Shown here piece by piece: positions 1-62,205 of a stretch of 62,205 nucleotides of DNA. This DNA is from a virus. Positions within the stretch are counted from its first letter, which is position 1; each line of letters opens with the position of its first letter. Under the pieces are notes generated by a model. It was not told where the DNA came from. It saw only the letters and a program-made list of their open reading frames with translations, and did no database searches. Made by a program: the position numbers and the translations under genes. The stretch lies in the IMG/VR virus record IMGVR_UViG_3300030108_000125, positions 1 to 62,205 of that record. One strand, written 5' to 3'.

Positions 1-3000
1 CCTGTTCGTATTGCAATACCAGCAGATGATACACTGCTTGAACCAATAACAAGACCTGCACCAGAACCTGTAATGTCATCATAAGTAAAGTCACCACCAG
101 TTCCGATACCTGCGTCACCCGTTGACCTTATTCGCATACGCTCTGTTCCGCTAATATAGAAAGCGTGTTCACTGGCATCTAAGCGAAACTTTTTATAAGC
201 AGTCTCCACACGATCAAAGTTTGTAATTCTGTTTGTATCGGTTGTAACCTCTGGTTGGATTTCAATTCCAGAACCTGTGCTGCTATCAACGATGGACAGA
301 TCACCAATCGGATTTGTCGTCCCAATCCCCACGTTACCGTTGCTATCGATGCGCATGGCGTCTGTGCTTGAAGTATTGCCAGATGCAGTTGTTTTAAATT
401 GTATGCCTGTTGCACTTGAAGTTGAGGTAAAGTTTTCTTCTGCAATCGCACTTATCTGGGCAACAGTCTCCTCACTACCGTCTTCACCTGCAGTAAATAT
501 AATATTACCTATAGTATTTGTACTTGATACTGAAGTGTCTGTTCTTTCTAGGTTAATTGTCGGTGATCCTGCACCAGAATCAACTGCCAGATGTAATAAA
601 GAATTAGGCGAACTCGTCCCAATTCCAACACCGTCATCTGTAATAACCATCTTGGTATCACCAGAAGAATGTGGTGCATCTGTGGAACCAATGTTGTTCT
701 TGAAGTATATTTCACCTGTGCCTGATGTAGACCCAATATAAACATTGTTGCTATCAAAGCCTACCTTACCACGGTTTCCCGTTGATGGGCCAATGTCTAT
801 GTGTGGACTTGCAGCACCAAGATGAAGATCAGCATCAGGCGAATCCTCCCCAATCCCCACGTTGCCATTTTCATCAATCCTCATAGCCTCCGAAGAAGCA
901 TTGCCTGTCGATGTAATGAAGGCTAGTTCTTCTCGTCCACCTGTTGTGTTTAGGGCTACACCAACTATACCAGCAGGGGCTGTGCCTGATTGTGATCTGA
1001 AAGCAATTCCTGATGCAGTATTTGCCGCACCACGGTCTTGGAATATCTCAAACCTGTTCCATGTACTATCAGTTCCAGCCGCAAAGGTTGTATCTTCTGA
1101 GGGCAGTGTATGAAGTATTTCACCCGTTGATTTGATGCGCATACGTTCTTCAGAAGCACTTGTCCCTGAGTTAGTGTGGAATGTGAGAGCAGTAGCACCA
1201 GTGGAACCGCCATATGATCCTATCGTTGCTAACCCACTGTCTGTCTCATAGTAAAGCTGAAGTCCGTTTACAGCGCCTGTGGTATCAAATGCTGTTGTGC
1301 TGCCAGAAATACCGATTTGCCCATTGCTGTCGATGCGCATACGTTCCGTTGGAGTAAAAGTTGCGTCCTCACTACCACCAGCATTGCTAAACCATATATG
1401 CTGTGCGCCAGCATTATTCCCAAGCTGCTGATAAATAGCAACACCAACGCTGGCGGTTTCATATTTGAAATCTGAGCCATCGTGATAATAAGCATGCCCT
1501 AGTCTCGTTTCTGTGTTTGAAGCACCGTCCGAAACCAATGAACCAAGTGGAACAGACCCACCATCTCCAACAGATAGGCCGTTAACACCACTACTTGAAG
1601 AGTTGGGTACGCATGCAATCCCCACGTTGCCGCTGCTGTCGATGCGCATAGCTTCCGTGCCGCCAGATTGAAACGAAAGATACCCAGAGTTTGCGTTATT
1701 GAAAGACACTCCTCCAGCCGACCCCGTGCCGGAGATGACACCTAAATCCAGTGTCTGATTTGAGTTATTAGTAAATCGCCCAACAATCCCAGATGAAGAA
1801 TTAACGACTGTAAACTTTTCGGTTGCGTTGGTCATTCCAAGTGCAACATTTCCATTTCCATGAACATAAAATAGTGCATTGGACCCATCGTGATCGTTTA
1901 TCACTAATGCTCTATCAGTATTCGTTGTCCCTGCATGGATCAGTAACCCATAAGACTGGTCATTATCTATCTCTCTATTTTTAACTGTAAGTGCATAAAG
2001 ATTGGGAGCAACACCATCAGCTAAATCTATAGTAGTCACACCGTCAATATCCACAACATCTAGGTTTGTTGTACCGTCTACGTCTATATCACCAGAAATG
2101 TCTAGCTCTGTGCCAATTAGTTTTTGCGTTAATGTCACTACACCATCAGCAGCAATAGCTATAGCATCGGTGTCACCAGCAGAGCCAATATTGCCTGTAT
2201 TTGGTATGACAATATTGCCACCCGTAGTCATAAGGCCACCACCAGTGTATGTGCCAGACACATCTATATTGCCGTTAACGTCAAATACTGAAGAAGCGTT
2301 TATCTGCACGGTAGGAGCGGTTACGTCTAACGTAGTACCTGCATTTACTTCTAAATGACCATCTGCTGATGCAACTATATTTTCCCCGCCAGCAGCATCG
2401 TTGAATGATAATTTACTATCTGCGGCTAAAACAAGTTCGTCTGCAGACTCATCCCATAGTAAAAAATGGCTGGCAGATGCGCCAAAGAACTTAACATCAT
2501 AGCCTGTATCATCGACACCTACGGTTAGTGTGCCATCTAACTGCACGGCACCATCAATATCGACAGCATCTAGGTTAGTTGTACCGTCTACGTCTATATC
2601 GCCAGAGATGTCTAATGAAGCAAAAACAGAGGTGCCTGTGGCTGTGACTGTTCCACTAAAAGTAGCGTTGCCAGAACTATCTATTGTCAGTCTGGTGTTT
2701 GTACCGATTGCTGTGGTGCCGATTTTAAATTTATCACCATCACCATCATCAACACCCATCGTAAAAACTTGAGTGCCAGACAAAGCAAACGCAAGAAACG
2801 GATCACCGTCTGTAGCTGTATTGTTTATAAGCAAACCAGTAGTTGAACCAGCGCCGCCAAGAGTCAAGCTAGTATCAGCGGTGTGAGTAAGACTTATATC
2901 ACTATCAGCGCCAAAGTTTAAAACAGCGCCATCGGACTGCAAGGTTAGATCATCATCCACAAACAAGTCAGGCACAGCCAAGTCTTGCATCAAATCAAAC

Positions 3001-3398
3001 ACAGCAGCGCCAGACCCTTGACCATCTGTGGCTATGACTTTTACCTGACCTGCTAAGATAGCTACATTCGCGCCAGACCCCTGTGAAAAGGTCAAAGTTG
3101 CTGATGTAGTATTCTCAATAATCCAGACTTTAGATAACGTGTTAGGTGCAAGGGTTACAGTACAAGCTTGCCCGCCGCCTGTGCATTTTAAGTATAGAGA
3201 CCGAAACTCGTCAGCCACACCATCAGCCATTGTAATAGTATGAGTAGAGGCATTTGCTATGGCTTCGCCTGTCGAACTATAGCTGAACCCGTCAGTTATC
3301 AACTCAAGGTTTACATTTGTTTTCGTACCCCAAGTACCTGACTGTTCACCAGTTCCTATCTCTTCAAGACGTAGGTTGTTTTCAAACGTACTCGCCAT
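1..3398 (-). CDS. Tail fibre / receptor-binding protein, N-terminal part, cut by the window start
   Basis: The frame is open from an ATG at 3398 to base 1 with no stop, giving 1,132 codons plus two bases. The start MASTFENNLRLEEIGTGEQS is typical of marine phage fibres. After about 200 residues the protein becomes a chain of beta-rich repeats. One block, ISGDIDVDGTTNLD, occurs twice, and the signature MRIDSxGNVGIGT recurs about every 100 residues. This is the array known from phage fibres that carry a C-terminal S74 chaperone. The start overlaps the upstream gene by 17 bases. The C-terminus is missing here; the gene at the right end (59276 to 62205) holds a matching C-terminal half and may be the same gene or a tandem paralogue. 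The structural role is well supported; the receptor is unknown. Confidence 0.85.
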   Translation of the reverse strand, partial: MASTFENNLRLEEIGTGEQSGTWGTKTNVNLELITDGFSYSSTGEAIANASTHTITMADGVADEFRSLYLKCTGGGQACTVTLAPNTLSKVWIIENTTSATLTFSQGSGANVAILAGQVKVIATDGQGSGAAVFDLMQDLAVPDLFVDDDLTLQSDGAVLNFGADSDISLTHTADTSLTLGGAGSTTGLLINNTATDGDPFLAFALSGTQVFTMGVDDGDGDKFKIGTTAIGTNTRLTIDSSGNATFSGTVTATGTSVFASLDISGDIDVDGTTNLDAVDIDGAVQLDGTLTVGVDDTGYDVKFFGASASHFLLWDESADELVLAADSKLSFNDAAGGENIVASADGHLEVNAGTTLDVTAPTVQINASSVFDVNGNIDVSGTYTGGGLMTTGGNIVIPNTGNIGSAGDTDAIAIAADGVVTLTQKLIGTELDISGDIDVDGTTNLDVVDIDGVTTIDLADGVAPNLYALTVKNREIDNDQSYGLLIHAGTTNTDRALVINDHDGSNALFYVHGNGNVALGMTNATEKFTVVNSSSGIVGRFTNNSNQTLDLGVISGTGSAGGVSFNNANSGYLSFQSGGTEAMRIDSSGNVGIACVPNSSSSGVNGLSVGDGGSVPLGSLVSDGASNTETRLGHAYYHDGSDFKYETASVGVAIYQQLGNNAGAQHIWFSNAGGSEDATFTPTERMRIDSNGQIGISGSTTAFDTTGAVNGLQLYYETDSGLATIGSYGGSTGATALTFHTNSGTSASEERMRIKSTGEILHTLPSEDTTFAAGTDSTWNRFEIFQDRGAANTASGIAFRSQSGTAPAGIVGVALNTTGGREELAFITSTGNASSEAMRIDENGNVGIGEDSPDADLHLGAASPHIDIGPSTGNRGKVGFDSNNVYIGSTSGTGEIYFKNNIGSTDAPHSSGDTKMVITDDGVGIGTSSPNSLLHLAVDSGAGSPTINLERTDTSVSSTNTIGNIIFTAGEDGSEETVAQISAIAEENFTSTSSATGIQFKTTASGNTSSTDAMRIDSNGNVGIGTTNPIGDLSIVDSSTGSGIEIQPEVTTDTNRITNFDRVETAYKKFRLDASEHAFYISGTERMRIRSTGDAGIGTGGDFTYDDITGSGAGLVIGSSSVSSAGIAIRT

Positions 3399-3840
3399 TC
3401 TTCAATCCTTCTTGTCCTATGCGTATGATCGCATTTGAAACATCTGCTGTAGGAAACGTTATAGCAAAAGTGCTACTACTGGAAGATTTGTCAGACCCAA
3501 AGTCCAACACAGCTATTGCAGGGTTTGCGCCACCCGATTTATATATCAACGCACCTCTAGCTGTTATAGTAGAGCTTGTCCAAGATACATCGCCAAAATC
3601 TACAAACGCTGTGGCTCCTGAACTAGATGTGGTGGCTGTGATTGTCTTACCCCCTGCATCATACCCTGTGCCAGAAGCCTCGTTTGTTGTAGCATATGCA
3701 GTTGTAGTCTCATCAAGCGTAGCGTCAGATGTAAACAAAGCTATCTTAAACGTCTGTGACGTGTCAGAACTAAAATCCATCTCGCCTTCTAATAAAGCCA
3801 GCTTAAAGGATGTGCACATATAGTTGCCACTAAATGCCAT
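3382..3840 (-). CDS. Putative tail-associated beta-rich structural protein
   Basis: A 152-residue Ser/Thr/Gly-rich protein that looks like a beta-sandwich, with no cysteine pairs or catalytic motif that I can see. It sits between a connector-like gene (3840-4481) and the fibre gene and overlaps the fibre start. Proteins of this size and composition are common in marine phage tail modules and are usually annotated only as structural. A role in fibre attachment or the tail tip is inferred from position. Confidence 0.6.
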   Translation of the reverse strand: MAFSGNYMCTSFKLALLEGEMDFSSDTSQTFKIALFTSDATLDETTTAYATTNEASGTGYDAGGKTITATTSSSGATAFVDFGDVSWTSSTITARGALIYKSGGANPAIAVLDFGSDKSSSSSTFAITFPTADVSNAIIRIGQEGLKNGEYV

Positions 3841-4481
3841 TATTGCCCCTTATCTACTGGTATTCTTTTCTGCCCGGATCGGTACGCATCTCTGCGTAGT
3901 TTACCGTCACCCATCTCCATAAGCAATGTTATTGCTTGTAAGTACAATTTTTCATAATTTGCAATTACATCAGGTTCGCCTTTTAAGAACCGTATAGCCT
4001 CTATCAAGGCACCGTTTAACAGTGCTGCGCTTGCATTATCGCCTAACCAAGATGTGCTGGCTGTAACAATAGACGCTGGATAATACCCATAAATATGTTC
4101 TAATTCATAGTTTTGATCTGGCGTTGGTCCTAATTGTATTTGTGTTTCACTATGTTGTGCATAGAATTTAGGTAGTCCATATTTTGCGCTTGTGTTAACA
4201 GGGAATGCTTCACGTATAAAATTAACATCCTTGTTTAACAAAAACGTATGTGTGCTACTGCTTATGACAGAGATGCTATACGTATATAAATAATCTGTAG
4301 GTAATGTGTATAACTTATTAGTTGCTGTAAGAGGCCCAGTATCTGTTTTACGTAAAGCAGGTATATCTACTGTTTGAAGTATTTTTTCTTCAGCCTGTTG
4401 TGTAAATAAAGCAAGTTGGTCATCCGTAAAAGATGTTTCACAGATGTCTTCAATGTTTGTTTTTAAAGAAGAATAGTTCAT
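3840..4481 (-). CDS. Putative head-tail connector / adaptor protein
   Basis: A 213-residue protein with an alpha-helical N-terminus, a beta-rich centre and a helical C-terminus. The centre contains LPTDYLYTYSISV and the C-terminus helices such as LLNGALIEAIRFLKGEPD. This layout resembles gp6-like adaptors and T7 tail tubular protein A-like proteins, which bridge portal and tail. It overlaps the next gene (4478-4825) by four bases, so the two are probably translationally coupled. The family assignment is by overall pattern only. Confidence 0.5.
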   Translation of the reverse strand: MNYSSLKTNIEDICETSFTDDQLALFTQQAEEKILQTVDIPALRKTDTGPLTATNKLYTLPTDYLYTYSISVISSSTHTFLLNKDVNFIREAFPVNTSAKYGLPKFYAQHSETQIQLGPTPDQNYELEHIYGYYPASIVTASTSWLGDNASAALLNGALIEAIRFLKGEPDVIANYEKLYLQAITLLMEMGDGKLRRDAYRSGQKRIPVDKGQ

Positions 4482-4825
4482 GTGCTCACCGTAACATCGC
4501 CTATAAATCCAACAGCTACCAGATTATTAGGTGTTAAGCCAAATGGATTATTGAGGCCTACCGGATCGAAACCAAACTGTATGTTTCTACTTCCTTCCAA
4601 CTCTGCGCTATCTGGACGTGGATCACGTAATGCTTGTGGGTCGTTTATAGGAAACTCACCTAGCTTAAGCTGTGGGTGATCTGGACCCCAACATTCAGGA
4701 CAAGCTTTTATATTAGTATTTTTACCCTTCCTAATAATATTACGCAGCTTCCGCAACTTATAGGTAAACCCACATATGTCACAGATGCCTAACGCATTCT
4801 TATTTGAAGAGAACATATTAGCCAT
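4478..4825 (-). CDS. Zinc-ribbon structural-module protein, unknown role
   Basis: A 115-residue protein with a four-cysteine zinc ribbon: CDIC near residue 15 and CPEC near residue 42. The C-terminal half is rich in Pro, Gly and Asn. It lies between two connector-like genes, overlaps the downstream one by four bases and abuts the upstream one. Small zinc-ribbon proteins at this position occur in marine phages. A part in head completion or assembly is inferred from context only. Confidence 0.55.
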   Translation of the reverse strand: MANMFSSNKNALGICDICGFTYKLRKLRNIIRKGKNTNIKACPECWGPDHPQLKLGEFPINDPQALRDPRPDSAELEGSRNIQFGFDPVGLNNPFGLTPNNLVAVGFIGDVTVST

Positions 4826-5511
4826 TACATATACCCCATCCGTGGCACAAAATGCACAGAGGCTTTTTCTCGGTCTTCACCAGCAGCTAAACTGTATTGC
4901 TCTTCATACGAAGCTTTTAACATTTCTATACGCGGAGCTAACTCTGGAATCTTCATAGCTATATGGTACGCCAAACCAGCAACAAGACAGGGTAGAAATC
5001 TAAACGGCATATCTGCTGTTTCTACACCTGCGCCAGCATCTTCAATGCGACGCATACGATAATACTTAAATACGTAGTCATTGTTGTTAGGTACAGGCCA
5101 CACGTTTATTCTAGGTTGAACGGCCCGGCGCTCTACCCACACTTGTATCGGACGACCCTGTGTTAACTTGTTAGGTATAGATGCGTATGTACTTACACTT
5201 ATTCTATTTATTGTTAGATCAGACTGAGTTGTGGTGTTACCTGAATTAGTACGTATAACTTGTTCTAATAAATCTATGGTGTCTGTTGGTAAATTGTATT
5301 GAGAAGTACCTTTTACTAAATTTACCGTGCCTTCATCAATCGTCCACATATTGATGCCACGGTTTTGCCACTCTATGGTCATCAAGTTCATAGACCTACG
5401 AGCAGTACGCAAATCATACCCTGACCGCATTTCACGACCTGCACGCTCGAATGCTTCTTCCGCAATCTCGGTGAAGTCCATGTCAAATGCTGTAGTGCCT
5501 GATGTAGCCAT
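4825..5511 (-). CDS. Putative head-tail connector or tail accessory protein
   Basis: A 228-residue protein. The N-terminal helix contains EIAEEAFERAGREMRSGYDL and is followed by RRSMNLMTIEWQNRGINMW. The centre is beta-rich (GRPIQVWVERR, INVWPVPNNNDYVFKYYRMRR) and the C-terminus helical. The pattern matches connectors of the P22 gp4 / T7 tail tubular A kind, which attach below the portal. A one-base stop-start overlap with the zinc-ribbon gene suggests coupled translation. Assignment to the connector class is by pattern, not alignment. Confidence 0.6.
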   Translation of the reverse strand: MATSGTTAFDMDFTEIAEEAFERAGREMRSGYDLRTARRSMNLMTIEWQNRGINMWTIDEGTVNLVKGTSQYNLPTDTIDLLEQVIRTNSGNTTTQSDLTINRISVSTYASIPNKLTQGRPIQVWVERRAVQPRINVWPVPNNNDYVFKYYRMRRIEDAGAGVETADMPFRFLPCLVAGLAYHIAMKIPELAPRIEMLKASYEEQYSLAAGEDREKASVHFVPRMGYM

Positions 5512-5513
5512 AA

Positions 5514-5831
5514 TTACTTATCCTTAAAGTGTTTTATAACCTGTGCAACAAGCGTGGCTTTTGCTCTACGTTTATCAAGCTCTATACCCTCTGAACGCAT
5601 CATGGCCTCTAGTTCATTCTTATTCATAGCTTTAATTCTAGCAACGGTAGGAACTTTAACCTCTGGTTCTGGGGCCGCAGGTATCCCACCCATTGCTAAC
5701 AATCTTGCTTCAGCTTCACCTTTAGTCATAAGATCAAAGACTTCTATATCATATGTACCATCGGCGTTTTTTGTGCCTATCTGATACACTGGTTCACCCG
5801 TAGAGAACCTGCCATTTTGAAAAACTTCCAT
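5514..5831 (-). CDS. Hypothetical protein with SAP/LEM-like C-terminus
   Basis: A 105-residue protein. The N-terminus (GRFSTGEPVYQIGTKNADG) looks like a small beta domain. The C-terminal 40 residues (ARIKAMNKNELEAMMRSEG) form a helix-extended loop-helix resembling SAP/Rho-N type nucleic-acid binding domains. It is in the head-tail module and likely co-transcribed. Function unknown. Confidence 0.6.
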   Translation of the reverse strand: MEVFQNGRFSTGEPVYQIGTKNADGTYDIEVFDLMTKGEAEARLLAMGGIPAAPEPEVKVPTVARIKAMNKNELEAMMRSEGIELDKRRAKATLVAQVIKHFKDK

Positions 5832-5838
5832 ATATCAC

Positions 5839-6171
5839 CTATGTATACAAAGTTGCCTTACGGCGATCTTCCATAACTGCCCCGCATCCACGAGCCACGT
5901 CACGCCTACGCCTAGCTAGACCACCGCTTCTCATATTTCTAACTTTTGCTTTTGGCGTATTTGCCACCACAGTTTTACCCTTTGCGCCAGCCTTTTTCTT
6001 TTTTCTAGCTGTTGAAGCTCTTTCGCTTTTAGATAAACTATTTGCTTTACTGCGAGGTAGACAGCGATCAGGATTCTTTTTGTCCTTGGATGTACCACAC
6101 TTACCTTTAATCTCGCCGTCAGTGCTGATACGAACCCAATCCTGTTTTAGCCAATCTTTAAGAGCGCCCAT
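5839..6171 (-). CDS. Small basic DUF6321-like protein
   Basis: A 110-residue, very Lys/Arg-rich protein. It starts with a WLKQDWVRI-type helix, followed by GKCGTSKDKKNPDRCLPRSK and the SLSKSERASTARKKKK stretch typical of DUF6321-like phage proteins. The tail end is also basic. It belongs to a run of small basic genes between 5.8 and 8.3 kb. DNA binding in the head or during packaging is plausible but unproven. Confidence 0.7.
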   Translation of the reverse strand: MGALKDWLKQDWVRISTDGEIKGKCGTSKDKKNPDRCLPRSKANSLSKSERASTARKKKKAGAKGKTVVANTPKAKVRNMRSGGLARRRRDVARGCGAVMEDRRKATLYT

Positions 6172-6286
6172 TACGTTTCAACACCTTTTGTAAAGTCTTT
6201 GCTTGCCCAGCATGAGCCTTAGATGCTTTCTTTAATTTAGAAATCACCTTCTTCACTTTTTTCTTTTTAGCGCTTGGTAAAGCCAT
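6158..6286 (-). CDS. Very small basic protein (42 residues)
   Basis: An ATG at 6286 opens a 42-residue frame, MALPSAKKKKVKKVISKLKK and onward, ending with TAA at 6158-6160. More than a third of the residues are Lys or Arg. It overlaps the start of the 5839-6171 gene by 14 bases. Similar tiny Lys/Ala-rich proteins occur in marine phage head modules. No function can be assigned. Confidence 0.6.
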   Translation of the reverse strand: MALPSAKKKKVKKVISKLKKASKAHAGQAKTLQKVLKRNGRS

Positions 6287-6289
6287 GTT

Positions 6290-6454
6290 TTAACTTTTCT
6301 TTTTACCTTTTTTGCCACCGGGTGTTATCTTACCTTTGCACACTTGAGAAGCGTACATGTTGGCGTAAGCAGACGGATACGTATCAAATTTACGTTTTGC
6401 CGCTTCTTTACCCTTTGGGCATATTTTACCACCAGATTTATAATATCTTCGCAT
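6290..6454 (-). CDS. Small basic protein with two cysteines (54 residues)
   Basis: An ATG at 6454 opens a 54-residue frame beginning MRRYYKSGGKICPKGKEAAK, with a second Cys in SQVCKGKI, and closing in a GGKKGKKK tail. The MRxYYKxGG start resembles that of the gene at 7947-8255 (MRSYYKKGGG), which hints at shared origin. It lies 3 bases from its upstream neighbour and 3 from the next gene. Function unknown. Confidence 0.6.
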   Translation of the reverse strand: MRRYYKSGGKICPKGKEAAKRKFDTYPSAYANMYASQVCKGKITPGGKKGKKKS

Positions 6455-6456
6455 AT

Positions 6457-6663
6457 CTACCTCATCTTACAAGCACGTGTGCCTTTACGTGCTATACCCA
6501 TGCCACGAACTTTCTTTCCTTCTTTAAACTTCTTCTTGGGTTTAGAATACATACCCTGACCCTGTAGCATTTTTATCTCCTCTAACAACACGTCATACAT
6601 GTCATCGTCAGGAGATAAACCTGCTAACTGGTCACGTAATTGAGCAATGCGGTTTTTGTTCAT
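6457..6663 (-). CDS. Small basic protein with KVRGxGIA tail
   Basis: A 68-residue protein with a short helical N-terminus (IAQLRDQLAGLSPDDDMYDV) and a basic C-terminus. The last 18 residues, KVRGMGIARKGTRACKMR, nearly match the end of the neighbouring 6668-7168 protein. The shared tail suggests a common target or processing signal inside the particle. Function unknown. Confidence 0.65.
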   Translation of the reverse strand: MNKNRIAQLRDQLAGLSPDDDMYDVLLEEIKMLQGQGMYSKPKKKFKEGKKVRGMGIARKGTRACKMR

Positions 6664-6667
6664 ACCA

Positions 6668-7168
6668 CTATCTCATTTTTGCTGGACGTACACCGCGTTG
6701 TGCAATGCCTGCGCCACGAACCTTGGCCTTACCACCTTTTGCGCCACCTTTAGTGCCGCCCTTGGTTACCATCTTACCGCCCTTCATCTTACGGATGGTG
6801 CCACCTTTAGCCATTTTCTTTATAGTACCACCCTTGGCTTTAAAGCCCATATTGTTACGCACTTTTTGAGGTAGCTTACCAAGACCTTTGTTGCCTTCGG
6901 GTACATCTTTTAGACCACCAGCCTTATAGCCTTTGACCTTCATGCCCTTTTTCATTTTCTTGATGGTGCCACCTTTAGCCATCTTACCCTTACCGTCAGC
7001 AGCAAATTCTGGAACCATTTTTCCATCTGGCCCTTTTACCATGGGCATCTTACCGCCAGCGGCATAACCCTTTACCTTCATGCCTTTTTTCATTTTTCTA
7101 ATAGGACCGCCCTTGGCTTTCATCTTTCCACCAGCTTTATAGCCTTTATTTTTCATCTTCTTCATCAT
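6668..7168 (-). CDS. Low-complexity Lys/Gly/Met-rich protein
   Basis: A protein of 166 residues built almost entirely from KGGTIKKM, KGMKVKGY and KAGGKM repeats. It ends in KVRGAGIAQRGVRPAKMR, the same tail as the 6457-6663 protein. I use the ATG at 7168 because a GGAGA lies just upstream; a longer frame from 7192 would overlap the upstream gene further. The gene still overlaps 7146-7841 by 23 bases. The strong positive charge suggests DNA or RNA binding in the head, but this is inference. Confidence 0.65.
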   Translation of the reverse strand: MMKKMKNKGYKAGGKMKAKGGPIRKMKKGMKVKGYAAGGKMPMVKGPDGKMVPEFAADGKGKMAKGGTIKKMKKGMKVKGYKAGGLKDVPEGNKGLGKLPQKVRNNMGFKAKGGTIKKMAKGGTIRKMKGGKMVTKGGTKGGAKGGKAKVRGAGIAQRGVRPAKMR

Positions 7169-7841
7169 CAGTCTCCGAATATAAGTTGTCAAAGATTTGG
7201 TTTACATCCAGCGTATAGTCTAAATCAGATTTACTGTAATGGATATGCTGGGACGGTTTGAAGTCAGGAGCACCTTCCCCAACCTCGAACCATGCAGGGT
7301 GAGTAACCCGCACACGGTTATTTGGCAACGCAACAATATTGCCTGTCCACGGACCTGCATCTAACAGTTCTAACACGTGCGACTGTTTGTGTTGCGCTGG
7401 ATCATCTGCAATTTCAGAGTCTGTGTAATCTACAGTGAAGTAATACTTAGCGGGGTAGAATTCTCCATCTATCTTTGCCATCCACGGACACGGTGTGGCT
7501 CTGTCTAATGTGTACACGCTATGGGTACGAGACGAACAGTCCCACGGCTGTGCTGCCCATACAGGCATGGGGTCAGGCCATTCTTCAAAGGCCGTATCAC
7601 CTGTAAGCGCAGTTATCGGCATCCTAGCCCACATAGCGCCACCGTGTATATTTGGTTCGTCTCCGTCATATGTTTCAGCACCTGTAAATATAACCTGAAA
7701 AGATAAACAGCGGTTTGGCATTGTTGTTACTGCTATCACCATAGCGTGTAAAAACTCTCCATGATACTGTTCGTGATTATGTGTGTATTCCTTTCTTACC
7801 CAGCATTTGAACTGAGGAACGTTGCTTGTTAGATACGCCAT
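7146..7841 (-). CDS. Hypothetical structural-module protein, 231 residues
   Basis: A 231-residue protein rich in Trp, His and aromatic residues, with an acidic C-terminal tail (ETDDEEDEK). It contains motifs such as EYTHNHEQYHGEFLHAMVIA and HPAWFEVGEGAPDFKP, but no fold that I recognise. Similar proteins recur in marine phages beside the basic gene cluster. Its acidic end overlaps the start of the highly basic 6668-7168 gene, which could hint at a partner pair. Confidence 0.55.
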   Translation of the reverse strand: MAYLTSNVPQFKCWVRKEYTHNHEQYHGEFLHAMVIAVTTMPNRCLSFQVIFTGAETYDGDEPNIHGGAMWARMPITALTGDTAFEEWPDPMPVWAAQPWDCSSRTHSVYTLDRATPCPWMAKIDGEFYPAKYYFTVDYTDSEIADDPAQHKQSHVLELLDAGPWTGNIVALPNNRVRVTHPAWFEVGEGAPDFKPSQHIHYSKSDLDYTLDVNQIFDNLYSETDDEEDEK

Positions 7842-7947
7842 TAAATTCTTTCTTACGTTTTTTCGCGGCCTCTTGTTTGCGTTTCTGAGAAACTTTAGAC
7901 GGAGGCGATTGTATTTGTTTGCCCATTTGAGCGCGAGAAATAGCCAT
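7777..7947 (-). CDS. Small basic protein starting MAISRAQ
   Basis: A 56-residue basic protein from an ATG at 7947 whose first base overlaps the stop of the upstream gene. Its first seven residues, MAISRAQ, are identical to the start of the capsid protein (9372-10280). It overlaps the 7146-7841 gene by 65 bases in another frame. Short MAISRAQMGKQ-type proteins are common in marine phage head modules. Function unknown. Confidence 0.5.
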   Translation of the reverse strand: MAISRAQMGKQIQSPPSKVSQKRKQEAAKKRKKEFNGVSNKQRSSVQMLGKKGIHT

Positions 7948-8255
7948 TAGCAGTTCCACTTCCGTAGGCTTTTGTTAATACGACTATTCGGATCGTTTGC
8001 TGTCTTAGCACTTGTAAGACGTTTCTTCATGCCCTTCATACGGGCGCAAAAGGATTTACGGCGTTTAGCGGCCTTAGACCCTTTTTTCAGTTTACTGGGT
8101 TTAGTTGTAACCGCAGTCTTTAGTTTGCTGCCGGGATTCTCACGGCGATAACTTTCAACACCTTTTTTATTGAGTCCACCGGACTCACTTTTTCCCTCCT
8201 TTCGTTGCCACGCGGGGGTTTTTACGCCCCCACCTTTTTTGTAATAACTACGCAT
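7947..8255 (-). CDS. Basic DUF6321-like protein
   Basis: A 102-residue Lys/Arg-rich protein. It begins MRSYYKKGGGVKTPAWQRKE and includes GGLNKKGVESYRRENPGSKL and KSFCARMKGMKKRLTSAKT, a pattern found in DUF6321-related phage proteins. It is the second protein of this kind in the window, after 5839-6171. Probably virion- or DNA-associated; function unproven. Confidence 0.65.
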   Translation of the reverse strand: MRSYYKKGGGVKTPAWQRKEGKSESGGLNKKGVESYRRENPGSKLKTAVTTKPSKLKKGSKAAKRRKSFCARMKGMKKRLTSAKTANDPNSRINKSLRKWNC

Positions 8256-8260
8256 ACGCG

Positions 8261-8665
8261 TTACCCAAATTTCTTCCGCATATACAAAATTATAGTGTAT
8301 GTATCTGCAGAACTATGCCCAACAGTAGTGAAGTTGATATCCCCTGTTACACCAGACCCAGCGTTGTTAATTAACCCACCGAATATGGTATAATCGTGGT
8401 TACCGCTTTGGTTTTCACCAAGTTCGATAGCCATGACATCAGTGCTTGCATCGAACAGTATTTGTACTTTCATACCAATACACTGCCACCAGATACGTTC
8501 TATAATAACACCTGTGCAAGTCTGGCCTCTCCAACTACTTTGAAGCGAACTAACATCAACCTTTGTTACAGCAGATTCTCCTGTGCCATCGGAGATATTA
8601 GTAAACTTCATAACAGCATGCGTAGGACCATCTAATATAGTCTGTGAAGCTACTGTATCAGCCAT
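8261..8665 (-). CDS. Hypothetical beta-rich head or tail protein
   Basis: A 134-residue protein with alternating hydrophobic/polar strands, for example WRGQTCTGVIIERIWWQC and GDINFTTVGHSSADTYTI. It ends in MRKKFG. The frame starts at an ATG with a GGAGG-like site just upstream. It lies between the capsid gene region and the basic cluster. Proteins of this shape are common in marine phages as unnamed structural proteins. Confidence 0.6.
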   Translation of the reverse strand: MADTVASQTILDGPTHAVMKFTNISDGTGESAVTKVDVSSLQSSWRGQTCTGVIIERIWWQCIGMKVQILFDASTDVMAIELGENQSGNHDYTIFGGLINNAGSGVTGDINFTTVGHSSADTYTIILYMRKKFG

Positions 8666-8677
8666 GAAACCCTCCTG

Positions 8678-9226
8678 TTACGCTATTTGTACATATTCAA
8701 TTATAAACGTAAAGGAACCTGCGGTTGTAGCGTCTACTGTGTTAGTTATGTTGCAGAATATAGTTCTCGCTGTATCTGTATACTGAACAGAAGCTGGGGC
8801 GGTTGTTCCACTCTGCGTTTGTGTAACAAGAGTTGTTAGTGTTACATTATGTTCAACAACAGTTGTACCACCATCCAAAATTTCATCTGTTACAGCAGCA
8901 ACAATCTGTGCGCCAGAACTTGTTGTACCAACCTCATACCCAATGTCACCTGTCCCAATAACAGGAGATACATCACAAAAGATTTTAATATCTGTGATGA
9001 TCGTATTTGCTGGTTGTGTGAACTCACCAATAGTCGGGCTGTCACCTGCTGTAGTATTCACCGTTACACCTGTAGCAAAACCTACATGCTTTACGTATTT
9101 GTTGGTTACGATGCCCGTAGAAGCAGTGCTTGCGACTGTGGTTACAGCACCAGTGGAAGCATTTTTAGATATTACTTGAAATCCGTTTTCCGAACGGACG
9201 GGACCATTAAAAGTCGTATTAGCCAT
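8678..9226 (-). CDS. Putative virion structural protein (MANTTFNGPVRSENGF type)
   Basis: A 182-residue Thr/Val/Gly-rich protein beginning MANTTFNGPVRSENGFQVIS; this start is a familiar signature of a marine phage structural family. The rest is almost all beta, with TVASTASTGIV and SVQYTDTARTIFCNIT. I choose the ATG at 9226 rather than 9232 because a GGAGA lies at a suitable distance. It is the first gene after the terminator that follows the capsid gene. It may be a head decoration or fibre-like protein. Confidence 0.65.
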   Translation of the reverse strand: MANTTFNGPVRSENGFQVISKNASTGAVTTVASTASTGIVTNKYVKHVGFATGVTVNTTAGDSPTIGEFTQPANTIITDIKIFCDVSPVIGTGDIGYEVGTTSSGAQIVAAVTDEILDGGTTVVEHNVTLTTLVTQTQSGTTAPASVQYTDTARTIFCNITNTVDATTAGSFTFIIEYVQIA

Positions 9227-9299
9227 GTGCATCTCCTGTCTTGGCTAGTGTCAGACACACTATGTGCCTGTCAGGGATAAACGCATTATACATACATCA

Positions 9300-9332
9300 A
9301 AACAAAAAGAAAGGGGCAACCGAAGTTGCCCC
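9300..9332 (-). terminator. Rho-independent terminator after the capsid gene
   Basis: On the - strand a perfect GGGGCAAC-TTCG-GTTGCCCC hairpin (9313-9332) is followed by a T-rich tract (TTTCTTTTTG). It lies 39 bases beyond the capsid stop codon, so it can raise capsid mRNA relative to downstream genes or punctuate the late operon. Confidence 0.9.
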
Positions 9333-9371
9333 AGTTCAGGCATACAGGCAAAGCCTGTCGAGCAGTAGTGT

Positions 9372-10280
9372 TTAGGCTCCGGGCGAACCGAAGATGCCGA
9401 GCGGATCAGAAACACCGAAGCTATAGCGCTCACGTGCTTTGTAACGGCTGTTGCCAGTATCAAAATCAGCGTCCATAGATGTAGCCATCGGGCTACGTGT
9501 AAAGTGTTTTAGACCGTTTGGAACGTCTGTCATAATGAAGAACGCATCAGTATCTGTTAGATAATGGTTGATAGCGTATCCTTCAGGTATGGAGCCGTTG
9601 TTACGAATAGCGTTCAGATCGTTATCCGCAGTTCCTACGCGTCCCTCTGTTTCCAACAGACGTGTTGCAACGAATTGCAAGTTTGGTGGAATGATAAGTT
9701 TACGAGGACGTGCGGCGATCAATAGACCACGTTCATCCGTCCAACCAGCAATCTGAATAACAGCCGCCTCAAGAGAGGTTTCGTTAAGATCAGCAGCTAC
9801 GGCTGGTTCGTTTGAGTTAGTCCCGCCGTTGACCAATGGGTGATCAGTTGCACAAAGCTCCTTACCGTCACCATAAGTCACACTTGAGTCAAAGGCACTG
9901 TTAAGAATAGCAGCGGCTTTAACCTGTTTTGTGTACGCCATAGCACGAGCGAGTGCCTTGGTATAACGAGCAGACAGTGAGTCATACAAGTTATCCTCAA
10001 TAGCTTCCTCAGTAATAGAGAAACCCATTGCCACTGTTTCGTGTGTATAGCGTGCGGTGAATGCTTCCTGTGCATTGTCATATTCGATGGCAGAGCCTTC
10101 GTCTTTGACAGGTGCTGCAGAAAAACCACTCAATTTTGTTTCTTCTTCAAAGGAACGATCCGATGTTTCAGATTCAAAAATTTCGGCGTGTTCTTCACCG
10201 TATTTTGCGTACTCCAATCCGAACAGAGCGTTCAGGCCGGGAAGGAGTTCTTTTAGTAACTGGGCGCGTGAAATAGCCAT
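9372..10280 (-). CDS. Major capsid protein (Mu gpT-like, HK97 fold)
   Basis: A 302-residue protein that builds the icosahedral shell. The N-terminus MAISRAQLLKELLPGLNALF, the EEHAEIFE and SITEEAIEDNLYDSL segments, and the C-terminal GLKHFTRSP and RARERYSFGVSDPLG-like region match the Mu gpT / marine phage capsid family. The start has a clear AAGGAG site. A strong terminator follows at once. Its order after scaffold and two small head genes is standard for a head module. Length is close to the family norm (about 300 residues). Confidence 0.85.
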   Translation of the reverse strand: MAISRAQLLKELLPGLNALFGLEYAKYGEEHAEIFESETSDRSFEEETKLSGFSAAPVKDEGSAIEYDNAQEAFTARYTHETVAMGFSITEEAIEDNLYDSLSARYTKALARAMAYTKQVKAAAILNSAFDSSVTYGDGKELCATDHPLVNGGTNSNEPAVAADLNETSLEAAVIQIAGWTDERGLLIAARPRKLIIPPNLQFVATRLLETEGRVGTADNDLNAIRNNGSIPEGYAINHYLTDTDAFFIMTDVPNGLKHFTRSPMATSMDADFDTGNSRYKARERYSFGVSDPLGIFGSPGA

Positions 10281-10293
10281 AGTTTATAACTCC

Positions 10294-10887
10294 TTATACA
10301 CCAGTAGTGTTGTCGAACGCATGTCCTGCATTCCACTTCACATAAGCTTCGGTAAAGCCACCAGAACTGTTTTTGGTTTCTTGGACCAAATCAACAATGC
10401 GGAACGGCAACGTTGCGGTAGTCGCAGAAGAATCTGAGATACCACAACGGGAGTTACCCGATACAGAATCACCAGTATTATCTACACCAGCAACGTTTGC
10501 TCCGATGTCAGTTATTGCCAAGTCACCAACAGTGGTGCCAGATGAAAGCACAACAGCTTTAAACAGTACGTCTGTTGCGTCACACACATATGCTTCAATG
10601 TCAGAAGCCACGGTGCTTGCAGGATAAGACTGCCTAAATGTTTTTTGCGATGTGCCGGGATCGGTGTAAGATACACCCATAAAGACACCTATCGGTGTCA
10701 TGGCAGCGTCAAACGTATCACGTTCAACAGTGCCTCCGGTAACCAGCTTCACAGCGTCCCCATAGAATATGGCAGTACCATAGTTACTAGCGATTTTGTA
10801 GTGACGTACAGTACCCACGTAAGGAACACCGCTCAACAATTTTACCGGAACAAGCCCATAAGGGCTACTTACTGTAGGATATGCCAT
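10294..10887 (-). CDS. Putative head decoration or capsid-associated protein
   Basis: A 197-residue protein beginning MAYPTVSSPYGLVPVKLLSG. It is beta-rich with repeated Gly-Asp turns and no charge-rich coil. It is 13 bases from the capsid start, in the place where decoration or cement proteins usually sit. Marine phage relatives are normally annotated just as structural. The decoration role is inferred from position and size. Confidence 0.6.
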   Translation of the reverse strand: MAYPTVSSPYGLVPVKLLSGVPYVGTVRHYKIASNYGTAIFYGDAVKLVTGGTVERDTFDAAMTPIGVFMGVSYTDPGTSQKTFRQSYPASTVASDIEAYVCDATDVLFKAVVLSSGTTVGDLAITDIGANVAGVDNTGDSVSGNSRCGISDSSATTATLPFRIVDLVQETKNSSGGFTEAYVKWNAGHAFDNTTGV

Positions 10888-10902
10888 TCTAAGCTCCTAA
10901 GA

Positions 10903-11352
10903 TTAAGTTCCTTTTCCGAATGTCACACGAGACTTTCTCTCGTTAAACAACGGCATGCGAGGGTCGTTCTCGCGCATCAGGTTGTTATCGACAGATTGCA
11001 TCTGACTATCTGTTTGTTGTGTAAAATACTCAGTGCGTTCTTCCACCATTTCTTTTGGAGCCTTACATAACATCAAACCACCAATAACTACGTTATCTCT
11101 AAAACGCTCTTGTTCTACAGTAACCATAGTAATTTCTGGGTGATCTTTTGCTTTGCAGGGTTCCCAACCTTCGCGCAACTTTGATGAGACATTCGTAGCA
11201 TCTGTCTGACCTTGATTGCTAACACGGACCCAACGATACGCATACCCATCTTGGGGAGTAGGAGACGGTAAAGTCTCTGGACGCATCCAAGCTTTCTTAC
11301 GTACTTTCTTTTCGCGGGTCTGTAGCTCACGATCAATTCTATTCTCAGCCAT
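10903..11352 (-). CDS. Hypothetical head-module protein
   Basis: A 149-residue charged protein with a short basic N-terminus (ELQTREKKVRKKAWMRPETL), a small central domain (GYAYRWVRVSNQGQTDATNV) and a C-terminus rich in Arg, Glu and Asn. It overlaps the end of the scaffold gene by eight bases. Proteins with the YAYRWVR motif are common between scaffold and capsid genes in marine phages. Role unknown. Confidence 0.6.
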   Translation of the reverse strand: MAENRIDRELQTREKKVRKKAWMRPETLPSPTPQDGYAYRWVRVSNQGQTDATNVSSKLREGWEPCKAKDHPEITMVTVEQERFRDNVVIGGLMLCKAPKEMVEERTEYFTQQTDSQMQSVDNNLMRENDPRMPLFNERKSRVTFGKGT

Positions 11353-12373
11353 CTGCTTTCCTCATGTCTATTGCAACCTGTTTGGCGTATTGTTGAGGGG
11401 TTAACCCCAACCTTTTAGCGATTTGCACTTGGGTCTTGGTAAGTGTCACCTTCTTAGGTGCTGTGCTCCGCGTTGCGGGTGCGACCACATTTGCCTTACG
11501 CTTAGGCTCTTCAGCCTCGGGTTCTGCAGCCTCCTCAAAATTATCTGGGAAGACCTGACGCATACGAGTGTTTATAGTCTCGTAGTATTCATCGCTCTGC
11601 GGGCTTACGCCCTGTTTGACAAGCTTATTATGCAACCCCAACGCTAAACTTGTCATCTCATCGTCAACCCCGAACCACGTATTAGCTTTTTGCCAATCTG
11701 CGGCTCTTTGATCGACCTGTCCTGTTGGAGCGGGTTCTGTATCCGTCTGTACAGGTGTTTCGGTCTCCTGTAAAGACGGCAATTTAAAGTTTGCTAGTTT
11801 ATCAGCCTTTAACTTGGCAGATGTTAGCTTGTCTTGTGCTTCTAATACTGCCTCGGAATCACCAGACTCATATGCTTCTTTATAAGCACGTTTGGCTGCA
11901 TCTGTTTCTATAGTGGCATTTTTCTTAGCCTGTTCTAGCAACGCGGCTTGGTTCTTGTTAACATTACCTTTTAGTCTTTTGTTTTCTTCCATAAGCTGTT
12001 GAGTAACACGTTCAAGTTCTTGACTCTGCCGAACAGCCTCTTCTTTGGCGCGGCGTTCGTCGTGGTAGCCTTTACTGAAATGTTTGATCCGCTTTGCGAC
12101 TTTTTCGGAATAGTCTTCAAGCTCTTCCTCTGTAACATCCTCAGGAGGTTCAGACGGTTTACGATTGCGGTCAGCCTTTGGCGTGTCGTCAACGACCTCA
12201 ACTGCCACCTCGCTGTCATCAGTATCCACCTCGACTTCAGGCTCTGGTCTAGCCTTAGTTTCAACTTTGGTATCCTCACCACTTATATCCACCTCAATAG
12301 CACTAGAAGATTCAACATCTATCTTATCTTCTGTTTCATGTGGAAACTCAAACTCTACTTTTTGAAATGCCAT
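11345..12373 (-). CDS. Putative scaffolding protein
   Basis: A 342-residue acidic protein. The first 100 residues are rich in Glu, Asp and Val; a long coiled coil follows (about residues 90-190, with EEAVRQSQELERVTQQLMEE). The C-terminus is basic (APKKVTLTKTQVQIAKRLG) and resembles a small helix-turn-helix, as in many scaffold C-termini that bind the capsid protein. It sits between the GroES-like gene and the capsid genes, the normal place for scaffold. It likely guides procapsid assembly and then exits. Confidence 0.75.
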   Translation of the reverse strand: MAFQKVEFEFPHETEDKIDVESSSAIEVDISGEDTKVETKARPEPEVEVDTDDSEVAVEVVDDTPKADRNRKPSEPPEDVTEEELEDYSEKVAKRIKHFSKGYHDERRAKEEAVRQSQELERVTQQLMEENKRLKGNVNKNQAALLEQAKKNATIETDAAKRAYKEAYESGDSEAVLEAQDKLTSAKLKADKLANFKLPSLQETETPVQTDTEPAPTGQVDQRAADWQKANTWFGVDDEMTSLALGLHNKLVKQGVSPQSDEYYETINTRMRQVFPDNFEEAAEPEAEEPKRKANVVAPATRSTAPKKVTLTKTQVQIAKRLGLTPQQYAKQVAIDMRKADG

Positions 12374-12375
12374 GC

Positions 12376-12750
12376 CTATACCCTCGTAACGCCACGAGGA
12401 TCAGCCACAACTGCCTCAATCGAATCATCATTCATCAGACGATATTCTAAACCTCCAACAGAAAACCGTGTGCCTGAGTTCATACGAAACAATACGTAAT
12501 CACCTTCTTTACACCACGGTCCATGCGGGAATCTATCTTTATCTCCGTAAGCTTCTGCGCCCATATCAACCACAAGGCCTATAATAGACATAATATGGTC
12601 CATTTGTTTTTCTTTTTCAGTTTTTAAAACGCTTGTCCCTTCGTAATTTTCTTCGGGTTGAGGTAGCGCTATGAGCAATCTATAGCCCACAGGTTTAGGT
12701 AGCTGCAGATCAAAGTCTGCATCATTTAGAGGTACTACTGTTTCAGCCAT
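12376..12750 (-). CDS. Phage GroES-like (Cpn10) co-chaperonin
   Basis: A 124-residue protein that aligns by eye with Cpn10: an N-terminal beta strand KPVGYRLLIALPQPEE, a mobile-loop-like segment NYEGTSVLKTEKEKQ, then IIGLVVDMGAEAYGD, the KEGDYVLFRMNSGTRF strand pair and a C-terminal DDSIEAVVADP. Phage co-chaperonins such as T4 gp31 replace GroES so that host GroEL folds the capsid protein. Its place between portal and scaffold fits that role. The ATG at 12750 overlaps the stop of the upstream gene. The mobile-loop sequence is unusual, so partner choice is uncertain. Confidence 0.75.
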   Translation of the reverse strand: MAETVVPLNDADFDLQLPKPVGYRLLIALPQPEENYEGTSVLKTEKEKQMDHIMSIIGLVVDMGAEAYGDKDRFPHGPWCKEGDYVLFRMNSGTRFSVGGLEYRLMNDDSIEAVVADPRGVTRV

Positions 12751-12940
12751 CGTCATCTTCCATATAACTGCGCGAGAGGTCTTCTATGTATCCTACGCTG
12801 GCTTCGAGACCCCGAATTAAGCCAACGACTTCCTTGTATTGGGCGTAGTCTTTTGCCCCACCTGTACCAAGAAATTCTAATGCAGAAGATTTATCACCTT
12901 CGATCTTTTCTTTAAGCACGTCAAAGACGGTTTTTGCCAT
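12743..12940 (-). CDS. Small acidic protein between portal and GroES-like genes
   Basis: A 65-residue protein, MAKTVFDVLKEKIEGDKSSA and onward, ending in MEDDDG. It looks helical, with two amphipathic helices. Its stop overlaps the start of the GroES-like gene, so the two are likely coupled. Equivalent small genes are often next to marine phage portals; function unknown. Confidence 0.65.
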   Translation of the reverse strand: MAKTVFDVLKEKIEGDKSSALEFLGTGGAKDYAQYKEVVGLIRGLEASVGYIEDLSRSYMEDDDG

Positions 12941-12946
12941 ATATTA

Positions 12947-15418
12947 CTAGTTTCCTTTCTTAGGCGTAGGCATAGACTGCAGCATCTTTGCTGCCTCTAA
13001 TCTTGCCTTGTTGCGTTCTACACGCCCGGACTGCTGTAGTTTTACACCTTTTTCTTCGGCTTCTATAGCAACCTCGGCCTGCTCTATTTTAATACGCTCC
13101 GCATCCATCATAGCAGATGTAGCATCCTTAGCTTTTTGCAGGTTAAGCCGTTCTCTTTGCAGAGCACTATCTGCTTGATCTTTAGCTGCTTTACGCTGCT
13201 GCTCTTGCTGTTTGACCTGCAGTTCTGCCTGCTTCATCTGGATTATCGGGTCTTGTGCTTTCTGCTGTGCGGCTCTCTGTGCTGCTTGCTGCTTGTTTGC
13301 TTGAGTCAACTGTTTGCCTGCATCTGCAACCAAACGTGACAGTTGTACTTCTATCTCTTCCGGTAGCTCTTCGTTCGGTGCAGGCAGCGGTGCGCCAAGC
13401 TTCTCTTCTATCTTCTTGCGATATGAGAACCCTAAGTGCTCCGCTATGTGCGCCTGTAGAGACGCCATAATCTGTTTTGCCTGCGGGTTCTGCCCTATTA
13501 GCTGCGCCACCATCGGGTCTTGCATAAACGACATATGTGTACCGATATGTGCATCGTGATCCTGATAGATAAATGCCTTTACAGGCTTGCCCACAAGGGC
13601 ATCCATATTCTCGCTGATAGGGTCTGTAGGTTTCGCGTCATCCTTAGTCGGCACCAATTTATCAGCGTTCTTAACACCTAACACCTCTATCATCTGCCTG
13701 TGTAACTGCGGCAGGTCATATATCTGCGGAGCTTGCTGTGCCATCTGTAACACAGCCTGATACTGCACTACACGTTGTGCCATCGTAGAACTGTTGGGGT
13801 CGCTTACAGGTATTACGTCAACCATACCGTAGTCAGCTTGTCGGGCTGAGACCTCGCCTCGTTGTGGCTGATACGCGTAGTCCTTGGGAGCATACTCAGT
13901 CATTATAGCTTTGAGCAGTTTAAACTCCTGTTTCATAGCGTAATGCACCCTAGCCTGAACAGCAGCCATAGGTTTCAAGGTGCGCTCTAAAAGCGCTAGA
14001 GTGGTTCCAACGGGGGCGTTAGCTGACATATCCGATATGTTTATGTCACTGATAGCGCCTAGCCTACGTCCTTCCTGTGTTATCTGGTTCAGTAGGGCGA
14101 GAAGGGTCTGGCTAGGTTCTTTGTATGGGAGAGGCATGATGTTGTCACGAATGCTACCTGATGGCACATCCACATCTTTAAACTCTCCCGGCTCTATGGG
14201 TATATCGTCTCCCTTGATACGCAACCCACGAGACTTTAAGCCACCGGGCAGATTAGCTAGTGTACCAGCATCGACAAGCTGACGTATCAAGGAAGTCCCT
14301 GTCTTGGCGTAACCGCCAATAATATGTATCAGACCAAGGCCATAAAAACCAAAGCCGGGTACATACGCATAATGCACGAAGTGTTGTCTTTTCAGAGTGA
14401 GGGGATCACCCTCTTCGTAGTTTCTACGGATTGACAGGATAGAACCTGTGCCTCGTTCTATAGTGACCACATACGGACGAGCTATCTCGTCATCGTCATC
14501 CACACCATCTATAACAAGATCAGCGTGTATCTCGTATAGCGAATATCTGTCATCATCCGTCAGAGAGTACCCAGCGTCCTCTGCTTTCTTCTCTTCTATA
14601 TCAGAGTGGTACGGTTTTGGTTCACCTATGTCCAATTCTCTATAGAATCCAGAGGCTTGCAACTTCTTCAACTCATTCTTAGTCTTACGCATGACATGCG
14701 TCACACGCTCTGCAAACTCTATAGTAGACGCGCCATATGGCACGATAACATCTTCAGCAGATATATACAGCGCCATCTGCCGTCCTATATTGGGATCGTA
14801 GTACACTTTTTTAAACGCAGACCCAGCAAGGCCAAGGCTGTACAACATGCGCTCATGCTCTGGACGATACTCTACCATATTCTCGGTGAGTTCGTAATTC
14901 ATATCGGCTTTTACACGCTGGGCAGCTTCAAGCTTCTCTTTTGTTTCTTCGCCAAGAACTTTTACTTTGACCGGACCTGCAGCAGGGAATGTCTCAGACA
15001 TAGTTTCGGCTTGAAATCTGATAGCCGCTTCAGCAAGCACTGTAGAATATACTCCACAAGCTCCTTCCCACGGTGCTGTACGCTCTTCATATCTAAATCC
15101 TAATACATCCAGCCCATCCACATATGTTTCTGTCCACTCTTTGCGGCTGTCTATGTCAGCCTCTACAAGCTCCATTAACGTGCTTGATAATACATTAACG
15201 GTTGTATCATCTAAAAGTTCAGCCAGATTTGCGTTAAAATCAGACAAATCTATCTCAGTACCGGGAATTATGGTTACTTCCATACTCCCATCGGATAGGG
15301 TAACAGCCTCTGGGTCTACAATCTCTATCTCAAGATCAGGCACCTCCATTTCTTCCATGTCGGTTATGCCCTCATCAATCCCAAGCGGAGCAGAATATAG
15401 TCCTTTTTCAATAGCCAT
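12947..15418 (-). CDS. Portal protein (large, P22-like type)
   Basis: An 823-residue protein expected to form the dodecameric DNA gate at the head vertex. After an acidic N-terminus of about 80 residues come typical portal segments: WTETYVDGLDVLGFRYEERT, APWEGACGVYSTVLAEAAIR, GSAFKKVYYDPNIGRQMALY, then LIHIIGGYAKTGTSLIRQLVD and GAISDINISDMSANAPVGTT (stem/crown). The last 150 residues are a long Gln/Ala/Lys-rich coil, like the P22 barrel. Size (P22 about 725 residues) and the terminase-portal-scaffold order agree. The smaller gene beyond it at 15432-15725 is translated separately. Confidence 0.85.
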   Translation of the reverse strand: MAIEKGLYSAPLGIDEGITDMEEMEVPDLEIEIVDPEAVTLSDGSMEVTIIPGTEIDLSDFNANLAELLDDTTVNVLSSTLMELVEADIDSRKEWTETYVDGLDVLGFRYEERTAPWEGACGVYSTVLAEAAIRFQAETMSETFPAAGPVKVKVLGEETKEKLEAAQRVKADMNYELTENMVEYRPEHERMLYSLGLAGSAFKKVYYDPNIGRQMALYISAEDVIVPYGASTIEFAERVTHVMRKTKNELKKLQASGFYRELDIGEPKPYHSDIEEKKAEDAGYSLTDDDRYSLYEIHADLVIDGVDDDDEIARPYVVTIERGTGSILSIRRNYEEGDPLTLKRQHFVHYAYVPGFGFYGLGLIHIIGGYAKTGTSLIRQLVDAGTLANLPGGLKSRGLRIKGDDIPIEPGEFKDVDVPSGSIRDNIMPLPYKEPSQTLLALLNQITQEGRRLGAISDINISDMSANAPVGTTLALLERTLKPMAAVQARVHYAMKQEFKLLKAIMTEYAPKDYAYQPQRGEVSARQADYGMVDVIPVSDPNSSTMAQRVVQYQAVLQMAQQAPQIYDLPQLHRQMIEVLGVKNADKLVPTKDDAKPTDPISENMDALVGKPVKAFIYQDHDAHIGTHMSFMQDPMVAQLIGQNPQAKQIMASLQAHIAEHLGFSYRKKIEEKLGAPLPAPNEELPEEIEVQLSRLVADAGKQLTQANKQQAAQRAAQQKAQDPIIQMKQAELQVKQQEQQRKAAKDQADSALQRERLNLQKAKDATSAMMDAERIKIEQAEVAIEAEEKGVKLQQSGRVERNKARLEAAKMLQSMPTPKKGN

Positions 15419-15431
15419 AGTTATCTCCGTA

Positions 15432-15725
15432 TCAAGATTTCTTCGTACCGCGCTGTCGCTTCAGGCTTTCTTTAGCCTTCTTTGCTATCCGTGCCTGTTC
15501 AGTTTTACCAGCCACCTTACTTCTTTGCTCCATAACGGTTAATATCTGTATCTTTCTAGCGTATGGTTTGTTTATCTTCTTTACCTTTGCCGCTGTAGCC
15601 CGTGCATCAGCAGGTGTAGCATATTTAATACTAACAGTATCCTTCGGGTTCTCGTCTGTATATAATCTACGACCAGAGCCTTTAGGCTTCTTACCTGTTC
15701 CTTTCTTAGGGTCTTTAGCAGCCAT
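15432..15725 (-). CDS. Small basic protein between terminase and portal
   Basis: A 97-residue Lys/Arg-rich protein from an ATG at 15725, which overlaps the terminase stop codon by one base; a longer frame (from 15755) would run into the terminase gene. It contains KKGTGKKPKGSGRRLYTDEN and a basic helical end KKAKESLKRQRGTKKS. It may bind DNA during packaging, but there is no recognisable domain. Confidence 0.65.
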   Translation of the reverse strand: MAAKDPKKGTGKKPKGSGRRLYTDENPKDTVSIKYATPADARATAAKVKKINKPYARKIQILTVMEQRSKVAGKTEQARIAKKAKESLKRQRGTKKS

Positions 15726-17275
15726 CAATAATACCCACCACTGCGCCGTCTCCAAGCTACAGGTTCATCCACCTCATCTGTAGGTAAACGTATAAACCCG
15801 CCCTGTCTAAACCGCATCAATGCCATAACTGTAGAGTCAACGAGGTCATCATGGCTCATAAACGGAAATCCTGCAATCTCTTCTATAACCTCTTCTGCCC
15901 AACGTGTCTGTGGCACCCATACCATGCCAGAGGCTATGATGTCAGCCACAGAATTTAATCTAGCCATCTTATCGCCTGATCCTCTATGCGGGGTGTATTC
16001 CTGTACAAGCAATCCTGTTCTGCGCATCTCCTGATAGAGGGCCGATCCTGAAGATTTTTTCTCCACGATAAACGCGTCAGGCTCCCATTCAGCGTATTCT
16101 TCCATAGCCAACTGCTTCAGTTCAGGGAACTCCAGACGCTGTTTGATACTATTAAGTAAAATTATGTGATGAGAGCTTTCTTCTTCGTTCAGAAACACGC
16201 CCCACGTGGTCAAGGCCGTATAGTCTGCACGGTTATGCTTTTCTGCGGCTGCATCCAAAGACATAATTATATATTCGCATGGAGGTGGCTGTTCACCCGT
16301 CCACTCCTGCCACCATTCGCGTTTTACTATGGCTGCTTCTTCCGCTGTGGGCTGCTGTTGGTACTGAGCATTCCACTGAAACGTAGGCATAGACGATTTT
16401 GTACGTTCTAATGCCTGCATATCAAAAAATTCAGGCCAAAGCGGCTTCTGGACCACTTCATCACTGTCTTTTTTCTTAATATCCAGTATTGCAGGGAACT
16501 CTACGACTTTATACTGGTCAGCCATGTCATTATTTGTCATGTCACGCGTTACACGGCCTGTAAGATCGTCCATATGCCAGCGTGTCTGTATTATCGCCAC
16601 ACTACCGTTTGGCATAAGGCGAGTACGTGCGCCAAAAGTAAACCATTCATATGCTTTTGCAAAAACCTCGAAATTTCCGTTAATTACGTCCTGTTCTGAA
16701 TGTGGATCATCCACAAGAAGCAGGTCAGCACCGCGCCCAGCAATGGCAGAACCGATGCCGCAGGCATAATACTCACCCCCTACATTCGTATTCCACCGCC
16801 CTGCAGACTTACTGTCCTGTGCTAGCGCCACAGTGGGGAATATGGCACGGTATTCGTCCGTAGATATCAGGTTTCTGACCTTTCTACCGAAGTCTACCGC
16901 TAAATCTGTGGTGTGCGAGACCATCATAACCTTCTTGTTAGGGTTACGACCAAGGAACCACGCTGGGAAATAGATAGAAACAAGCTGCGACTTACCATGA
17001 CGGGGTGGTATGTTCACACATATGCGGTCTTTGTTGCCCTGTTCGATGTCCATCAGCAGGCTTGCCAGCACTTTATGGTGTTTTCCCACAATATAATCAG
17101 GCTGCATACGCTTACAAAACTCTATAAGGTCGTTATATGCTGCTTTGTTTGCCTTCCGCGCCTGTAACTCGTCAACCATACGGTCAATTTCCAGTATTTC
17201 TTCGTCAGAGAACGCGTCTAGGTTGTCAAGAAAGTGGCCTACGTCTAATTCGTCAAAAGTTGTGGCCTTATTCAT
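15725..17275 (-). CDS. terL: Terminase large subunit (packaging ATPase-nuclease)
   Basis: A 516-residue motor protein. The ATPase half has Walker A PPRHGKS (about residue 95) and Walker B LLLVDDP (about 189-190). The nuclease half has an RNase H-type triad in MSLDAAAEKHNRADYTALT, AFIVEKKSSGSALYQEMRR and DDLVDSTVMALMRF. The ATG at 17275 lies inside the end of the small terminase gene; a GTG at 17287 is another option. It cuts and pumps concatemeric DNA through the portal. The headful or cos mode cannot be decided from this alone. Confidence 0.92.
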   Translation of the reverse strand: MNKATTFDELDVGHFLDNLDAFSDEEILEIDRMVDELQARKANKAAYNDLIEFCKRMQPDYIVGKHHKVLASLLMDIEQGNKDRICVNIPPRHGKSQLVSIYFPAWFLGRNPNKKVMMVSHTTDLAVDFGRKVRNLISTDEYRAIFPTVALAQDSKSAGRWNTNVGGEYYACGIGSAIAGRGADLLLVDDPHSEQDVINGNFEVFAKAYEWFTFGARTRLMPNGSVAIIQTRWHMDDLTGRVTRDMTNNDMADQYKVVEFPAILDIKKKDSDEVVQKPLWPEFFDMQALERTKSSMPTFQWNAQYQQQPTAEEAAIVKREWWQEWTGEQPPPCEYIIMSLDAAAEKHNRADYTALTTWGVFLNEEESSHHIILLNSIKQRLEFPELKQLAMEEYAEWEPDAFIVEKKSSGSALYQEMRRTGLLVQEYTPHRGSGDKMARLNSVADIIASGMVWVPQTRWAEEVIEEIAGFPFMSHDDLVDSTVMALMRFRQGGFIRLPTDEVDEPVAWRRRSGGYY

Positions 17276-17852
17276 TGTCAAAATCACTTAATATAGCATC
17301 AGCATCTAAAGAAGTTACTACATTTTCTATTTCTGGCTCCGGATTTACCAGTTTTGCCAGCTTTGCGCGTAGTTTATCCTTAATATCATCTGTAGTCTGA
17401 TGGGTAATTGTCACTTCAGACTTCTCGGTAAACAAACCTACGTCTGATATCTTACCCAAAAGCTCCAAAGCACGTAGACGATGCTTGGCATCGGGGTTTT
17501 CAGATTCAATTATCAATTTGTTTGTAACTAAATGACGAAGCTGTACAGAAGATTCCACAACAGAGTGATTAAATTCTTTAATTATAGAGTTTGCCAGCTT
17601 GATGGACGGGGGAGTAAGTGTAGCAGCGCGTTTGTGTGTGACCTGTTTTGAGGTTTTGTCGGGGTCTTGTGCATAAGCTGTTAGGAGAGTAGCGGCTACT
17701 TCTTCATCTAATGCGTCAGGTGTAGCATCTACCCCATGTTCTTCTAACTTGTTAACGGTATTGTCTAATGCCTCAACACGTTCAGGGAGTGTGATGTCTT
17801 TTACACCATCTGTCAAAGGTACACCAAGTTCGGGTTCTATGTTCATCACCAT
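17268..17852 (-). CDS. terS: Putative terminase small subunit
   Basis: A 194-residue protein that overlaps the start of the large terminase, the classical terS-terL order. The centre is helical (KLANSIIKEFNHSVVESSVQ and RLRALELLGKISDVGLFTEK), the latter typical of phage small terminases. It ends acidic. An ATG lies at 17852 and another at 17846; neither has a strong ribosome site, and a frame reaching back to 18017 runs through A/T- and G-rich promoter DNA and is unlikely. It is the first gene of the late block. The role is inferred from position and pattern. Confidence 0.7.
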   Translation of the reverse strand: MVMNIEPELGVPLTDGVKDITLPERVEALDNTVNKLEEHGVDATPDALDEEVAATLLTAYAQDPDKTSKQVTHKRAATLTPPSIKLANSIIKEFNHSVVESSVQLRHLVTNKLIIESENPDAKHRLRALELLGKISDVGLFTEKSEVTITHQTTDDIKDKLRAKLAKLVNPEPEIENVVTSLDADAILSDFDNE

Positions 17853-18022
17853 AATGTGTTCGCAGGTACTAACCGTATAACACGTGAGGATATAGCATAA
17901 AAAATTTTTTGCAAGGGGAGGTTGGGACTCCCATGGGGGGTGCTTCCTGAAACTGGAAAAATACAAAAGATTTGAGTAAATTAGTATAGTATAGAGTAGC
18001 GCGGAGTCACAGTACACACAGC

Positions 18023-18039
18023 GGGGGGTGGGGGTGGGG
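18023..18039 (+). repeat. G-rich tract, possible quadruplex
   Basis: Three G runs of six, five and four bases are separated by single T bases. Such a tract can form a quadruplex or block the transcribing polymerase. It lies in the divergent control region, 38 bases before the first palindrome. Confidence 0.6.
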
Positions 18040-18060
18040 TACCTCTAACGAATTAACGAA

Positions 18061-18076
18061 TCGGGCATCTGCCCGA
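18061..18076. repeat. Palindrome copy 1, TCGGGCA-TC-TGCCCGA
   Basis: A perfect 7+7 palindrome with TC in the middle. It lies upstream of the early promoter at 18124-18152, so it cannot be in that transcript's leader. This copy favours a DNA-level role, such as an operator. Confidence 0.9.
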
Positions 18077-18123
18077 ATAGTAATTGTAAATCTTATTATA
18101 AACTAGGCTAATCTCGCAAGCTA

Positions 18124-18152
18124 TTGTCTAACGTGTTATGTGCTGCTATAAG
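18124..18152 (+). promoter_or_regulatory. Probable sigma70 promoter for the first early gene
   Basis: TTGTCT (18124-18129), a 17-base spacer and TATAAG (18147-18152) form a good host-type promoter. Transcription would begin near 18159 and give a leader of about 54 bases to the ATG at 18213. Confidence 0.65.
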
Positions 18153-18212
18153 TTGGTTATCGGAACAAGGAAACATGGGGTTTCCAGCCGTATAACTTGA
18201 AAGGTTATTCAA

Positions 18213-18809
18213 ATGACTACTAAAATTGACATCAAAGCAATCCGCAAAGTTGGCGCTGATTTAATCAAGGTTCATGGTCTTGGCGGCGAATTTAAATCAG
18301 ATGATCTAGGCACTTTAGCAAGTGCGCATTCTGGCGAAATGACATCTAGTCAAGCATACGAATACCGCATTACTGAATTGAACGATAAGCCAGAGAATTG
18401 GTTTACACCTAGTCAGGAAGGTAGCACCAATGACAAAGTGTCATGGAGTATCAAGCGCAAAATGGCAATGGTAATATGCCTAACACCTAATGAGGTGGGC
18501 CGCATGGTGGAGACTGAGGGCACCACCAATGAATTGGATAAATTATTCCGCAAGCAAATATCTGATAAGATTAGCGATAAACTAAAAAATATCAGACGCG
18601 GTATGATTAACGCAGACCGCCGTCTCAATCCTGATAAGTACCAGCGCAATATCGTGAAGCGTGACGCACAGGATCGTAGTTTAGATAAACTTGCCGACAT
18701 CCTCAAAATACTTAATGAGGTCAACGAAGGCGATGATAGCATTTACGATATTCCAGAATGCATCATTGCAGCTAAAAACTTAGAAAAGCAGCTTAAGCGT
18801 AAATCTTAA
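18213..18809 (+). CDS. First early protein, unknown (198 residues)
   Basis: A 198-residue charged protein, mostly helical. It contains KRKMAMVICLTPNEVGRMVE and a basic helical part KQISDKISDKLKNIRRGMIN. A weak AAGG site precedes the ATG by nine bases. It has its own promoter and a terminator directly after the stop, so it is a single-gene unit next to the candidate origin. It could be a regulator, an early host-takeover protein or an origin-binding factor; I recognise no family. Confidence 0.7.
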   Translation: MTTKIDIKAIRKVGADLIKVHGLGGEFKSDDLGTLASAHSGEMTSSQAYEYRITELNDKPENWFTPSQEGSTNDKVSWSIKRKMAMVICLTPNEVGRMVETEGTTNELDKLFRKQISDKISDKLKNIRRGMINADRRLNPDKYQRNIVKRDAQDRSLDKLADILKILNEVNEGDDSIYDIPECIIAAKNLEKQLKRKS

Positions 18810-18819
18810 CTTGTTACAC

Positions 18820-18852
18820 TGGCCAGCCCTTCACGGGGTTGGCCATTTTTTT
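18820..18852 (+). terminator. Rho-independent terminator after the first early gene
   Basis: TGGCCAGCCC, a short TTCAC loop and GGGGTTGGCCA form a stem (one bulge), followed by seven T bases. It isolates the 18213-18809 gene from the rest of the early block. Confidence 0.88.
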
Positions 18853-18878
18853 ATGTCTAGTGAAATGCCAACTAGGCA

Positions 18879-18894
18879 TCGGGCATATGCCCGA
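18879..18894. repeat. Palindrome copy 2, centre TA
   Basis: TCGGGCA-TA-TGCCCGA. It lies 26 bases after the terminator of the first early gene and 20 bases before the first 34-bp direct repeat. Confidence 0.9.
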
Positions 18895-18914
18895 TTGCAC
18901 TTTTACCACACCAC

Positions 18915-18948
18915 TTTGATACCAGTACCCGAATAGCGCCGAGCCTCT
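18915..18948 (+). repeat. 34-bp direct repeat, copy 1
   Basis: Starts TTTGATACCAGTACCCGAAT and ends GCCGAGCCTCT. It is identical to 19017-19050. Each copy follows a palindrome, as if palindrome plus repeat had been duplicated as a unit. The internal TACCCGAAT resembles a palindrome half-site. Confidence 0.9.
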
Positions 18949-18994
18949 GGAATGCAGTGTAAGAAATTATATGCTACGTGGTACAACTTTGTAA

Positions 18995-19010
18995 TCGGGC
19001 AGATGCCCGA
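18995..19010. repeat. Palindrome copy 3, centre GA
   Basis: TCGGGCA-GA-TGCCCGA, six bases before the second copy of the 34-bp repeat, within the candidate origin. Confidence 0.9.
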
Positions 19011-19016
19011 ATGATA

Positions 19017-19050
19017 TTTGATACCAGTACCCGAATAGCGCCGAGCCTCT
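19017..19050 (+). repeat. 34-bp direct repeat, copy 2
   Basis: Identical to 18915-18948 over all 34 bases. It lies between palindrome copy 3 and the TGTGAGA inverted repeat. Confidence 0.9.
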
Positions 19051-19103
19051 TCGCGTGGTTTAAGCAAAGCGTATAAGTTATTGAAATCATTATAATGTTA
19101 GAA

Positions 19104-19328
19104 TGTGAGAAACCGTGTGAGAAAAATTTAGGGGTTAAGTCATTGAAAACAAAGCAATGTGAGAATGTGAGAGTTTTTAAAGAGTATAAGATTTATTTAG
19201 TAGTAGTAGTGTGAGAGAGTTCTTGCGCGTATTCTACGCTTTGCTCTCTACCTTGAAATTTTCTCACATTCTCACATTCGTTTAAAATCAATGACTTACA
19301 CCCACCCATTTTCTCACATTCTCTCACA
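19104..19328. repeat. TGTGAGA iterons in a large inverted repeat
   Basis: Forward TGTGAGA copies lie at 19104, 19116, 19158, 19166 and 19210. Reverse copies (TCTCACA) lie at 19262, 19270, 19312 and 19322. The pairs 19104/19322, 19116/19312 and 19158-19172/19262-19276 are symmetric about 19217. The arms also share AAGTCATTGA. The centre is A/T-rich and has a small GCGTA-TTC-TACGC dyad (19227-19239). This is a typical layout for an initiator-binding origin, though a strong regulatory site is also possible. Confidence 0.8.
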
Positions 19329-19367
19329 TACACTCATATACCGACTTATAATACTTTGTACGTTTTC

Positions 19368-19396
19368 TTGACATAAGGTGTTATATGTGATATAAC
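19368..19396 (+). promoter_or_regulatory. Strong sigma70 promoter for the MoxR-VWA operon
   Basis: A perfect TTGACA (19368-19373), a 17-base spacer and TATAAC (19391-19396). Transcription from about 19403 would put palindrome copy 4 (19445) in the leader, just before the zinc-ribbon gene at 19480. Confidence 0.8.
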
Positions 19397-19444
19397 CATA
19401 CTAGGCCATGACACTTGGTGACATTGCCTACCAACTGTAACCAT

Positions 19445-19460
19445 TCGGGCATATGCCCGA
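19445..19460. repeat. Palindrome copy 4, centre TA
   Basis: TCGGGCA-TA-TGCCCGA. It lies 19 bases before the ATG of the zinc-ribbon gene and downstream of its promoter. It could act in the mRNA leader or as an operator. Confidence 0.9.
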
Positions 19461-19479
19461 TCCAAACTTAGAGGTCACA

Positions 19480-19686
19480 ATGCCAAACAAATGCACATGC
19501 CCATCATGCGGCAACGATTATGACTACCGCCGCCGACAGTTAGGCTACAACTACTGCCTAGACTGCGGCGACATCCGCGCAGAGCAACAACGTCAGTCTT
19601 GGTGTGTCGTGCCACTGCCAAAGCAGGCATACACTCTCGTCACCCGCAAGTCTGACTTGCTGCACCTAAACCAGAAAACACGTTAA
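19480..19686 (+). CDS. Small zinc-ribbon protein (68 residues)
   Basis: MPNKCTCPSCGNDYDYRRRQ begins a protein with CxC-xx-C and a later CLDC pair, forming a zinc ribbon. The ATG at 19480 has a GAGGT site upstream; a start at 19453 would lie inside the palindrome. It is the first gene after the TTGACA promoter. It could be a transcription or host-interaction factor; no specific family is recognised. Confidence 0.7.
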   Translation: MPNKCTCPSCGNDYDYRRRQLGYNYCLDCGDIRAEQQRQSWCVVPLPKQAYTLVTRKSDLLHLNQKTR

Positions 19687-19690
19687 CCAT

Positions 19691-19706
19691 TCGGGCATGT
19701 GCCCGA
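19691..19706. repeat. Palindrome copy 5, centre TG
   Basis: TCGGGCA-TG-TGCCCGA. It lies between the zinc-ribbon stop and the ribosome site (AAAGGAG) of the next gene. Confidence 0.9.
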
Positions 19707-19726
19707 TCAGACAAAAGGAGAAACAA

Positions 19727-20605
19727 ATGTCTGCACCATCAATATCATCCGCTGCTATGCTTGTTAAGTTTAGCGTAACCATACCGACATTCCGCAAGGG
19801 TGACCGTATTGCCACTGAGGAAGTTGCTACCAACAACGGCGCAGATCGCAAGCGCTTCAATCTAACCAAGTCGCTCATTGACAACAAAGAGTTCAAAGCT
19901 CTGAAGACCCATGTCGGTGATGTGCGTAACAACATATACTATGCACGAACCCAGCCGTGGGATGACAAGGGGCCACGCCTCTTGTCCAATGCAAACTACT
20001 TCGACTTTCACGAAAAGATGACCTATGCCATCGACCAAGGCAAAGACCTGTGGGATATATTTCTTGACACGTACGAGCACCAGCGTGACGTGGTTGCTCC
20101 TCGCGAGTTAGGTGATCTGTACGATCCACTGCAATATCCGTCACTGTCTGACTTACAACTGGATGGGTTCCACATGAACCTTGGATATTCAGGCATTGCC
20201 GAGGCTGGCGACTTTCGTTGTGACATCGGCAAGGAGGCTGTGGATTATGTAAGAAGTCAGATGCAGTCTGACAACGAGGCACGGGTTCAGGGTGCGATGA
20301 AAGATTTGTGGCATCAGTTACACGATCAGATACAGCGGTTCCTCAAGAACCTAGCTGTCGACGAAACCACAGGTAAGAAGGGTAAGATCAGCGATGGCAT
20401 CTTTGATCGTCTGGTCGCACTCACTGACATGTTACACACATGCAACTACACAAACGATCCGGACATGGACGCCATGCGCCGTAAACTATCGGTTACTCTG
20501 GATAGTGTCACAACAGATGCTATGCGCAATAGCCCAACTACACGTGAGAAAACACGTGAGAAACTAACCGAGGCACTGAACAGCCTTCCATCATTAGACA
20601 TATAA
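19727..20605 (+). CDS. DUF3150-like partner of the MoxR ATPase (tentative)
   Basis: A 292-residue protein from an ATG at 19727 with AAAGGAG upstream. The N-terminal half has beta-helical segments (SAAMLVKFSVTIPTFRKGDR) and the second half is helical (AMKDLWHQLHDQIQRFLKNL). It precedes the AAA+ ATPase gene by 28 bases. In phages a DUF3150-type protein often sits directly next to a MoxR-like ATPase and a VWA protein, and the general pattern fits. Likely an adaptor or substrate-recruiting partner. The family label is tentative. Confidence 0.55.
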   Translation: MSAPSISSAAMLVKFSVTIPTFRKGDRIATEEVATNNGADRKRFNLTKSLIDNKEFKALKTHVGDVRNNIYYARTQPWDDKGPRLLSNANYFDFHEKMTYAIDQGKDLWDIFLDTYEHQRDVVAPRELGDLYDPLQYPSLSDLQLDGFHMNLGYSGIAEAGDFRCDIGKEAVDYVRSQMQSDNEARVQGAMKDLWHQLHDQIQRFLKNLAVDETTGKKGKISDGIFDRLVALTDMLHTCNYTNDPDMDAMRRKLSVTLDSVTTDAMRNSPTTREKTREKLTEALNSLPSLDI

Positions 20606-20621
20606 TCGGGCAGATGCCCGA
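20606..20621. repeat. Palindrome copy 6, centre GA
   Basis: TCGGGCA-GA-TGCCCGA begins directly after the TAA stop of the 19727-20605 gene and ends next to the AAGGAG site of the ATPase gene, filling the gene border. Confidence 0.9.
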
Positions 20622-20633
20622 AAGGAGAACAAC

Positions 20634-21728
20634 ATGAATACCGCTAAACAAATGTACGCACTTGACATCCAAGAGACTGCCGACTTGATTACCATGATCG
20701 GCAGAGATCAGACCGTGATTGCCATTGGCAGCATGGGTCAGGGTAAATCAGCCATACTCGACATTGTGGCTAAAGAGTTACCCACACACAAACCGTTCTA
20801 CTTCGATTGCACTACCAAGGTCGATGCTGGCGACATGGGCTTACCCAGAATGAAAGAGGCGCAAGAGAAAGACTTCTTCACGCATGCCGTTGCTGAAGAG
20901 TTGGGCTTTCATCACGATGGCCCGATATGCCTGATGCTTGACGAGATCGGCAAGAACAAGTCGCTGCTTCCTGCCCTGCAACGGATCGCATACGAGAAGA
21001 AGTTTGGTATGCACGAACTGCACCCAGACAGCATTGTCTTTGCTACGACCAACAAGGCAAGCGAGGGTATGGGTGACGTGTTATCTGCACTCATGCGTAA
21101 CAGGACAACAGTCGTCACCATACGAAAGACCACAAATCTCAAGTGGTTGGAGTGGGCTATCGACAATGATATCGAACCTCTGTTGATGGGTTATGTCAAA
21201 GACCATCCAGAGTTGGGTGATGACTTCGAGGATATCAAAGACCCACAAGAAAACTTGAAGATATACCACCCGAAAGACCCATCGCGTCAATCGTTCTGGA
21301 CATGGCGCTCTGGTGAAGCCGCGTCAAAGATACTGAAGAAACGTCACATGATGAGCAATCACATGCTGACTGCGGCACTCATCGGTACTATCGGTGAGCA
21401 AGCGGCGGTGGAGTTGATGACTTTTGTCAACGTGGCGAAGGACATGCCATCTGCTGATGACATCAAGAACGATCCGAAAAACGCCAAGGTGCCAAGCTCT
21501 GCTGCGGCTGTGTGCATGACTGTGTTTCGCACGTTAAGCACAATAGATCGTGATTGGATGGACGCATGGATGACATACATGGACAGGCTCGACACCGAGG
21601 CGCAAGGTCTGTTTGTCAATGGCGCACGATCCGAAAAGTACAGCAAGCGTAACATCGTGATGCAGAACAAAAAGTTCGGTGAGTGGTCACGTCTGAACGG
21701 TTACATGTTCCAAGCGGATAAAGTGTAA
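20634..21728 (+). CDS. MoxR/CobS-like AAA+ ATPase
   Basis: A 364-residue ATPase. Walker A is GSMGQGKS (residues 32-39), Walker B CLMLDEIGK (D103, E104), sensor 1 SIVFATTN (about 140) and candidate arginine fingers lie in LMRNRTTVV (155-157). This is the MoxR/CobS class, which remodels proteins together with a VWA-domain partner. That partner is encoded at 22189-23448. The stop TAA overlaps the ATG of the next small gene. The target is unknown; it might act in virion maturation, replication or host modulation. Confidence 0.85.
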   Translation: MNTAKQMYALDIQETADLITMIGRDQTVIAIGSMGQGKSAILDIVAKELPTHKPFYFDCTTKVDAGDMGLPRMKEAQEKDFFTHAVAEELGFHHDGPICLMLDEIGKNKSLLPALQRIAYEKKFGMHELHPDSIVFATTNKASEGMGDVLSALMRNRTTVVTIRKTTNLKWLEWAIDNDIEPLLMGYVKDHPELGDDFEDIKDPQENLKIYHPKDPSRQSFWTWRSGEAASKILKKRHMMSNHMLTAALIGTIGEQAAVELMTFVNVAKDMPSADDIKNDPKNAKVPSSAAAVCMTVFRTLSTIDRDWMDAWMTYMDRLDTEAQGLFVNGARSEKYSKRNIVMQNKKFGEWSRLNGYMFQADKV

Positions 21729-21880
21729 TGGATTGGTATCTGATGAAAGAGAACGGTGACACGTTCTGGACGCAATGTGAGAGCCGCGAACAGGCTCTTG
21801 CAGATGCACAGTTGTGGAATGCAGAGTTAGTGCGACAAGCCACCATAGTTGAAACACATTACCTAGAAGAGGAGGAGTGA
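21728..21880 (+). CDS. Small protein (50 residues) after the ATPase gene
   Basis: An ATG overlapping the ATPase stop opens MDWYLMKENGDTFWTQCESR, which ends in an acidic EEEE. Its 3' end (21824-21869) is duplicated at 21949-21994 with 41 of 46 bases equal. The protein-level match (ELVRQxTIxExHYLE) is also kept, so the copy probably arose from a real coding sequence. Function unknown. Confidence 0.6.
   Translation: MDWYLMKENGDTFWTQCESREQALADAQLWNAELVRQATIVETHYLEEEE
21824..21869 (+). repeat. 46-bp repeat A, end of the 50-residue gene
   Basis: Begins GAGTTAGTGCGACAAG and ends ACATTACCTAGAAG. It matches 21949-21994 at 41 of 46 bases. Between the two copies lies a 79-base segment that contains a fibre-like coding fragment. 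Confidence 0.85.
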
Positions 21881-21948
21881 TGTTGGCGCACAACTCGACC
21901 AGTTTTGCGAAACGCATCGACAGCAGTGGTAATGTGGGGATTGGTACC
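21880..21948 (+). pseudogene. Tail-fibre-like coding fragment in the early block
   Basis: Read on the + strand, 21910-21945 encodes KRIDSSGNVGIGT, the hallmark repeat of the phage's own fibre (MRIDSSGNVGIG), which lies on the - strand elsewhere. At DNA level CGCATCGACAGCAG and GTGGGGATTG are shared with fibre repeats near 1612-1655. An in-frame ATG (21880) links it to repeat B and to the next gene, but there is no good ribosome site of its own. It looks like a relic of illegitimate recombination; expression is doubtful. Confidence 0.6.
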
Positions 21949-21994
21949 GAGTTAGTACGACAAGTTACCATAGGTGAAATACATTACCTAGAAG
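21949..21994 (+). repeat. 46-bp repeat B, before the 22003 gene
   Basis: The second copy of the 46-bp repeat. It ends in GAAGGAG, which also serves as ribosome site for the ATG at 22003. Duplication would thus have supplied a new translation start for the downstream gene. Confidence 0.85.
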
Positions 21995-22002
21995 GAGAAA
22001 CA

Positions 22003-22188
22003 ATGAAATACGAAATCAAAGTCGAAGTAGTGATATGGGGTATAGATGCCGCAAACGTGGATGAGGCTGAGTATATCGCAAGCTCTACTCTGTATACACC
22101 GCGATGGTGGGAAGAGGTGAAGCACAAGATCAACGTTAAACGTGTTATGTCAATCGGGCATCTGCCCGAACGGAAAGAGGAGAAGTAA
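22003..22188 (+). CDS. Small hypothetical protein (61 residues)
   Basis: MKYEIKVEVVIWGIDAANVD starts a 61-residue alpha/beta protein. The ATG at 22003 follows GGAGAAACA. A longer frame from 21877 would add the fibre-like fragment. The last residues (SIGHLPE) are encoded by palindrome copy 7. The stop is next to the ATG of the VWA protein. Possibly a small partner of that complex; function unknown. Confidence 0.65.
   Translation: MKYEIKVEVVIWGIDAANVDEAEYIASSTLYTPRWWEEVKHKINVKRVMSIGHLPERKEEK
22154..22169. repeat. Palindrome copy 7, centre TC, inside a coding end
   Basis: TCGGGCA-TC-TGCCCGA is read as the tail IGHLPE of the 61-residue protein, shortly before the ribosome site of the VWA gene. 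Confidence 0.9.
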
Positions 22189-23448
22189 ATGTTTCAAGCA
22201 AATATGACATTGGAAGAGCGCATGTCGAGAGCGACAGTCGCTTGGATGAGAAAGGAGCCAGCACTCGCTGGTGTCCTGATGATCGGTGAAACGTATCTGG
22301 AGAAAACTTTTAGAGGCAAAGAGTTCACCGCATGCACAAACGGACGTGACGAATGGTATTGCCGCTCATTCATGGAAGCACTCAACGATCCACAGATACG
22401 GTTCGTCAAGATACATGAGGTGTACCACAAGATGTATCGACACCCGACAACATGGGGTCACTTGGCTAAGATCAACGCACGGCTTGCCAATATTGCGATG
22501 GACCACGTGATTAACAATCAGATCATGGAAGCCTATGGCAAGGATGGGTTCGTTGAGATGCCCGAGAACATTACCTACGGTGACGGTCAGTTCTTCAATG
22601 AATGCTGCTGTGATCCACAGTTTGCAGGGTGGGATACTGCCAAAGTATTCTGGCATCTGTATAAAGAGTTAGGTGAAGATGACGAAGGTGATCCCGGTAA
22701 TAAGGGTCAGAATGGTGACGGTGAAACAGGTCAGATGTTTGACGAGATTGACTTTGACGGCGCTGAAGAACTGACACGCGAAGAAAGGCAGGAGTTGGAG
22801 CGTGAGATTGACGAGGCACTGCGCCAAGGTGCGTTGGTCGCTGGCAAGATGGGCAGTGGTGGCAACCGTGACATTGACGAGTTACTTCAGCCCAAGATTG
22901 ATTGGCGCGAGGCGTTTCGTGAATGGTTCACTGCAACCTGTGCTGGCAGGGATCAGAGTACATGGCGTAGACCTAACAGACGATACCTAGCAAGCGGACA
23001 CTACATGCCATCTCAGATCAGTGAGACCGTTGCGTCTGTGCATTGCAGCAATGACATGTCTGGGTCTATCGGCGATGCCGAGGCTAAGATCATGGTGACA
23101 GAGACGGTCAACATATGTGAGACTGTATTTCCTGACGAGTTACACATAACCTATTGGGATACCGAGGTCTGCGGTTACGAGAAGTATGACAACACCGAGC
23201 TTGACACTGTGGCTGAACGCACGAAACCTGTGGGTGGTGGCGGCACTGACCCGACAGTTGTGCCTGAGTTTCTCAAGGAGAAAGACATAAAGCCAGAGGC
23301 TACGGTTGTCTTAACAGATGGTTACTTCTGGGGTGGCTGGGGTGATTGGGATCATCCAGTGTTGTGGGTTATCATCGACAACAAAGGGGCCAAGCCGCCG
23401 TTTGGTTCTGTAATACACGTTAGCAGAGAGGACTTTATGAATGGCTGA
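22189..23448 (+). CDS. Metallopeptidase-like plus VWA-domain protein (DUF2201/CobT type)
   Basis: A 419-residue protein. The N-terminal part has HEVYHKMYRH with an HExxH zinc site at residues 76-80. An acidic, Gly-rich linker follows (about 165-225). The C-terminal VWA-like domain has the MIDAS motif D289-M-S291-G-S293, the GGGGTDP threonine loop (about T353) and LTDGYFWGG (D377). This is the architecture of DUF2201 proteins, partners of MoxR-like ATPases. With 20634-21728 it would form an ATP-driven, metal-dependent remodelling or chelatase-like complex. Its substrate is unknown. Confidence 0.82.
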   Translation: MFQANMTLEERMSRATVAWMRKEPALAGVLMIGETYLEKTFRGKEFTACTNGRDEWYCRSFMEALNDPQIRFVKIHEVYHKMYRHPTTWGHLAKINARLANIAMDHVINNQIMEAYGKDGFVEMPENITYGDGQFFNECCCDPQFAGWDTAKVFWHLYKELGEDDEGDPGNKGQNGDGETGQMFDEIDFDGAEELTREERQELEREIDEALRQGALVAGKMGSGGNRDIDELLQPKIDWREAFREWFTATCAGRDQSTWRRPNRRYLASGHYMPSQISETVASVHCSNDMSGSIGDAEAKIMVTETVNICETVFPDELHITYWDTEVCGYEKYDNTELDTVAERTKPVGGGGTDPTVVPEFLKEKDIKPEATVVLTDGYFWGGWGDWDHPVLWVIIDNKGAKPPFGSVIHVSREDFMNG

Positions 23449-23707
23449 CAAAGACACACTGAGAATTTGTGACATAGTTTTTCAGATGAATGACGAGGGT
23501 GCCGCTTGCGGCATCCAATTCTCTGATGAATTTATGGCTCAAAGTGAAGAGTTGCAGGGCGCGATGATCGACGCGATGCAAGCAACCGTGAACAATTTTG
23601 TGGAGCGGTCAGGCATGGTTATGAAAGACGATGACATAGATATGGCAACCCAAGATGCGGCTAACTTCTTAGATAGTTGCGTCAAGAAACAAAGAGGTAA
23701 AATATAA
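23441..23707 (+). CDS. Hypothetical acidic protein (88 residues)
   Basis: An 88-residue Met/Asp-rich helical protein beginning MADKDTLRICDIVFQMNDEG. It overlaps the VWA gene by eight bases and the next gene by one, so it is translated with the MoxR-VWA cassette and may be an accessory subunit. No family recognised. Confidence 0.6.
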   Translation: MADKDTLRICDIVFQMNDEGAACGIQFSDEFMAQSEELQGAMIDAMQATVNNFVERSGMVMKDDDIDMATQDAANFLDSCVKKQRGKI

Positions 23708-23880
23708 TGAATGATGGGCCATACAAATGTGTTGACGATGAGCCATTGGGTGATTGGCACGACACAGAAAACAAAAGCGGATGCTATTGCGTAGTTTGTC
23801 TCATCTGCGTGAAAGAAGAATACTTTACGGATGGCGTGTGTGGTCGATGCAACTTCGATGATCCATGCACATACACATAA
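23707..23880 (+). CDS. Cysteine-rich microprotein (57 residues)
   Basis: Starts at an ATG that overlaps the previous stop. It holds seven cysteines, in CYCVVCLIC and GVCGRC plus flanking single Cys, so it is probably a small zinc-binding protein. Function unknown. Confidence 0.6.
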   Translation: MNDGPYKCVDDEPLGDWHDTENKSGCYCVVCLICVKEEYFTDGVCGRCNFDDPCTYT

Positions 23881-23899
23881 CATATGGAGGTAAAATGTA

Positions 23900-23998
23900 A
23901 TGGACGATAAACCAGATTGGCAGGACAAAGTTATCTTTGTGATTATTATCACACTCGCAATCGTGTTAATATTCCTAACCAGTATAGGTGTGATATGA
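23900..23998 (+). CDS. Single-pass membrane microprotein (32 residues)
   Basis: MDDKPDWQDKVIFVIIITLA and onward to GVI: a polar N-terminus of ten residues and one membrane span. A GGAGG site stands about ten bases upstream. The stop overlaps the next gene's start. Could act on the inner membrane early in infection. Confidence 0.55.
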   Translation: MDDKPDWQDKVIFVIIITLAIVLIFLTSIGVI

Positions 23999-24264
23999 TT
24001 GAGTTTTTTACCGTGTTGATCCTGACGTATCACATACAAGGTGAAGCGCACCACACTACGGTCCTCTATGACACAGAGGACAGGTGCCAAGAAGCTATGG
24101 ACAGAGGCGTGATGCTGCCTCTGTATAACCAACTATACGATCTGTATGGCAACGATACGATGATGCGTTGTTACGTGACAGAGGAGGTATCTAAATACCC
24201 GATAAGACCAAGACGTAAACCATTAATCGGGCAGATGCCCGAACCAAAAGAGGAGAATAACTAA
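23995..24264 (+). CDS. Small, possibly secreted protein (89 residues)
   Basis: An ATG at 23995 overlaps the stop of the membrane microprotein; a longer frame from 23917 would overlap it fully. A hydrophobic start (MIEFFTVLILTYH) may be a signal or anchor. Two Cys (EDRCQEAMD, MRCYV) could pair. The tail LIGQMPE is encoded by palindrome copy 8. The layout resembles the late gene at 56347-56544. Function unknown. Confidence 0.55.
   Translation: MIEFFTVLILTYHIQGEAHHTTVLYDTEDRCQEAMDRGVMLPLYNQLYDLYGNDTMMRCYVTEEVSKYPIRPRRKPLIGQMPEPKEENN
24227..24242. repeat. Palindrome copy 8, centre GA, inside a coding end
   Basis: TCGGGCA-GA-TGCCCGA, read as IGQMPE near the end of the 23995-24264 gene and shortly before the GAGGAG site of the next gene. 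Confidence 0.9.
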
Positions 24265-32009: not shown

Positions 32010-32411
32010 ATGGGTGACTATTCAAATGCACCTGCCGATAAAATGACAAGAGCGTATCTAAAAATACGTAACAAACGTGCAGAATTAAAAGCGGCATTTA
32101 CAAAAGAAGATGATGAGTTGGCACGTCAACTCGACACTTTAAAACGCGCACTTCTTAGCTATTGTGATCGTAACAAAGTTGAGAGTGTTAGAACCGATGA
32201 GGGGTTATTCTTTCGGTCACAACGCACCAAGTATTGGACAAGCGATTGGGATGCTATGCACAAGTTTGTAATAGAACACGCTGTGCCTGAGTTGTTTGAT
32301 AAAAGATTAAATCAGACAAACATGAAGCAATTTTTGGAGGAGAACCCTGAGTTACAACCTGAAGGCTTAAAGATTGACAACGAGTATGTCATATCAGTTA
32401 GGAAGAAATAA
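32010..32411 (+). CDS. Coiled-coil protein, possibly Gam-like
   Basis: A 133-residue protein. The ATG at 32010 is at good distance from AAGGAGGAG; 32004 is too near. It has an N-terminal coil (RAELKAAFTKEDDELARQLD), then SVRTDEGLFFRSQRTKYWTS and a helical end. The coil followed by a short beta region recalls Mu Gam, which guards DNA ends from host RecBCD. The position next to helicase and nuclease genes fits, but the link is weak. Confidence 0.5.
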   Translation: MGDYSNAPADKMTRAYLKIRNKRAELKAAFTKEDDELARQLDTLKRALLSYCDRNKVESVRTDEGLFFRSQRTKYWTSDWDAMHKFVIEHAVPELFDKRLNQTNMKQFLEENPELQPEGLKIDNEYVISVRKK

Positions 32412-32662
32412 TGACGGCACCATTCGTCCCAATAGAAGATTTAGCTAGCCACTTAGCTGTATCAATATCCACCGTAAGAGGGTGGGTTCGTCAGGGTCAC
32501 ATACCTGATGATACTTATTTAAAGATCAACAACGTATATCGTTTTGACAAAGAGGCTGTGTCTAAGGCGTTGTTGAAAAGAACCAGCCCACCACCTGTGC
32601 GATACACATCGCATGACAACACACAGTACGAGGAAGATTTAGACCTCGACAGAGACATATAG
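32411..32662 (+). CDS. Helix-turn-helix DNA-binding protein (MerR/excisionase type)
   Basis: An 83-residue protein with a wHTH: FVPIEDLASHLAVSISTVRG, then WVRQGHIPDD and a YRFDKEAV wing. It is the clearest small DNA-binding regulator in the window and could be an early-gene regulator. No integrase gene accompanies it, so an excisionase role is unlikely. It overlaps the previous stop by one base. Confidence 0.72.
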   Translation: MTAPFVPIEDLASHLAVSISTVRGWVRQGHIPDDTYLKINNVYRFDKEAVSKALLKRTSPPPVRYTSHDNTQYEEDLDLDRDI

Positions 32663-32671
32663 GAGAACAGT

Positions 32672-33361
32672 ATGGCAGACGCGTATAAGATAATGGGTGC
32701 AGAAGCACTATGGCCCAAGTTGGATAGAACTTATCACTTTGATAAAAAACTTAATCAAAGTGTGCCTTGTGATCCGATGGCACCAAATGCTGAATATTCC
32801 CTCGAATTGAAGATGGATAGCGAGACAGCTAGGCAGTTATATGTAGCTATGGTAACCGCTTATAAGAAAGACAAACAAAAAGGTTGGCCTGATGCACCGT
32901 CCAACCCAATGACAAAACACGATGATGGTACACGCACCGTCAAGTGCACACTAAAAGGCCAGTACAACGGATCAGTTACACGCAAGCCTTTACAAGTTGA
33001 TTCGAGAAACAATCCTATGCCGGATGATTTTCAGCTTACTACAGGCAGCATTGTAAACGTAGGTGTAACATTTTATCCCTATAAATACATGTCTAACGAG
33101 CCGAGCGTGTCACTTCGCTTACGTCAGTTGCAGGTTGTGCAGCTTGCAGATCGCACTATTCGCAGCATGTTCGATGTTGTTGATGATGGCTATGTTCACA
33201 ATGAAGAGAGCATGTTTTCTAGTAACGTAGTAGATATGCCACAGAAAGAAGAGGTTTCTGAACCAGAGCCAGAACCAGTTAAAACTACAAGCAAGAAGGC
33301 TGCATCTGGTGGTTCTACTGGTAGTTCATTGGATGACATTTTAGATAACTGGGACGACTAG
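32672..33361 (+). CDS. ssDNA-binding-like protein (DUF2815-type pattern)
   Basis: A 229-residue protein with a beta-rich OB-like core of about 165 residues (TRTVKCTLKGQYNGSVTRKP, SIVNVGVTFYPYKYMSNEPS, VSLRLRQLQVVQLAD) and an acidic C-terminal tail (SLDDILDNWDD). Phage ssDNA-binding proteins typically end in such a tail, which recruits replication partners. It lies between helicase and primase genes. The assignment is by fold pattern and place. Confidence 0.7.
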   Translation: MADAYKIMGAEALWPKLDRTYHFDKKLNQSVPCDPMAPNAEYSLELKMDSETARQLYVAMVTAYKKDKQKGWPDAPSNPMTKHDDGTRTVKCTLKGQYNGSVTRKPLQVDSRNNPMPDDFQLTTGSIVNVGVTFYPYKYMSNEPSVSLRLRQLQVVQLADRTIRSMFDVVDDGYVHNEESMFSSNVVDMPQKEEVSEPEPEPVKTTSKKAASGGSTGSSLDDILDNWDD

Positions 33362-33369
33362 TTAACATA

Positions 33370-33398
33370 GCGCGGTCTAACAAGGCCGCGCATTTTTT
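33370..33398 (+). terminator. Rho-independent terminator before the primase-helicase gene
   Basis: GCGCGG and CCGCGC arms with a ten-base loop, followed by A and six T bases. It would reduce read-through from the ssDNA-binding gene into the primase gene. No obvious promoter follows it before 33418, so the primase gene relies on leakage. Confidence 0.82.
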
Positions 33399-33417
33399 CT
33401 AACAGTGGATGAGAACA

Positions 33418-36177
33418 ATGAACACCCAAGACTTTTTGGGTTCTGTGTTAAGTGACGAAGGGTATTACTGCATAACCATAATCAAAGGGGATTATGTTAA
33501 AAACAACTTTTACGAAACATTAGACGAGGCAATAGAGCAAGCTAATAATTTTAACGCCTCAGAGTATAATGTTTACTTCGCTTTAAGTACCTTCATAGAG
33601 CCGATTAACCGCAAGCAAATAAATGTCCAAGGAGTAAAATCTTTCTTCTTTGATTTGGACTGTGGTCCACTAAAAGATTTTACATCGCAAGACGAAGCGT
33701 TAAAAAAATTAAACTGGTTTTGCAAAAATAACCGATTACCCAGACCAACTATAATTAATTCTGGTAACGGGTTACATGTATACTGGCCTCTAGCTGCAGC
33801 AGTTGATGAAGCTACATGGTATCCAGTTGCAGAGAGCCTCAAGCAGTTATGCGCCAAACAAAACTTTCCTGCTGACCCGTCCCGTACATCTGATGCGTCT
33901 AGTATATTACGTGTACCTAATACACATAATTATAAAGAGGATGAGCCTAAACCCGTATTTTTATTAGGCGGCTATCTTGCGAAACCCATAGAGTTTTCCA
34001 AGTTTGAAGATAGTGTTGGTGGTGCGATACCAGTTCCTTATAGGTTTAAACCCAGTGCGTATAAGGATGCACTCAATGCACAAAGCACAGGTAGTTTTAA
34101 ACGGCTAATGGAGAAGACCAAAAACGGTCAAGGGTGCCAGCAAATAGAATATATTATAGAGAACCAAGCCACTGTGTCTTATGACATGTGGAGAGCGGGT
34201 CTTTCTATCGCTAAGGTGTGTGAAGATGGAGACAAGGCAGCGGAAGCCATGTCCAAACACCATCCAGATTACAGTTTTGACGAGACAATTCGAAAAATGA
34301 TGGACACAGGGGGGCCACAATACTGTAGTACCTTTGCTACGCACAATCCTGATGGCTGTGCAGGCTGTCCTAACATGTTAACTATAAGTACCCCAGCACA
34401 ACTTACAAAAATAGTACAAGAAGCCAAACCAGATGCTAATGTGCCAGATTACCCAGCACCATACATACGTGGTAAAAACGGCGGTGTGTATATGCGCACC
34501 AAAGATGAAGAGGGTAACCCAAAAGAAGAACTTATTTATCTAAACGATTTTTACGCTACTCATAGAATGCAAGACCCAGAAGAAGGCGAAGTTATTGCAT
34601 TTGCATTACATTTACCTAAAGATGGGATAAGAAGATTTAATGTGCCTTTAGGCTCTTTGACATCACGTGAGGAACTAAGAAAGGCATTATCTTATAAAGG
34701 TGTAACTTCTTATGGAGACGAGCTTAGTAGGATTATGAAATACATACAGGCATGGGTAAACGAGTTACAGCAAACAAATGCAGCCGACATCGCTTACACG
34801 CAATTTGGTTGGACAGACGATGAAAAGATGGACGCATTTGTTTGGGGTGACAGGTTAGTATTAGAAGACGAGGTAAGGTATAACCCGCCTTCTGCTAAAA
34901 CATCTTCTTTTATAGAATACATGCAACCCACTGGTAGCGCAGAACGCCAGAAAGAAATCATGGAATTTTTTAATAGAGATGGCCTTGAGTTGCACCAATT
35001 CTCAATCTGCATGGGGTTTGCCTCTCCTCTTATGGCCTTCACAGGCCTGTTCAGTTTTCTAGCGCATCTCAATGGTGGGTCAGGCGTGGGTAAAACTACA
35101 GCTTTATATGCCAACACAGGTATATGGGGTGATCCTGTAGGTATGTGCGTAGGGTCAAACGACACGTTATACTCTAGACAGAACAGATCAGAGCGTTTGA
35201 AAAACATATCGTGCAACGCTGACGAACAGTCGGAGATGACCCCGAAGGACGTATCCAGATTTTGTTACACACAAGCGGAAGGTAAACAACGTAATAGGTT
35301 AAAGAGTAGTGGTAACGAAGAGCGTTACAGGGGTGCGCCTTGGAGACAGACAGGTTTGTCTACAGGAAATATAAGTTTTTGGGAGTTCCTGCAAAAAGAA
35401 CGCGGTAACCCCGAAGCACAGATGCAGCGCGTGTTAGAATTTGATGTGGTTAAATACATTACCAAAGATCGCTTTGCGCAGATGCGACAGGAGGAAGGTT
35501 TCTCTTTAGCAGAAACATCTAACCTATTTAAGGACGTGCAGGTAAACTACTGTAACTTTACGATAGAGTATCTTCAATATGTTATGAAAAACCGCGCTCA
35601 AATAGAAAGTATTTATAACGGTGTCAAAGCAAGATTAGATAAAGAAGCAGACCTTACCCCTGTAAATAGGTTTTGGTCTGCTGGCTGTGCTTGCACCATA
35701 ACAGGCTGCATTGTAGCGAAGCAGTTAGGTATAATAAATTATGACCACAAGAAATTATTTAAGTGGGTAGTAAAAGAACTAATACGCGCAAAAGAAGAAG
35801 TGGAAGGCGCTAAACCTAATGTATCGAACATAATAGCAGAGTTTGCTGGAGCGCATTGGGGCAACATACTAAAGATAAAAAGCACAGAAGATGCTAGAGA
35901 AGAAGACTTGATAGTCCCAGAGCAGAACCCCCGCACCAAAATTATAGGGCGATATGAAACAGACACGAAACTTCTGTTTATTCCTACTAAGGAACTAAAA
36001 GATTATCTAGTAGATAGGTTCATACATTATGCCTCAACAGTAAAAATGTTAAAAGATGAAATGGGGGCCGTCACTAAAAGTGTTCGTTTAACAACAGGCA
36101 CCAGCTTACGCCTGCCTTCACAATACTGCATAGTTGTTAAGATGGATGGGTTAGATGATACCATTGAGGCTGGATGA
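33418..36177 (+). CDS. Primase-helicase: AEP-like primase plus DUF927-type ATPase
   Basis: A 919-residue fusion. The N-terminus resembles an archaeo-eukaryotic primase: FFFDLDCG (D79, D81) and SGNGLHVYWPL (H120), then RVPNTHNYK. The C-terminal half is a DUF927-type ATPase with Walker A NGGSGVGKTT (K559), CNADEQSEM as a possible Walker B and a long helical end. One protein can thus prime and unwind DNA, replacing separate DnaG/DnaB. I choose ATG 33418, which has GAGA upstream; 33409 is an alternative. Confidence 0.85.
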   Translation: MNTQDFLGSVLSDEGYYCITIIKGDYVKNNFYETLDEAIEQANNFNASEYNVYFALSTFIEPINRKQINVQGVKSFFFDLDCGPLKDFTSQDEALKKLNWFCKNNRLPRPTIINSGNGLHVYWPLAAAVDEATWYPVAESLKQLCAKQNFPADPSRTSDASSILRVPNTHNYKEDEPKPVFLLGGYLAKPIEFSKFEDSVGGAIPVPYRFKPSAYKDALNAQSTGSFKRLMEKTKNGQGCQQIEYIIENQATVSYDMWRAGLSIAKVCEDGDKAAEAMSKHHPDYSFDETIRKMMDTGGPQYCSTFATHNPDGCAGCPNMLTISTPAQLTKIVQEAKPDANVPDYPAPYIRGKNGGVYMRTKDEEGNPKEELIYLNDFYATHRMQDPEEGEVIAFALHLPKDGIRRFNVPLGSLTSREELRKALSYKGVTSYGDELSRIMKYIQAWVNELQQTNAADIAYTQFGWTDDEKMDAFVWGDRLVLEDEVRYNPPSAKTSSFIEYMQPTGSAERQKEIMEFFNRDGLELHQFSICMGFASPLMAFTGLFSFLAHLNGGSGVGKTTALYANTGIWGDPVGMCVGSNDTLYSRQNRSERLKNISCNADEQSEMTPKDVSRFCYTQAEGKQRNRLKSSGNEERYRGAPWRQTGLSTGNISFWEFLQKERGNPEAQMQRVLEFDVVKYITKDRFAQMRQEEGFSLAETSNLFKDVQVNYCNFTIEYLQYVMKNRAQIESIYNGVKARLDKEADLTPVNRFWSAGCACTITGCIVAKQLGIINYDHKKLFKWVVKELIRAKEEVEGAKPNVSNIIAEFAGAHWGNILKIKSTEDAREEDLIVPEQNPRTKIIGRYETDTKLLFIPTKELKDYLVDRFIHYASTVKMLKDEMGAVTKSVRLTTGTSLRLPSQYCIVVKMDGLDDTIEAG

Positions 36178-36376
36178 TCTAAACCCTGACGGAGTGCATA
36201 TTACAGTAAACTGGAACAAATTGGTGGTTGGAGCCTCTGTGTTCATACCCTGCATCAATACCGAAAAGGCTAGGGAGCAACTCAAACGTGTGGCCCAGAT
36301 GAAACAATATGAGACAACTACGCACATATGTATAGAAAATGGCATGTGGGGGGTTCGCATGTGGAGATTGTTATGA
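36155..36376 (+). CDS. Small protein at the end of the early block
   Basis: A 73-residue protein, MIPLRLDDLNPDGVHITVNW and onward. It overlaps the primase-helicase end by 23 bases in another frame. It has an alpha/beta character with a basic helix (EKAREQLKRVAQMKQY) and ends before the strong terminator. Function unknown. Confidence 0.6.
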   Translation: MIPLRLDDLNPDGVHITVNWNKLVVGASVFIPCINTEKAREQLKRVAQMKQYETTTHICIENGMWGVRMWRLL

Positions 36377-36430
36377 TATGTGGTAATTGACAACATGGTC
36401 CACACTACCTGTTGTTCTCCTCCCTGTTGT

Positions 36431-36456
36431 ACCCCCGCTTCGGCGGGGGTTTTTTA
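36431..36456 (+). terminator. Strong terminator between convergent early and late blocks
   Basis: ACCCCCGC-TTCG-GCGGGGGT, a perfect eight-base stem with a tetraloop, followed by T bases on the + strand. The last bases overlap the stop codon of the late gene read from the other side. On the - strand no T tract follows, so it acts mainly on early transcripts. Confidence 0.95.
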
Positions 36457-39400
36457 TTCTGACAAGTCTTGATAACCTGCTCTTATAGCCATCAAAGTAT
36501 CTTTGTAGGTGGGAGATAGTAGCACACCGTTTAGCATGTCCTGAGATGTCTCCATATGCTTGCTCAAAGACCGTTTTAGGAATGCAGGTGTAACCGCTGC
36601 TTCTGGGTGGCGTCTGTTAAAATCCATCATTTTAGAGAATACATTTCTGGTTTCTGCTATATCACCTTGCCGTAGCGCAACGTAATACTTTCTTGATAAT
36701 TCGCTACGCTTACGGTTTACAGTCTTATCTATTTTCTTTAGCTGACGGCTTATGTCACTGGCTTGTGTGTAACCTGCTGCTTGTATGCCGCCAGTTAGGG
36801 CCAGCAGTTCCAACCAGTTAAAATCATCATAGATCGGATCGCCTCGTCTAGTGAGCGCACCTTCATCTCTTTGATAACGATACAAACCTTTGTACGCGTT
36901 TGCCACGGCTGTAGGCATGAGGTTTTCTATACCTCTTTCTGTAAAACCATTTCCTAAATCTTCTATACCACGTTTAATTCTGTTTGCTGTAGATAGCGCA
37001 GGGCCACCAATGTAAAACCCGATTGTCTCTTCCAAAGATGGATCAGGATTGTATTTGTTTTCCTGTATCAACAAACCCGTAAGCGCGGTACGAGATGCTG
37101 TGTCTAAACCTGTTAGAGCTACGAGTGGACCTTTGTACCATCCCTCTCCTACGTTCCTACGAACAAGCGTATCAAAATCTTCTTCCTCATCGTCTAGGAA
37201 AAACAAGTTAGATATAAGTCTCACGGCACCGTATACTGGAATACCTTGCAATCCAGCAAAGAACAGAGCCGAACCGTGAATGCCTAAAAGTATACCAAAT
37301 GCTTCTTTTGCCTTGTCTTTGTCTTTTGCGTAAGCAGCGTCTATAAATCGTTTAGCTTGCTTAAACATACTATAGTACATCTGTAGGCCATAACTCTTAT
37401 ACATCAGGGCTACGCGTCCAACTCCCTCGCGTGCAAGGCTTGGTCCTGTTTCAAGATAAGCACCGCCATTCGCTTCTTGTGTCATATAGATAGCTTCTTC
37501 TACGGCTTCTTGTATCTGTTCTGGTGTAGGTTGTTTACCTCCAGTGAGTTTATTTAGATGCAGTTTATAAGCCGCTATCATTGTAGTCTGACGGTTTAGT
37601 TTTTCTGCATGGTTAAACAGGTACGCGGATAAGCCAGACACATAGTCTGCAATATTACCAACCCCACCACGTTTTGCTCTCGCTGCCTCATCCAGCCCCA
37701 TACTCTCGGCAAGATAACTTTGACTTACTAGCTGCCCTCTCTCCGCAGCGACTTTGACCAGCGGTGCAAGTTCTGTAAGTTCCCTACGCATCGCATCTGG
37801 TATGTCAGGATCGTTCTTTACTTTTATATTACCGTCTTGGTCGATATCATAATAATCACGTAGGGAGTTAAATTTCTTAAATCCACCGTTGATATTAGTG
37901 ACGGTGCCCCCAGCGTTTGTCAGTGCTTTGTATGTTTCAGAAACACCATACTTACCACTTAGATACGGGGCCACAAATAGAGGTATCTGTGATAAGTTAA
38001 CCAGAGCAGAAGAGGCGTTGAACCCGATTGTATAGACAAACGCAATCTGATTTAGCCTACGCCCTACTTCTTCAAAACTTCTTTGTGATCCTTGCCGTGC
38101 AAATTGCCCTCTACCCAGAAGTTCTGCTTTTGAATCTTCAAATGCTATAGGTGGCACGTCTTTAGGTTTTTCAGTTTCTCTAATTTTCTTTTCTACAGCA
38201 CGGATGTTTGCCGCAGCCGCTAGTTTTGCAGCTTGCACTGCGATGTCATAGCCCTTCGTCCTAAGAGCGTACATGCTGTCCTCTTTAAATCCCGGCCTAC
38301 CCTGACGTGGCTGCAACTGTTTAGCAAAAGATGTTTCAGGTAGCGTGGCAATGAACACGCGCATGACTTCTTCTATAGCCTTTGACTCTACTCCAGCTTT
38401 TTCCAACGCCCGTACAATGTCATATGCAAAATTAGGGTTGGTTTTTGTTTCATAATCTTTTGCTGATAACTCTCCATCCGTGGCTTTCGCATCTGCGTAT
38501 GACGGATCAGCCTCTACCTCTTTAAGCGCTCTGTCCCGTTCATCACGCGTATCGAACATCTCAACAATAAATTCTTCTCGCTTACTACGAGGGTCTTTTG
38601 CTCTATACGTTAGTTTGTAATTTCCTTCACGAACCAACGGGAAGTATACTTCTAACGTGCCTGCTTCAAATAACTTATCATAGATACTTTTCTTTACACG
38701 CCCAGCAAGCTCTGGGTCTCCACTCTCTTTACCTAACGCGTCAATCTCATTGAGCACAGTCTGTCTAGCCCGCTCGTACTGTTTTCTGTAGTGCTCTCGC
38801 ATTAGGTCGTAAGCTTTTTTGCCGTCACCTCGCAGCCCGTTCTTCTTTATGTGATCTTGCTGCTGCTTCCATATGTCAAAAAGAGGGTTGCCGCTTGGAT
38901 CAAACTTATCTTCGTATCGTTTCTTTGCCTCTGCTGCTGGTATGAACGGGTCTACCTGATAAATAGTAGCGCCAAAATCTGCGTGATAAATAAGTTGATT
39001 TAGCGCCACAACTTTATCATCGCCCATTCTTTTAAATATAGCTTGTACTTCTTCCACTTTCTCTTTTGTGGCTTGGGTTGCAATGGATATAGCACCGCGC
39101 TGCTCCAATATGGCCTTGTCTAAATCGTACCCTAGATTGCCAAACCCATAACGCTGTACGATGTCGCCCAAGGCTTGGTTAGCCATGAGTTTAAAGAACA
39201 ACTTTCGAGGTTTAGATGCAGCGTCCCTAATGAAATTTCTGGAATTATCTATGAACTTTTGTTTGTCAAAGTCTTTAGTCAGTTTGCGTTGCGTTGCGCC
39301 AAGCCTGCGTGCAGCCTCTTTAACATCTTTTATATTACCTAACGCATATTGCCCATCACCCCTATAGTCAGGGTCCGGGCGAAGTATGGCTTCTATCAAA

Positions 39401-42400
39401 CCGTTTAACTTGTCATCTCCTGTAATCTCTCTCGGTTTACCCACGAGAGCACGTACCGCGTTCTTGAACTTATCGTAAAGTGTTTCTTCTTTTCCTTCTA
39501 AACGGCGTATCAAAATGTTCTTAAATTTTTGGTTGGACAAAATTTCAGCCGCAAATTCTGCCATGTCTGATAGACCGTAGTGCGTTGGTATCTCACTGTC
39601 AGGGTCTTGTAGCAGCCGTCTGGCTTCGTCATACGCCTCTTTCAATTTTTCTTTAGCAGCTTTCTCTGCGTCTTTAAGCTTGCTCATAGGTTCTGTTGCT
39701 ATCTTGACCGTTAAGGCATGAGCAGTTTCATGCAACAACGTATGCGCGTCCATCCCTCTAACACTATCAATAAATATTGTTTTTGTTTTTGCGTCATACA
39801 GACCCTGCACCGCTTCGCCCTTGTCATTGGTCAGGTTCTTTTTAATTTTAAGTGTAACACCATAACCTCGCAAAAATGTTTTAAACTTAGTAGCCATACC
39901 GCGTATAAACGGGTCTTTAGCTCCAGTTAACACCTCCAGTGCACCGTCAATATCACCCTCTGACATAGCTCTTTCAAGACTGCCGATGCGCCCTGTTAGG
40001 GTTCGCACATAATCGTTAGCGTTCTTTTCGCCAAACAGTGTGTCGTCTATGGTGCGTTTGCTTTCGATATTTTCTTTTGCAATCTCAGCGTTGCGCTGTA
40101 ACTCATCTAATATTTTAGCATCGCTTGCATCTTTATTATCGTCTACAAGCTTGATTACTTTTCTGGCGGCTGAAGGCGCTACGCCAGCTTCGCCTGTTTT
40201 TGGAGGAAATAAAATGTCAATATACGCATCTTCTATAGCGGCCTCTACATTTGGATACCGTTCAAGGTAACGTCTTGTCTCCACATTCTTTTTCGTTTCT
40301 TCAAGCTTATCAAAGATGGCTTTGTTTAATTTATTAGATAGACGGTTCTCAGCATCCACTGCCCCGGCACGCAAGTCTCGTTGTTTTGCCACTGAGCTAA
40401 ACTTGTTAAGCTTATTCCAACGTCTGCGTAGTGCCTGTCCAAAATTCGTTTCAGTGCCTTTGCGTTGCGTAGTGTCTCTAGGAGGAGCTAGTGACGAGTC
40501 ATCTACAAAAGTTTTTTCCCCTGTTCTCTTTAACGTTTTACGGTCAACCTTAACTCTTGTGCCGGGTATAACTTGCCCTGTTGGACGATCTGGACCTTGA
40601 AATGTCAGTGCACTTGGCTTTCCTTTTTTTGCAGCAGCAGCACTTGTAACATCAGACCTGTCATCTTCCAATCTTCTGCTGTCAGATGTTTTAGCCTCTG
40701 TGGTGGCTTGAAGGTCTTTTTGTCCTGTTCCCACACTTTTTCTATCACTTGCATCGCCTTTTCTAAGTCCTGCATCGACAGGTGAGGCGGCAGGTGTACT
40801 TTCTCCAGTGACATTTTTTAACTCATTTTTTGGGGCAACTAGTTTTTCTAACTCTATCTGTTTTGGGTCTTTTATAGCTTCTTGCCTAGCCGCAACTTCT
40901 GCCACGGGGTCTTTTGCGCGTATTATGTCAGATGCACGGCGCAAACTCGTCATTTCTTGCTTTGTCGCCTTGGTATTTGCAAGCCCCGCATCTGCTAACG
41001 CTTTTTCATATAACCTACGCAATGCTTCTGGCCTACGCACCTCACCCGCATTAGCCACCGTGTCTTGAAGTATTCTTGTGCGTGTAGCTTTAGTTTGTGC
41101 CGCTCGGTCTGTTGCTAGTTTACCTTGCGCAGTTTCTGCGGCTGACTCGGCCCTTGTTTGTCCTTGCTGGCGTTTTACCGCTTCTTCCGCTTCAATTTCT
41201 CTAGCAAGTGCGCTTTCTTCATCCATTATGTCTACAAGATCACGTTCTCGTGGTCCTTGTATTGGTGCTTCCCCTGTTATAATTTTAGGTGTTATTTTTG
41301 CGGGCTGTGCACGCTGACGATCCTGTTCTAATTCTGCGGCTAACAAGTCGGGTTGCACAAACGCCGCTATATCGTCACGTTCTAAGGCGGCTTGTTCTTC
41401 ACGCCTACGTGCCGCTGCCTGCACTGCACTGCGCCCTGCTAACGCATCAGCTACAGCCGTTTGTCTACGTGACTCAGGTGTTGGTTCTTCAGGCGTGGTG
41501 AGTTCGTCTTCTATTTCTTCCCTAGCTCTTTGCGCTAGTTTAGACCCACGTTTTTGTGTTTCTTCAGCCACAACCTTCTCAAGGTCAGGTAAAGTTATGC
41601 CTGTGCGCGTTACAATATCTTGCATTTCGCCAAGGGCGACATCACCCTCAGCATCTAATATCCTGCCTATATCTGCACGTGCTTGGGCCTTAGCTCTTTC
41701 TGGCGCTGCGTATTCTATTTGTTTTGTGGGTGGCGGTAATAATCCAGCAATACCTTCTCTTTGATCTGTTATACCAAGTGGTGCCTCTTCGGTAGTTGGC
41801 GTAGGTGCCTTACGGCTGTTAGTAAACGCATCTACAAGGAACTGTATGGTAGCACCCGCACCGCCACCTAGTGCAGCAGACTCGCCTGTGCCTTCAAATA
41901 TAGCACGGTCTGGATTGTACCCACGCTCCGCTAAGTTTTGTACAATCTCTGCAGTAACCTCTTGCGCTGCTTCTGCGCCACCTGTGACACTTGCGTTGGT
42001 TATACGTTGCCCTATGGTTTCTACTGTTTCTGGCCCAAGCTGATCTATAAGTTTATTAATTGCAGGTACATCAACAGCACGCATAAACCGTCCAAGTGGT
42101 AATACCTCTAACACGCCAAATGGAGCAGCTTGTCGAATAGCACGGTTGCGTTCTTCTTGAGTTGCGCCTGCTGCACGGGCACGTTCACTAGCTTCACCCG
42201 CTGCGGTTCCTATGCCCAATAATGCACCTGCACCTGTAGCAATCCCTGTAGTAGCGGCAGCACTAAGAGTCACAGGAGCAGCAGCAATACCTGCCGCGAT
42301 ACCTGCAATAGGCGCAACAAAACCAGCAATAGAACCAAATGTCTGTCCAATTTTGTAAGATAAGTCGTCTTGGTCGCCGCCTTTGGGTTTTAACGCAGCA

Positions 42401-42753
42401 GCAATACCCTGTATTCTTTCACGTGCGGCTAACTCTGCGCCTTCATCTAAGAGTGTGGCTGCACCAAGTGCGGCTGTCTCGCCTGTGCCTACAAACCCTG
42501 CACCAAACCCCTTACGTAGATCACCAATAACACCTGTTTCTGGAGTGGGTATGCCATAGTCTATAGCGCCTAATTCTTCTGATAATCTAGCTTGACGTTG
42601 TTCTCTTGTTTCTCGGTCAGGACCAACTTCACTGGCACTAAAGCGACCTAGTTTTTGGTTAGCCAGAGCTACAATTTCTTCTTTTGTAGCATCGGCAGGG
42701 ACATCCACACGTACTTTCGTACCGTCTTTAAACTCGATGGTCTGCATGCCCAT
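36454..42753 (-). CDS. Giant internal-type protein with zinc-metallopeptidase motif (2,099 residues)
   Basis: A 2,099-residue protein, last in the late block. The first 40 residues (IEFKDGTKVRVDVPADATKE) are a short domain found at the start of large phage proteins. About residues 135-190 are Ala/Gly-rich and hydrophobic, able to insert in a membrane. Long Ala/Arg/Glu coils follow. LLHETAHAL (HExxH at 1008-1012) marks a zinc peptidase. The C-terminal 800 residues are helical. Such giants are often ejected internal virion proteins that help DNA cross the cell envelope. The peptidase role is probable, the ejection role inferred. Confidence 0.75.
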   Translation of the reverse strand: MGMQTIEFKDGTKVRVDVPADATKEEIVALANQKLGRFSASEVGPDRETREQRQARLSEELGAIDYGIPTPETGVIGDLRKGFGAGFVGTGETAALGAATLLDEGAELAARERIQGIAAALKPKGGDQDDLSYKIGQTFGSIAGFVAPIAGIAAGIAAAPVTLSAAATTGIATGAGALLGIGTAAGEASERARAAGATQEERNRAIRQAAPFGVLEVLPLGRFMRAVDVPAINKLIDQLGPETVETIGQRITNASVTGGAEAAQEVTAEIVQNLAERGYNPDRAIFEGTGESAALGGGAGATIQFLVDAFTNSRKAPTPTTEEAPLGITDQREGIAGLLPPPTKQIEYAAPERAKAQARADIGRILDAEGDVALGEMQDIVTRTGITLPDLEKVVAEETQKRGSKLAQRAREEIEDELTTPEEPTPESRRQTAVADALAGRSAVQAAARRREEQAALERDDIAAFVQPDLLAAELEQDRQRAQPAKITPKIITGEAPIQGPRERDLVDIMDEESALAREIEAEEAVKRQQGQTRAESAAETAQGKLATDRAAQTKATRTRILQDTVANAGEVRRPEALRRLYEKALADAGLANTKATKQEMTSLRRASDIIRAKDPVAEVAARQEAIKDPKQIELEKLVAPKNELKNVTGESTPAASPVDAGLRKGDASDRKSVGTGQKDLQATTEAKTSDSRRLEDDRSDVTSAAAAKKGKPSALTFQGPDRPTGQVIPGTRVKVDRKTLKRTGEKTFVDDSSLAPPRDTTQRKGTETNFGQALRRRWNKLNKFSSVAKQRDLRAGAVDAENRLSNKLNKAIFDKLEETKKNVETRRYLERYPNVEAAIEDAYIDILFPPKTGEAGVAPSAARKVIKLVDDNKDASDAKILDELQRNAEIAKENIESKRTIDDTLFGEKNANDYVRTLTGRIGSLERAMSEGDIDGALEVLTGAKDPFIRGMATKFKTFLRGYGVTLKIKKNLTNDKGEAVQGLYDAKTKTIFIDSVRGMDAHTLLHETAHALTVKIATEPMSKLKDAEKAAKEKLKEAYDEARRLLQDPDSEIPTHYGLSDMAEFAAEILSNQKFKNILIRRLEGKEETLYDKFKNAVRALVGKPREITGDDKLNGLIEAILRPDPDYRGDGQYALGNIKDVKEAARRLGATQRKLTKDFDKQKFIDNSRNFIRDAASKPRKLFFKLMANQALGDIVQRYGFGNLGYDLDKAILEQRGAISIATQATKEKVEEVQAIFKRMGDDKVVALNQLIYHADFGATIYQVDPFIPAAEAKKRYEDKFDPSGNPLFDIWKQQQDHIKKNGLRGDGKKAYDLMREHYRKQYERARQTVLNEIDALGKESGDPELAGRVKKSIYDKLFEAGTLEVYFPLVREGNYKLTYRAKDPRSKREEFIVEMFDTRDERDRALKEVEADPSYADAKATDGELSAKDYETKTNPNFAYDIVRALEKAGVESKAIEEVMRVFIATLPETSFAKQLQPRQGRPGFKEDSMYALRTKGYDIAVQAAKLAAAANIRAVEKKIRETEKPKDVPPIAFEDSKAELLGRGQFARQGSQRSFEEVGRRLNQIAFVYTIGFNASSALVNLSQIPLFVAPYLSGKYGVSETYKALTNAGGTVTNINGGFKKFNSLRDYYDIDQDGNIKVKNDPDIPDAMRRELTELAPLVKVAAERGQLVSQSYLAESMGLDEAARAKRGGVGNIADYVSGLSAYLFNHAEKLNRQTTMIAAYKLHLNKLTGGKQPTPEQIQEAVEEAIYMTQEANGGAYLETGPSLAREGVGRVALMYKSYGLQMYYSMFKQAKRFIDAAYAKDKDKAKEAFGILLGIHGSALFFAGLQGIPVYGAVRLISNLFFLDDEEEDFDTLVRRNVGEGWYKGPLVALTGLDTASRTALTGLLIQENKYNPDPSLEETIGFYIGGPALSTANRIKRGIEDLGNGFTERGIENLMPTAVANAYKGLYRYQRDEGALTRRGDPIYDDFNWLELLALTGGIQAAGYTQASDISRQLKKIDKTVNRKRSELSRKYYVALRQGDIAETRNVFSKMMDFNRRHPEAAVTPAFLKRSLSKHMETSQDMLNGVLLSPTYKDTLMAIRAGYQDLSE

Positions 42754-42764
42754 GCTAGTAGCCT

Positions 42765-44768
42765 TTAATCAACCATGTCTTCGGTGCTGTAAGGTCTTGT
42801 AAGAGACTCATAAGCATCACCCAGTTTTTCTAACTGATTTTCATAACCAATACTGTTAGAAATCATATCTGTCTCTAAGTTAATAACTGTTGTTTCTGCG
42901 TCTATACGCCTCTGTAGTTCAGCCCTTTCTTCTTGAGTCTCAGCTTGTGCGGCCTGCATTTTTAAGAAAGGTATCGGACTAACTTCATACAGTTTGTCGT
43001 ATATATCACTTTTTAGTTTTAAAATTCTATCTTTAGAAATTAGTATGTCGTCTATGCGGTTGGTTCTATCTTTTGCTTGGTCCCTTGCCTCGTCAATGGC
43101 TTGTTGTGATGCTGTAAGTGCATTACGTTCTTTGTCTATCTCGTAACTATCCTCTGCTCTTATAGCGTCTAGTTTTATCCTAGAAGACTGTACTAACGCA
43201 TTTACATCTGTGTTTCGCATATTGGAAAGTATTTGAGCAGCGGTGCGCCTGTCCTGCGCAGCTTGGCTAAACATTTCTTGGCCCAGACGTACACCTGCCG
43301 TGCTTAATGTGGCATCCGTGCCTATACGCTCTTTTTCTAACTTAAACTCGTCCATTAGCCTATTACGGCGGTTGCGTCTGGTACGGTCCATTGCTTGGTA
43401 GCCACCCTTCATAGCAGCGCCAATAGACCCTGTACCACCTGTACCAATTAAAAACGCATTTAAATCTTCGTTGGGGTCAAAATTAGCCTCATCAAACTCT
43501 GTTAGTCTCTTCTTCATATCCTCGTAGGATTTACTAAACTCATCACGTTTTGTGTAAGCATCAGACTCTGCAAACCCCTTACGCATCATGGCTAGAGGAT
43601 CATCTCCACCTATACCCAAATTAGGTTCAGCCACAGTAGTAGGCATATTTTTAAAGTCATCGTATTTACTAGCTGTTTCCGCAGAGGTGCTATCTGTGCC
43701 GGGTGGTGGTTGGTTAGGCACAGGTGTTTGTGGCTGTGGCTGTGGTCTGTTTTTAAACTCGTCTGCTGCATCTTGTATGGCGTTCATATCAATAGCAGGA
43801 CCGCCCTGTGGTGGATATTTTTGACTTGGGTCAGGCAGAAGTCCCATTACATCCGCTTCTGTAATGCCGCCTTGTGGCGTAACGTTTTTGCGCATAGAAT
43901 CTAACACAGCCTTACGAGATGTATTGTACTCAAATTGCTCTCTAGGATTAAGCGGATCAGACAACCCTAATGCACTACCTACACGAGATTCTAATGCCCC
44001 TATGCCTATGTTACCAAGAGCTTTAAGAGGGTCTTTTATTAAGGTGTCAGTTATTTCTGCGGGTATAGTAGCAGTAGCTTGTCCTGTTTTAGCCGCAAGA
44101 GACCGATCTTCTATAGTCTGCAAAATTCTATTTTTTTGGTCTTGGGGCAACCTTTGAAATTCTTGTTGCGTTAAACCTAAATCTCTAATTCGTTTTCTTA
44201 CAGCAGAACCTAAACGATTTCCTATATCTGGTTTATTACGAAGAGTCACATAGTCACCTAAACTAGTAGATCCACCCGGAGCAAAACCAACAATACCACC
44301 ACCTGACATCTTAGGCATAGGGCGTCTACCCATCATTGCCGGGAGACCGCCTTGTGCTTGTGGGGGTGGCATCTGAGGACGGCGTTGCATGCCAGCACCT
44401 AAGCCAGCAATACCTGTAGGACGCGGTTTAGCCTGTGCCATACGCCTCATGTTACCTTGCTGCATACGTTGCTTTTGGTCTAATGTGCCTTTGGTGCGAC
44501 TTGTTAAATCTCTAAGAGTACCACCCATTTCCTGTTTTGTTAGGGCTAAAGCCTCTTGTTCACGTTGTTGAGCTATGGTTCCGGGCTGCTGCTGCATTTT
44601 CATCTGCATGTCTTGAGCAGCGGCTTTCTTTTCAGACGTAAGTTTCTGCAGTGCCAGCAAATCAAGCAACTCTTTGTTTGCCCCATACCGCTTCTGTAAC
44701 TGTTGTGGGTTGCCTCTATAGGCATCCATGCGCTGTTCTATTTGGGAGTCAAGTCCACCAGTTTCCAT
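42765..44768 (-). CDS. Putative virion protein with coiled coils (667 residues)
   Basis: Starts METGGLDSQIEQRMDAYRGN. The first 120 residues are Gln/Met-rich; PMPKMSGGGIVGFAPGGSTS (about 150) is a Gly-rich hinge common in marine phage internal or tail proteins. The second half is coil-rich (EFSKSYEDMKKRLTEFDEAN). It overlaps its upstream neighbour by one base and lies 11 bases from the giant gene. Probable internal virion or tail protein; no enzyme motif. Confidence 0.65.
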   Translation of the reverse strand: METGGLDSQIEQRMDAYRGNPQQLQKRYGANKELLDLLALQKLTSEKKAAAQDMQMKMQQQPGTIAQQREQEALALTKQEMGGTLRDLTSRTKGTLDQKQRMQQGNMRRMAQAKPRPTGIAGLGAGMQRRPQMPPPQAQGGLPAMMGRRPMPKMSGGGIVGFAPGGSTSLGDYVTLRNKPDIGNRLGSAVRKRIRDLGLTQQEFQRLPQDQKNRILQTIEDRSLAAKTGQATATIPAEITDTLIKDPLKALGNIGIGALESRVGSALGLSDPLNPREQFEYNTSRKAVLDSMRKNVTPQGGITEADVMGLLPDPSQKYPPQGGPAIDMNAIQDAADEFKNRPQPQPQTPVPNQPPPGTDSTSAETASKYDDFKNMPTTVAEPNLGIGGDDPLAMMRKGFAESDAYTKRDEFSKSYEDMKKRLTEFDEANFDPNEDLNAFLIGTGGTGSIGAAMKGGYQAMDRTRRNRRNRLMDEFKLEKERIGTDATLSTAGVRLGQEMFSQAAQDRRTAAQILSNMRNTDVNALVQSSRIKLDAIRAEDSYEIDKERNALTASQQAIDEARDQAKDRTNRIDDILISKDRILKLKSDIYDKLYEVSPIPFLKMQAAQAETQEERAELQRRIDAETTVINLETDMISNSIGYENQLEKLGDAYESLTRPYSTEDMVD

Positions 44769-45682
44769 TATGCAGTCTCCTCGGGTCTTGATGGGGGTCT
44801 AGGTGACGTATCAGGTGCTAAACTAGACCCACTATCGCCAAATATCTTGTTATACAATGTACTTATACCACCCGTACCAGATAATATTTCGGATAATGCA
44901 CTTGGCTCGGCATAGGAATAAGACTGTGCGGCTAATGGTAAGCCCTGCAATAAAGATTGCATGTACTGCACTTGTTTGTAAGGAAAGTCTCGCTCTTCTT
45001 CAAATTGAGCCAAATCTGCCAATATACCTTCCGACTCAATATCTCTCTGTATTTGTCCAGCGTCTGCTAATGAACCTATACCCTCCGCGCCATAAAGATT
45101 AATTTTATCTTGTGCGGTCATGCCAAGGTCTTGCTCTCTATTAAACTGATCAAGAGCATCACGGTATGCCTGTGCGTACCCCTGACCCGTTATATTTGCT
45201 AGATTTGCCTGTAACGCACGTTGGTTTTCAGCATCTATTACAGCTTGACGCCCCCCACCAAAAGCACCTGCTTGGGTTAGACGTGACGCATTAGCCAGAC
45301 GATCTATTTCTGATTGTCTACGAGCTTCATCTATCTGTGGTTGCAGAGCTTGCATAATGTAAGGGTTCATATAGCTCTGTTGTTCTTCAGCCGTTAAGTC
45401 TGCAAACACTTTTGGCTTATAACCCTCTATGCCCATGTCATCAGTAGGCAAAGTTAAACTAGCTAAACCCTCAAACGCTTTTGTCTGTAAGTCAGATTCC
45501 CCTGCTGTAAGTGGACCCATATAGGCTTCGTATGGTGCATCACCTAATGCTGCGCCTCTGCCAAGCATTTCAGTAACGTAGGGGCCAACATAAGAAGAAA
45601 GCGCTGATTCAGTGCCAGTTTGTTGCCCTACAATATCGTTATTTGTTGTGCCAGTGAATATGTCTGTTTGATCTTCTGCCAT
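44768..45682 (-). CDS. Putative virion protein (304 residues, helical)
   Basis: Contains SYVGPYVTEMLGRGAALGDA, the YMNPYIMQALQPQIDEARRQ helix and AGAFGGGRQAVIDAENQRAL, patterns of a marine phage internal virion or tail family. The C-terminus is Pro/Ser-rich. It lies with three other large structural genes and likely enters the particle. No catalytic motif seen. Confidence 0.65.
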   Translation of the reverse strand: MAEDQTDIFTGTTNNDIVGQQTGTESALSSYVGPYVTEMLGRGAALGDAPYEAYMGPLTAGESDLQTKAFEGLASLTLPTDDMGIEGYKPKVFADLTAEEQQSYMNPYIMQALQPQIDEARRQSEIDRLANASRLTQAGAFGGGRQAVIDAENQRALQANLANITGQGYAQAYRDALDQFNREQDLGMTAQDKINLYGAEGIGSLADAGQIQRDIESEGILADLAQFEEERDFPYKQVQYMQSLLQGLPLAAQSYSYAEPSALSEILSGTGGISTLYNKIFGDSGSSLAPDTSPRPPSRPEETA

Positions 45683-45691
45683 GAATCACCT

Positions 45692-46330
45692 TTATACAGG
45701 TAAGAATTTTTTAGGGTCTATTTCTTTACCCTGTTTTTCATTTCCAGTACGAGCTTTACGCACTCTATCTAACATTTTATCTAATACTTTTGCACCAGCA
45801 TCGGAATTACCATTACCTAAATGGCTAACCACATCTGCAGGTATTACATATTCACCATCACTAAGTCGTGCTTCTTGCGTTCCATCTATATTAGCACGCA
45901 CTTCGTCAGCCATACCATCTGTTTCACCTGTTAGATATCGACCTTTTTCTAATTCAGCTATACCACCTTTAGCCATTGTGGTTACGGGCTTGCGTTCTTG
46001 ACGTGCAGGGTTTGCTTCGTTTAACGCTGCCAATCCTTCAGCTGACATAGGTTCCGCTGGTGTTATGTCTTCTGTTGGCACAAACTGTGTTTGTGTAAAA
46101 TATCTCTGCCCACCACTTCCGGGCCGTCTGTTAGGGTCATATGTTCTAGGCACACGTTCACGTTGTATTGTGTAATCTGGAATGCTACCTTGATAACCTG
46201 TTTGAGGTATCTGCGCCTGCCCCAAACCTGTTTGGTTTAACAGCAAACTACCCCCAAGGCCAATTAGGGTGTTAGTTTGTTTGTCATCGGTGCCAAAAAT
46301 ACCGGATAATGTTTCGTCTAGCCAACTCAT
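45692..46330 (-). CDS. Putative virion protein of LSDGEFVIPADVVS type
   Basis: A 212-residue protein. The C-terminal half has MAKGGIAELEKGRYLTGETD and LSDGEYVIPADVVSHLGNGN, a widely shared phage structural signature, followed by AGAKVLDKMLDRVRKARTG. The N-terminal part is Pro/Gly-rich. The signature often sits at the end of tail or internal proteins; here it is a separate gene. It overlaps the giant gene at 46327 by four bases. Confidence 0.72.
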   Translation of the reverse strand: MSWLDETLSGIFGTDDKQTNTLIGLGGSLLLNQTGLGQAQIPQTGYQGSIPDYTIQRERVPRTYDPNRRPGSGGQRYFTQTQFVPTEDITPAEPMSAEGLAALNEANPARQERKPVTTMAKGGIAELEKGRYLTGETDGMADEVRANIDGTQEARLSDGEYVIPADVVSHLGNGNSDAGAKVLDKMLDRVRKARTGNEKQGKEIDPKKFLPV

Positions 46331-49300
46331 TCTAACTCTCCAAGTATTCTTAGTAACATATCATTGTTATCCTCTACCTGTCCACCCCGCGAAAACCTAC
46401 TAACCCGTCCTAATGGTGGGCGTGATATGTTAGCGGGTATACCAAATGCGGCTCTAGGATCACCATATGGCCCGACAAATTTACCAGCTTGTTGCTGATC
46501 TCTAAATATAGTTTGAAAATCATAGGGTGTAATATCTGCTAACTCTTGTGGTGTTTTTACATCAACACGTGTACCTCTTGCATCTCTTGCGCCAGCTAAC
46601 AACTCTGCTAAATCAGCCACGTTTTGCTGCTGTGTCTGTGTTTGTACTTCAGTATTTATATCTGTAGCTAAATCAGTAATTAAGTCTTGTGTGGTTTGAG
46701 TGTCTTGTTCTTGCTGCGCAAAAAGCCCTGTAGCAGGTGTAAATACAGATGTGTCTGCAAGGGTTGTATCTTCGCCCGTAAGCGTTTGTTGTAATAAATC
46801 TACATCTAATTCGTCAACTGTACCGTCACCAGTGACATCATATTCTAATACTAATTCATCACTAACATTTTGTTGTGCCACTAAATCAATTACAAAATCT
46901 ACGTCAGTTTGTGTAACTTCACGTGCAGGCTTGCCGATAAGTTCGGCTATAGCGTTAATATCTGCACCAAGTGTAGTTTCTAAATCACCTACCGTTGTAC
47001 CTAACGTACCTACCGTTGTACCTAGATCACCTACCGTTGTACTTAGATCACCTACCGTTGTACCTAACGTGTCTACCGTTGTGCCTAGATCACCTACCGT
47101 TGTGCCTAATGTGTCTACTGTTGTGTCTAAATCACCTACGGCTGTGCCTAATGTATCTATATCTGCAGCAAGACCGCCTATTTCTCCGAACAGACCTGTG
47201 CTTTCTTGGTCTACAGTGCCATCTTCATTGAGCGTTTCTTTTTGTCCAACCGTATTGTCTACAATAGTTTGAACTTCGTCAGAACTTAAGTTTTCTAACT
47301 TTCCAAGTTCGGTGGTAAGAATATTTGTAACATCAGTTTCGCTTAAATCGTTTAACCCTGCAAAAGCTTCAGTAACTGCGTTTTGTAAATCAGTTGTAGT
47401 TGGAACTTCAGGTAAACTTGAAATAGCTGTGGCTAGAGCGTTAGTAACATCTGTATTAGTTGCTAAATTACTAACTATATTGTTTACAGTGTCTTTAACA
47501 TCTTCAAGGCTTATATTTTCTAAACCACCTACTGCTTCAGCTAAAGAGTTTTCTACGCTGGCGTATAAACCTGTAGCTTCTTTAGACTCATCTATATCTG
47601 TTGTATTAGGATCGTCTTCTACAGCAGGAGACCCGATTACCTGATTTACAATATTAAGCGTAGCGGTGGGCGCATATTGTCTTAACTCTTCTAAAGCAGC
47701 GGCTTCGTCACGCTGTCCAGTAAATCTATCTACATCTTCTTGTAGTACGTCTACTAACCCAAGAGCTTCATAAGCTGCACGTATTTCGGCTGTGGTAACT
47801 TGGCGTGGGTCTACATAATCAGCTACCCCTGCTTCCTGCGTTTCTTGATCGAACTGACCAGTAAACAACGCTACTTCTTCGTCTGTAGGTGTAAACCCTG
47901 CCGCAGCAAACGCTGCACGTATTTCTGCGTCTGTGGCTAGACGTGGGTCTACGTAATCCCCTATTGCCGTTTCTTGTGCTGTTTGCTCTAACTGACCGAC
48001 GAATCTTTCTATCTCAGCTTCTGTAGGAGTGTACCCTGCAGCAGCAAATGCAGCTTCTACTTCTGTTTTTGTAGTTTGAAGTGGGTCTATATAATCAGAA
48101 ATTTTAAGCTCTTGGTCTGCTTGGTTTAGTTGACCAACAAAACTGTCTATTTCTTCGTCTGTAGCCGTAAACCCTGCGGCATCAAACGCGGCGACTACTT
48201 CATCTCTCGTAGTTTGAAGTGGATCAATAAATTCTCCAACCGCTGTCTCTTGCCTTGTTTGATCTAATTGCCCTACAAACTGTTGAACCTGCTCGTCTGT
48301 AGGCGTAAACCCTGCTGCTTCGAATGCTGCACGTACCTCTGCTTCTGTGGTTTGCCGTGGGTCTACATACGTTGCTATATTGTCTCTTACATATGATTCA
48401 AACGGTTTTCTTGTGCGTCGTGGGCCTCTTACGGTGTCATCTGTATTTTGCCCCACATAGCTTTCAATTTCTTCTTCTGAAGGTTCGTATCCCAAATCAC
48501 TAAAAAATTGTCTGGCTTCTGCCTCTGTAATTTGACGTGGGTCTATGTATGAACTTATGGCTTCTTTACGTGCATCTGTTAAAGTTAAGCCATCAAGAAA
48601 ATTATTTACTTGAGCATCAGTAGGATCGTAATTGTTTTCTTCAAAGAAGCTTACTATCTCACCTTTAGCAGCTTCAACATCCTCAGCAAATGTAGTGAGA
48701 GATGTTTCATTAGCGGATTGCCCTACATATTGGGCCTTCTCTTCATCTGTTAAAGTTATACCTGCAGCGGTTGCAGCGGTGTCTACCTCTTCTTCGGTTA
48801 CATAGTTGTCGCCTACAAACTGTTCTATTTCTGCTTTAGTGTCAGCCTCACTCCGTTCACCTACGTAACTAGCTATGGTGTCTGCATCTGCTGTAAAGTC
48901 AGGATTTGCTTCTGCTATAATTTGCCCAACTTCATCGGTGGTTACAATAAACTCGTCATAGGATGTGTTAAGCATAGTATTTAAACGGTCAACATCGGTA
49001 AGACCTAGATTGACCAATGCATCTCTAGCAACAGTTGGGTCTGCACTATTAAGAGCGTTTCGCACGTCTTCGTTGCCTTGAATTAGGCTGTCTATCAAGA
49101 AGTCTCCTGTGTATATACCACCAGCAGTACCGCCACCAATTAGTGTACCTAATATACCAGCCTCAACAATATCACCCGCTACATCATAGTTAGGGTCTAT
49201 CTGCACAAGAGAACTAGCTAGGTGTGCTGAAGTAAAACCCTCTTCAAACCCTTCAGTTACGCCCTCTTTAAATGTTACTTCTAAGCCATCAATCGCTCTG

Positions 49301-52300
49301 TTTGTTATTTCAGAGTTTTTAGGGTTAAAAATAGATTTAGCTAATGCAGCGCCACCCAAACCAGAAGCTACTGTAGTTAAGACTGCTGCTACCGTCCCAT
49401 TTTTTATGGCTAATTCGGAAGCATAAGCATCTGCATCTTCTTCAGTAAAACCTTGATTTATAGCTACGGCGTATGCTTGGTCATAGGCACCATCTACAGT
49501 AGCAAAATATGCCTCGCCAATATCTGCTGCTACAGCGCCACCTACACCTGCGGTGTTTTCTATGGTGCTGATAAGGTTATCCCCCATGTCTGTTATATCG
49601 GCTTTTTTAGCGCCTCGTAAAAATACAGAAGTTCCAAATTTAGCAGCAGCGCCAAAACCCAAAGTAAAAAACTCTTGAATAATTTCACCGCCGATATTCT
49701 CCGCAACCCATTGCACAGGGGCATCTTGTATATTTGTAAATATAGCTTCTGTTTTGAGAAGTCCTTTTTGGGCATTGGTTAATTCTTGGCCCGGATTGTC
49801 TGCCTCCCATTCAGCAATCAAATTGTTATACCGCTGCGCATTCTCCTCGCCTTGAGCTAACCATTGATCTGATTTTGCTGAATTTGAAAAGCTAAGTAAG
49901 TCTTGAGACATTTCTTTTGTAAACTCAGAAGCGCCCTCTGCACCCCCATAGTCTAGTGCTACAGAAACAACGTTAGCCACTTCCCCAAAAGCACCAGTAA
50001 CAACGCTTGCAACGTTGCTAAACATCTCTTCAAACTCTTTAAATCTTTCTTCACCACCTGCGGCTGGCACATACCCAAACATATTCGCTAGTTTTGTTAA
50101 ATTTTGGTATACATTTCCTCCTACCTGTGCATCAAATGCTGCCCCGTCTTCTTTATTCATAGACATTATAAGGGGTGTATGAGCGTCTTTTTCTGCTCTT
50201 ATTCTCTGTAAATCCGCAAAAGTATAAGTTATATTTTCTGTTTCTATAACTGGAACATTAAGCCCAAGACTGCTAATAACATCTTCTCGCATTGCAATAG
50301 AAGTGCCACTATCTGCACTTTCGTAACCAAATCTAGCAATGCCTTCAAATTCGTTACCTAAATTTTCTACAAATTGTTCAGCGCTAATATTACTGTCAAA
50401 CAAACCACGTTGTTCAATTAAATAAGAACCGATTTTCTCCTGAGTTTCCTCATTATACGTGTCATCCAAATTAACAACACCAGCATCTACAAGCCCTTGA
50501 AGTGTCCTGCCAACAACTTGATATTTGCCAGCAGGAGTTGAAATAACACCAGTGCCATCATCACGAAGAAACCCACGATCTTCATTAACATCTTGCGAGT
50601 ATGCAGCATAAGTACCCGGACCACGTGCTTTCTGAAACTCTAAAACCTCCTCGACTGTCATATCCGTAAGTGTAACCCCAAAGTTACTTTCTTGGTTGCC
50701 TAGCAAGCGATCATAACCACCTGCATCAGACGTACCCTCAACTTCAGAAACACGTTGTTTAACGTTATCCATCAGGGCTTCTCTTAACCCTGCGCCAAGA
50801 TCATCAACTGCAGTAATGTCGTAGCCAAGTTTTATTAAATCTGCTATTCTACTGTATGTATCTGTTAAGCTATCCCTATTCATATTTATAACAGCAAATG
50901 CGGGCTGACCCTCTTCCCTCATTAAACGATTAATTGTTTGCTGTGTCGATGTTGCGGTATTGTCTGCTATTGTTTTGTCTGTCCACCGTAGTTTAAACTT
51001 ACCATCTTGGTCTCTTACAGGCATTGTCACGGCGTTCCCAGCAGCTATGTCACTAAGAGTTACCCCCTCATCAAATATATAGTTATCTGGGTCTATAATT
51101 GCGTTATTTATATCTGGGTTAATTGCAGATGCCCTAGTCTCAATCTCCCGTAATATATTATCCCCAATCCTAATAAGATCATCAGGGCCAGTTAAAGAAG
51201 CAAAATTTGGTACTTCTTCCTCTAAATATTCTATGGCAGCGGCAATTTGTTCTGGATTTAAAAATCTATAATCAACACCATTAGCGTTAAGTGTTTGTTC
51301 TAATACATTACTATGCGTATCTCGTAACGCTCTTTTTAAGTCGGTATCTAATGCCAAACCTTGGTTTCTAAAATAATGTTCGTAAACTTCGTCTTCACTA
51401 TCCAACCCGTGTATTGCCGCATAAACCGCTTTATCAAATTTTGGACCTGCTTGGTCCGTAATAGCGTTTGTTAAAGCTAAGGCTGTGGCAACAGTTTCAT
51501 TATGCACCTCTTCTACACTTGGAAACTCGTCACCTAAATCATCTATGTCAGTCAACATACTTTTTAAGGCTGTGTCATAGGCACTAGTAAGCCCGGGTAG
51601 TGTGGGCGCTATTTCGTTATACGTGCTTAAAAACTCTGCCTTGGCATCGGCGTTATCATTGCTATAAGTTGTAAAAGCTGTGCCTGCTGCATTAACTGCG
51701 TCAAGATTTGTTTGATTTTTGTTTGCATTATAGGTATCTACTGCTTCTGTATATAATTGGTACAGCCGATCTTCTTCATTATATATAGCTGTGTACCCAT
51801 TAGCAGCATTAGTAGCATTGGTTCGCGCAGCTTGTAGGGTTTCAAAAGCCTCTGTTGCCCTACCTTTATTACCAAACAACGTATCTAACTTATCGTTTAG
51901 AGCCAAACCTTCAGAAGAATCTATAAAATCTCGTATTTGAGTGTCTGCCTGTGTTTTAAGATTTGCAAAAAACGCGTCAGTTGGCTCTAAACCACCCTCA
52001 ATAGCAGCGTTTAAACTAGAGTTTAGGCCTTCTCCGATAACACGCACCATGTCATCACCAAAAGTGTCTCCCAAACTTTTTTGTAAATCAGATAAGATTT
52101 CTATGTTGTTGGTATACCCACTAACTAAGTTTCGTAGGGCATCTTCTGTTATATTTCCACCTTGAACGGCAGCAACTATACCCGCAGTGGCGCTATCTCT
52201 TATTCCTGCGCCTAAATTAGTCCAAGCACCATCTTCGCCAATGGTATTAATTAAAGTGTCATCTATAGCGCCTAATGTGTAACCTATTCCCGAAGCAAGG

Positions 52301-52824
52301 TTACCTGTTAAAAACGCGTTAGATGCAGCCTCAAAATTAAAACTACCATCAGCAGGATTAAACGAATGTATTAAAGTAGTAGAAAATTGCTCCGTGCCAC
52401 CAATAATTGCAGTAGATAGAGGAGAGGAAGCAACCGCTTCACCAAAATTTTGAGTTAACGCTGTGCTGGCTTGGTTACTAACTACCTCTCCAACTTTACC
52501 ACCTGCATACGTTAAAGCCATGCTTGTAATTATATCTTCTGCAGAGCCGCCTCTGTACGCGGTAGAAGCACCTTGATTAAGCGCTAAAGCTAGTGGCCCT
52601 CCAAACCCTGTCACTAGTAATGCTGCTGTACCAACTGTACCAAACGGGTCTTCTACAATAGCTGCGGCTATATCTTCTGCTGTAGCGTTAAAGTCTAATT
52701 CTAACGCTTCGCCTTCGTCGAACGGATTCAAATCAATAGTGTCATAATTACGAGTGGCATAGTACACTTCATGCTCAAGACCACCAAGTATATCTATATC
52801 ACTAAAATCTATGTTGCCGCACAT
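46327..52824 (-). CDS. Giant virion protein with lysozyme-like domain and repeats (2,165 residues)
   Basis: About residues 50-200 hold hydrophobic Ala/Gly segments. About 690-810 resemble the lambda R / GH104 transglycosylase: EVEGTSDAGGYDRLLG with candidate catalytic E696, STPAGKYQVVGRTLQGL and EKIGSYLIEQRG. A hydrophobic helical part follows, then about eight repeats of 42-43 residues (YVDPRQ ... AAFEAAGFTPTDEQVQQFVG), a seven-residue repeat run (TLGTTVGDL), an EF-hand/dockerin-like DVTGDGTVDELD and a short SRGGQVEDNNDMLLRI tail. It probably cuts peptidoglycan during DNA entry. Enzyme assignment is by motif only. Confidence 0.75.
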   Translation of the reverse strand: MCGNIDFSDIDILGGLEHEVYYATRNYDTIDLNPFDEGEALELDFNATAEDIAAAIVEDPFGTVGTAALLVTGFGGPLALALNQGASTAYRGGSAEDIITSMALTYAGGKVGEVVSNQASTALTQNFGEAVASSPLSTAIIGGTEQFSTTLIHSFNPADGSFNFEAASNAFLTGNLASGIGYTLGAIDDTLINTIGEDGAWTNLGAGIRDSATAGIVAAVQGGNITEDALRNLVSGYTNNIEILSDLQKSLGDTFGDDMVRVIGEGLNSSLNAAIEGGLEPTDAFFANLKTQADTQIRDFIDSSEGLALNDKLDTLFGNKGRATEAFETLQAARTNATNAANGYTAIYNEEDRLYQLYTEAVDTYNANKNQTNLDAVNAAGTAFTTYSNDNADAKAEFLSTYNEIAPTLPGLTSAYDTALKSMLTDIDDLGDEFPSVEEVHNETVATALALTNAITDQAGPKFDKAVYAAIHGLDSEDEVYEHYFRNQGLALDTDLKRALRDTHSNVLEQTLNANGVDYRFLNPEQIAAAIEYLEEEVPNFASLTGPDDLIRIGDNILREIETRASAINPDINNAIIDPDNYIFDEGVTLSDIAAGNAVTMPVRDQDGKFKLRWTDKTIADNTATSTQQTINRLMREEGQPAFAVINMNRDSLTDTYSRIADLIKLGYDITAVDDLGAGLREALMDNVKQRVSEVEGTSDAGGYDRLLGNQESNFGVTLTDMTVEEVLEFQKARGPGTYAAYSQDVNEDRGFLRDDGTGVISTPAGKYQVVGRTLQGLVDAGVVNLDDTYNEETQEKIGSYLIEQRGLFDSNISAEQFVENLGNEFEGIARFGYESADSGTSIAMREDVISSLGLNVPVIETENITYTFADLQRIRAEKDAHTPLIMSMNKEDGAAFDAQVGGNVYQNLTKLANMFGYVPAAGGEERFKEFEEMFSNVASVVTGAFGEVANVVSVALDYGGAEGASEFTKEMSQDLLSFSNSAKSDQWLAQGEENAQRYNNLIAEWEADNPGQELTNAQKGLLKTEAIFTNIQDAPVQWVAENIGGEIIQEFFTLGFGAAAKFGTSVFLRGAKKADITDMGDNLISTIENTAGVGGAVAADIGEAYFATVDGAYDQAYAVAINQGFTEEDADAYASELAIKNGTVAAVLTTVASGLGGAALAKSIFNPKNSEITNRAIDGLEVTFKEGVTEGFEEGFTSAHLASSLVQIDPNYDVAGDIVEAGILGTLIGGGTAGGIYTGDFLIDSLIQGNEDVRNALNSADPTVARDALVNLGLTDVDRLNTMLNTSYDEFIVTTDEVGQIIAEANPDFTADADTIASYVGERSEADTKAEIEQFVGDNYVTEEEVDTAATAAGITLTDEEKAQYVGQSANETSLTTFAEDVEAAKGEIVSFFEENNYDPTDAQVNNFLDGLTLTDARKEAISSYIDPRQITEAEARQFFSDLGYEPSEEEIESYVGQNTDDTVRGPRRTRKPFESYVRDNIATYVDPRQTTEAEVRAAFEAAGFTPTDEQVQQFVGQLDQTRQETAVGEFIDPLQTTRDEVVAAFDAAGFTATDEEIDSFVGQLNQADQELKISDYIDPLQTTKTEVEAAFAAAGYTPTEAEIERFVGQLEQTAQETAIGDYVDPRLATDAEIRAAFAAAGFTPTDEEVALFTGQFDQETQEAGVADYVDPRQVTTAEIRAAYEALGLVDVLQEDVDRFTGQRDEAAALEELRQYAPTATLNIVNQVIGSPAVEDDPNTTDIDESKEATGLYASVENSLAEAVGGLENISLEDVKDTVNNIVSNLATNTDVTNALATAISSLPEVPTTTDLQNAVTEAFAGLNDLSETDVTNILTTELGKLENLSSDEVQTIVDNTVGQKETLNEDGTVDQESTGLFGEIGGLAADIDTLGTAVGDLDTTVDTLGTTVGDLGTTVDTLGTTVGDLSTTVGDLGTTVGTLGTTVGDLETTLGADINAIAELIGKPAREVTQTDVDFVIDLVAQQNVSDELVLEYDVTGDGTVDELDVDLLQQTLTGEDTTLADTSVFTPATGLFAQQEQDTQTTQDLITDLATDINTEVQTQTQQQNVADLAELLAGARDARGTRVDVKTPQELADITPYDFQTIFRDQQQAGKFVGPYGDPRAAFGIPANISRPPLGRVSRFSRGGQVEDNNDMLLRILGELE
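46981..47160 (-). repeat. 21-bp tandem repeats encoding TTVGDL / TTVDTL heptads
   Basis: About eight 21-base units, such as CCTACCGTTGTACCTAGAT on the + strand, encode a seven-residue repeat of coiled-coil character. The number of units can change by slippage and would alter the length of the rod. Confidence 0.85.
47760..48560 (-). repeat. Tandem protein repeats of about 43 residues
   Basis: Within the giant 2,165-residue protein, units with the core DPRQTTEAEVRAAFEAAGF and then TPTDEQVQQFVGQ recur about every 128-129 bases. Six are clear here; two or three more divergent units extend to about 48.9 kb. Each looks like a small helical domain. Confidence 0.75.
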
Positions 52825-53247
52825 CTATCTACCCTCTTGGACGTTTACGGTAACAAATAACAAACCTGTGTCTTTAACTTTTCGTATCTCCATAGGATAT
52901 CGTCTACCAATAATTGGTGCGACAGGCATTAAATTTTCATTTTCAGCCGTAAATTTTAACACAGCTACCTTTCTTTGTTTTATTTTAGCTAAATAATCTA
53001 ACATGTTTTTTAACATATTTTTGGGGGTATCTGCATTATACATTACTACAAAAGCTACAAGCATGCCTTTTTTATTTTTTCTAACAGGTATAGTTATAAA
53101 AACAGTATTTCCAAACTGATCTATTACTGCGTTTTTATTGTCACTTAATATAGAAGCTGTTTGTAATTGCGCCCCCATACTTTGATTAGGATTACCCATA
53201 CTCTCAATGCCCTTAGCAATGACAGTGGGTATGTCCATCTGTCCCAT
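52825..53247 (-). CDS. Hypothetical structural-module protein (140 residues)
   Basis: An alpha/beta protein: MGQMDIPTVIAKGIESMGNP, then GNTVFITIPVRKNKKGMLVA, and EIRKVKDTGLLFVTVNVQEG. It abuts the giant gene and overlaps the next upstream gene by one base. No domain recognised; probably a minor virion or assembly factor. Confidence 0.55.
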   Translation of the reverse strand: MGQMDIPTVIAKGIESMGNPNQSMGAQLQTASILSDNKNAVIDQFGNTVFITIPVRKNKKGMLVAFVVMYNADTPKNMLKNMLDYLAKIKQRKVAVLKFTAENENLMPVAPIIGRRYPMEIRKVKDTGLLFVTVNVQEGR

Positions 53248-53567
53248 TATGTGACCTCAAGAATACTTGCTACTACGTGTAACCTATTAGCAGTAGCGGC
53301 GGTAACCTTTAGTATTTCTTCGGCTTGTACAATTAGTGGTGCCGATAGAAGCTCTAACGTGTTATTAGCAGACACAGCTTTAGTCTTAAATAAACTAAAT
53401 ACATCTGACCCGCTGGTAATCGTCAGGGTAATCGTGTCGGCGTTGCCACTATCTTCAGAAACAAGAATAGATTTGACAATGCCAGTTGTAGACGCAGCAC
53501 AGGTGTAAAGCGTGGTTATGTTAGTAGTGGTTAGGTCCACCTTTGCGTTTACATATGTGTTTGCCAT
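53247..53567 (-). CDS. Small beta-rich virion protein (106 residues)
   Basis: From the ATG at 53567, MANTYVNAKVDLTTTNITTL begins a Thr/Ser-rich beta protein with ADTITLTITSGSDVF. The start overlaps the previous stop by one base, so 53567 is favoured over 53582. The family is common in marine phage tail modules; function unknown. Confidence 0.65.
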   Translation of the reverse strand: MANTYVNAKVDLTTTNITTLYTCAASTTGIVKSILVSEDSGNADTITLTITSGSDVFSLFKTKAVSANNTLELLSAPLIVQAEEILKVTAATANRLHVVASILEVT

Positions 53568-53755
53568 TAACTTAAAAACCACCCTATTGCATCGGTTTGA
53601 TTTGCCAGTGATCTATCACGTAACGTATTATCGACTTGAGTAAAATACAGGCGAAGCACTTTATTAAACTGCTCAAACTCAAATGCAGAATACTCTTCAG
53701 GTGGGTATGGCAGGGCAGGAGCCACAAATCCTACGGTATAATCGTTACTAGCCAT
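53567..53755 (-). CDS. Small protein (62 residues) after the tail-stabilisation gene
   Basis: MASNDYTVGFVAPALPYPPE and a helical FEQFNKVLRLYFTQVDN stretch. It overlaps both neighbours by one base. Short proteins with this PPxEYSxxEFEQFNxVLRxYF pattern are usual next to marine phage tail genes. Function unknown. Confidence 0.65.
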   Translation of the reverse strand: MASNDYTVGFVAPALPYPPEEYSAFEFEQFNKVLRLYFTQVDNTLRDRSLANQTDAIGWFLS

Positions 53756-55899
53756 TACCGTCTCCCGTCTGGACGCATATCAAGGCGTGGTGCGCCTAGC
53801 TGCCACTGTACTCCTGTGGTGCTGGAATCTACCTTCAAAGACATTTGTCTGCCTCTAACCCTAGTGTGTATTTGTTCTGTGTACACGTCTACAGGTGAAC
53901 TTGCTGACCGTACAACTGTACCTGAGTTTACACCGCTTTCTGATGCGGGGCTGTTTCTGCCAGAGCCTGATGAGTTAAGAGGAAACAACGTCATGGTTAT
54001 TGTAGGTGTGTCACCTGTAGACCCCTCAAAAGACACATCAGGAAACATCCTAGACACAAGAGCAAACTGATGTCCGTCCTCTAAGTCAAACTGTGCAGAT
54101 GTAATAGATGCAGTAATAGCTGCAGGTGTTCCTGTCTCGTTATCGTCAATACCGTTTTCATGGTCCACAAGCACAGAGTTATACGTGGCTGCAAGAGGAA
54201 AACTTCTAAGACCGGAATCTAGCCATGCAGTGCGTGCCATGTTTCCATAGTACCAGATATCTTCTAGGTAATTGTATATAACATACCGATCTATGTTAGA
54301 TGAAGCCGCAGAGCAGTAGAACCACCATACTTCATGGAACGCTTCGTTACTGCCACCAAACACCTGTACATACTGCAGGTCATTAAAGTCTGTAAATATG
54401 TACTTTCTAAGATCACAACGCAGTGGCTGCACCCGACCATCGTATTTGTAAAACTTATCCTTGCCCATCCAGTACGAAACACCATTAGCGTAGGCCACAG
54501 CATTCTGAGACGCGATAGAAGTCTGTTCACCCACAATCGTAGCACCCCATACACCAGACCCTGCACCCACATACTGCAGAGAATAAAGTGAAGAATCGGT
54601 CCAAACCAAAACTTCTTGTCGTGCCTGTTGTGCAGCTACAATTTCCGTACCCCGTGACAAACGAAGACTACCTGCCTGTGTAGTTGCAGTGGGTGTCCAA
54701 TTTACCGCGCTTTCTTGGTCAGACCACCGGATCAACATAGGGTCTTTGGACGAACTACCTAATATGTTAGTACCAAAACAGAACACAAATCTGTTAATGT
54801 CTGATACAAGAACGTTGTTAACAACTGTTGGCACATTAGAGGCACCAGCTAATGAAGTAAGTTCTACTGCACGTGTAGCAAGGTCGCCACTGGCTGCAGA
54901 CGCATCCCAATAATATAAACGTCCGTTACGGTGCGCGAATATTAAGTCTTCACCAAAGTTTTGCTGTGACCATACACGCAACGCTTCTGTATCAGACTCG
55001 CCCTGACCCCAAGCACCTGATCCCCAACCACTAGCACCCCAGCCAACAAGTGGGTTAGCAGAAGATGCACCTGAGTTTATTTGATATGTGCCAACAACAG
55101 AGCTACCACCGTTTCCTGAGTCCGAACTAGTGCCAGCAACACTAGTATACGATGCGTTTGTTATAGTTTCTACGCTAAAGCTTTTACCTAATATAATGTA
55201 GTTGTTTGCATCTACGACTTCTTCTATTTGGTATTCTTGGTTGAGTATACTGGCAACTAGATTGCCACCAAGAGATACTGCATCACTAAACGTAACAAAG
55301 TCATTTTTCTTGGCTCCATGACTGTTGTCGGTCACTGTAATGCTAAAACAATTTACAGCTACCCCATCACTGTGCGATGCTGCTGTAGATGCTGTAGATG
55401 TACCCGCAACCAAGGAAGAAGCACCTCTAGTACAACCTGTTAATGTATTACTGCTAATAGCTGAGTAATCTATAACTTCACTATCTATGATAATCTTCCC
55501 TGCTTGAGGAAATCCAGTAGTGTCAGCCAGTGTTATAGTTGTAATGGAAGCGTTTATTGCACCATTCAAAGTAGAAGCCACTGCACTAAATGTAACATCG
55601 CCTGCACTAGTGGTTTCTCGTAGCGGCGTTATATCGTTAAACCCACCACCATTTTCTATGTAAAACTTTAAGTGTGTGCCAACACCCACTAGGTTCTGAC
55701 TGCCCAGTGTAATCCAGTTAAGAAGTGACCGCGCAAGTCCGAGGAATGTAGCCTCTGATATACGTGTCCAACCACCGATCTTTTCAGGTGAGCCTTGCCT
55801 AAATCTTATGTTATCAGACTCAAACCAACCACCCTCGTTAGTATAACGAGTGTTTTCTCTATTTACACCAGATTTAAAAACTACCTTTTTTAGGGGCAT
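53755..55899 (-). CDS. Tail tubular / DNA-stabilisation protein (714 residues)
   Basis: The N-terminus MPLKKVVFKSGVNRENTRYT and GGWFESDNIRFRQGSPEKIG, followed by RSLLNWITLGSQNLVGVGTH, is the signature of a large marine phage tail family comparable to T7 tail tubular protein B and P22 gp10. The rest is beta-propeller-like (VWSQQNFGEDLIFAHRNGRL; MGKDKFYKYDGRVQPL). It should close the tail below the connector. Length is normal for the family. Confidence 0.78.
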   Translation of the reverse strand: MPLKKVVFKSGVNRENTRYTNEGGWFESDNIRFRQGSPEKIGGWTRISEATFLGLARSLLNWITLGSQNLVGVGTHLKFYIENGGGFNDITPLRETTSAGDVTFSAVASTLNGAINASITTITLADTTGFPQAGKIIIDSEVIDYSAISSNTLTGCTRGASSLVAGTSTASTAASHSDGVAVNCFSITVTDNSHGAKKNDFVTFSDAVSLGGNLVASILNQEYQIEEVVDANNYIILGKSFSVETITNASYTSVAGTSSDSGNGGSSVVGTYQINSGASSANPLVGWGASGWGSGAWGQGESDTEALRVWSQQNFGEDLIFAHRNGRLYYWDASAASGDLATRAVELTSLAGASNVPTVVNNVLVSDINRFVFCFGTNILGSSSKDPMLIRWSDQESAVNWTPTATTQAGSLRLSRGTEIVAAQQARQEVLVWTDSSLYSLQYVGAGSGVWGATIVGEQTSIASQNAVAYANGVSYWMGKDKFYKYDGRVQPLRCDLRKYIFTDFNDLQYVQVFGGSNEAFHEVWWFYCSAASSNIDRYVIYNYLEDIWYYGNMARTAWLDSGLRSFPLAATYNSVLVDHENGIDDNETGTPAAITASITSAQFDLEDGHQFALVSRMFPDVSFEGSTGDTPTITMTLFPLNSSGSGRNSPASESGVNSGTVVRSASSPVDVYTEQIHTRVRGRQMSLKVDSSTTGVQWQLGAPRLDMRPDGRR

Positions 55900-55901
55900 G
55901 A

Positions 55902-56354
55902 CTAATCCATAAGTTCAAAGTGAGGTCCATCTATAAAAGGTCTACGACCTTGTGATCTGCGAAGATCGACATAAGAGTTCATAGCATTTTCCATTGTGTC
56001 GTTCCAAGTGCGAATGTCATCAATGTGCCATGCTGCACCCCAGCGCACAGGGCAGCCTACTACAGAAGCAGCTTCTTTAATGGCGTCCGCAAGATCATCG
56101 TACAGATTTAACTCCCAACTTGCACGTCCATTTACATACGCCATAATGTCTATGGCTTTACCTACAAGATGTTTAGACTTCATTGTTTGACTAGCGCCCT
56201 TGGCTACCAACTCTTTTTGTTGGGCCTCAGTTCTCATGCCTTGGATCACGCCAAAATCAGTTTTAGTCAATGTAATAGCTTGTTTGGCTACGGCTTGCAG
56301 CCTTTCATCAACACCTTCTAACCTATCAAGGCTACGTCTACTTAATTTAAACAT
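55902..56354 (-). CDS. Endolysin, M15-type L-alanyl-D-glutamate peptidase
   Basis: A 150-residue zinc peptidase that cleaves the peptide stem of peptidoglycan, like T5 endolysin. Zinc ligands: H62 and D69 in SKHLVGKAIDI and H110 in GAAWHIDDIR. FGVIQGMRTEAQQKELVAKG is also typical. The ATG at 56354 is favoured, with GGAG nine bases upstream; the starts at 56363 and 56369 are too near. No signal peptide, so release depends on a holin (candidates at 56867 and 57561). Confidence 0.88.
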   Translation of the reverse strand: MFKLSRRSLDRLEGVDERLQAVAKQAITLTKTDFGVIQGMRTEAQQKELVAKGASQTMKSKHLVGKAIDIMAYVNGRASWELNLYDDLADAIKEAASVVGCPVRWGAAWHIDDIRTWNDTMENAMNSYVDLRRSQGRRPFIDGPHFELMD

Positions 56355-56544
56355 CTGTTCCATCTCCAAAAAGTTTTACACACCGCCAAGAAACAATATT
56401 ATAATTTGGATAACGTTGCCTCACAATATTTACCCCATAAGCACTTATAGACAATTCACACATTTCCTTGTTTGGAAACACGGGACTGCCTATGGACATA
56501 CAATTTCCTTCTGTACATACTAAAAAGATTGCAGCCCATATCAC
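56347..56544 (-). CDS. Small Cys-containing secreted or anchored protein (65 residues)
   Basis: MIWAAIFLVCTEGNCMSIGS begins with a hydrophobic stretch that may serve as a signal; a lipoprotein-like Cys is not clear. Three further Cys could form bonds outside the cytoplasm. It overlaps the endolysin start by eight bases and could be a spanin-like lysis partner. It has the same layout as the early gene 23995-24264. Confidence 0.55.
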   Translation of the reverse strand: MIWAAIFLVCTEGNCMSIGSPVFPNKEMCELSISAYGVNIVRQRYPNYNIVSWRCVKLFGDGTDV

Positions 56545-56867
56545 TTTTTCTTCGCCATACCCGTAAACGTTTCTCTTGGTAAAGCATAATCCTTCATTAT
56601 TCTCCGAACCTCTGGCTCAGAAATATTTAAAGCAATAGAAATATTGCACACATCCATACCATTACGTGCCAGTCGATCAAGTTTTCTTCCAAAATTAGTA
56701 AGGGGACGATCCTTTGGCAAAACAGAAGAAAACTTCTTTTTCTTCTCATCCTCTTTTAATCTTAATCTAGGATCAATCGCCGCATCTCTTTTACGTTGTG
56801 CGTCCCATGCCTTCCGATACAAATCTTCGTATTCGATGCGTTTTGCCTCTTTTAAACAAGCGTCCAT
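56541..56867 (-). CDS. Hypothetical basic protein with HTH-like C-terminus
   Basis: A 108-residue protein, coil-like at first (EAKRIEYEDLYRKAWDAQRK), with a C-terminal NGMDVCNISIALNISEPEVR, which resembles a helix-turn-helix. It lies between holin and endolysin genes, overlapping both neighbours slightly. A late regulator is possible. Confidence 0.55.
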   Translation of the reverse strand: MDACLKEAKRIEYEDLYRKAWDAQRKRDAAIDPRLRLKEDEKKKKFSSVLPKDRPLTNFGRKLDRLARNGMDVCNISIALNISEPEVRRIMKDYALPRETFTGMAKKK

Positions 56868-57325
56868 TATGGTTTTACTTTCATGTATTTGCTGACTGCG
56901 CGGTTCCCAAACCAGAACGACATAATAGCAGCAAACAATCCTGCCGTTGCGTCATCCCATATTAAACTAAGAGCGCGGCCCAAGTCGTGTCCGACATTAA
57001 GCAAAGCTAATAACGCTGTTACTTTAATGGCAACGAAAAGGCCAAAAAAACAATAAGTAATGACAGGGCGGACAGAACCTCGAAGTGCGTTAATAAAACC
57101 TCCCGCATCAATTGAATCATGCCTATACAGCCCCTCTGTTTCTTTTATGTCAGCCTCTTTGTCCATAATGCTAAGTTTTAATTCAGCACGTTTGGACATC
57201 AGGTCCATTTCAAGCTGTGCTCTTTCAAGCTCGTGTTTATGTTCTTGGTTTGCTTTAAAATAGTTAAGGACTTCGGGTAAGAAAGAAGTACCGAAGCCAA
57301 GCAAACTACCTAATAGTGTAATCAT
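56867..57325 (-). CDS. Holin of the 3TM (GTA-like) family
   Basis: A 152-residue protein. It begins MITLLGSLLGFGTSFLPEVL (first membrane segment), then a charged coil (HELERAQLEMDLMSKRAELK), then FINALRGSVRPVITYCFFGL with two more hydrophobic segments to ATAGLFAAIMSFWFGNRAVS. This is the pattern of the three-segment holin family related to gene transfer agent holins. It makes the membrane hole that frees the endolysin. Adjacent to the lysis cluster. Confidence 0.82.
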   Translation of the reverse strand: MITLLGSLLGFGTSFLPEVLNYFKANQEHKHELERAQLEMDLMSKRAELKLSIMDKEADIKETEGLYRHDSIDAGGFINALRGSVRPVITYCFFGLFVAIKVTALLALLNVGHDLGRALSLIWDDATAGLFAAIMSFWFGNRAVSKYMKVKP

Positions 57326-57564
57326 TTCTTTTTCCTTTTAGTCCCAGAACTTGGTTTCTTTCGGGAAGAACTTTGGTTCGCAGTGCGCTTTGATTTTGCT
57401 GCTGCGGTAGTAGTTGTTTTTGTAGGTGTAGATGTGGCCTGTTTTTTCAACTTCTCTTGCAAAGTAGGCACATCTATGGATGTCTCTGAACGCCGCCACG
57501 CCCCCAATGTCCAACTCTTTATTGTCGATATACACGACCAACAAAAATCCAAGAACCATTTCAT
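57322..57564 (-). CDS. Small protein with hydrophobic start and Lys/Thr-rich tail (80 residues)
   Basis: MKWFLDFCWSCISTIKSWTL may insert in or lie on the membrane; the rest is disordered, Thr/Lys/Ser-rich and ends in RKKK. It overlaps the holin start by four bases. Possibly a lysis accessory; function unknown. Confidence 0.55.
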   Translation of the reverse strand: MKWFLDFCWSCISTIKSWTLGAWRRSETSIDVPTLQEKLKKQATSTPTKTTTTAAAKSKRTANQSSSRKKPSSGTKRKKK

Positions 57565-57761
57565 TTTTCTGAACCTAGCCAGACTGCTATCGTCCCTGTC
57601 ATAGCCCCGCTAACCACTGAAATCATAGCAGATTGCTGTGTTGACAAGTCATCAAGGCTCATCCCCCAATTTATAACTTTGATGTACATAATCGTCATCA
57701 CAAGCATCATTAGTCGGGGCATCAATTTATATTGGAGTATTTTTTCAAAAGTGTTTGTCAC
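57561..57761 (-). CDS. Two-segment membrane protein, possible second holin
   Basis: A 66-residue protein with hydrophobic helices at about 13-32 (LMPRLMMLVMTIMYIKVINW) and 42-62 (QSAMISVVSGAMTGTIAVWL), the size of a class II holin or antiholin. It overlaps the next gene by four bases and lies in the lysis cluster. Confidence 0.65.
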   Translation of the reverse strand: MTNTFEKILQYKLMPRLMMLVMTIMYIKVINWGMSLDDLSTQQSAMISVVSGAMTGTIAVWLGSEK

Positions 57762-57762
57762 A

Positions 57763-57999
57763 TTACACCTCTATATCGACACTAGAACCCTGTGGTTGTT
57801 CTATAGCCTTTCTTTCGCCTAACCTATCATAACTATGGGCTAAAGCAACCTGTTGCTGTTCTACGGCTTTTTGCTGCTTATGGACGCGCTGGTGCTCACG
57901 TTGAATATTTTGTTGTGCTTGTTGGCTCTCAATACTACGTTGAGTTTTTTGAACCTCTGATAACACAGAAAACTCAGACTTTCCTACCATACTAACCAT
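57763..57999 (-). CDS. Gln-rich coiled-coil protein (78 residues)
   Basis: A hydrophilic coil with the Gln-rich stretch QQNIQREHQRVHKQQKAVEQ. It overlaps the upstream membrane gene by eight bases. It may bind the cytosolic parts of the membrane proteins in this cluster. Function unknown. Confidence 0.55.
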   Translation of the reverse strand: MVSMVGKSEFSVLSEVQKTQRSIESQQAQQNIQREHQRVHKQQKAVEQQQVALAHSYDRLGERKAIEQPQGSSVDIEV

Positions 58000-58468
58000 T
58001 TGCTGTCCTCATCAACCAAACAAAGACAAATAACCCTCCAACCAAAACCAAAAATAAAACAATACCTGCTACCCACTCAGTAATAGCTTGTTTTATTTCC
58101 ATACGTCTAAATTCATGCTCTCGTTTTTTCTTGCGTATTTCAGCCTCTATTCGTAGAAACTCTTGCCAGTGAGACGGACCAAGGATTGCTGGGTGCGATA
58201 TTATTTCACGTAACTCATCGCGCATTTGTTTTGCCTTTTTGCGAGCTAAAAAAACTTCCATAGCTTGCGCTTGTACACCGCCCCCGAGAGCTTTGTACCA
58301 AGGCGGTCTTTCAATCATCTTTTCTGCTTGGTCGATGTCAGCCATGCAGCCAGCCCACTGCTGTAACTGTTGGCCCATGTCTTGAAGGTCACGTCCAACT
58401 TGAACGCCCTTTTTCATAAAGTTAAAAGCTGCGGTAGCGCCCGCTATAGCGGTCATAGGGTCTATCAT
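57992..58468 (-). CDS. Helical protein with C-terminal membrane anchor (158 residues)
   Basis: A mostly helical cytosolic part (IEAEIRKKKREHEFRRMEIK) followed by a C-terminal membrane segment (AGIVLFLVLVGGLFVFVWL). A tail-anchored topology with a charged coil suggests a spanin or holin regulator, but no family is recognised. Confidence 0.6.
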   Translation of the reverse strand: MIDPMTAIAGATAAFNFMKKGVQVGRDLQDMGQQLQQWAGCMADIDQAEKMIERPPWYKALGGGVQAQAMEVFLARKKAKQMRDELREIISHPAILGPSHWQEFLRIEAEIRKKKREHEFRRMEIKQAITEWVAGIVLFLVLVGGLFVFVWLMRTANG

Positions 58469-58477
58469 AGATCATGC

Positions 58478-58711
58478 CTACCGTTCCATTAAACGATCTA
58501 TTTTTTCTTCTAGCCTGTCAAACCTATCCATAACACGATCCATAACCGTATTATTTTCTACTTTACTAACATACTCTTTTGCTAATTCTTCACGTGTTTT
58601 ATTAAGTAAAATACGGACGCGCCCAAGTTCGTCGTGTTGGCTTTTTAACCACCAACCTAGACCACCTATTGCGGCGGTCAGTCCCACGTTTATGAGCGCG
58701 TCCATTTCCAT
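58478..58711 (-). CDS. Membrane-anchored coiled-coil protein (77 residues)
   Basis: An N-terminal membrane segment (INVGLTAAIGGLGWWLKSQ) is followed by a coil ending in VMDRFDRLEEKIDRLMER. This N-anchor and coil layout resembles inner-membrane spanins, though it is short. It overlaps the next gene by one base. Confidence 0.6.
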   Translation of the reverse strand: MEMDALINVGLTAAIGGLGWWLKSQHDELGRVRILLNKTREELAKEYVSKVENNTVMDRVMDRFDRLEEKIDRLMER

Positions 58712-58935
58712 TATTCTGCTGCTATATCCTCTGGTGGTTCTTCTAAAGTCTTTGTCAACATTTCCATAAAGGCTTGCTTGCCTACCTGTAATTGGTCAAG
58801 GTTAAACTGCGTAGAACTGATCTTACGATCTAAATCAGTAATGTGGTTAATCATTACCTTCTGTTGATCTGTTAGTTGGTCTTCAGTATATTCTTTGTCG
58901 TTAATCGTGATGGATTTTGTTTGTTTCTCAGCCAT
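58711..58935 (-). CDS. Small coiled-coil protein (DUF6447-like)
   Basis: A 74-residue protein: ITINDKEYTEDQLTDQQKVM, then a helical DLDRKISSTQFNLDQLQVGK. The IxINDKEYxxDxLxDxQK opening is typical of DUF6447-type small phage proteins found behind fibre genes. A GGAGA site precedes its ATG. Function unknown. Confidence 0.68.
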   Translation of the reverse strand: MAEKQTKSITINDKEYTEDQLTDQQKVMINHITDLDRKISSTQFNLDQLQVGKQAFMEMLTKTLEEPPEDIAAE

Positions 58936-58958
58936 CGTGATCTCCTTCTAGGTTAAAA

Positions 58959-59273
58959 TTAAGCGGCCCAAGGTCGTCCGCTCATGGTGGGTGGGTTTTT
59001 AAGATTATCTATGCCTTTCTTTAGATTTGCTTCCGTCACGTCTTTGTCTACCTGCGCTTGCACCCAAGCAATGCAGTTAGCTTCTGTAACACTCTCGTAA
59101 GCAGTGAAGTTACTGTCTGATGGATCAGGTGTGTGGCTAGTCGTGCCATAGCTGCTTACAGAGTGATCGCCATCTTTTGCGACGCATCGCCAGTGCAGCC
59201 TTTGTATACCTTTGCTTCCACTTGCGGTTTCATATTCGGTATTACTTACTGTCCATGTGTATTCGATTGCCAT
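58959..59273 (-). CDS. Small protein next to the fibre gene (DUF7936-like)
   Basis: A 104-residue protein beginning MAIEYTWTVSNTEYETASGS with a strand-rich centre and a C-terminal helical VQAQVDKDVTEANLKKGIDN. Such proteins commonly follow S74-type fibre genes in marine phages and may be fibre-assembly factors. The stop and start are two bases from the fibre gene's end. Confidence 0.65.
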   Translation of the reverse strand: MAIEYTWTVSNTEYETASGSKGIQRLHWRCVAKDGDHSVSSYGTTSHTPDPSDSNFTAYESVTEANCIAWVQAQVDKDVTEANLKKGIDNLKNPPTMSGRPWAA

Positions 59274-59275
59274 TT

Positions 59276-62205
59276 TTATGCTCCTTCTAATGCGGCTATA
59301 CGAGCTTCTAATGCTTCATTCTTAGCTATAGATTCTTTAAGTGCAGCAGTAAGTAAAGGTATGACATCTGTGTAAGATAGATACAATTTGTCCGTTACAC
59401 CTGTTTTATCTTCTACATTAGGATCATTTTCTATTACGCTAACCGCCTCTGGTAAAACAGCTTTGACATCTTGAGCAATTAAAAATGGATGTAAAACTTT
59501 TTGTGAGTCATCATTATAATGACCCATTTTTGTTCTGAGTGTTTTTACTTTATCTATGGCATTTTCAATATCACCAGTTAAAGTTTTTAATCTTTCATCA
59601 GACGCAGAAGTCCAACTTGTTGCGGCGTCGCTTAAATTGACCCCTCCTGATGATCCTGCACGAATACGAAACCCTCCATTGGGAGAGGAGATATAGTTTA
59701 AGCCAGAGCGAGTATAAGCCAGTTCATTACCTGTACCTGAGGCACAAATGGCCCCTACACTTCCACCAATTCTAAATTGACCTGCATTAGTTGCAGAACC
59801 TGTTTGAGTGTTAGCAGGATATGAACTTGGGTCAGTATCATTAATACCAACTGCACCGCCGCTGTCGACGCGCATACGTTCCGTATTATTAGTAGCAAAA
59901 ACCACTGGTTTTTCACCACGATTACCAATTTCAAGGGCATTTAAACCAAAACCTTCAATTCGCGCCGAATAAGCAGACCCAGACCAACCAGTAAAATTAC
60001 CTGCAGTATAAATATATAGATTTTCAGAAGAACTTGTTGTACGTGTGACTTGTATTCCATTTATCCCTGCCCCATTTGAGGCTGGAGCAGCAGCATTGTC
60101 ACCTAGAACAGTAAGTCGTGAGGGTGGGTCGTTATCTGCGATCCCCACGTTGCCAGAGCTATCTATTCTTGCATACTCACTTGAACCATCTGCATTGTCG
60201 AACGTGTATGTTCCACCACGCATAACAAAGTCTTCTTTAGCATACAGCCTTAGATCGTCTTCAGCCTGAATTGTCATGTCGTCTGTGCTATGATCAAATT
60301 CTATTGATCCTGCTTTTCGAGCATCCGCAGAGCCACTGTTATCTGCAAAATATATCCTACTTGTTCCTGACGTGCCTGTTCGTATTGCAATACCAGCAGA
60401 TGATACACTGCTTGAACCAATAACAAGACCTGCACCAGAACCTGTAATGTCAGTATAAGTAAAGTCACCACCAGTTCCGATTCCCACGTCACCCGTTGAC
60501 CTTATGCGCATACGTTCCGTTGGAGAATCTGAGCCATCAGCAGTAGTCGAAAATACTAACCTTCCTGGCATGTCAGTAGCATCATCTGCTGGCGTACCAT
60601 CTACCTGTGCTTCAATCCTTGCAGCTTGTTCAAAATCAGTTCCATCACTTCCATAGAAAGCAATAGCACCCAGTTGATCGTTATCATTAACAACAGTGTG
60701 AGAACCTTTAGTTGTATTTCTACTATGTCCTAAAGATATATTTGCTCCGTCTGATCCATTTCTGTAGGTAGCAAAAGATGCAAGACTGAAATTAGTGTCT
60801 GAAACTTGTAACTCATGGCTTTCAGCATTAAAATTAACACTAGAAGAATGTCCAATAAGTAATTCTCCGTTGCTGTCGAGGCGCATACGCTCAGACGAAC
60901 CAGTAGCAAAACGAATGTCTTCTGCCCGAAAGCCCATTGGTTTCAAGGCTGAACCAGCAGAATTAGTTGTTTGAAATGCTAGATTACCACTTCCAACTTC
61001 ACTAATTGCATCGTTGATTGTTAGCTTCGCATCCGTGCCAGACGTTACACTAACATCACCGCCAAACGTAGCACCTGCGTTAAACGTAGCAGCCCCAGCC
61101 TCAGACATATCAAGGGTCAAGGCAGTTACGGTTCCACCACCATCATTACCTTTAAATATTAAATCTTTATCTGAAACAGCACTAAATAAAACAACATTTT
61201 GACTATCTTGACTAAATGTAAAAAGTGTTGTTGCATTATCTTTAAAACGCCAGTTACCACCATCAGCATCAAGAATAATGTCATTACCAGAATCAATATA
61301 AAGATCAGAATCATTTTCTATATTCAAGTCACCAGTGGTATTTTTTACAAAACTATGACTACCATTATGATATAATTTTAAATCACTACCTGCACCTAGA
61401 GCTAGCTCACCTGAATCTGGCAATTTAACATCATGGTTAAACGTAGCTGTCCCTGCATCACTCATATCAAGTGTAAGAGCAGTTACATTAGCTCCACCAT
61501 CATTGCCTCGAAATACCATGTCTCCATCTTGGACAATAGAGTACAGTTGAAAGTCATTAGTATCTCTTCTTAATAGACCATAAAAAGTGCCACCATCATG
61601 AAGTTGAATTCTTCCATTATCTTCAGCATCAAGAATAATATCGTCAGCTACATCAATTGTCAGATCACCACTAGCTGTTTTATTTGTGAGAGCATCCGCA
61701 GCGACGCCAAAACTTCCTATTTGTACACGTTCAGTTCCACCAGTGGTAAAACCTATCGTATCACTTGCTGATTTAAACATGCCTGTGTTTGTGTCGCCAC
61801 TAAAAGTAAAGCTAGGTGTTGAACTCCCACCAGTGCTTGCTGTGACGGTGCCTGTAGAGACTAATGCTCCAGCAATAGTAGTAATAGAATTTGTACCATT
61901 ACCAATAGTTACATCTATTTCATCCTCTGCATTACCATCGGTTATTATAAGACCGTTTTGCATCTCCCCATCATGGGAAGCAATTTGAAGTCTTAGTTTA
62001 CCACCTTCAGCACCGTCAGAAGCATCTGCAACCTCTGCACGAATTAATGCAAATTTAGTCTGTTCTTGGGCATCATTATCAGCAAAAAACTCTATTGTAC
62101 CAATATCATCATCATCAGCGCCAGCAGCACCTTTGTCTTTTACAAAACGAAGCCTCGCAGCATTAGCGTCATTAGTTGTGTCTTTGATAATTATTAAGGG
62201 GTCTT
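59276..62205 (-). CDS. Tail fibre C-terminal part with S74 chaperone domain, start beyond the window
   Basis: Open from the right edge to the stop at 59276, about 976 codons. The edge encodes PLIIIKDTTNDANAARLRF, a common internal fibre module, so the real start lies beyond base 62205; the ATG at 61963 is internal. The middle has MRIDSSGNVGI-type repeats. The end (SDERLKTLTGDIENAIDKVK ... HPFLIAQDVKAVLPEAVSV) is the S74 intramolecular chaperone, which helps trimerisation and then cuts itself off. About 140 bases (60375-60514) nearly equal 1-140. It is either the rest of the gene at 1-3398 or a tandem paralogue. Confidence 0.85.
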   Translation of the reverse strand, partial: DPLIIIKDTTNDANAARLRFVKDKGAAGADDDDIGTIEFFADNDAQEQTKFALIRAEVADASDGAEGGKLRLQIASHDGEMQNGLIITDGNAEDEIDVTIGNGTNSITTIAGALVSTGTVTASTGGSSTPSFTFSGDTNTGMFKSASDTIGFTTGGTERVQIGSFGVAADALTNKTASGDLTIDVADDIILDAEDNGRIQLHDGGTFYGLLRRDTNDFQLYSIVQDGDMVFRGNDGGANVTALTLDMSDAGTATFNHDVKLPDSGELALGAGSDLKLYHNGSHSFVKNTTGDLNIENDSDLYIDSGNDIILDADGGNWRFKDNATTLFTFSQDSQNVVLFSAVSDKDLIFKGNDGGGTVTALTLDMSEAGAATFNAGATFGGDVSVTSGTDAKLTINDAISEVGSGNLAFQTTNSAGSALKPMGFRAEDIRFATGSSERMRLDSNGELLIGHSSSVNFNAESHELQVSDTNFSLASFATYRNGSDGANISLGHSRNTTKGSHTVVNDNDQLGAIAFYGSDGTDFEQAARIEAQVDGTPADDATDMPGRLVFSTTADGSDSPTERMRIRSTGDVGIGTGGDFTYTDITGSGAGLVIGSSSVSSAGIAIRTGTSGTSRIYFADNSGSADARKAGSIEFDHSTDDMTIQAEDDLRLYAKEDFVMRGGTYTFDNADGSSEYARIDSSGNVGIADNDPPSRLTVLGDNAAAPASNGAGINGIQVTRTTSSSENLYIYTAGNFTGWSGSAYSARIEGFGLNALEIGNRGEKPVVFATNNTERMRVDSGGAVGINDTDPSSYPANTQTGSATNAGQFRIGGSVGAICASGTGNELAYTRSGLNYISSPNGGFRIRAGSSGGVNLSDAATSWTSASDERLKTLTGDIENAIDKVKTLRTKMGHYNDDSQKVLHPFLIAQDVKAVLPEAVSVIENDPNVEDKTGVTDKLYLSYTDVIPLLTAALKESIAKNEALEARIAALEGA
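60375..60514 (-). repeat. Fibre-internal repeat matching the window's first 140 bases
   Basis: Bases 1-77 equal 60375-60451 without change; to base 140 only a few differ. Both encode GLVIGSSSVSSAGIAIRTG and flanks. The left end of the window lies exactly at this repeat, so the assembly probably broke there. Confidence 0.85.

Follow-up and report, generated by a model that had tools for sequence, protein, structure and literature searches.

Organization of the iteron locus

The window, that is, the whole 62,205-nucleotide stretch of DNA analyzed here, comes from a virus record of 67.5 kb. By its large terminase, portal and polymerase it falls near ~60 kb phages such as HTVC023P/HTVC027P, DSL-LC04, RHph_TM3_14A and KPP25, and no near-identical DNA was found in the collection of phage records. 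Genes with replication functions run rightward from 19.5 to 36.4 kb and the structural genes run leftward. The border between the two groups is occupied by an array of short repeated motifs (iterons) and a promoter, arranged as follows.

19074 to 19084, + strand: TAAGTYATTGA box, 9 bp before an iteron pair
19096 to 19216, + strand: forward iteron array, made of a relic TGTTAGA (19096 to 19102) and TGTGAGA at 19104, 19116, 19158, 19166 and 19210
19136 to 19146, + strand: second TAAGTYATTGA box
19173 to 19209, no strand: A/T-rich stretch between the arrays, candidate unwinding element, 22% GC
19262 to 19328, - strand: reverse iteron array, TGTGAGA at 19262, 19270, 19312 and 19322
19288 to 19298, - strand: TAAGTYATTGA box of the inverted array
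19368 to 19396, + strand: sigma-70-type early promoter TTGACA-17-TATAAC, pointing away from the array into the early/replication operon
19480 to 36376, + strand: early/replication genes downstream of the array, encoding a Zn-ribbon protein, a 302-aa protein, a MoxR-like ATPase, a VWA protein, DNA polymerase, exonuclease, an SNF2-type helicase, SSB and a primase-helicase

The segment from 19104 to 19328 holds nine exact copies of TGTGAGA, five forward and four reverse, compared with six elsewhere in the 62 kb window; at the shuffled-genome rate, the chance of nine in a given 225 bp is ~1e-19. A tenth copy is the variant TGTTAGA at 19096. The original prediction had described a symmetric array of five forward and four reverse motifs around an A/T-rich core, in the longest non-coding stretch of the window, and each of these points was borne out: the midpoint is at 19216, the GC content of 19173 to 19209 is 22% against 44% for the window, and the 643 bp from 18810 to 19452 form the longest stretch without an open reading frame of at least 60 amino acids. 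A TTTATTTAG-like core of the A/T-rich stretch is kept in four relatives, and (TA)n is found inside the arrays of many distant relatives. The TAAGTYATTGA boxes, which the first reading had overlooked, precede iteron pairs and are kept in relatives, and a pattern scan located the composite box-iteron motif in other phages.

The outgoing promoter that had been proposed is present in the sequence. It starts ~40 bp from the array and consists of TTGACA (19368 to 19373), a 17-bp spacer and TATAAC (19391 to 19396), the final C of which caused a consensus promoter scanner to omit it. It is identical or similar in four relatives (L009, G004, L002 and L003), and many distant relatives also have TTGACA on this side of their arrays. 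A small central dyad, GCGTATTCTACGC at 19227 to 19239, had also been counted among the elements of the site. It is not conserved in any of these four genomes, which suggests that it is probably not a functional part. GC skew across the window flips sign with gene strand and speaks neither for nor against an origin at the array.

Several other repeats surround the locus. An exact 34-bp direct repeat containing GATACCAGTA (18915 to 18948 and 19017 to 19050) lies beside a possible hairpin, and many relatives retain ACTGGTATC on the direct-repeat side of the array. Spread over 18061 to 26751 are ten perfect TCGGGCANNTGCCCGA palindromes (at 18061, 18879, 18995, 19445, 19691, 20606, 22154, 24227, 25490 and 26736), most of which lie between early genes. 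L002 and L023 carry TTAGGGACGTCCCTAA in their place, and in L002 this replacement is accompanied by a first gene (198 aa in the window) that belongs to a different family. Some other relatives carry TGTTAGTG...CACTAACA instead.

Within the early operon, the opening genes for the MoxR-like ATPase and a DUF2201/VWA protein (20634 to 23448) have distant relatives in N4-like phages, and the 302-aa gene contains an exact tandem 12-mer, ACACGTGAGAAA, at 20540 to 20563. The 316-aa protein of 24264 to 25509 is 86% identical to that of G004 compared with 94-98% for most of its neighbors, falls to 26-30% identity in more distant relatives, and has a C-terminal part that by eye resembles the product of the next gene (101 aa).

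Equivalent arrays in related phages

A search with the small terminase yielded at least 446 relatives. Many of the loci kept contain 5-11 copies of a single word in two opposed blocks, mostly 1-2 kb upstream of the small-terminase gene, and in dozens of relatives an equivalent array lies between that gene and the early operon. The iteron word is nearly uniform inside each phage and differs between phages; TGTGAG, TGTTAC, TGTTAG, TGTTCC, TGTTCG, TGTTCT and TGTACC were seen. L009, L002 and L003 retain the TAAGTCATTGA boxes and the promoter but have other iteron letters. The closest case is G004, which is ~95% identical to the window over most of the aligned length, with an identical promoter and nearly identical flanks. 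Its iterons read TGTTACA where the window has TGTGAGA, and the counterpart of the copy at 19210 is lost. As read from these genomes, the comparison shows that inverted arrays of a phage-specific 6-7 bp iteron, placed around an A/T-rich stretch by an early promoter, are a general feature of the group.

The isolated Pseudomonas phage Rollin has an inverted ATATGCAA array with a TAAGTGGTTGA box (record positions 251 to 730) and a protein related, at 28.6% identity, to the 922-aa primase-helicase of the window. Pseudomonas phage KPP25 carries two TGTTACGA/TGTCACGA arrays in one genome (L029:1051-1560 and L029:32850-33250), and it encodes a DUF5906 protein in place of a detectable DUF927 relative. 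In Synechococcus phage MinM2 a TGTCATAC array lies in a non-coding stretch upstream of the structural genes (L117:13121-13510).

A putative primase-helicase with a predicted C-terminal winged helix

The last of the early genes encodes a protein of 922 amino acids, the features of which are listed below.

33409 to 36177, + strand: 922-aa candidate initiator, with a putative N-terminal archaeo-eukaryotic-type primase, a DUF927 helicase and a C-terminal winged helix
35806 to 36174, + strand: C-terminal winged-helix domain, residues 800-922, the proposed iteron reader (AlphaFold2 pLDDT 83)
36124 to 36126, + strand: codon of residue 906 (Tyr in the window), which is located on the strand that follows the wing and is proposed to set specificity

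The protein matches Pfam DUF927 with an E value of 2e-19 (70.8 bits against a cut-off of 22.6), and a profile of its relatives matches SaPIbov1 Rep (8tch, 2.9e-20) and SCCmec Cch (5dgk, 7.9e-15). At the N-terminus a LigD-type primase match is weak and below the cut-off (E 0.019). Two conserved motifs, FFLDLDCG and SGRGVHVYW, presumably correspond to AEP motifs. The best structural match of the predicted C-terminal domain is the C-terminal domain of 5dgk (Z 9.7, rmsd 3.0, 92 residues aligned), followed by that of 8tch (Z 8.8, rmsd 3.0, 97 aligned). The full-length model has a pLDDT of 68 overall and is poor in the helicase part, and the fold claims rest elsewhere. The gene (33.4-36.2 kb) and the array (19.1-19.3 kb) are ~14 kb apart.

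The 20 amino-acid differences in this protein between the window and G004 are concentrated at the C-terminus, with 15 of them in the last 122 residues (Fisher p 2.6e-10). Synonymous differences are raised there too, which points to an exchange of the C-terminal segment by recombination.

Residue 906 follows the iteron word

The first covariation set comprised 19 phages carrying both an array and the primase-helicase. Of all 767 variable columns, residue 906 showed the strongest association with the word (z 6.2; next 4.1). It changes in seven of seven sister comparisons, listed here with the differing letters of the word and the residue at 906.

window/G004: GAG/TAC, Tyr/Arg
G006/G024: TCC/ACC, Trp/Arg
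G014/G007: ACC/TCC, Arg/Trp
G027/G043: TCG/TCC, Asp/Trp
G012/G037: TCC/TAC, Asn/His
G034 against G008 and against G035: TAC/TCG, His/Asp

When 31 phages were combined, residue 906 scored z 10.3 against 6.6 for the next column, with scores that ignore phylogeny. Columns 629 and 623, which are clade markers, also score high; column 629 is constant within all sister comparisons. Among the 31 phages an acidic residue at 906 accompanies a word ending in G or T in 14 of 14 cases, and a non-acidic residue accompanies a final C in 16 of 17. A chemical rule is plausible, with acidic residues going with words that end in G or T and Arg, His or Trp with words that end in C. Residue 906 alone is not the full code, because His and Arg are each found with more than one word.

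Other comparisons give a measure of this association. Across 25 phages, z was 7.6 for residue 906, compared with 4.3-4.9 for the top-scoring columns of three other early proteins. A screen of 18 proteins from 12 genomes ranked it only tenth of 4365 columns; that screen is short of power, and the small terminase gave no usable columns in it. When the columns were ranked only by the middle letter of the word, residue 906 did not stand out.

The rule from the first set was then applied to new contigs, in the same script that read the arrays. Calls from residue 906 were correct in 9 of 11 new phages and partial in 2, with no clear contradiction. Trp, predicted to go with TGTTCC, was right in two of two, and Asp, predicted to go with TGTTCG or TGTTCT, was right in seven, a count that takes the near-clonal G053 and G054 once and includes a truncated array in G052. 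The G066 call, also among the seven, was correct only after reading by eye, the automatic caller having taken a TGTTAG palindrome. The same automatic call was made in G058 (Asp), where reading by eye gave TGTCG, a partial fit; both phages were re-read after the result was known and are weaker tests. The other partial fit is G068 (Tyr), predicted to carry TGTGAG and observed to carry TGTGAC. There was no prior rule for the residues of G059 (Glu, TGTTCT) and G062 (Ala, TGTTCC), and G075 has no array on its contig.

Taken together, these comparisons strongly indicate that the iteron is read by the winged helix of the 33409 to 36177 product and that residue 906, on the wing strand, is a main specificity contact. 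The original prediction of an origin at this site is well supported by the comparative evidence. Its statement that no known initiator family is present was mistaken, as a member of the SaPI Rep / SCCmec Cch family, combining primase, DUF927 helicase and winged helix, is encoded in the genome. Because this covarying candidate is encoded, the unknown initiator or transcription-primed start that had been suggested is not needed, though the adjacent promoter is conserved.

Other functions and other readers

The array might serve as an operator only, through which a phage regulator, perhaps the C-terminal domain of the primase-helicase itself, controls the early promoter while replication starts elsewhere. 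The conserved promoter ~40 bp away and the position between rightward early and leftward structural genes would both suit an operator. This reading is nevertheless improbable: the word covaries with a primase-helicase whose known relatives include origin-binding initiators, and a simple operator would not need as many as about ten sites, set in two inverted blocks on either side of an A/T-rich stretch.

A packaging site (pac or cos) for the small subunit of the terminase would account for the proximity of the array to the small-terminase gene, which lies 1-2 kb away and is near the array in the window and in most relatives checked. We consider this very unlikely: the window and L009 have different iterons but share 97% identity in the small terminase, on which ground this protein was rejected as the iteron reader, and the word follows the wing of the primase-helicase instead.

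There is an equally slim chance that the word is read by another variable early protein. The window and G004 share 92-100% identity in most early proteins. The product of 26772 to 27326, which we take to be an HTH domain fused to a DUF3310-like domain, is 67% identical, and the gene at 29158 to 29472, between polymerase and exonuclease, is replaced, so that either could be imagined to track the word. The predicted recognition helix of the HTH-DUF3310 protein is however identical in the two phages, and no DUF3310 relative was found in the array-bearing G011 and G016; the 29158 to 29472 slot is empty in several array-bearing phages. Both candidates were rejected for these reasons, as were the 198-aa product of the first gene, which tracks the palindrome type and not the iteron word, and the Zn-ribbon protein, which is 99% identical between the window and G004.

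The PHROGs label of the match to the 26772 to 27326 product is phosphofructokinase. This protein has a hypervariable linker, and its 67% identity to G004 compares with 94-98% for most neighbors. The 29158 to 29472 slot holds unrelated small genes in different phages, or none, and looks like a cargo site.

Comparison with known initiators

The TGTGAGA array at 19096 to 19328 is most likely the replication origin of this ~67 kb marine phage, and the fuller explanation, in which the origin is read by the C-terminal winged helix of the phage's own primase-helicase, is one we hold with high confidence on comparative grounds. By analogy with SaPI Rep and Cch, the primase-helicase would assemble across both inverted arrays, probably as a pair of hexamers set head to head, melt the A/T-rich stretch and load itself as the helicase. 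The N-terminal primase of the same protein would then prime synthesis, and the phage DNA polymerase would extend it. The adjacent promoter would drive the replication genes, perhaps under regulation by this same binding.

In staphylococcal pathogenicity islands (SaPIs), the C-terminal domain of Rep is reported to read iterons (PMC7581432). SaPIbov1 Rep shares with the 922-aa protein both a DUF927-type helicase (profile E 2.9e-20) and a C-terminal winged helix (fold Z 8.8), and its origin likewise consists of multiple short iterons. The phage system departs from this: its helicase is fused to a putative primase, it is carried by a free phage and not by a satellite island, and its word changes from one near-identical relative to another. 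SaPI origins adjoin rep, whereas this array lies ~14 kb from the gene; the phage origin would therefore be SaPI-like in its working but is not filed as a SaPI replicon. The DUF927 helicase Cch of SCCmec (PDB 5dgk) is similar in the helicase core (E 7.9e-15) and in the C-terminal fold (Z 9.7), but it has no fused primase and belongs to another kind of mobile element.

Primase-DUF927-winged helix proteins were already described in 2018 (PMC5862659). Some members of the PrimQH / All3500 fusions have a primase fused to a DUF927 ATPase, and the C-terminal winged helix of PrimQH was suggested in that work to recognize origins (Kazlauskas 2018, PMC5862659). Origin recognition was only suggested there, whereas the phage offers a candidate origin and a covarying residue. 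TcpK of plasmid pCW3 (PDB 5vfx/5vfy) has a winged helix of similar fold (Z 8.0-8.2), whose beta-wing enters the major groove to read 9-nt tandem repeats (PMC6137059). It is a conjugation accessory protein, neither helicase nor initiator. Lambda O and the initiators of iteron plasmids also use iterons by an A/T-rich stretch, with specificity that differs between relatives. The candidate described here differs in being helicase and primase as well, and of the proteins scanned in this phage, none was identified as an O-type or plasmid Rep-type initiator. Geminiviruses, which also combine a Rep with iterons, are single-stranded DNA viruses with an unrelated Rep.

None of the papers searched reports an origin or switching words for this phage group, and the main text of those on the HTVC023P and CHAB-I-5 groups contains neither origin nor iterons. 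An iteron origin read by a primase-helicase initiator would be of a known kind; the fast-switching recognition code would be new. The joint change of word and residue 906 across a common marine phage group suggests a readable lock-and-key code for the start of replication. We put forward, tentatively and at somewhat less than even odds, that a large group of lytic phages uses a self-loading primase-helicase with a simple recognition code in its wing. On this view, changing about one wing residue while about ten iterons are rewritten in concert gives rise to a new replication specificity, and near-identical phages infecting the same cell could not share an initiator.

For a common, uncharacterized marine phage group, these results define a candidate origin, name a candidate initiator and propose a code at the level of residues. 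The group also offers a natural experiment in which a protein co-evolves with about ten DNA sites simultaneously, and with it the puzzle of how the reader and all of its sites could change together without a non-functional intermediate. The code might be of use in locating origins and in predicting their words from protein sequence.
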